Virus record (IMG/VR): IMGVR_UViG_3300037153_000285
Coordinates: 1-22,565 of that record
Source: a virus
Reading direction: 5' to 3' (one strand)
Length of the DNA: 22,565 nt
Below are positions 1 to 22,565 of this stretch, piece by piece (the first letter of the stretch is position 1; every line of letters starts with the position of its first letter). The position numbers were made by a program, and so were the translations under genes. The notes beneath the pieces were generated by a model that worked only from the letters and a program-made list of their open reading frames with translations, did not search any database and had not been told where the DNA came from.

Positions 1-287
1 TGAATCCGCAGGAGTACCTGCAGCTGGCGCGGATCTACGGCCCTGCGCTCAACGACCTGCTGTCGTCGATGGGCCTGTCGATCTTCGTCACCAACCGCGT
101 CCCGGCGGGCAACGCCTACGTCGTCCAAGAGGGAACGGTCGGGCAGATGCGGGTCGAGCAGCCTCTGCAGACGACGCAGTGGTACGAGCAGGAGACGGAG
201 CGGTTCTGGACTCAGAGCAGCGTTCGGCCGCTCATGTTCATCGACAACCGCTGGGGCGTTCTCAAGTTCACGAACCTGGCCGGGTAA
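1..287 (+). CDS. Major capsid protein, C-terminal fragment (5' end outside window)
   Basis: The frame is open from the left edge (first full codon at base 3) to a TAA at 285-287, giving the last 94 residues of a longer protein. The fragment has the mixed alpha/beta character of the end of an HK97-fold capsid protein: a helical segment (EYLQLARIYGPALNDLLSS), then beta-rich text with VTNRVPAGNAYVV and a closing stretch ending RPLMFIDNRWGVLKFT. In capsid proteins the 'VP.G.ayvv..G.vg' type strand followed by 'RP.f.....WGV..FT' belongs to the axial domain. Its place directly ahead of small head proteins and upstream of neck genes fits. The N-terminal arm and E-loop are not visible, so the call rests on the C-terminus and on gene order. 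A different virion protein with a similar fold, such as an encapsulin-like shell protein, is the main alternative. Confidence 0.66.
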   Translation, partial: NPQEYLQLARIYGPALNDLLSSMGLSIFVTNRVPAGNAYVVQEGTVGQMRVEQPLQTTQWYEQETERFWTQSSVRPLMFIDNRWGVLKFTNLAG

Positions 288-296
288 GGAGGAGAG

Positions 297-815
297 ATGC
301 CAGAACTTCACGGCGCAGATCCCCTCGCCTCGGCGGGGTCGGACTACGAAGTGCCGGAGGAATACTCGGGGCAAGGTGACACGCGGGTTGTTCGCGCTCT
401 GCGGTTCATCTACACCACGCAGTCCGAGGATCCGGTCGGCATGAAGGTGCTGGAGCCGAAGGAGGCCATGCAAGGCGAAGAGGTCACCCTCGACCAGATC
501 GGCCTGCTCGCCCAGATGAAGGGCGAGTCGTCTCACGCCTTCTACACAGACGAGGAGCGCGAACGTCTGGAGGAAGGCGGAAACCCTGACGCGCCCGCCC
601 CAGCCGAGGGCGGGGGCGAAGTCAGTTCGATGGGCGAGTACGAGTTGGCTGAGTATATTAAGGCCAACAACCTGACTGTGAACGAGACGGTCGCGCTCGC
701 GGAGGGCGACAAGGATCTCGCTCATCGGCTCCTTCAGGCAGAGAACATCGCAACCGATGGCGAGCCTCGCAAGGGAGTCGAAGCGGGGCTGACATCGATC
801 ATCGAGAGCGGGTAG
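297..815 (+). CDS. Hypothetical acidic head-module protein (172 aa)
   Basis: I do not recognise this family. The start is fixed by a strong Shine-Dalgarno sequence (AAGGAGGA, 286-293) just ahead of the ATG and overlapping the end of the capsid gene. The protein is acidic. It begins with a short beta-like region (RVVRALRFIYTT), then a helical stretch rich in Glu (EERERLEEGG, about residues 85-95), a Pro/Ala/Gly linker (about 97-107), and a C-terminal helical segment of about 40 residues (MGEYELAEYIKANNLTV...) that looks like a small SAP- or E3-binding-like helical fold. Its place directly after the capsid gene suggests a decoration, stabilising or head-completion protein, but this is inferred only from context. 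Confidence 0.8.
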   Translation: MPELHGADPLASAGSDYEVPEEYSGQGDTRVVRALRFIYTTQSEDPVGMKVLEPKEAMQGEEVTLDQIGLLAQMKGESSHAFYTDEERERLEEGGNPDAPAPAEGGGEVSSMGEYELAEYIKANNLTVNETVALAEGDKDLAHRLLQAENIATDGEPRKGVEAGLTSIIESG

Positions 816-818
816 GCT

Positions 819-1241
819 ATGGCCGACGAGTACAAAGCTCTCACCTTCATCAACCTGCCGTTCCTCGATGGCGGAGCGGGACGGCAATACTCACCGGGAT
901 CCATGATCTCTCGTAGCGACTTCGAAGAGTCTGTGGAACTGGGGGAGTCCGCAATCGGGGAATCGGAGTGGGAAGGTCAGACTTCAGCCGATGACATGAT
1001 CTCGCATCTGATCGAGTTCGGAAGTCTGAGCGAGGATCCGGACGCGGAACTTCATCCGGCGCATCGCCCGGTGGTACCCGGCGCGCCTACGATGGGTGGG
1101 CTCGTCGAGCAGGCCAAGTCGCTGGTAGCTCAGTACGAAGAAACCGGCGAGGAAGTTCCACCGGAACTTCAGGCGTTGGCAGACTCTCGGGCACTGCTGG
1201 GCGCCAGCGACGAGGCCGCAGGGGGTGAAGAGAATGCATGA
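819..1241 (+). CDS. Hypothetical acidic head-module protein (140 aa)
   Basis: This is a real gene by its packing: it starts 3 bases after the preceding stop and its own stop overlaps the next gene by a few bases. GGTAGG upstream is a moderate ribosome site. The protein is strongly acidic, with an opening beta segment (KALTFINLPFLDGG), a middle rich in Glu/Asp/Ser, and an alanine-rich helix near the C-terminus (EQAKSLVAQYEETGEEVPP). No motif tells me its function. Together with the previous gene it forms a pair of acidic proteins between the capsid and a putative capsid-associated protein, so head completion or decoration is the most reasonable guess. Confidence 0.76.
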   Translation: MADEYKALTFINLPFLDGGAGRQYSPGSMISRSDFEESVELGESAIGESEWEGQTSADDMISHLIEFGSLSEDPDAELHPAHRPVVPGAPTMGGLVEQAKSLVAQYEETGEEVPPELQALADSRALLGASDEAAGGEENA

Positions 1242-1872
1242 AACCCTCTGGATCTGCGAGAAGTGGAGCGAGGAAGCTTGCGACTTTGCTCGCAGGCGTC
1301 TCGACCGCGCTGGGATCAGTCACATTCCTGGATCGCTGAAGCAGGTCGGCAACATCGTCGTTCCGACCATCATGGCCATCAAGGATGGGATCTCGTCGCA
1401 GGCTCTGCGCGAGTTCGTCGGCCCGCCCGAGGAGGCCATCGAGATCGCTGGCAACCTTCTGCTGAACGAAGGGATCCAGCGTCTCCAGGACATGACGATG
1501 ATCGCCACGGTCGTCTCGAACCAGGTGGCGGCCAACCCGTGGTCGAACGCCAACGCCTTCACGGGCGTGGGCGACTCGAACGCGGCTGAGGCGGCGACGC
1601 AGACTGAACTGTCGGCTGCGACCAACCGCTTCTACAAGGCGATGAACGCGGCGTACCCGTCGCGTGCGTCACAGACCGTCTCGTTCCAGAGCGACTTCAC
1701 TGGAACCGAGGCCAACTACGTCTGGGCCGAGTGGACAATCGCGGCTAGCGCCACGACAGCCTCGGGCGCAGGGTTCCTCAACGGCACCGTCAACCTCAAC
1801 CGCAAGGTTGCGGCGCTCGGTACGAAGTCGTCAGGAACGTGGACGCTCACGAGCCAGATCACCCTCTCGTGA
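1234..1872 (+). CDS. Capsid-adjacent virion protein with C-terminal beta domain
   Basis: The frame could start at a GTG at 1225, but the ATG at 1234 has the purine-rich GGGGGTGAAG directly upstream and is preferred, giving 212 aa. The N-terminal half is helical (an amphipathic region around 'ALREFVGPPEEAIEIAGN' and 'LNEGIQRLQDMTMIATVVS'). The C-terminal half, from about residue 125, is a beta-rich domain: 'VSFQSDFTGTEANYVWAEW', then 'LNRKVAALGTKSSGTWTLT' and a final strand. I recall this 'W.EW.....LNRKV..LGTK..G.WTLT' domain from phage proteins encoded next to capsid genes, especially in actinobacteriophages, but its function is not established to my knowledge. Decoration or fibre-attachment roles are both possible. 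The strong hairpin just after the stop could separate its expression from the fibre cassette. Confidence 0.72.
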   Translation: MHETLWICEKWSEEACDFARRRLDRAGISHIPGSLKQVGNIVVPTIMAIKDGISSQALREFVGPPEEAIEIAGNLLLNEGIQRLQDMTMIATVVSNQVAANPWSNANAFTGVGDSNAAEAATQTELSAATNRFYKAMNAAYPSRASQTVSFQSDFTGTEANYVWAEWTIAASATTASGAGFLNGTVNLNRKVAALGTKSSGTWTLTSQITLS

Positions 1873-1886
1873 GCCGCAGGGGGAAG

Positions 1887-1913
1887 GGGGCGAGCGCGAG
1901 CATCGCTCGCCCC
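1887..1913 (+). promoter_or_regulatory. Perfect 10-bp RNA hairpin between head genes and fibre cassette
   Basis: GGGGCGAGCG (1887-1896) is followed by a 7-base loop and its exact complement CGCTCGCCCC (1904-1913). The stem is GC-rich, so it should be very stable in RNA. No run of U follows, so it is not a textbook intrinsic terminator. Its position 15 bases after a probable capsid-associated gene suggests a partial terminator, an mRNA 3'-end stabiliser, or a translational control element for the fibre gene whose ATG lies 10 bases downstream. Confidence 0.7.
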
Positions 1914-1922
1914 TGACCCCGC

Positions 1923-2696
1923 ATGGGTACCACGCCTAATCTCGGCTTGCGCTATCCGGAAGAGACGGACATTCCGGATGTCGCTACCGACATCAAAGAA
2001 CTTGCGCTCGATGTAGACTCAGCCGTCTCTGCTGCGCCGGGTACGCCGCTGGGCGCGTATCTTGAATGGCCGTGGGCGGCGAGTCAGATTCCTACTTGGT
2101 CGCTCCTTCCCTATAATCAACTACTGACTGCCGCTGCCTATCCGGCGTTGCAGGCGATTGCTGACGGGGCGGGCCGTCCCTACGGTGGCTCGGCGGGCGT
2201 CAACTTCAATATGCCAGACAAGCGAGGGCGCGTTTCGGTCGGCAAGGATGATATGGGCGGTACGGCCGCGAACCGGATCACGACCGCAGTCTCGGGCGCG
2301 GACGGCAAGACGCTCGGGGCGGTATTCGGCGCGGAGGGCATCACACTGACGACTGCCCATCTTCCCGCTCATGCTCACGCTCATACTCTTGTTCTGCCAA
2401 CACATGCGCATGCGCATTCCCTGACCCTCCCTGCTCACGCTCACAACGCCATTGGCACTACCAACTCACCCGCTGGCGATAACGGTAGCATCGGTGTTCA
2501 GGGATCCGGATACAGCAGCAATCAGTGGGCCGCGATTTCGAACAACACTTCTTCGCCCGCTATCGCGGGTGCGGTTGGTAACAACTCGTCCGCGCCCGCG
2601 ATCTCTGGGAGTATTAGTAATAGCACTGGTGGCGATGGCGCGCACCAGAACACACAGCCGTCGATCATCGTGAACGTTTTTATGCGGGTGACCTAG
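1923..2696 (+). CDS. Tail fibre protein with phage collar domain and HxH metal-site repeats
   Basis: 257-aa fibre-type protein. The N-terminus (TTPNLGLRYPEETDIPDVATDI) is the short motif often used to attach phage fibres. Residues about 40-110 match the phage tail collar domain: 'GAYLEWPW', then 'PYNQLLTAAAYPAL' and 'FNMPDKRGRVSVGKD', the hallmark 'PD.RGR...G.D'. Residues about 145-178 hold three tandem units rich in HxH (LPAHAHAHTLV, LPTHAHAHSLT, LPAHAHN), and the C-terminus is Gly/Ser/Asn-rich, ending in a hydrophobic strand. In T4 gp37 and related trimeric fibres, HxH motifs from three chains hold metal ions along the needle axis, so this should be a trimeric receptor-binding needle. An in-frame TGA at 1914 makes ATG 1923 the first possible ATG. 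It has no Shine-Dalgarno directly upstream; the nearest purine tract is on the far side of the 1887-1913 hairpin. Confidence 0.85.
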   Translation: MGTTPNLGLRYPEETDIPDVATDIKELALDVDSAVSAAPGTPLGAYLEWPWAASQIPTWSLLPYNQLLTAAAYPALQAIADGAGRPYGGSAGVNFNMPDKRGRVSVGKDDMGGTAANRITTAVSGADGKTLGAVFGAEGITLTTAHLPAHAHAHTLVLPTHAHAHSLTLPAHAHNAIGTTNSPAGDNGSIGVQGSGYSSNQWAAISNNTSSPAIAGAVGNNSSAPAISGSISNSTGGDGAHQNTQPSIIVNVFMRVT

Positions 2697-2995
2697 TGCC
2701 TGCCGTTCGGATCTCGCCCATCGAGAAGCTGCGGCGGATCTGGACTCCGGGACGCGAGATCGAAGAGGTTGTAGCCGAGCTAGAGCCTCGGACTGAACTC
2801 GACAGCATCATCCGTGACACGCTCTTCTCGATTCTCATGCAGCACGGGCCGCAGCGGATCAACCTCGGCAGCGATGTCGAGCCGTTCATCATCAGCGGTA
2901 CGTTGCGCTGGGAGGTCGTTCACGGCCCCGGCCCAGATTCGATGCCGGAGCTACGTCGGCGCGAAATGACCATCTGGGTCGAGAATGGCGACTAA
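2696..2995 (+). CDS. Hypothetical protein (99 aa) in the fibre cassette
   Basis: The GTG start shares a base with the TAG of the fibre gene, and a weak GGGTGA lies upstream, so translation is probably coupled. The stop is inside the next gene (11-base overlap). The protein has an N-terminal helical part with charged residues (PIEKLRRIWTPGREIEEVV; ELDSIIRDTLFSILMQHG) and a C-terminal beta part (PFIISGTLRWEVVHG; RRREMTIWVEN). I do not recognise the family. Small proteins sandwiched between fibre genes are often fibre chaperones or attachment adaptors, but nothing in the sequence proves that here. Confidence 0.75.
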   Translation: MPAVRISPIEKLRRIWTPGREIEEVVAELEPRTELDSIIRDTLFSILMQHGPQRINLGSDVEPFIISGTLRWEVVHGPGPDSMPELRRREMTIWVENGD

Positions 2996-5900
2996 GAACT
3001 TCCGCGTCACTGGGACGAACGTCCCGATTGACAACAACCTCGGCCGTCTAGACGAGTCCGACCAAACTGCTGCGAACCGCGCGGACGGCTGGACTCAGGG
3101 CACGAAGGCTGCGGCCCAGATGTCCCCCTTCGACGCCGGTACCAAGCAGGCGTCCACGACTTTCACCGCGACCGTGCAGCCCGCCTCATTTGTCGATGGT
3201 TCGAACGCTACTGCGAATGCCTTCAAGACGATGTACCCGCTCAACGGGACGTTCGACGTTGGGAACTGGGTTTTCACGTTCGCAGTTCGCGCGGCCTCTT
3301 CGGCTACGGGGCAATGCGGCCGGATTCGGCTCCGGGTATTCAAGAGTACGAGCTACAATGGATCGGTAAGCCCGACTGAACTGACGGCCGCGACTCAGAT
3401 AGGGACGACGACTACCGCTCTGTCCACGAGCGCAGATCGCACTTCGGTCGTTACTTGGGCTCCAGGCACGACGATAGTCCTCAATAACGAGTTCTTGTTC
3501 TTCGTCGTCGCTTGGGAGGTTACGACCGCCGCGACGAACGCGAACGCCGATGTATTGATCCGCTCGGGGCAGTCGGCGGGCGGCTCGTTCCTGACGACGC
3601 CGAACTACACGCCGGTCGCTAACCCAATTTCGAATCTCAAAGATTCGTTCGTGTCGTCCTTCAATACGTTGGTCTGGACGGATTCCTACTTAGCGTCGTG
3701 GGACTCGGGCAATGGTGGTCAACTCGCTCTCCAATGTACGACTGGATATGGCTATATCGACACCGGGGCTCAGGCCAAGTCGTACGACCTCACCGGTGGC
3801 TCCCTGATTGCCAAGGTGACGCCGCCGCCGACGGGCAGCGGCTCGCGTGAGATGTTCATGGAGATCAGTCGGATCGGAACTTGGGGGTCGATCCGCGACG
3901 GTGTATCCCTGTACGTCAGCGGTGGCAATCTTGGTGCCTCTCGCAGACTAGCCGGGTCGGTCAGCGGATCGGCTACTGGGATCGCGTTCGATCCGGTGAA
4001 TCATAAGTGGTGGCGTATCCGGGAGTCAGGCGGAACGATCTACTGCGACACCTCGCCGGACGGAATCACCTGGAACAATTACTGGTCAACGGCGTCTGGG
4101 TTCGACGTTAGCGCTATTCATATCGATTTTTCTTGCGGATACTACGGCACTGAAACGGCGTCGAACGGGTATGTCGATGAGATCAACGTTCCTCCGAGCG
4201 CCTCGACCCCCATCTCCAGCAGCGATTCGGGAGTGGGCGGTGATTGGGGAGTTCCGACCTACAAGACCGAATACTTCTACGACACATTCGACACGTCCGT
4301 CGATCTCGCAAAGTGGAACGGATCTTCGTCCGATCCAGTTTGGGACGGCGGCGGACAGCGCTGCCGAATGCCCTGCGTCAGTAGCTACGCGACACTCGCT
4401 ACCGCGAACGACCGGCCGCTGCTCAACCTAACGGGGTCGTTCTTCATGGCGAAGGTGACGCCGCCGCCGGTCGGGACGAGTAGCCGCGAAATGACGATGG
4501 AGCTTCGGAATGTAGATGATAACACAAACAAGTACATGTTCTACTGGCAACAGGGGAACTTGTACATTCGCCGCTACCTTGCCGGAGCGGTCAGTGGTGA
4601 GAAGATCATTTCCTACAGCGCCTCAACCCAATGGTGGAGAGTTCGGGAGTCTGGCGGCACGATCTACTTTGATACGTCGCCCGACGGCGGCACTTGGACG
4701 AACCAGCTGACGACTGCGCCCGGATTCGATATCACTCGCTGTCGCTACGTCTTCCTCTGCGGATACTACGCTACTGAGTCGGCGGCGGATGGATACATCG
4801 ACAACATTAACGTCGTTCCTCCAATCTCCGTCTCCGGGACGGATACGAATGGAACGGTGACCGAGAGCGCCTCGGTCGTATTCAAGGCGACTGTCACTGA
4901 TACAGGAACTAGCTCCGAGACGAGCGCTCCAGCTAGCGCCCTGGCCGGGACTGATACCGGAACAGATTCAGAGTCTGCTGCGGTTCAAGTCTCGGCGTCT
5001 GACGCGAACGGCACGACGACCGAAGCGGCGTCCTTCCTGTATGCTCCGACGGATAGCGACAGCGGATCCGGAACGGACACCGCCTCATATCAGCAGGGCG
5101 GCGTTCAATTCGATACGGGCACCGGATCCGATAACGGCTCGCTGAACGTCAACGTACTGGCTGCAGACCCGTATGTCCGAACGTACGCAGATCTCCCGAA
5201 TGCGTTTGCGACCTATGCGGACATCCCGGCCAACGTCGATATCTATGCGCACCTGCCGTTCGTTCCCGTCTATCCGCTCACCACTGAAGATGCGACGGTT
5301 ACAGCCCTCATCCTGGCGGCGGATACCAACGGAGCGGTTGCCGAAGTAGCGACTATCGCCTCGACAGCGGCCGACGTAGGTACCAGCGTCGAGAGTACGG
5401 CCATCGTTGCCAAGATCACGGCGATAGCCGACTCTACCACGCTGGTCGATGAGACGGCCGCGCCGGTCTTCAAGGTCACGGTCACCGACGCAGGTACGGG
5501 CGTTGATGCGGTAGTTACTCGCACGGCCGCGCTCACGGGCACGGACAACAACGGAGCCGTTACCGAGACTCAATCGCTCGTCGCCAAGATATCGGACGAG
5601 GGTGCTCAGGGAGCAACTTACGATTCCGCGACACTCGTCGCCAAGTATACACAGACGGACGGAAGTGGGCCGACAGACGAGACGGCGGTCGCACAGTTCG
5701 TCAAGGTCAACGTTACGGACACGAATGGCGCGACGACCGAGACGATCTCTCTGCGGCTGTACGCATTTGATGCGAGTACCGGGACTGACAACGCGATCCT
5801 CGTCGCCAAGTTCATCGACACCGATGCCGGTAGCTCCTTCGAATTTGCCCTTTCGCCCGGTGGCGCGATCCCCGGATTCGATACGGGGGTCGGCACTGAG

Positions 5901-7421
5901 TTTGCCGTACCGACCGTTCAACAGTCCGCCGCCGACGTCAATGGGGCTGTTACCGAGACACCGGTACTCAAGGACCAGGCGCTCGATACTGACGCAGGCG
6001 CGATAGCCGAGGCCAATGTACTCGTCGTCAAGATCACGACGACGGACAGCGGCGTCGGAAGCGATATCACGAACCTGCGTCGTCTCCTCGTCCCGGTTAC
6101 GGACGCGAACGGGGCGACAACCGAAACCCAGTCGGCCCAATTCCATATCGACGGATTCGAGTCGAATGGAACGGTCACGGAGTCGGCATCGGTCGTTCGC
6201 GGGCTCATTCCTGCGTTCGACTCGGGGGCCATCACCGAAGTCGGCACTGTCAACATTATCCTGCAGACGATTGTCGTCTCCGACTCGGGTCAGATTAGTG
6301 AATTCTCGGAGTATCGCCTGTTCCTGGATCCGACGACGGACGAAAATGCAGAGGCGGTCGAAAATGCTTACGCTTCAATCACCATCGCTGCGTCCGAGGT
6401 CGTCAAGTCCTTTGCCAAGGAATCCTTCCTCATTGGAGTATTCCCGGCCGAAGGTGATGCTGGGCAATCGACCGAAGTTGCCTCTGCTAAGTTTCGAGCT
6501 ACTGTTTCTGATTCTGGCGTGGTCAGTGAATCCACTTCCCTCTACAAGCATCTCTTCTTCACTACTTCGGACTCAGGGGGATTGGTCGAGGCGGCGATTC
6601 CCGATGCCGTCCTCAGCGCCACTGACCGGAACAAGCCCACCTTTGAGAATGCGCAGTCGCCCGGTGGCCAGGTGTCTGACTTCGATCTCGGTCAGGGCTC
6701 TGAGGCCACCCACCTCACGGCGCGACTCGCAGCAGCGGACGTCAGCGGCCCCGTTTCTGAATCCGCAGGCTCCGCAAATAAGGGCGGTGCTCTCGACCTC
6801 GGCACGGGCACCGAGAGCGCCGCCCTCCACGTCGCAGTTTCTGCGTCTGATAGCGGGGTGGCGAGCGAGCGAACCTACCTACACCAGGGCAAGTCCAGTT
6901 TCGACCTGGGGGAGGGACACGAGTCTGCCTCGCTCGCCGCTCGACTGCCCTCCTACTCGGACGATGGAACGGGATCCGATGGGGAGTTCATCCGCGTATT
7001 CGTTTCGGGTGGTATAGAGGTCGGGCGGGCTACCGAGGTCTTTGCTCTCGTAAGTAAAATTTTCGTGACGGATTCGGGGGTCGTGTTCGACAAAGCCGAC
7101 TCCTTTGTGTACGCGACCGTCTCGGACAGCGGTACCGGCCTTGAATATGAGAGTGGAATCGGACTCCGAGTGTTCGACAGTGGCTCCGGTTCTGACGCCG
7201 AAACGCTCGTCGCCCTCTTCATTCAGAAGGACCTTGGATCGGGGGCCGAAGGGCAGCACCGTGACCCGCCGCTCGTGCTCTTTACTGACCAGCCGGGAGG
7301 GAGTATTCTCGACCCGGCGATGGGTCACATCTCTAACTCCCCAGCGGTCGGAACGGTCGAACGTCCGTTCGTGCCGAAAGGGACGTTCCGATGGCCCACT
7401 CAAGGGAGGATCGTCAAATGA
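2985..7421 (+). CDS. Giant repeat-containing virion fibre or adhesin with duplicated lectin-like domains (1478 aa)
   Basis: This is the largest gene in the window. Residues 1-215 form a beta-rich head domain (strands such as WVFTFAVRAASS and EFLFFVVAWEV). Residues about 220-400 and 429-610 are two copies of a concanavalin/LamG-like beta-sandwich. Both carry 'AKVTPPP..G..SREM', 'RRLAGSVSG'/'RRYLAGAVSG', 'WWR.RESGGTIY.DTSPDG' and a closing 'CGYY..E...GY.D.INV'. From about residue 616 to 1420 the protein is built of roughly 40 units of 16-20 residues around a core D-x-G-x-x-(T/S)-E-(S/T/A)-x-(S/A)-L, for example TDTNGTVTESASV and SDSGVVSESTSL. Residues about 728-766 interrupt the repeats with Tyr-Ala-(Asp/His)-(Leu/Ile)-Pro motifs. 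There is no signal peptide or membrane segment. A long surface fibre or adhesin that binds glycans through the paired sandwiches is inferred. Its location between capsid and neck genes leaves it open whether it sits on the head, neck or tail. Confidence 0.83.
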   Translation: MATKNFRVTGTNVPIDNNLGRLDESDQTAANRADGWTQGTKAAAQMSPFDAGTKQASTTFTATVQPASFVDGSNATANAFKTMYPLNGTFDVGNWVFTFAVRAASSATGQCGRIRLRVFKSTSYNGSVSPTELTAATQIGTTTTALSTSADRTSVVTWAPGTTIVLNNEFLFFVVAWEVTTAATNANADVLIRSGQSAGGSFLTTPNYTPVANPISNLKDSFVSSFNTLVWTDSYLASWDSGNGGQLALQCTTGYGYIDTGAQAKSYDLTGGSLIAKVTPPPTGSGSREMFMEISRIGTWGSIRDGVSLYVSGGNLGASRRLAGSVSGSATGIAFDPVNHKWWRIRESGGTIYCDTSPDGITWNNYWSTASGFDVSAIHIDFSCGYYGTETASNGYVDEINVPPSASTPISSSDSGVGGDWGVPTYKTEYFYDTFDTSVDLAKWNGSSSDPVWDGGGQRCRMPCVSSYATLATANDRPLLNLTGSFFMAKVTPPPVGTSSREMTMELRNVDDNTNKYMFYWQQGNLYIRRYLAGAVSGEKIISYSASTQWWRVRESGGTIYFDTSPDGGTWTNQLTTAPGFDITRCRYVFLCGYYATESAADGYIDNINVVPPISVSGTDTNGTVTESASVVFKATVTDTGTSSETSAPASALAGTDTGTDSESAAVQVSASDANGTTTEAASFLYAPTDSDSGSGTDTASYQQGGVQFDTGTGSDNGSLNVNVLAADPYVRTYADLPNAFATYADIPANVDIYAHLPFVPVYPLTTEDATVTALILAADTNGAVAEVATIASTAADVGTSVESTAIVAKITAIADSTTLVDETAAPVFKVTVTDAGTGVDAVVTRTAALTGTDNNGAVTETQSLVAKISDEGAQGATYDSATLVAKYTQTDGSGPTDETAVAQFVKVNVTDTNGATTETISLRLYAFDASTGTDNAILVAKFIDTDAGSSFEFALSPGGAIPGFDTGVGTEFAVPTVQQSAADVNGAVTETPVLKDQALDTDAGAIAEANVLVVKITTTDSGVGSDITNLRRLLVPVTDANGATTETQSAQFHIDGFESNGTVTESASVVRGLIPAFDSGAITEVGTVNIILQTIVVSDSGQISEFSEYRLFLDPTTDENAEAVENAYASITIAASEVVKSFAKESFLIGVFPAEGDAGQSTEVASAKFRATVSDSGVVSESTSLYKHLFFTTSDSGGLVEAAIPDAVLSATDRNKPTFENAQSPGGQVSDFDLGQGSEATHLTARLAAADVSGPVSESAGSANKGGALDLGTGTESAALHVAVSASDSGVASERTYLHQGKSSFDLGEGHESASLAARLPSYSDDGTGSDGEFIRVFVSGGIEVGRATEVFALVSKIFVTDSGVVFDKADSFVYATVSDSGTGLEYESGIGLRVFDSGSGSDAETLVALFIQKDLGSGAEGQHRDPPLVLFTDQPGGSILDPAMGHISNSPAVGTVERPFVPKGTFRWPTQGRIVK
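3645..4815 (+). repeat. Internal duplication of a LamG-like domain within the giant fibre gene
   Basis: Two halves (about 3645-4190 and 4270-4815) encode domains with the same order of motifs. They still share exact DNA stretches, such as AAGGTGACGCCGCCGCCG at 3813-3830 and again at 4452-4469. Most other codons have diverged, so this is an old duplication maintained by selection and not a fresh copy. Confidence 0.8.
4830..7260 (+). repeat. About 40 degenerate 16-20-residue repeats in the giant fibre gene
   Basis: The translated region repeats an Asp-x-Gly ... Glu-x-Ala/Ser-x-Leu pattern throughout: TDANGTTTEAAS, TDNNGAVTETQSLVAK, TDTNGATTETISL, FDSGAITEVGTV, SDSGVVSESTSL, FDLGTGTES-like units and VSDSGTGLEYES. 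DNA identity between units is low, so these are protein-level repeats and not recent tandem copies. The spacing varies by a few residues and one non-repeat insert occurs at about 5166-5282. The regular spacing suggests an elongated all-beta rod or stalk. Confidence 0.82.
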
Positions 7422-8140
7422 CCGTCGTCTCGTTCACTGACTACACTCCTGTGCCGAGGTTCGACAATGTTCCTTGGTCGAATGTTCTGATTGATGAAAG
7501 CGATTCAGAGTTTGGTGTCTGGACTCTGATCGACACCCAGACCCTGGATCCTCTGGACGCCGATCCGTCCGATCCGATGCCCCGCTCCTTCACGACCGTC
7601 AATGCGACGCTGGACAATGGTTGGTACAAGGTTTCGTTCGCAGACGCGTACAACAACGTGATCGAGATGGTACCCACGTTCAATGGTGAGCCCATTGAGT
7701 GGATTCCGACTCTGCCGGACGTAGCAGGGGTCATCCTGATCCGAACGCGCGACGAGAACGGCACGTTCGCTCGAACGTTCAACGACAACACGATCCCGAC
7801 CGACGAAGACGTGCGCCGCCTGATCGAAGATGCTGTGAACGATATCCGTCCGATGATCGGCTCGGATATTCCCGAGGATCTGATTCAGGAAGCGCAGCAC
7901 GTTACGGCGATCCGGACGGCGATGTACATCGAGTTGACCTACTTTGGAAATGAAGTGGCTCAGAATCGCTCGGTGTACCCGCAGCTCAAAGTTCTGTTCG
8001 ATGAGAAGATCAAGAACCTGCAGGCGGCGATCATCGCAGAGGAATCTGGGGCTAGTTCTCTCGATGAGGTAACGGGAGCGGGTGGGTATCCCGCCTACTC
8101 CTATCCGCCTTCCGACTGCCTGTATGCGAGGCCATTCTAA
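7418..8140 (+). CDS. Head-tail connector-like protein with an extra N-terminal beta domain
   Basis: The ATG at 7418 overlaps the preceding stop as ATGA and is preceded at ideal spacing by AAGGGAGGA (7402-7410). A second in-frame ATG at 7391 has a weaker site. The 240-aa product has two parts. Residues about 10-115 look like a beta-sandwich domain (FGVWTLIDTQTLDPLD; FTTVNATLDNGWYKVSFADA). Residues about 118-215 are helical and resemble head-tail connector/adaptor proteins of the HK97 gp6 or SPP1 gp15 type: TDEDVRRLIEDAVNDIRPMI, then a helix with 'AQHVTAIRTAMYIELTYFGN' and a Leu-rich helix with 'LKVLFDEKIKNLQAAIIAEE'. Its place immediately upstream of a gp10-like protein, a terminator-like protein and the sheath supports a neck role. 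The N-terminal domain is not part of ordinary connectors and may dock fibres. Confidence 0.68.
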   Translation: MTVVSFTDYTPVPRFDNVPWSNVLIDESDSEFGVWTLIDTQTLDPLDADPSDPMPRSFTTVNATLDNGWYKVSFADAYNNVIEMVPTFNGEPIEWIPTLPDVAGVILIRTRDENGTFARTFNDNTIPTDEDVRRLIEDAVNDIRPMIGSDIPEDLIQEAQHVTAIRTAMYIELTYFGNEVAQNRSVYPQLKVLFDEKIKNLQAAIIAEESGASSLDEVTGAGGYPAYSYPPSDCLYARPF

Positions 8141-8631
8141 TGCCTGCGTCTACTTTCATCAACATCGAGATGCTCGGGGCCGAGGAGACGAGGCGCTGGT
8201 TTCTGCGTGGAGAAATGGCTATCGAGCACACCGAACCTGCCATGCAGAAGGTGGCCGACGATATGATGTATTGTATCGGAGTCAACTTCTCCAGCGAGGG
8301 ACGGCGTGGCGGCGGTAGCTGGGCACATCTGAGTGAACAGCAAGTCAAGAGGAAGGCGGCGAGGGGGCAGCACCCAGAAATCCTGATTGGATGGGGAGCG
8401 CTGCACGACTCGGTGACTCAGCGCGGCGACCCGGACCAGGAACTAGAGGTCACCGACGAGGAAGTCAATCTTGGATCGTCGCTGGACTATGCCGGTACTC
8501 ACCAGTACGGAATGGGTCACATTCCGGCGCGACCCTATCTTGAGTTTGTTGCCGGTGACTACCGGCGTTGGGCGCAGATAATCGAGGATCACGTCATCGA
8601 GGCGATGGGTCACACGGGACGGATCGGATGA
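8140..8631 (+). CDS. Phage virion morphogenesis/tail completion protein (Mu gpG or HK97 gp10-like)
   Basis: The start overlaps the previous stop (TAATG) and no good ribosome site is seen, so it is probably translated by coupling. The 163-aa sequence has the layout of the virion morphogenesis family. An N-terminal helix (TEPAMQKVADDMMYCIGVNF) precedes a Gly/Trp loop (GGGSWAHLSEQQVKRK), followed by the diagnostic 'ILIGWGALHDSVT' and 'NLGSSLDYAGTHQYGM', and finally 'IPARPYLEF' with a C-terminal helix. In that family these are the 'L..tG.L..Si......v.iGs...YA..hq.G......pARPfl' positions. These proteins act at the head-tail joining or tail completion stage. The position between the connector-like and terminator-like genes agrees. 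Confidence 0.85.
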   Translation: MPASTFINIEMLGAEETRRWFLRGEMAIEHTEPAMQKVADDMMYCIGVNFSSEGRRGGGSWAHLSEQQVKRKAARGQHPEILIGWGALHDSVTQRGDPDQELEVTDEEVNLGSSLDYAGTHQYGMGHIPARPYLEFVAGDYRRWAQIIEDHVIEAMGHTGRIG

Positions 8632-9272
8632 GCTACGGCACCATCGACACGATCTTTCAGCCGATCTTCGATGGAAGCATCCTCACTCGCTCCGTCCTAG
8701 CCACTCTGAGAAAGTGGTATCCGACCTACCTGCGCGAGATCGAGTTCCAGAGGGATTATGAGCAAAAGCTCATCCCGCCGCCGCGCACCTACACTGAACG
8801 CTGGCGGTTCGACACTTACCCGGACGAGCAGGTGCCTATCGTTGTGGCCGTCTGCCCAGGGATGGCCGGGGAAGCGAGTTCGACCGGCGACGGAGCTTTG
8901 AGTGGATGGTGGGCGCTCGGAGTCGGAATCATCGCCGCCGCGAACTCCGAAGAGAACTCAGAGCGACTTGCCAAGATTTACGGCGCGGGTGCTCGGGCGA
9001 TCATCATGCAGAAGTCATTTCTCGACGACGCCTGGGAATACAGCGGGATCGATCTCATGGACGAGACGTACACCGACGTTCCCGATATCGAGCAGTCTCG
9101 GACGATGAGAGCCGCTCAGGTGGTATTCCGAGTGAGAGTCGAGAACATCGTCAATCGTCTGGCCGGGCCAGCGTATCCGGATGGCGAAGATCCGGACAAT
9201 CAGCCGGGGTCGGAGTGGCCGGAGGTCTGGAGCGTGTTCATCGACGTCAATCAAAATTGTGGAGGGAGGTAA
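8628..9272 (+). CDS. Candidate tail terminator protein
   Basis: The ATG at 8628 forms an ATGA overlap with the previous stop; upstream in-frame starts lie inside the previous gene and are not used. The 214-aa product has an N-terminal helix (about residues 18-45, with VLATLRKWYPTYLREIEFQR), a beta core (PIVVAVCPGMAGEAS; GWWALGVGIIAAANS), a helix (EENSERLAKIYGAGARAIIM), and a C-terminal strand before a Pro/Asp/Gly-rich loop and 'WSVFIDVNQ'. This helix-strand-helix layout and the spot just before the sheath gene fit tail terminators, which cap the tube and join it to the head. Motifs are not decisive; a second neck component is the alternative. Confidence 0.56.
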   Translation: MSYGTIDTIFQPIFDGSILTRSVLATLRKWYPTYLREIEFQRDYEQKLIPPPRTYTERWRFDTYPDEQVPIVVAVCPGMAGEASSTGDGALSGWWALGVGIIAAANSEENSERLAKIYGAGARAIIMQKSFLDDAWEYSGIDLMDETYTDVPDIEQSRTMRAAQVVFRVRVENIVNRLAGPAYPDGEDPDNQPGSEWPEVWSVFIDVNQNCGGR

Positions 9273-9273
9273 A

Positions 9274-9480
9274 ATGCCGTCAGCATCGAAGCCGACGAAG
9301 TATCGCTACATCGGATCCCACGCAGCCGTTCTGGAAGGCGGGGCAGCGGTCGGTCCAGGCGACTACGTGAGTATCGATCCGGCGAACATGACCGGAGTCA
9401 ACCAGCAGATGCTCGATGACGGAGTTCTGATCGACGCGAGCGGGGTCAAGGAACCTGCGGCCAGTAAGGAGGAGGAGTGA
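9274..9480 (+). CDS. Small hypothetical protein (68 aa) before the sheath gene
   Basis: A very strong ribosome site (GGAGGGAGG, 9261-9269) precedes the ATG at 9274. Its TGA overlaps the sheath GTG start as GTGA. The product starts with a basic patch (ASKPTKYRYIG), continues as a probable small beta-barrel (SHAAVLEGGAAVGPGDYVSI) and ends in a Lys/Glu-rich tail (KEPAASKEEE). Small proteins of this kind between neck and tail tube genes are common in phages, but I cannot name a function. The strong translation signal suggests that it is made in quantity and may be a virion component. Confidence 0.76.
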   Translation: MPSASKPTKYRYIGSHAAVLEGGAAVGPGDYVSIDPANMTGVNQQMLDDGVLIDASGVKEPAASKEEE

Positions 9481-10925
9481 GCACTGTTCTCATCCGGCCG
9501 GGAGTCAACGTAACGCTGCGGCCGTCGCCGCCGTCACGTAGTCAACCGACCGATACCGGCGTCTGGTTCGTCACGGGTCTGGCGGATTCCGGCCCAACGG
9601 ATCCGACCCTGATCCAGAGCATCTCGGATTTCACGCGGATCTTTGGTCCGCGCCAGACGTACTCGATCCTGTACGACGCACTGGACACGTACTTCCGTGA
9701 GGGCGGCGCGCACGCCTACGTCGGCAGAGTAGTCGGACCTGGCGCATCCGTGGCCAATCTGGACCTGCTCGATTCGGGCAGTGCAGTCTCTCTCACCGCC
9801 TCGGCCATCGGGCCGGGAACGAGCGGCAACAACATCAAGGTCGGAGTCCGGGCGGGAACTCAGGGTGGCTACTTCGTCCTGTTCGTTCAGGACGGAACTG
9901 GTACCGAAGTGGAGACGAGTCCGGATCTCTTCGATCAGGGAGCGGCAATTCTCTGGGCCCAGAACTCCAACTACGTCCGGATCTCCGCAGGAGTCTCCGC
10001 GAACGATCCTGCCGTGGTCGGGGCGACGGCACTCAGTGGCGGAAATGACGACCGTGGCAATATCACGGACAACGAGTGGCAGGAGGCCCTGGATGGGTTC
10101 CCTGCGGATCTCGGCCCTGGACAGGTCAGCGCACCTGGACGCACTTCGGACATCGGCCATCAGCAGTTGGTCGATCACGCCGGTACACATCGGCGGGTCG
10201 CCATTCTGGACGCTCCGGACACCGGCACGGTCACGACCCTGCTCGCGTCGGCCATCGGCGCTCGGACGGGAAACCAGAAGTTCGCGGCGATGTTCTGGCC
10301 CTGGCTGATTGTTCCGGGTATCGTTCTCGGCTCTCGGCGGGTCGTGCCTCCGTCCGCGTTCGTGGCAGGAAACCTCTCGCGCAACGACTCCGGTGGCCTC
10401 GGAGCGGATCAGGCGGCTGCGGGTGACTACGGAGTCTCCCTGTTCACGGCCGACCTGACGCAGGCGGCACTTTCGGACACGGTTCGGATGCAGGTGAACG
10501 CGGGCGGCGTGGACGTCATCCGACTCGCCTATGGCACTTTCCGCACGTATGGGTGGCGGTCGCTGTCCGATCCGAACGCAGAGGCTCAGTGGCTCAACTT
10601 CGGTAACGCTCGCCTCTACATGAGCATCGCGGCGAATGCTCAGGCGATTGCAGAAGGGTTCATGTTCGACAAGATCGACGGGCAGGGCAAGACGATCAGC
10701 GCGTTCAACGGCGCGCTCTCGGGTCTGCTCAAGACGTACTGGGATAACGGTGACCTCTACGGAGTGTCTGCCACGGACGCGTTCTTTGTGGACACGGGAT
10801 CCCAGGTCAACACCCCGGCAACTATCGCCAACCACGAACTCCACGCAGTTCTGAACGTCTGCATGAGCGAGTTCGCCGAGATGGTTCAAATCGAGATCTT
10901 CAAGAAGCCGATCACGGGGGTGTGA
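9477..10925 (+). CDS. Contractile tail sheath protein
   Basis: The 482-aa product is a tail sheath protein, which polymerises round the inner tube and contracts to drive it through the host envelope. The GTG start follows AAGGAGG (9466-9472). Recognisable features are the N-terminal 'RPGVNVTLRP' with a sheath-type 'FVTGLADSGPTDPTLIQSIS' and 'FTRIFGPRQTYSILYDAL', followed by 'YFREGGAHAYVGRVVG'. The variable middle domain includes 'GVDVIRLAYGTFRTYGW' and 'WLNFGNARLYMSIAANAQ'. The C-terminal domain closes with 'ELHAVLNVCMSEFAEMVQI' and 'IFKKP'. Length fits the family (about 350-700 aa). The tube gene follows at once, the usual order in myoviruses. This gene is the main evidence for a contractile tail. 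Confidence 0.95.
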   Translation: MSTVLIRPGVNVTLRPSPPSRSQPTDTGVWFVTGLADSGPTDPTLIQSISDFTRIFGPRQTYSILYDALDTYFREGGAHAYVGRVVGPGASVANLDLLDSGSAVSLTASAIGPGTSGNNIKVGVRAGTQGGYFVLFVQDGTGTEVETSPDLFDQGAAILWAQNSNYVRISAGVSANDPAVVGATALSGGNDDRGNITDNEWQEALDGFPADLGPGQVSAPGRTSDIGHQQLVDHAGTHRRVAILDAPDTGTVTTLLASAIGARTGNQKFAAMFWPWLIVPGIVLGSRRVVPPSAFVAGNLSRNDSGGLGADQAAAGDYGVSLFTADLTQAALSDTVRMQVNAGGVDVIRLAYGTFRTYGWRSLSDPNAEAQWLNFGNARLYMSIAANAQAIAEGFMFDKIDGQGKTISAFNGALSGLLKTYWDNGDLYGVSATDAFFVDTGSQVNTPATIANHELHAVLNVCMSEFAEMVQIEIFKKPITGV

Positions 10926-10929
10926 GTAG

Positions 10930-11388
10930 ATGAGCACTCAGATCCGAGGCACGAGGCAAGACACCTGGCAGGTAACGCTGCAGGTGGAACATCCCCACAA
11001 TCCCGGTAGCTTCATCAACTACGGGGTCTGGGACACCAAAAGCGGCGGCGAACTCGACTCCGAGGAGCACCTGTACTATCCGGGTGGGATGAACCCGCCG
11101 TACTCACTCGGTGGCCGGATCACGCCGGGGCAGATTACCATCTCACGGAACTACCGTCTCAGCCGCGATCACGACAATATCCAGCAGTTGGTGGACGCGG
11201 TAGGCGTGTCGCGCGTCCTTATCTCGCAGCAGCCGATGGACCGATACAAGAACCACTACGGTCGTCCCATCGTCTGGACGGGCACTCTCAAGACACTGAC
11301 TCTTCCCGAGCACAACTCGGAGAGCACGTCGGATCCGGCGATGATCGAGATCGTCTGTTCAATCGACAACGCACCGACTAGCACGTAG
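10930..11388 (+). CDS. Tail tube protein
   Basis: The 152-aa product follows the sheath gene after a 4-base gap, with GGGGGTG inside the sheath end as ribosome site. It shows the beta-rich make-up of contractile-tail tube proteins: 'WQVTLQVEHPHNPGSFINYG', a loop (TKSGGELDSEEHLYYPGG), a strand (GRITPGQITISRNY), a helix (HDNIQQLVDAVG) and final strands (RPIVWTGTLKTLTLP; AMIEIVCSI). In the family this fold stacks as hexamer rings to form the inner conduit. Position between sheath and tail assembly chaperones supports the call. Confidence 0.88.
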   Translation: MSTQIRGTRQDTWQVTLQVEHPHNPGSFINYGVWDTKSGGELDSEEHLYYPGGMNPPYSLGGRITPGQITISRNYRLSRDHDNIQQLVDAVGVSRVLISQQPMDRYKNHYGRPIVWTGTLKTLTLPEHNSESTSDPAMIEIVCSIDNAPTST

Positions 11389-11408
11389 CGGTATAGGAGG
11401 GAGCAGAA

Positions 11409-11960
11409 GTGGAAGAGATTGAACAAGCGCCTCCGCTGGTTCACGAGATCACCGATGACGAGCAGGTAAAGCCGCCGACCCTCTCGGATCAGCTGCGGGC
11501 ACGGCGAACCGAGATCGCTGAATCGAAGGATGTCCTGCTACCTTTGACCGGCTACGAGGATATCGGCGTCATGGTGAAGCATCGTCTGATGGAGAGAAGT
11601 GAAGTCGAGACGATGGGCAGGAAGGTGCTGGGCGAGACTCGGGATCGTGGCGAGCGGAACATGCGTATCCTGCTCGACACGATCCTGAACTCGACACTTG
11701 GGTTCTACGTTCAACCGGATGGTGGCGAACCCGAGCAAGTTCTCGACGACCGGAACGGGGATCGGCCGGTCATCAACTGGGACGAGTTCGCTCGCTACCT
11801 GGGGTGGATGCCGACGGATCAAGGTGATGCGCGCTCGGCCCTGTACTGGATCTTCGGTAGCAACGAGTTCGCCGTCGGCCAGTACGGCATCATGCTTAAC
11901 CGCTGGATGGGAAACACCGCGATCAAGGTCGATGAAGAGTTCCTGGGGGAAGGGCTCTAG
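11409..11960 (+). CDS. Tail assembly chaperone (lambda gpG-like, unshifted product)
   Basis: The GTG at 11409 follows AGGAGG (11396-11401) at normal spacing. The 183-aa protein is helical and acidic: an unstructured N-terminus, then 'GYEDIGVMVKHRLMERSEV', a helical core (RNMRILLDTILNSTLGFYV), a short beta loop (GGEPEQVLDDRNGDRP) and the conserved-looking C-terminal region (INWDEFARYLGWMPTDQ; SALYWIFGSNEFAVGQYG). Position between tube and tape measure is where phages encode the gpG-type chaperone that coats the tape measure during tail assembly. The last codons carry the slip site from which the longer gpG-T form is made. Confidence 0.85.
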   Translation: MEEIEQAPPLVHEITDDEQVKPPTLSDQLRARRTEIAESKDVLLPLTGYEDIGVMVKHRLMERSEVETMGRKVLGETRDRGERNMRILLDTILNSTLGFYVQPDGGEPEQVLDDRNGDRPVINWDEFARYLGWMPTDQGDARSALYWIFGSNEFAVGQYGIMLNRWMGNTAIKVDEEFLGEGL

Positions 11961-12157
11961 AGATCCCCGATGAGATCAAAGCCGCAGCCCAAGTCGCTCT
12001 CTCCGGACAAGATCCGTTCGAGTACCTCCGGACGGATGACTCGGAGAAGAGAACGATAATGGCCGCGATAGCCTTGCAGTATCAGAAGATTCTGCTCGAT
12101 CTTAACGAGGATCTCGCCGTCAAGGTGATTAACCGTCTCGCGGAGTCATTGAAGTAA
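11409..12157 (+). CDS. Tail assembly chaperone gpG-T fusion made by -1 programmed frameshift
   Basis: Between the gpG-like stop (11958-11960) and the tape-measure start (12157) the -1 frame is open to a TAA at 12155-12157. It encodes a sensible helical peptide of 68 residues (RALEIPDEIKAAAQVALSG ... FEYLRTDDSEKRTIMAAIAL ... VKVINRLAESLK). That frame has a stop at 11933-11935 and no usable start except an internal ATG at 12059, so it must be entered by a shift between 11936 and 11957. G GGG GAA (11945-11951) lies exactly there. Tandem slippage would give a fusion of about 249 aa. In lambda the rare gpGT fusion binds the tape measure by its T part and recruits tube subunits. This arrangement is conserved across many tailed phages, which supports the reading. 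The coordinates cover both frames; translation is discontinuous at the slip. Confidence 0.82.
11945..11951 (+). promoter_or_regulatory. Candidate -1 ribosomal slippery site G GGG GAA
   Basis: In the gpG frame the codons are GGG (11946-11948) and GAA (11949-11951), preceded by G at 11945. After a -1 slip the P-site tRNA re-pairs fully with GGG and the A-site tRNA meets GGA with one mismatch. The heptamer lies 12 bases after the last -1-frame stop and 6 bases before the zero-frame stop, so it is in the only possible window. I see no clear downstream pseudoknot. Confidence 0.72.
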
Positions 12158-14394
12158 TGGCGTTCGGACGCGCAACCGCTGAATTGCGTATCCGCCTTTC
12201 AGGGCGGGCATCCGCTCAGGCAGATCTAGCGGCTGTACGACACGAGGAAGAAAAGCTAGCAGCAACTACAAAGACGGTCGGTAAGGCGACCGAGGAAACG
12301 CAGCGGCGTTCGTTCCTCATGAACCAAGCTCTCTTCACGATGCGTCGGTATGCGTACGCTGCGACCCTTGGTTTGACTGCGTTGGGTAGTGCCGCTGTCG
12401 TGATGGGAATCAAGTTCAACGCCTCGATGGAAATGAACGAAGTCGCGTTCACACAGTTCCTCGGCTCGCAGGTTAAGGCTCGCAAGGAACTGCAGTACCT
12501 GTATAAGCTCGCCAAGTATACGCCATTCGAATTCTCCAACGTGACCGACGCGGCCCGCAGGTTCCTGGCATTCGGGTTCACGGTCAAGGAAGCGAACAAG
12601 TACCTCCAGATCATTGGCGACTCGGTAGCGGCGTTCGGTGGCGGCAGCGAGCAGATCGAGCGTATGGTTACCGTGATCGGGCAGGTGCGTGCGAGCGGGC
12701 GTCTCCTCGGGCAAGATATGCTCCAGCTAGAGCAGCAGGGCATCCCAGTTCTGGATATTCTGCAGAAGCAGCTGACCAAGATGGGGTACAGCGTTACTAG
12801 AAAGCAGTTGGCGAAGGTCGGCGAACTAGGGATTCCGTCTGAGATCGGTATTCCGGCACTCATGGCTGGCATGCAGGAAAGATTCGGCGGGATGAGTGCG
12901 AAGCAGGCTAAGACGGCGGTGGGTCAGTGGTCTACCCTTCACGACTCTATCCAGCAGGTTATGGGCGGCCTTACGACGACGGCGTTCGTCAAGGGGTCGA
13001 AGGGCATCCTACCAGCCCTCAACAAGATGTTTGGGGATATGGGTGATCTTGTCCAAAGACAACACGGTCGCCTTTCTCTTAATCAGGCGTTTGGTATAGC
13101 AAAGAAGGATTTCCCGCAGTTTAAGACCCTGATTGATCTCCTCCATCAAATTGCTACGGCCGTCAAGAACTTCGCAGTCATGCTCAAAGATTTGCTACCG
13201 CTCTTGGGCTTGCTTGTCCTTGTACTCGATCTCGTTCTCAAGATTCTCAATCCGATCATTGGACTCTTCGCCCAGCAGACGTGGTGGAGCAAGATCATGC
13301 GGGCCGTTCTCCTCGGCCTAATCACCTCCTGGCTCATTCAGATACTTGTTCTGCACCGGGCAAAGAAGGCCCTGGATGCAGAGAAGGAAGCCAGTATTGC
13401 GTGGACGGCAGCGAAGTTTGTTATGGCCAGAACGCTGAAGGGGATTACCCTCGCTTACGGGTATTTGATTCCTAGAATGAAGTCGTACATCAGCCTGCTG
13501 ATAAAAGGGCGTGAGGCGAACGGCAAGACGAGCTACGCGACTAACACTCTGAAGGGTCGAGTGCTTCAGCTTCATATCGCCCTGCGCAAGGCCATCCTTT
13601 CGGTTAAGGCACTGGCGACCGCGTGGATTAAGTCCTTGAAGAAGATGGCAATTGCGGCCTGGGAGTTCATAGCCGACAGCGGTCCGATTGGCTGGATCAT
13701 TGCCGCCATTCTAATCGTTACCGTGGGCCTGGTCGTCCTCTACTTCAGGTGGAAGAAGTTCCATGACCTCGTCAACCGAACTGCGCAGTGGCTCTGGAAG
13801 CACTGGAAGCTCGCCGCAGTTGCTCTCTTCCTGTTCTTCGGGCCATTGGCGGCATTCGCCCTGATAATTGCCAAGCACTGGAAGCTAGTCCTCGCCGTCC
13901 TTAAAGAGATTTGGAACTTCTTCAAGATAATGTGGCAATGGATCGTCGATCACTGGCGACAACTCGTACATATTCTACTCATTCCTTTGGGGCCGTTCGG
14001 AACAGCGATAGAAGTGATCATCGATAAGTGGAACAGCATGTGGAGGATGATCGGGAAAATCATCGATAGGATCAAGAGCATGATAGGATGGCTCAAGAAG
14101 ATTCCGGGTGTCGCCGCTTTTCTGCGTTGGACGACCGGGTCTGGCGCACCACCGACTCTAGGCACGCCCGGTGCCGCCTCTCCATATGCCATGCAGAGCA
14201 CCTGGCACCCTGCAGCAGCCGCCACGAATAGCGGGGCCATCCCGGTCTTAGGTGAATCACCTGTCATTGGCTCAGCGGCGAATGGAAAGAAGAAGGACAC
14301 GCACATCACCACCCACACGAGCATTGTGGTCGATGGGAAGAAGATTGCGGAGGCAACGTCAAAGCATCGACAGAATAAGGGAGCACGTAGATAA
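12157..14394 (+). CDS. Tail tape measure protein
   Basis: The start overlaps the stop of the gpG-T frame (TAATG). The 745-aa product begins with an Ala/Arg-rich helical region containing 'RHEEEKLAATTKTVGKATEE'. It continues with the tape-measure N-terminal domain: 'ASMEMNEVAFTQFLGSQVKA', 'LYKLAKYTPFEFSNVTDAAR', 'FGGGSEQIERMVTVIGQVRA' and 'GRLLGQDMLQLEQQGIPVLD'. Four hydrophobic segments follow at about residues 346-374, 379-400, 509-531 and 551-572. These are typical of tape measures, which help DNA cross the host membrane. The C-terminus has 'VVDGKKIAEATSKH', a form often seen at the end of phage tape measures. At about 1.5 angstroms per residue the length predicts a tail near 110 nm. It sits between the chaperones and the baseplate genes as expected. 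Confidence 0.93.
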   Translation: MAFGRATAELRIRLSGRASAQADLAAVRHEEEKLAATTKTVGKATEETQRRSFLMNQALFTMRRYAYAATLGLTALGSAAVVMGIKFNASMEMNEVAFTQFLGSQVKARKELQYLYKLAKYTPFEFSNVTDAARRFLAFGFTVKEANKYLQIIGDSVAAFGGGSEQIERMVTVIGQVRASGRLLGQDMLQLEQQGIPVLDILQKQLTKMGYSVTRKQLAKVGELGIPSEIGIPALMAGMQERFGGMSAKQAKTAVGQWSTLHDSIQQVMGGLTTTAFVKGSKGILPALNKMFGDMGDLVQRQHGRLSLNQAFGIAKKDFPQFKTLIDLLHQIATAVKNFAVMLKDLLPLLGLLVLVLDLVLKILNPIIGLFAQQTWWSKIMRAVLLGLITSWLIQILVLHRAKKALDAEKEASIAWTAAKFVMARTLKGITLAYGYLIPRMKSYISLLIKGREANGKTSYATNTLKGRVLQLHIALRKAILSVKALATAWIKSLKKMAIAAWEFIADSGPIGWIIAAILIVTVGLVVLYFRWKKFHDLVNRTAQWLWKHWKLAAVALFLFFGPLAAFALIIAKHWKLVLAVLKEIWNFFKIMWQWIVDHWRQLVHILLIPLGPFGTAIEVIIDKWNSMWRMIGKIIDRIKSMIGWLKKIPGVAAFLRWTTGSGAPPTLGTPGAASPYAMQSTWHPAAAATNSGAIPVLGESPVIGSAANGKKKDTHITTHTSIVVDGKKIAEATSKHRQNKGARR

Positions 14395-15035
14395 TGGCGC
14401 TCCTCAAGTATTACTACACATTCAATGCCATTACAGGAGCGTCCGTTCAGGTCCTGAGAGGGGCAGACGCTCCCAAGATGACCGGCGGGGGCGGCGGCTG
14501 GCAGATTATCAACCGGCCGCGCCGCGTCGGGATCACCCAATGGGTGGGATTCGAGCCGTACCAGATGGAAGTTCCGATCCTGTTCGACGCGTGGCACACG
14601 CAGGATAGCGTCGAGGACGATATCGCCCGTCTCAACCAGATGCAGATGGGCACTGACTATACGCCGCCGCCCACCGTCACAATCATCGGCGCAGTCCCAA
14701 TTAAATCTGCGGAGTGGGTCATCACGACTATCGACTGGGGCGACAACGTCTATTGGACGCAGACCCCAAATGGGGACTACGTCCGGATGCGCCAGGACGC
14801 AGTAGTCCATCTTCTTCAGTACCGGGCGGAAGAGCGCCTTCAGATTCGGCAAGTCGGACTTCCCAACCGTTACGAGGTCTTGCGCAAAGGTATGTCTATG
14901 CGCGATGTGGCGAAAGAGATGTACGGTAGCCCGAAACGCTGGAAGGAAATTGCCAAGGCGAATCCGAAGATCCGTGACCCGAATCATATTCCGTACAATC
15001 CTAAAGGCCCACCGACTACTCTGAGGATTCCCTAA
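14394..15035 (+). CDS. Baseplate/tail-hub-associated protein with C-terminal LysM-like domain
   Basis: The start overlaps the tape-measure stop, with GGGAG in the preceding codons. The 213-aa protein has an N-terminal beta-rich part (YTFNAITGASVQVLRG; WVGFEPYQMEVPILFDAWH). Its C-terminus, about residues 160-213, reads as a LysM-type module: 'YEVLRKGMSMRDVAKEMYGS', 'RWKEIAKANPKIRDPN' and a final 'TTLRIP'. LysM modules bind the glycan chains of peptidoglycan. Proteins of this type (such as Bacillus XkdP and P2 gpX relatives) are baseplate or hub components next to gpD/gp27-like hubs, which is where this gene lies. It probably connects the tail tube or hub to the cell wall at injection. Confidence 0.82.
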   Translation: MALLKYYYTFNAITGASVQVLRGADAPKMTGGGGGWQIINRPRRVGITQWVGFEPYQMEVPILFDAWHTQDSVEDDIARLNQMQMGTDYTPPPTVTIIGAVPIKSAEWVITTIDWGDNVYWTQTPNGDYVRMRQDAVVHLLQYRAEERLQIRQVGLPNRYEVLRKGMSMRDVAKEMYGSPKRWKEIAKANPKIRDPNHIPYNPKGPPTTLRIP

Positions 15036-17218
15036 TGTCAACTGTCATACCTGACAATCCATTCCTTCCTCATCTAGAGCCGCCAAAGCTCGCGCCTCCT
15101 TCCGTTACGAAGACAGTTCCGCTAACGGCAGTCAAGAAGCTAGAGCTATCGCAACTAGATCAAAAGAAGATCCAGCGTGAGTTGATGGGGGATGACCTCG
15201 ACCTCGACAAGCTCAATGTCTATCTGAAATCGAAAGTTCTGTTCGACTCTACCTCCCATGTCATCGATATCAACGTAGAGCGGACTATCGACGGGGCCAG
15301 TACGCTCGATTTGGTTGTCAATGATTACGACCGCAGCCTCCTCCGCTCGGGCGCGCTCAACGCTCGTCTCGATATCAACATAGACGGTCTTTGGTTCCGG
15401 CTCGTGAAGGTGTCTCGTAGCGCGGGCGAGGACAATCTCACTCTCGGATTCGAGCAGCGCGAGATTGCTATTCTGCGTACGTATCCGAAACCGGGCACGA
15501 TCCACGATGGCGTCAAATTCGCCAACCGCGATCATACGACGCGCGCCGAGTTCATCTTGAACCTGATCCGAGAGGTGAAGGAGTTCAAGATCCCGGTCGT
15601 TATGCCGCACCTTCACCAGGTACAGCAGATCGAGAAGAAGAATGATGTCGGGTTCGACTGGGGCAACGTAGGCGGGAATAATGCCATCAATGGAAGTAGC
15701 GGGATCCCACCCCTGAGTTCAAATTTTGGCATTCAAGCATCGGCCGATGGAGTGACCGTTAAGGGAGGCCTGACTGTCAAGGGTGTGGCGATGACCAAGG
15801 AACAGCGTGCCAACGCTAACACAATCCTTCAGGTCGGACAGAACATGGGCGCGCGTCGGAAAGTTCTCGTCGCGGCGATAGCAACTGCGACTGTCGAGTC
15901 TGTTCTTAGAAACCTGGATAACGCCCATAGCGATGGAACAAGTGTCGGTTTGTTCCAGCAGACGGACAATAATGGGTATGGCAGTCGGGAGGAGCGGGCC
16001 GATCCGGCGACCGCAGCGCGGATGTTTTTCAACCGCTGTATTGCAAAGGACAAGGAGGAGCCTCACGTTCCCACCGGGCAGCTTTGCCAAGATGTTCAGG
16101 GTAGCAATTTCCCCAATGCATACGCAACACGAGTAGAAGAGGCCAGTCGAACCGTCGCAGCGTTCGGTGTTCCCCAGAACAAAGGTGACGATAGCACCGA
16201 GGGCAGCGCCGCTGACGCGAACAACATGGCCGCGACTTCGAACTGGAGCCCCGGCGGGGATAATGCGTACTATTACTACCGGGGCATCCCGCCCAAGAAC
16301 GGATCCGGGAATCAATGGAAGCGCGAGGACAACTGGACGTGTATCCGGCGTCTCGCGGACGAGGTAGACTGGCGAGCCTTCTTCATTAGCGGCACGTTCT
16401 ACTACCTGACCGACGACGACCTCTACAAGATGCAGCCGTCCGCGACCATTACCGAAAGCACGAAGGGTGTTTTGGGAATCGGATTCGACTATGACCTCGG
16501 GAAGAAGGGCGCGACGGTTGACATCCCTGCAATGGTGGGACTCTGGCTCGCTCCTCCGGGCGCGATCATCGTCCTGCAGCAGATGGGGCCGCTAGACGGG
16601 CGCTGGCTCGTCAACTCGTTCTCGCGGAGCCTGTTCAGCAGTAACGCCGACATCAACCTGGCGAAGCCGACTCCGAAGCTGCCCGAGCCCGCGGATGCGA
16701 ATGTCCAGCAGAACGATATGCCTACCTGGCAATCCGGACAGGATACGACGGCCTGGGCACCGACCCAGAACGGGCCGCTGCTACAGGACGGATCCCGCAA
16801 CGCCATTGTCGGAGCGGCGTCGAGAGCACTCCAGATCGAGAATGCCGGATCCCACTACCACTATGAGCAATCGCGTCCCTATCCGCAATCTCTCTTTAGC
16901 CAAGCTGCGCACGACAAGATTGATTGCTCGGCGTTCACTACGCTCGTGTTCAAGGAAGCGGGTCTGCCCGACCCGAACGGGAGCAACTACGACGGAAACG
17001 GGAACACAAGCTCGCTGATTGCGCACGGGGTTCCCGTCAGTTCCCCGGCTCCGGGCGATCTCATTTTTTATAGAGAACCGGCGAGTTACCCTGGCCACGT
17101 TGGAGTATACGTCGGCGGTGGCGATATCATCGAGATTGGCGGTCCGGACGGCATTAAGAGAATGTCCTGGCAATATGGCGATCCCGTCGTAGGGATCCGA
17201 AGGTACGCGAACCGATGA
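15035..17218 (+). CDS. Baseplate hub fused to a lysozyme-like domain and an NlpC/P60 peptidase
   Basis: 727-aa multidomain protein whose start overlaps the previous stop. Residues about 50-200 and 410-552 are two halves of a hub of the gp27/late-control-D type. The first carries 'VNVERTIDGAS'-like text and a helix-rich end; the second has 'YYYYRGIPPK', 'WTCIRRLADEVDWRAFFISG', 'FDYDLGKKG' and 'MGPLDGRWLVNSFSRSLF'. Between them, about 253-377, lies a lysozyme/transglycosylase-like insert with E288 in 'ATVES' and 'GTSVGLFQQ' after it, as in SLT-type enzymes. The C-terminal 140 residues form an NlpC/P60 domain: C631 in 'KIDCSAF', H688 in 'GHVGVYVGGG', and E700 as the possible third residue. The protein should sit at the centre of the baseplate and cut both glycan and peptide bonds in the cell wall during injection. 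Activity of either domain is inferred. Confidence 0.88.
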   Translation: MSTVIPDNPFLPHLEPPKLAPPSVTKTVPLTAVKKLELSQLDQKKIQRELMGDDLDLDKLNVYLKSKVLFDSTSHVIDINVERTIDGASTLDLVVNDYDRSLLRSGALNARLDINIDGLWFRLVKVSRSAGEDNLTLGFEQREIAILRTYPKPGTIHDGVKFANRDHTTRAEFILNLIREVKEFKIPVVMPHLHQVQQIEKKNDVGFDWGNVGGNNAINGSSGIPPLSSNFGIQASADGVTVKGGLTVKGVAMTKEQRANANTILQVGQNMGARRKVLVAAIATATVESVLRNLDNAHSDGTSVGLFQQTDNNGYGSREERADPATAARMFFNRCIAKDKEEPHVPTGQLCQDVQGSNFPNAYATRVEEASRTVAAFGVPQNKGDDSTEGSAADANNMAATSNWSPGGDNAYYYYRGIPPKNGSGNQWKREDNWTCIRRLADEVDWRAFFISGTFYYLTDDDLYKMQPSATITESTKGVLGIGFDYDLGKKGATVDIPAMVGLWLAPPGAIIVLQQMGPLDGRWLVNSFSRSLFSSNADINLAKPTPKLPEPADANVQQNDMPTWQSGQDTTAWAPTQNGPLLQDGSRNAIVGAASRALQIENAGSHYHYEQSRPYPQSLFSQAAHDKIDCSAFTTLVFKEAGLPDPNGSNYDGNGNTSSLIAHGVPVSSPAPGDLIFYREPASYPGHVGVYVGGGDIIEIGGPDGIKRMSWQYGDPVVGIRRYANR

Positions 17219-18039
17219 GTCAGCTAGACCTAGAGACTCCCTTCCAGTACCCGGCCCTGCCGCAGGTCTGGTATGGGATCGTGACCGATCCGCCCACACG
17301 CAGTAACGGGAAAATAGGCGTCTCGATCCCTGACATGAATCCGGATCAGACATTCAAATCGAGCCGCTGGCAAACACGCGACAGTCAGGCCCTGCCCCAG
17401 GCAGGTGACGAAGTTCTTTGTGCTTTCGACAACCGCAACGATCTCTGGGTCATCAACTGGTGGCCGTCAGGGAACACGCCGGGAATCACGACCAGCAACT
17501 ACGTGGACGGCCCGCCCGTAAGCGCAGCCGACGACCATATCTGGTCAGCGATGAACGTCAACGCTACCTGTAAGCGGCTGATGTTCCAGTACGACCAGCC
17601 GACCGATACCTGGATCAAGGAAGATCTCGTTCCGCTCCCTATCGTCAACAACCAGTGGCTGAAAGGCTCGGGCGGCGCGGTCGTCTGGTCAGGCATCACC
17701 GAGGATACGGCCTGGCAACCTTTGACTTTGAATTCTCCGTTCGCAAACTACGGGGGATCCTTCAATACATGCGCATATCGGAAGCTCGCGTCTGGACTAG
17801 TTGTACTCAAGGGTCTAGTGAACTGTACTACGGCGACAGTGGCGAACGCGACGGTGTTTACGCTGCCAGTCGGGTATCGTCCGGCGGCGACTGCACTAGG
17901 AGGACTCTTTGGGTACACCGGCTCTTACGGCGTGTTCCGGTTCGATCTAGCTTCCACTGGGAGTTGCTTCTTGACTCCAGCGCTAACTATAAATTCCTGG
18001 TTCAGCCTTGAACAAATAAGATTCTATGCCGATCAATGA
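17215..18039 (+). CDS. Baseplate OB-fold spike-type protein with a C-terminal fibre-like domain
   Basis: The start forms an ATGA overlap with the hub gene. Residues about 15-85 match an OB-fold of the gpV/gp5 kind: 'VWYGIVTDPP', 'GKIGVSIPDMNPDQTFKS' and 'LPQAGDEVLCAFDNRNDLWV', the usual 'P..GDEV.v.f..gd...p.V' pattern. The middle (about 85-160) contains repeated Trp and Asp. The last 110 residues resemble beta-sandwich ends of tail fibres: 'WQPLTLNSPFANYGG', 'KLASGLVVLKGLVNCTT', 'FTLPVGYRPAATA' and a final 'WFSLEQIRFYAD'. The OB part should seat on the hub. A spike carrying a fibre-type tip instead of a needle is unusual, and I infer that it contacts the host surface. Confidence 0.79.
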   Translation: MSQLDLETPFQYPALPQVWYGIVTDPPTRSNGKIGVSIPDMNPDQTFKSSRWQTRDSQALPQAGDEVLCAFDNRNDLWVINWWPSGNTPGITTSNYVDGPPVSAADDHIWSAMNVNATCKRLMFQYDQPTDTWIKEDLVPLPIVNNQWLKGSGGAVVWSGITEDTAWQPLTLNSPFANYGGSFNTCAYRKLASGLVVLKGLVNCTTATVANATVFTLPVGYRPAATALGGLFGYTGSYGVFRFDLASTGSCFLTPALTINSWFSLEQIRFYADQ

Positions 18040-18045
18040 GGTGAT

Positions 18046-18372
18046 ATGGCCGTAGACACTCCGCACTTCGATCTGCCATTCACGCTCGGGCGCGGAGGTG
18101 CCAACGTGGTCGAGCAAGATTCCATCGACGACATTGTCAACTGCGTCGTGGCGATTGCTGTGACTCACGTAGGCTGGAGGGAGGAAGTACCAGAGTTCGG
18201 CCTCCCAGACTACACGTTCCACAACCAACCGCTCGGCGCTAACAACATCCAGGCACTCATCGGATCTCAGGAACGGAGAGCACTTCTGATGGTGGCGGAA
18301 CAGAGGGACAGGATCGACTACCTGATTGATAGGGTCGAGGTCGGAGTATCTCTGTTCAGGGGGCAGGCATGA
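18046..18372 (+). CDS. Baseplate wedge protein (T4 gp25/P2 gpW-like)
   Basis: GAGGTGAT (18036-18043) precedes the ATG at 18046. The 108-aa product has the compact alpha/beta layout of gp25/gpW wedge proteins: 'HFDLPFTLGRGGANVVEQDS', then a helix (IDDIVNCVVAIAVTHVGWR), the conserved turn 'EEVPEFGLPDYTF' and a C-terminal helix with 'ERRALLMVAEQRDRIDYLID'. In the family 'R.......p.FG......f' is the structural signature and the protein acts in sheath initiation and wedge assembly. Position just before gpJ matches the usual order W-J-I. Confidence 0.92.
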   Translation: MAVDTPHFDLPFTLGRGGANVVEQDSIDDIVNCVVAIAVTHVGWREEVPEFGLPDYTFHNQPLGANNIQALIGSQERRALLMVAEQRDRIDYLIDRVEVGVSLFRGQA

Positions 18373-19565
18373 GCTTCCAGGGATACATCTCCTACCCGAT
18401 CACTGTCGAGGCTACTACGATCCTGTCTGAGGCGTACGACTATATCAAAACGAAGTCACCTGAATGGATAGAGCACGATGGCAACCTCGACACCTGGATC
18501 CTCCAGGTAACAGCGTCGCAAGCGTCGGATCTGATGGCGCTCGCGGCCGACGTTCCCGATACGATCTTCAAGTGGTTCGGAGCGTACCTGGTCGGAATTC
18601 CTCCGCAGGATGCCACCGCGTCCACCGTAGACTCGACTTGGGTATGTAACGATACGCTAGGCCACCTGATCCCGGCCGGTACGATGGTCGCTATCCGAGA
18701 CGATCAGGGAATCGACCACGGGTTCATAACCTCGTACGATGTCATCATCCCGTCCGGGGTGAGCGGAACGGCTCCGGGCGCGGTGTCCCTGATTTCGGTC
18801 GAGACGGGCTCCATTACTTCGGGCCTGGGTGGGAATGGCGTCGTGGTGCCGCTGATCGATACGCTCACGTTCGTATTGAGCGTAACCTTGACGGGCCAGA
18901 CCGCAGGCGGAATGGACGCGGAGCTATCGAGTGACTACAACACTCGTCTCGCCCGTCGGCTTCAGCGCCTTTCACAACGACCAATCCTTGCCTCTGACTT
19001 CTCGCTCGCCGCCTTGGATGTGACGGGAGTGGCCCGCGCGGTGGCTCTGGATGGATTCAATCCGTCCAACAACTCGTTCAACAATGAGCGGTATGTCGCG
19101 GTAGCGGCGCTGGATTCGAACGGAGCACCGATCTCCTCCACGATCAAGACGAACCTAGGATCATATCTCGACTCTCAGAGAGAGATCAACTTCCAGGTTC
19201 CGATCTTCGACCCCGTCGTTACGCAGATAGACGTGACGTACAACGTAAAATGTATCTCGGGCTATACGACTGCAACGGTGAAGGCGAATGCTGATGCCGC
19301 TCTGGCGCAGTATTTCAATCCGACGCTCTGGGGAGTCGATCCCGGCATCACTGATACTTCAGCTCAGGTACAAACTTGGGTCGAGACGACGACCGTCTAC
19401 TGGACGAAGGTCCTGCGAGTGATCGGCAATGCGCAGGGAGTAGACCGAGTGATTACGATGACGATGGGTATTCATGGAGGATCACTCGGGACGACTGACA
19501 TCACCCTTCCTGGGCACGCGACCATAGCCACGATGGGGACTCTCAACGGAACGGCGACTCCATGA
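18369..19565 (+). CDS. Baseplate J-like protein
   Basis: The ATGA overlap with the gpW-like gene and GGGGGCAGG upstream mark the start. The 398-aa sequence shows the baseplate J order. The N-terminal helical part (PITVEATTILSEAYDYIKTK) and 'MALAADVPDTIFKWFGAYL' precede the beta core: 'HLIPAGTMVAIRDDQG' and 'GMDAELSSDYNTRLARRLQ', the hallmark 'gG.D.E.d...R.R.l'. A domain for ring contacts follows (FSLAALDVTGVARAVALDG) and then a C-terminal part with alpha/beta repeats. In P2 and T4 (gp6) this protein forms the core of the wedge ring. Length fits the family (about 300-500 aa). Confidence 0.93.
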   Translation: MSFQGYISYPITVEATTILSEAYDYIKTKSPEWIEHDGNLDTWILQVTASQASDLMALAADVPDTIFKWFGAYLVGIPPQDATASTVDSTWVCNDTLGHLIPAGTMVAIRDDQGIDHGFITSYDVIIPSGVSGTAPGAVSLISVETGSITSGLGGNGVVVPLIDTLTFVLSVTLTGQTAGGMDAELSSDYNTRLARRLQRLSQRPILASDFSLAALDVTGVARAVALDGFNPSNNSFNNERYVAVAALDSNGAPISSTIKTNLGSYLDSQREINFQVPIFDPVVTQIDVTYNVKCISGYTTATVKANADAALAQYFNPTLWGVDPGITDTSAQVQTWVETTTVYWTKVLRVIGNAQGVDRVITMTMGIHGGSLGTTDITLPGHATIATMGTLNGTATP

Positions 19566-20206
19566 GTGAGTACGGCTGGCCCATCAAGGACGTAACTCAG
19601 CGGATCTATGACAACCTGGAGCCGCTGTCGAAGCCGGATGAGTCTCTGGGCTGGCCACTGCTTGCCTTCGTCAACACGATGGGCGAGATGTTCCAGCCCG
19701 CCGCCGACCTCTGCGAGGACGGGCCGAATGGCGAGCCGGGATGGTCGGTCGTTCTCGATATCAACCGAGTAGCCGATGAGGGACTCGACTACCTGGCGCA
19801 GTTCCTGGGACTGCACTTCTACATCGGGATCGACGCGCCGACGAAGCGGCAGCAGATCCGCGACCACGTCTCATGGCAGCGAGGCACCGTAGACTCGATC
19901 CTGGCGGCAGTTCGTTTGTACTTGACTGGCACGAAGACCGTTCAGTTGAGTGAGCGAGATACGAGCGCCTATCATTTTAACGTGACGATCTGGCAGGCGG
20001 AAGCTCCTGCGGATACAACGGCGCTCGTCGCCTATGTCAACAAATTTGCGAAGCCGGGTGGTCTATGGTGGACTCTCACGGTAAACACCGGGACACCGCC
20101 TCCGCTCACGTACAAGGACATCTACGATCCCGGCTGGACGTACAAGTTCATCTACGACACGTTTGAAACGTACGGCGACATCCGCTACGTTCCATACGCG
20201 CCCTAG
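19562..20206 (+). CDS. Baseplate/tail protein I-like (P2 gpI family)
   Basis: The gene starts in an ATGA overlap with gpJ. The 214-aa product carries the gpI signature: an N-terminal region with 'YDNLEPLSKPDES', then 'VVLDINRVADEGLDYLAQFL', followed by 'APTKRQQIRDHVSWQRGTVD' and 'SILAAVRLYLTGTKTVQL', the 'R..I......hr.KGT..ai..al' motif of this family. The last 30 residues (YKDIYDPGWTYKFIYDTFET) form an aromatic tail. gpI proteins link the wedge to tail fibres, and the next gene is indeed a fibre, so the aromatic tail may be part of the attachment. Confidence 0.86.
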   Translation: MSEYGWPIKDVTQRIYDNLEPLSKPDESLGWPLLAFVNTMGEMFQPAADLCEDGPNGEPGWSVVLDINRVADEGLDYLAQFLGLHFYIGIDAPTKRQQIRDHVSWQRGTVDSILAAVRLYLTGTKTVQLSERDTSAYHFNVTIWQAEAPADTTALVAYVNKFAKPGGLWWTLTVNTGTPPPLTYKDIYDPGWTYKFIYDTFETYGDIRYVPYAP

Positions 20207-20214
20207 GGAGGGCT

Positions 20215-21141
20215 ATGCTAACCACAACGAGACGGGGGATCTCCTATCCGGATCCAAACCGCCTGGATCGCGCGGATATCGCCCTGCACATCGGCAATGT
20301 CGCTACTGCGGCCGACGCCGACGTTCTGTTCAACCAGGGTCTGGATGCCGACCGGCTCGCCGCGACACATCAGCCAGGTGGCGGTAGATTCTGGTGGACG
20401 ACGGATTCGAAGCTGCTTTGGTACGACGACGGAACTGTTTGGAGTTCAGTCGCGCCCACGTCCGCGACCGCAGGGCCGCTGGCGTCACGGCCCGCAGCCA
20501 ACTCCTTGACCGCGGGATCGTCCTACTTCGCCACTGATCAGGTCGCGCAGTTCGTGACCGACGGCACGACCTGGACTCGCTGCACGGTTCCGGCTGGGAC
20601 TACCGTCGATTGGTTCAAGCCGGATGGAGCGCCGCCCGTCGGCTGGGTGCTCTACGACGGTACCAACCTTCCTGGTTCGACGGGCATCTATGCTGATCTC
20701 TACGCGCACCTGGGAAATTCACTCACGAAGCCGGACACGCGCGGGCGCCATACGGTCGGCCTTGGGTCGCACGCGGACGTGAACTCAATCGGGCTCAACG
20801 ATGGAGTGGCACTCGCTAACCGGACTCCGAAGCATAACAGTTCGGTGGGCGGCTTGACGCTTCCGGCGCATAGCCACACGGTTTCGGATCCCGGTCATAG
20901 CCACTCTATGGGGCCGCCCGCTCCCACGGCTCTGGTGAATACGGGAAGCCCCTGGTCAATCGTCACCGGCTCCGGAGGCTGGAACAGCGCCTCTCATACT
21001 CACACTATCAATACAGCATATACTGGCATCTCAATTAGTGGTGGGGGCGGTGGTGCACTCAACGGCCAGGTCGGCCCCGGCGGCACCCGTCCGATAGACT
21101 CCGGGGCGTACATCGTGTGTGCGAAGATCGGGAAACTGTGA
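20215..21141 (+). CDS. Tail fibre protein with collar domain (second copy)
   Basis: A strong GGGAGG (20206-20211) precedes the ATG at 20215. The 308-aa product starts like other phage fibres (TTTRRGISYPDPNRLDRADI) and has a small repeat-like beta part (GGRFWWTTDSKLLWYDDGTV). Residues about 135-185 form a collar domain (TVDWFKPDGAPPVGWVLYDG ... KPDTRGRHTVGLG). HxH motifs follow (LPAHSHTVSDPGHSHSMG and later SHTHTIN), and the end is Gly-rich with 'RPIDSGAYIVCAKIGKL'. In related trimeric fibres such histidines hold metal ions on the three-fold axis. Position directly after gpI is the normal place for a host-recognition fibre. It shares its domain plan with the fibre at 1923-2696 but is clearly different in sequence. 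Confidence 0.9.
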   Translation: MLTTTRRGISYPDPNRLDRADIALHIGNVATAADADVLFNQGLDADRLAATHQPGGGRFWWTTDSKLLWYDDGTVWSSVAPTSATAGPLASRPAANSLTAGSSYFATDQVAQFVTDGTTWTRCTVPAGTTVDWFKPDGAPPVGWVLYDGTNLPGSTGIYADLYAHLGNSLTKPDTRGRHTVGLGSHADVNSIGLNDGVALANRTPKHNSSVGGLTLPAHSHTVSDPGHSHSMGPPAPTALVNTGSPWSIVTGSGGWNSASHTHTINTAYTGISISGGGGGALNGQVGPGGTRPIDSGAYIVCAKIGKL

Positions 21142-21378
21142 ATGTTGCCTCTGGCTATCGATTGGAGCCCCGAGCTAATACTTGCGCTAGCAGGTTTGGC
21201 CACGGCCATCGGTGGCATAGCTACGTCGATAACCGGGGTCGTGATGAACAGGCGAGCGATGAAGGATGAGACGACTAAGGAGCTAGAGGATAAGCTCCGC
21301 AAGACGAGGGCGGAAGCAGAGAAGTATGCCGAGGAGCTACACGAGTTGAGAATGAAGGAACTGTCAGATGAAGATTAG
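21142..21378 (+). CDS. Small single-span membrane protein, possible holin-like
   Basis: 78-aa product beginning immediately after the fibre stop. There is one hydrophobic segment (about residues 10-33, [20 protein letters not shown]) and then a charged helix (about 40-78) with heptad-like Lys/Glu spacing ([20 protein letters not shown]), suggesting a coiled coil. This resembles small membrane proteins often found at the end of the tail module in actinobacteriophages, sometimes annotated as holin or 'membrane protein'. With only one membrane segment and no endolysin next to it, a lysis role is a guess. Its stop overlaps the next start by 11 bases, so the two proteins may be made and used together. 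Confidence 0.8.
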
Positions 21379-21799
21379 CACAAAGCGGTTAGCCATTGTC
21401 ACGACGGTCGCGTCGGGAGTTCTGTTCGTAGCGGCTGGCGGGTTCGGAGCCGCCGCCATCCTCAAGTCGCAGCAACAGGTTCCGTCGAAGACTGTCACTG
21501 TCGATGTGGGTACTGGAACGCCGGGGCCACCCGGCCCCAAGGGAGATACCGGCCCCGCTGGGCCCGCTGGGCCAGCCGGTCAGAAAGGAGACAAGGGCGA
21601 CCCTGGGCCTGCTGGAGCCGCTGGACCCAAAGGGGATACCGGGCCTGCGGGGCCGAAGGGAGATGCGGGAGCCGCAGGCCCGCCTGGGCCTCCCGGCCCC
21701 GCAGGGTCTACTGAGTGTCCGGCCGGTTCGACGTTCGGTAAGCTAGTCATCAACGCCCCGAAGGGGCAAGTTGCTATCTATGCCTGCATTGTAGACTAG
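21368..21799 (+). CDS. Membrane-anchored collagen-like protein
   Basis: AAGGAA precedes the ATG at 21368 within the previous gene. The 143-aa protein has a basic N-terminus (MKISTKR) and one hydrophobic segment (about residues 8-31), a signal anchor or signal peptide. Residues about 49-114 are 22 consecutive Gly-X-Y triplets, many with Pro at X and [19 protein letters not shown]-type charge pairs that stabilise collagen trimers. The C-terminal 29 residues ([18 protein letters not shown] ... YACIVD) hold two cysteines and may be a trimerising or disulphide-linked knob. I recall this knob from several actinobacteriophages, with no known function. If exported, the protein could form a trimeric stalk on the host surface late in infection; if cleaved, it could be a virion part. 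Confidence 0.86.
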
Positions 21800-21892
21800 C
21801 GGCGTTCAGGAGGTCCCTCGTCACACTCCTCCTGGGCAGTCCGGGGGTGAGTAAGTTGGCCGCGACTGAAAGCCCCCGGACCTGGGCTAGTC
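21794..21892. terminator. Nested inverted repeats in a convergent gap, probable bidirectional terminator
   Basis: The gap between converging genes holds three perfect inverted repeats: GACTAGC (21794-21800) with GCTAGTC (21886-21892); CAGGAGG (21807-21813) with CCTCCTG (21828-21834); and GTCCGGGGG (21839-21847) with CCCCCGGAC (21873-21881). The first encloses the other two, so RNA from either strand could fold as a three-way junction. There is no clear U-run, so simple intrinsic termination is not certain. The outer arms overlap the stop codons of both flanking genes. Confidence 0.55.
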
Positions 21893-22096
21893 GAGCCGAT
21901 TGATAGTGATTGAGTACCCTCGCTCCCAGTAACGGTACTCACGCGCACCGTCCCGCCACATCACCTTCACACAGATCATTTTCTCGTCGGGATTGAGGTA
22001 GGCGTTGTCTATCGCCGTCCAGATAACGTAACCCTCCTCTTCCATGTATTGGTCGCCGGATCGGATCTCCTCGGCCTGGATCGTGAGATACGGCAC
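21887..22096 (-). CDS. Small conserved-type phage protein of unknown function (69 aa)
   Basis: On the - strand a GTG at 22096 is preceded by AAGGGAGG at ideal spacing, so I choose it over ATG at 22117 and GTG at 22183, which lie on or upstream of this ribosome site. The product is 69 aa, beginning PYLTIQAEEIRSGDQY, continuing with a beta-rich centre (GYVIWTAIDNAYLNPDEKMI; VKVMWRDGAREYRYW) and ending YSITINRLD. It resembles very small beta-barrel phage proteins of the 'a.dI.pGD......V' type from actinobacteriophages; no function is known to me. It is the last gene of the leftward unit and converges on the structural operon. Confidence 0.78.
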   Translation of the reverse strand: MPYLTIQAEEIRSGDQYMEEEGYVIWTAIDNAYLNPDEKMICVKVMWRDGAREYRYWERGYSITINRLD

Positions 22097-22221
22097 CGAA
22101 TCCTCCCTTTCATACATCGCGGGCGTTCGTGAGAGCCATGGAGACAAATTAGAACGGTCGAGGCGGGCCGGGAGCCACCTCACCTTGATTTAATCCTTAG
22201 AATGGCTCCTATTAGTTCGTA
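22097..22221 (-). other. Intergenic leader of the leftward unit
   Basis: The 125 bases between the two - strand genes hold no convincing reading frame of their own. I see AT-rich patches (around 22148-22155 and 22185-22199) that might be promoter -10-like sequences for the 69-aa gene, but no matching -35 box, and no strong hairpin. The ribosome site of the 69-aa gene is at the left end. Confidence 0.5.
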
Positions 22222-22565
22222 CTACGATTCATCCGAGGAGCACCCACGCTTGTTCATCCACCGTACCCAATGCTCCTGCGTCCAGCGGGGGTTCGGAATC
22301 ACCGGGACTTCGCCGTTATGGTAGACATAGGTCATCTCTAGCGCCTGAAGGATCGCGTCCGCGATGTCGAGGCTCGTAACCTTCGACTCAAGATTGAGAA
22401 TACCGTAGACTCGCCGCTGGCTGATTCCGGACTCCTCAGAGATCCAAGTAGCGTAGCCACTCTGCTGCGTGAACTCGCCGCTGTAGGCTACGTCGCGCTT
22501 GCCTATTTGCCCGGATCCGCCGGAACTGCCGTAAACAGTCTTGTGATGCTCGGTCTTTCCGTCGT
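22222..22565 (-). CDS. Helix-turn-helix DNA-binding-like protein, 5'-truncated by window edge
   Basis: The - strand frame is open from the right edge to a TAG (22222-22224), giving 113 C-terminal residues with no start in the window. The visible part begins with a Gly/Ser-rich stretch (KTVYGSSGGSGQIGKRDVAY), then a helical region with a helix-turn-helix pattern (YATWISEESGISQRRVYGIL, then NLESKVTSLDIADAILQALE), followed by 'PVIPNPRWTQEHWVRWMNKR' and a Cys/Ser tail. The 'isq.rvy.il......v....AD.il.al' layout resembles Cro/C1-like HTH domains. I recall similar proteins with a trailing 'vipNP.W....W' from actinobacteriophages. It may regulate early or late transcription. As the first gene seen in the leftward unit it marks the border between structural and regulatory modules. 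Confidence 0.72.
   Translation of the reverse strand, partial: DGKTEHHKTVYGSSGGSGQIGKRDVAYSGEFTQQSGYATWISEESGISQRRVYGILNLESKVTSLDIADAILQALEMTYVYHNGEVPVIPNPRWTQEHWVRWMNKRGCSSDES

Follow-up and report, generated by a model that had tools for sequence, protein, structure and literature searches.

The window, as the whole stretch of DNA analyzed is called here, is a 22.6-kb IMG/VR record (22,565 nucleotides, 59% GC) from a contractile-tailed soil phage. It contains a large fiber-like gene, which is listed here with the assigned genes around it.

3..287, + strand: C terminus of the major capsid protein, 5′ end outside the window (phrog_1650 major head protein, E 8.8e-16)
1225..1872, + strand: phrog_23653 protein (PHROG match, E 3.8e-37)
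1923..2696, + strand: short fiber protein with a tail-collar-like domain, upstream of the fiber gene (phrog_8763/8469)
2985..7421, + strand: fiber protein, whole gene (ORF translation, 1478 aa)
7418..8140, + strand: next gene, probable head-tail adaptor by position (listed ORF start, 7391)
8140..8631, + strand: Neck1/tail completion protein (phrog_26, E 1.1e-18; PF05069)
9477..10925, + strand: tail sheath of a contractile tail (phrog_23, E 4e-30)

The gene order is capsid, two genes without an assigned role, phrog_23653, collar-domain fiber, a small gene, the 1478-aa fiber, the probable adaptor, Neck1 and sheath. The sheath and baseplate J proteins are ∼31% and ∼27% identical, respectively, to those of Gordonia, Brevibacterium and Arthrobacter myophages. 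Relatives of the gene that follows the fiber begin with MTVVSF, and the ATG of that start gives a 4-bp overlap with the fiber stop codon. In L052, L169 and L137, the last a related myophage, these relatives lie directly 3′ of a repeat gene or a lectin gene. No significant match to the product was found in PHROG profiles, and its reading as a probable head-tail adaptor comes from gene position. The Collar (PF07484) match of the short upstream fiber protein fell below the curated Pfam cut-off. This protein of the head-neck interval and a second short fiber protein at the baseplate end (20215–21141) both match phrog_8469, and BLASTP between the two gave no match. A collagen-like protein with G-P-P/G-P-K repeats and an N-terminal hydrophobic segment is encoded at 21368–21799, adjoining a holin-like gene.

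From its N to its C terminus, the fiber protein comprises an N-terminal region, two domains of ConA-like lectin fold, a run of some 40 acidic repeats and a conserved C-terminal segment.

2985..3605, + strand: N-terminal region, residues 1–207 (AF2 pLDDT ∼24)
3606..4196, + strand: ConA-like lectin domain 1, residues ∼208–404, predicted (phrog_14065, E 3.9e-26; AF2 pLDDT 67–88)
4263..4823, + strand: ConA-like lectin domain 2, residues ∼427–613, predicted (VIA-align to 3d6e_B)
4842..7259, + strand: stalk of ∼40 acidic repeats, D-x-G-x-x-(T/S)-E-x-A-x-L, period 18–19, residues 620–1425
5157..5288, + strand: non-acidic island TYADLP/TYADIP/IYAHLP inside the stalk, residues ∼725–768 (from sequence)
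7260..7418, + strand: conserved C-terminal segment, last ∼54 residues, possible anchor

Relatives of residues 1–207 were found only in L003 and L004, two near-identical phages, and the C-terminal segment only in these two and in L168, which also has an element similar to the short triple-repeat island that interrupts the acidic array. The AF2 model, built on an alignment of only nine sequences, is usable only at residues 212–403 and 430–610, where pLDDT is mostly ∼60–88. Over the N terminus and the repeats pLDDT is ∼20–35, and because so few sequences were aligned, such values neither show nor exclude disorder.

Within the usable part, the first lectin domain (residues 211–403) aligned with the GH43 xylosidase 7k1r_D at a VIA-align Z of 16.1, and the second (residues 426–613) with the Bacillus glucanase 3d6e_B at a Z of 18.2 (rmsd 2.5, 169 aligned). 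Foldseek matches of the window model reached E values down to 7e-6, and a search of the lectin profile against PDB sequences gave nothing convincing. For both sandwiches, the predicted ConA-like β-sandwich fold is well supported by the models. The GH16 signature E-x-D-x-E is incomplete in the window, where E-M-F-M-E and E-M-T-M-E lack the Asp; this is a sequence comparison rather than a residue-level structural equivalence. The second Glu of the signature is Gln in the Hiyaavirus relatives. Given the incomplete signature and this replacement, the ConA-like domains are read as binding rather than cutting and are probably non-catalytic.

The repeats occupy residues 620–1425, in which 33 strict D-x-(x)-G...(D/E) anchors are spaced 16–21 residues apart. 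Some gaps between anchors are 35–39 residues, which fits one degenerate unit in between and hence a total of ∼40 units. Composition-preserving shuffles (n = 2000) contained 3.8 ± 1.7 anchors, with a maximum of 9, and the motif D[STAVL][GN]x(1-4)E was observed 23 times versus 0.9 expected. Over its 811 residues the repeat stretch has a net charge of −76, and Ala, Ser, Thr, Gly and acidic residues are abundant in it; in many units the G or the second acid is replaced. The observation in an earlier note on this DNA is thereby confirmed. A 1478-aa ORF with some 40 acidic repeats does lie in the head-neck interval, between the capsid C terminus and Neck1, and is twice as long as the tape measure ORF (745 aa). 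The two lectin-like sandwiches proposed there agree with the models; its β-rich head corresponds to residues 1–207, for which AF2 gave a pLDDT of ∼24. Its statement that the protein is no standard tail fiber is matched by the lack of any tail-fiber PHROG or Pfam match, and that it has no enzymatic motif holds in the sense of the incomplete GH16 signature.

To what extent the repeats form a regular structure was judged from hydrophobic alternation after the acidic turn. A first test over 10 positions, with Ala not counted as hydrophobic, was not significant. A test over 8 positions with Ala counted, a post hoc choice for the window family, gave 0.234 for the window alone, where the null reached 0.219 at most. 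Across the 962 units of the 81 arrays of other phages, which had not been used in choosing the test apart from a position profile seen earlier, the same test gave 0.189 versus a null of 0.000 ± 0.011. This pattern supports one predicted amphipathic β-strand per repeat unit and counts against a free linker. Alternatively, the lectins could be tethered by an acidic linker that is flexible and disordered and lacks a regular fold, which would be consistent with the AF2 model of the window repeats (pLDDT ∼30, almost no helix), with their amino acid composition and with the flexible capsid fibers of phage 7-7-1, for which the gene is not known (PMC12796354). Such a linker is nonetheless unlikely, since neither strict 18–19 spacing nor an alternating hydrophobic pattern is expected of it. 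In a relative, each canonical repeat unit is modeled with a strand, if only at a pLDDT of 53, and the nine aligned rows explain the low AF2 score of the window equally well, the N terminus also being poorly modeled.

The relative in question, L107, was modeled with one strand per 18 residues at low confidence, and its repeat model aligned at a Z of ∼20 with the β-helices of SufB/D, with Foldseek E values above 0.5. A β-solenoid stalk, resting as it does on this low-confidence model of a relative, may be taken as a lead, not a result. The rod or β-solenoid of the earlier note thus stands in part: the amphipathic-strand pattern and the model of L107 favor it, and the window repeats themselves remain at the low pLDDT given above. 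When canonical repeats were compared with PDB sequences, only 9e5c matched (E 6.5e-6), a protein named as a LIM zinc-binding domain protein; this match is suspected to be compositional and was rejected. An RTX-like calcium-binding β-roll, in which calcium would set the length or switch folding, is suggested by the high acidic charge and by the D-x-G-x-G-x-(D/E) turn, which would resemble calcium loops. This is quite doubtful, as the nonapeptide features (period 9, GGxGxDxLx) are absent from repeats with a period of 18–19, no Pfam calcium-repeat match was found, and G or the second acid is lost from many window units. Any role of calcium would be inferred from the turn and the charge.

The acidic repeat is not confined to the window. 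A search of IMG/VR with a DNA pattern for two neighboring D-T-G-x-G-x-(D/E) units found at least 120 stretches, and among the matches listed, 81 non-redundant arrays were kept after filtering and removal of duplicates. Unit spacing in the arrays peaks at 18 and 19. Cultured carriers include the Rhodococcus phages Madraxi, REQ1, Jflix2 and Shagrat, mycobacteriophage Patience (gp38) and many other mycobacteriophage minor tail proteins. With a profile trained only on the units of other phages, nine window units scored above 3 bits, versus an average of 0.035 and a maximum of 1 in shuffles; the full-sequence score of the window was −0.8. By this profile, the window units are classed as divergent members of the acidic DTG repeat family. 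No match in Pfam or NCBIfam fits the acidic repeat, and PHROGs catches parts of repeat proteins under phrog_1696 "major tail protein" or families of unassigned function. Without a Pfam or NCBIfam match, the stalk repeat appears to be undescribed; the protein itself would belong to a known class, the fiber-type adhesins of head or neck. The same DNA pattern had no match in plasmids, and a DTNG-type double pattern none in viral contigs; a literature search with the string DTGSG returned nothing relevant. Twenty-nine matches in bacterial genomes contained no phage-like array on ORF inspection and motif count and were judged to be chance. Weak TPR, ARM and DUF matches of repeat relatives were below curated cut-offs and were set aside; one repeat relative carries a real fn3 domain. 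Four neighbor genes of repeat loci matched Zot-type families, and the low-count loci with such neighbors may encode filamentous-phage linkers; no conclusion here draws on them.

Among the genes adjoining repeat genes, phrog_23653 was the most frequent family (17 of 109). A profile search of whole loci found it in 42 of the 81 array loci versus 2 of 40 lectin-only control loci (odds ratio 20; Fisher p 9e-8, which is optimistic in that phages of one lineage are not independent). It is always on the same strand as the array in these 42 loci, upstream of it in 35, and was present in 13 of 16 whole records searched. In the window it lies 1.1 kb upstream of the fiber gene, and in REQ1, Jflix2, Shagrat and Madraxi the repeat gene and the phrog_23653 gene are both present. 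The pairing occurs in unlike phages, which speaks against mere descent as its source. Comparison of phrog_23653 with the PDB gave only a weak match (26de_W, E 0.14). In Shagrat (L246), gp4 and gp5 are adjoining repeat-stalk proteins with unlike N-terminal heads and similar shafts and C termini, encoded directly after the phrog_23653 gene. Perhaps the acidic 18–19-residue repeat is a new stalk fold that serves as a standard adhesin spacer across tail types, in a two-component module with phrog_23653 as docking or assembly partner; this wider proposal is tentative.

Relatives of the fiber indicate how it is put together. L003 and L004, from one metagenome (79% and 81% identity), and L168, from another, keep the open frame and the repeats, and no indication of an artifact was seen. 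DNA identity to L003 and L004 is ∼92%–93%, followed by no alignable match over 6290–7255 and ∼75% downstream; for L004, 93% identity extends to ∼6290 and ∼75% begins after 7255. A recombination join inside the stalk, at ∼6290–7255, is likely from this comparison. In L003 a third lectin is inserted among the repeats, and in L109 and L173 a lectin sits between repeats; the repeat thus behaves as a modular spacer. In L137, a LamG-type gene (a reading of the sequence, with weak PHROG support) and a repeat gene are separate neighbors in the capsid-neck interval. That lectin and repeats are fused in the window and separate there suggests that they work jointly. Further repeat sequences of ∼19–21 residues follow the same lectin in L166, L169 and L170. 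Lectin heads and repeat stalks therefore appear, as judged from these arrangements, to be exchanged between phages. The differing repeat families behind one lectin domain (L166, L169 and L170; Hiyaavirus gp13 in L005 and L006) may adopt a common fold although their sequences are unrelated.

Adhesins mounted on the head or neck have been described for a few phages and archaeal viruses, and it is hard to recognize the genes that encode them. We consider it reasonably likely that the protein is a structural adhesin of an actinobacterial-type myophage, built into the head or neck and carrying lectins on a repeat stalk. Two putative non-catalytic ConA-like lectins near the N terminus (three in one relative) would bind surface polysaccharide; the ∼40 tandem units of 18–19 residues, each made of an acidic turn and then an amphipathic β-strand, would form the stalk; and the conserved C-terminal segment, the N-terminal region or both would anchor the fiber at capsid or neck. 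The C terminus is suggested as the anchor, as N termini vary and C termini are short across relatives. In this way the phage would reversibly capture the host, or a host polymer, before the baseplate engages. We infer the presence of the protein in the virion, its attachment to head or neck rather than tail and any oligomeric state. The whisker-like adhesin of the earlier note is supported to that extent, its gene position recurring in Hiyaavirus gp13 and L137 and its location on the virion being read from gene position alone. The interpretation given there is in this respect, as for the rod, partly supported.

The position of the gene between capsid and neck genes, its 4-bp overlap with the next gene and the confidently modeled lectin fold count in favor of the adhesin at head or neck. 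The main rival is a tail fiber or minor tail protein whose gene sits in the head-neck interval but whose product is assembled on the baseplate or tail. The repeat proteins of Rhodococcus phages and mycobacteriophages are encoded among minor tail genes, and phrog_23653 directly follows baseplate genes in SP-15 and LIS04 (L244 and L245; Thornevirus phages of Bacillus and Listeria); attachment to the head or neck thus does not follow from the repeat or its partner. Annotators have also labeled the Hiyaa and Galactica products "minor tail protein." A tail location is nevertheless rather improbable, because capsid genes and connector genes flank the gene in the window, in L137 and in Hiyaavirus, and the baseplate end of the window has its own separate fiber and collagen-like genes (20215–21799). 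Alternatively, the protein could decorate the capsid surface with the main role of binding a polymer of the environment, for instance a polysaccharide of cell walls or soil, rather than a specific receptor. Head proteins that bind glycans exist (PMC12494034), the lectin module is common among phage contigs, and closely related phages of one sample carry either two or three lectins. A stalk of ∼40 units seems longer than decoration would need, and we regard this role as unlikely. For the favored head or neck adhesin, the turrets of HFTV1 (PMC12494034) and the neck fibers of A-1(L) (PMC10966104) are precedents, and phage 7-7-1 offers another in capsid fibers that contact flagella first (PMC12796354), the structure of which is, according to its paper, still not known (PMC12796354).

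The recurrent repeat with its partner gene is a more general and testable result than a single protein. A repeat that has no Pfam or NCBIfam match, together with a conserved partner gene, provides a sequence handle for candidate fibers in unannotated phages, and this handle extends to mycobacteriophages whose "minor tail proteins" carry the acidic repeat. Fused or separate lectin and stalk, and differing arrays on the same lectins, suggest that phages swap stalk and head modules.

Among known systems, the capsid turrets of HFTV1 are head-mounted with a proposed carbohydrate-binding module (PMC12494034), as the window fiber would be with its lectins, and the HFTV1 turret head protein gp31 (8QPG) was among the Foldseek matches of the window model (E 4e-4). 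HFTV1 is, however, an archaeal virus, and gp31 is a trimer with a deacetylase-like domain on a separate base protein and has no long repeat stalk. The neck fiber of A-1(L), gp82-gp81-gp80, is closer in that it belongs to a myophage and has a long stalk ending in a distal carbohydrate-binding module (PMC10966104), but its stalk consists of many copies of a separate protein, as beads, whereas in the window one chain carries tandem repeats. The A-1(L) module is reported not to bind the host (PMC10966104), so that a lectin on a neck fiber need not be a receptor binder. A whisker of the T4 fibritin type is attached at the neck and has a trimeric coiled-coil shaft; the model of the window repeats has almost no helix, but at a pLDDT of ∼30. 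Mycobacteriophage minor tail proteins (Patience gp38; Fishburne gp22 and relatives) share D(S/T)GxGxD repeats of similar period, but in Patience gp38 the repeats are N-terminal to a glycine-rich domain and the gene comes after those for the tape measure and further minor tail proteins. In the Rhodococcus equi phages (Madraxi gp8, REQ1 Orf64, Jflix2 gp6, Shagrat gp4/gp5), acidic DTGxGTE-type repeats come after an N-terminal β-rich domain and a phrog_23653 gene is nearby, as in the window; these are siphophages, with the gene immediately 5′ of terminase, close to minor tail genes, and with other N and C termini. The closest sequence family is phrog_14065, gp13 of the Streptomyces Hiyaavirus phages Keanu, Hiyaa and Galactica, and the best stretch of the window match covers only profile positions 464–627 of 1152, the lectin part. 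The Hiyaavirus phages have a non-contractile-tail gene set with no sheath annotated, and gp13 has its own N terminus and basic or neutral repeats (LGxAxxxxTAHxLxxxK); with the acidic repeat model the Keanu protein scored below zero, with no unit above 3 bits. Like the window protein, gp13, annotated as a hypothetical or minor tail protein, carries a sequence-related ConA-like lectin followed by a long array of ∼20-residue repeats and is encoded between the major capsid protein and the head-to-tail adaptor.

Follow-up and report, generated by a model that had tools for sequence, protein, structure and literature searches.

The window, by which we mean the whole stretch of DNA analysed here, comprises 22,565 bases (positions 1-22,565 of the IMG/VR virus record IMGVR_UViG_3300037153_000285), and the virus that carries it is a soil phage with a contractile tail. 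On its plus strand, genes for a tail sheath (9477-10925; PHROG 23 tail sheath, 4e-30) and a tail tube (10930-11388; PHROG 5102 tail tube, 5.7e-16) precede a short chaperone gene, an extension in a second reading frame and a tape measure gene (12157-14394; Pfam TMP_3, 7e-20), the order thus being sheath, tube, chaperone, extension, tape measure. The tape measure is followed by a tail protein in which Pfam and PHROG searches recognise NlpC/P60, and a neck protein and baseplate genes lie on either side of the sheath-to-NlpC/P60 genes; this region is the tail module of a contractile phage. The whole window found no match by megablast, and the closest cultured sheaths, among the best 25 of 93 matches, belong to Gordonia, Brevibacterium and Arthrobacter phages at 28-32% identity. 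Elsewhere in the window, a small protein at the end of the tail module (21368-21799) contains a collagen-like repeat (Pfam Collagen, 2.6e-10), and a 467-codon open frame antisense to the sheath gene (9534-10937, minus strand) is most likely a codon-phase artefact of the listing.

A short gene and an overlapping -1 frame

The short gene (11409-11960, plus strand), the putative short form of a tail assembly chaperone and counterpart of gpG, sits between the tail tube and tape measure genes and is kept in relatives. It starts with GTG, encodes 183 amino acids and ends at a TAG (11958-11960), its 3' end reading TTC CTG GGG GAA GGG CTC TAG. Overlapping this end, the -1 frame is open from 11936 to 12157, and the interval within which a -1 slip could join the two frames (11936-11957, plus strand) is delimited by a TGA in the -1 frame (11933-11935) and by the TAG in the 0 frame. 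Inside that interval lies the putative slip site, G GGG GAA (11945-11951, plus strand). Shifted reading would resume at the AGG that begins at 11951 and yield 68 residues, the extension (11951-12157, plus strand, a counterpart of the T part of gpGT) thus consisting of 68 codons and a TAA (12155-12157); the final A of this stop, at 12157, also opens the tape-measure ATG (TAATG). The predicted long product therefore has 181 shared and 68 new residues, 249 in all.

A first-pass annotation made from the letters of the sequence had proposed precisely such a 68-residue extension running up to the tape-measure start, devoid of a usable start codon of its own and reached by a slip at G GGG GAA within 11936-11957. 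The layout so described is borne out: the frame is open and its translation has 68 residues, the heptamer occupies the claimed phase, and in the window no ATG, GTG or TTG occurs in the -1 frame from 11936 ahead of the Met codon at 12059-12061. One amendment concerns the junction peptide FLGE-RALEIPDEIK put forward in the same annotation for mass spectrometry; trypsin would cleave it after R, so that the diagnostic tryptic spanning peptide is VDEEFLGER.

Conservation and selection across 22 junctions

Relatives were collected by three scans of IMG/VR, which gave overlapping sets of 8, 6 and 30 loci and, together with the window, a starting set of 45 records (the window, L001-L014 and L016-L045; L015 duplicates the window itself and is excluded). 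Removal of two records that end before the junction (L038 and L045) and of 21 exact duplicates over about 750 bases left 22 distinct junctions, namely the window and 21 viral contigs from many samples, all uncultured, whose chaperones are 49-70% identical to that of the window. Two of these (L033 and L034) have identical aligned chaperone proteins, which leaves 21 distinct at the protein level; L007 stops inside the extension and does not enter the 21-locus count of stop/start overlap given below, and the extension alignment takes in 20 of the 22 extensions, L007 and L034 being left out. Outside this group, tblastn of the chaperone and of the extension against 50,697 phage records found no match for either, a chaperone profile search of genome contigs gave 42 stretches that fit a pattern, none of them confirmed, and comparison of the chaperone with the sequences of solved structures gave a single match that is meaningless at E 0.99.

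The short gene, a stop shortly 3' of the heptamer and the -1 extension are present in 22/22 junctions, and every one of them retains G GGG GAA unbroken and in phase. Conservation of the heptamer and of the -1 frame among relatives had been named beforehand as checks on the frameshift proposal, and both hold throughout (22/22 in each case). These counts also dispose of the suspicion that errors of sequencing or assembly, or decay of the gene, produced the frame break: although the window is a single metagenomic contig record and runs of G are error-prone, the same break, heptamer and stop layout recur in 22 distinct junctions and both coding parts are under purifying selection, so that this explanation is already refuted and its probability is close to nil. 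The heptamer is not rare as such, as the window contains two copies of GGGGGAA against 3.3 expected by shuffling; what stands above chance is its conservation, position and phase across all 22 junctions.

Since Leu-Gly-Glu is kept at the protein level, synonymous sites serve as a test of selection on the nucleotides themselves, and we counted synonymous changes on a tree constructed with the junction columns omitted. In all 22 junctions the heptamer has GGG as its Gly codon, with 0 changes on the tree, as against 9, 8, 7, 6, 6, 7 and 6 at the other seven Gly codons that are conserved. In the Leu codon ahead of it, the third base is always G (0 changes, versus 4-7 at six other conserved Leu codons), while the first base of that same codon alternates on the same tree between C and T, giving 4 changes in the codon as a whole. 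The Glu codon is GAA in 22/22 junctions, in genes where GAG serves for 352 of 474 Glu codons and GAA for 122; because three other conserved Glu codons likewise never vary, all three being GAG, the invariance of GAA is by itself weaker evidence. Taken together, the frozen bases at the junction are the bases of the heptamer, with 0 synonymous changes among the 22 sequences. Slippage of RNA polymerase on the five Gs, in place of a slip by the ribosome, would join the same two frames and would accommodate the fact that the G run belongs to the conserved site; five Gs are nonetheless a short run for transcriptional slippage, and a slipping polymerase would be indifferent to whether the A-site codon is GAA or GAG, whereas every junction has GAA, and we hold this reading to be highly improbable.

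The extension itself evolves as a protein. Its length is 68-71 residues in the 21 of the 22 junctions where it is complete, and over the 63-codon block common to all 22 sequences pN/pS is 0.455 in the -1 frame, as compared with 0.99 and 1.28 for the remaining two frames, where 35 and 60 stops occur; over the whole extension the ratio is 0.442, and over the chaperone it is 0.455. As an alternative to frameshifting, the extension could be an independent small gene that begins at a start codon of its own, be it the Met codon at 12059-12061, which is invariant in 22/22 aligned extensions, or a rare start, some ATG, GTG or TTG occurring earlier in the frame in 8 of the 22. These earlier codons, however, lie at scattered positions and are absent from the other 14, and across all 22 sequences pN/pS is 0.387 before the invariant Met versus 0.441 after it, an order that is reversed, on few data, in the four divergent sequences taken alone (0.58 before, 0.36 after). 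The stretch ahead of the Met is therefore at least as constrained as the remainder, and an internal start at that Met does not explain the extension. An independent start, which had been specified in advance as the finding that would speak against a frameshift, is thus rejected, given purifying selection upstream of the Met and no conserved start; a separate gene would also leave the frozen codons of the heptamer unexplained, and we regard it as very unlikely, if a shade less so than polymerase slippage.

In 16 of 21 loci the extension's stop and the start codon of the tape measure overlap (offset 2 or -1), and in the other five they lie no more than 11 bases apart. Such a stop/start overlap (12155-12159 in the window) could couple translation of the tape measure to frameshifted ribosomes.

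Flanking signals, predicted fold and cultured counterparts

Upstream of the slip site, a purine-rich GAAGAG (11934-11939, plus strand) is a possible internal Shine-Dalgarno element, weak in the window itself. The corresponding hexamer, 5 bases ahead of the heptamer, contains GGAG in 20 of the 22 junctions, the variants being GAGGAG (16), CAGGAG (2), GCGGAG (1), ACGGAG (1) and GAAGAG (2, including the window). Downstream, the folding energy of 40, 60 or 90 nucleotides after a 5-nucleotide spacer is, over the 22 sequences, no lower than that of shuffles (mean z +0.35 to +0.50), and RNAalifold returns a 7-pair helix that includes the heptamer itself and in which no pair is changed on both sides. 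A candidate stem that pairs 11967-11975 with 11998-12006 was picked by eye from these same sequences. Its seven pairs have 89.6% of cells paired, and two of them show changes on both sides (5 cells, four of which come from one sister clade). Its covariation score exceeds all 500 shuffles as well as slid versions of the stem, while its number of pairs changed on both sides is matched by 134 of 500 shuffles and its number of pair types by 377 of 500, both ordinary values. Stimulatory hairpins or pseudoknots typically begin about 5-9 nucleotides after the slip site, and the 15-nucleotide spacer of this stem is long. The first ten or so codons of the extension (11963-11992) show fewer synonymous changes than expected (22 versus 36.6, at nine conserved positions in 18 of the 22 sequences, the four divergent ones being left out), a ratio lower than in any other segment with at least five positions. 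No convincing structural stimulator emerged from these energy and covariation analyses.

When the window and all aligned members were searched against Pfam and PHROGs, no family recognised the short part or the extension, the matches obtained being scattered, weak and absent from most members. Structure prediction was more informative. The model of the 183-residue product has a mean pLDDT of 79.3 and a pTM of 0.72, and among viral models Foldseek gives as its best named match the tail assembly chaperone of phage Cantare (E 1.4e-4), surpassed solely by an unnamed phage protein (E 4.7e-8). A Foldseek search of the PDB ranks the HK97 tail assembly chaperone first, although its E of 0.24 is not significant; in a second structural comparison two solved structures stand apart with modest scores, YqbN, which we take to be a tail assembly chaperone of the same kind, at Z 8.4 (114 residues at 8.2 A) and the HK97 chaperone at Z 4.8, whereas no further row exceeds 2.3. 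In its predicted fold the short product thus resembles tail assembly chaperones, which, together with the gene order, agrees with the identity first assigned to this gene. The extension, modelled alone, forms three helices with a mean pLDDT of 92.6. Profile comparisons by hhalign with cultured phages, which reached E 0.0011 over 39 columns at a probability of 20.6% for the extension against the -1 extensions of eight phages and E 0.014 for the short part against their chaperones, are weak and are best taken as leads only.

The natural point of reference is phage lambda, whose gpG/gpGT tail assembly chaperone frameshift was reportedly described by Xu and colleagues in 2004, and whose slip site, GGGAAAG, differs from the GGGGGAA of the window. 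The lambda G/GT scheme is described as widely conserved in long-tailed phages in a review (PMC5009743), and the present locus is alike in its position ahead of the tape measure, in the -1 direction, in the short and extended chaperones produced from one start and in an extension without a start of its own. The lambda tail is non-contractile, unlike that of the window phage. The features found here are those of a lambda-type system: a location between tube and tape measure, a startless overlapping -1 frame kept in relatives, a conserved putative slip site just ahead of the short gene's stop and a chaperone-like predicted fold of the short product.

For GGGGGAA itself, the PRFect paper (PMC10885494) defines a 'fivetwo' motif, with about a thousand SEA-PHAGES cases that are nearly all tail assembly chaperones, although its authors call the SEA-PHAGES annotations, from which the motif was inferred, highly repetitive. 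The present site has the same five identical and two identical bases, in phase at the chaperone frame overlap, and so shares heptamer, gene and direction with the SEA-PHAGES cases covered there; those are cultured and annotated actinophages, whereas our 22 sequences come from uncultured contigs, and none of the phage records searched matches their chaperone. The first-pass annotation had called the site imperfect on account of one A-site mismatch. This is formally correct, as G GGG GAA departs from the strict X XXY YYZ pattern, the shift placing GAA onto GGA, and all three A-site positions are paired after the shift only with a G:U pair in the middle; the site is nevertheless less unusual than was implied, given that GGGGGAA has already been reported and that G:U pairing, through which every position of the shifted A-site codon would be paired, as already proposed in the PRFect paper (PMC10885494), removes the mismatch. 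A further precedent is gp14/gp14A of corynephage phi16, for which a GGGGGAA slip, an internal Shine-Dalgarno and a pseudoknot have been proposed (PMC5506516); in the phi16 record GGGGGAA is in phase, 10 bases before the 0-frame stop. In contrast to the window, phi16 is a siphovirus with a longer -1 frame, and its proposed pseudoknot has no established counterpart here.

Our own cultured comparison covered phi16 and eight contractile actinophages spanning genera, taken from 93 phage records with a sheath match. None of the eight carries GGGGGAA at the matching place. Five have CCCTTTG or CCCTTTA in phase there (Gordonia phages GMA6, ChisanaKitsune, UBSmoodge and DalanDe, and Brevibacterium phage Cantare); these resemble the window in gene order, in a sheath 30-32% identical and, weakly, in the A-D-P-L pattern of a -1 extension, and differ from it in having a canonical heptamer in place of GGGGGAA. 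The two frames are joined in the records of four of the eight, all cultured Gordonia phages.

Some of these records probably lack an annotated frameshift. Cantare gp23 (L047, 3228-3335), annotated as hypothetical, falls within the chaperone's -1 extension (3132-3335), in whose overlap CCCTTTA occurs, and is probably a missed frameshift and not a gene. Three Arthrobacter phages, BarretLemon (L051, 2988-3230), Vibaki (L052, 2696-2983) and Klevey (L053, 2350-2763), have a single annotated chaperone without a joined frame, yet an A-D-P pattern is present in the -1 frame that comes next. Where Gordonia phages have CCCTTTG, these three read C CCT ACC, and they likely harbour an unannotated frameshift at a poorly re-pairing site.

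A probable frameshift of the lambda G/GT kind and its implications

The anatomy of the locus, the conservation of heptamer and -1 frame without any conserved start, the frozen codons, the chaperone-like fold and the gene order all argue for programmed -1 ribosomal frameshifting as in the G/GT system of lambda, with products of 183 and 249 amino acids, a reading proposed in the first-pass annotation and to which we assign a probability of about 0.94. In the mechanism that we infer, which covers the slip and its rate, the tandem G:U route and the roles of both proteins, most ribosomes would continue to the TAG of 11409-11960 and release the 183-residue chaperone, while in a fraction of them the tRNA-Gly on GGG and the tRNA-Glu on GAA (11945-11951) would move back in tandem by a single base and settle on GGG GGA, the A-site tRNA re-pairing through a G:U pair. 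The slipped ribosomes would go on in the -1 frame to the 249-residue protein and stop at the TAA that runs into the tape-measure ATG. If lambda is a guide, the tape measure would be coated by the part common to both proteins, and tail tube subunits would be brought in by the extension.

A more elaborate version, which we consider doubtful, is that the site works without RNA structure, the GGAG-containing element (20/22) at its fixed 5-base spacing driving the slip together with GGGGGAA; in E. coli dnaX the spacing between the internal element and the slip site is longer than 5 bases. Under such a scheme the invariant GAA, in the face of the strong preference for GAG, would select a tRNA-Glu with U at the wobble position, that is, the isoacceptor able to re-pair on GGA; and with the extension terminating at the tape-measure start, tape-measure translation would in part be set by the slip rate as well. 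If true, one signal would tie three tail components together.

As regards the lambda G/GT-type frameshift proper, -1 frameshifting, the chaperone gene and even the imperfect GGGGGAA heptamer are already known; what is new is a sequence-distinct phage group with strong selection on the slip site. These contractile phages offer a clean comparative case of GGGGGAA under strong codon-level selection, with synonymous positions that freeze precisely at the seven bases of the heptamer. At this point of the tail module, phages whose sheaths are related thus differ in their slip site, some having CCCTTTG and others GGGGGAA. Gene callers that rely on start codons would miss the 249-residue product throughout this phage group.
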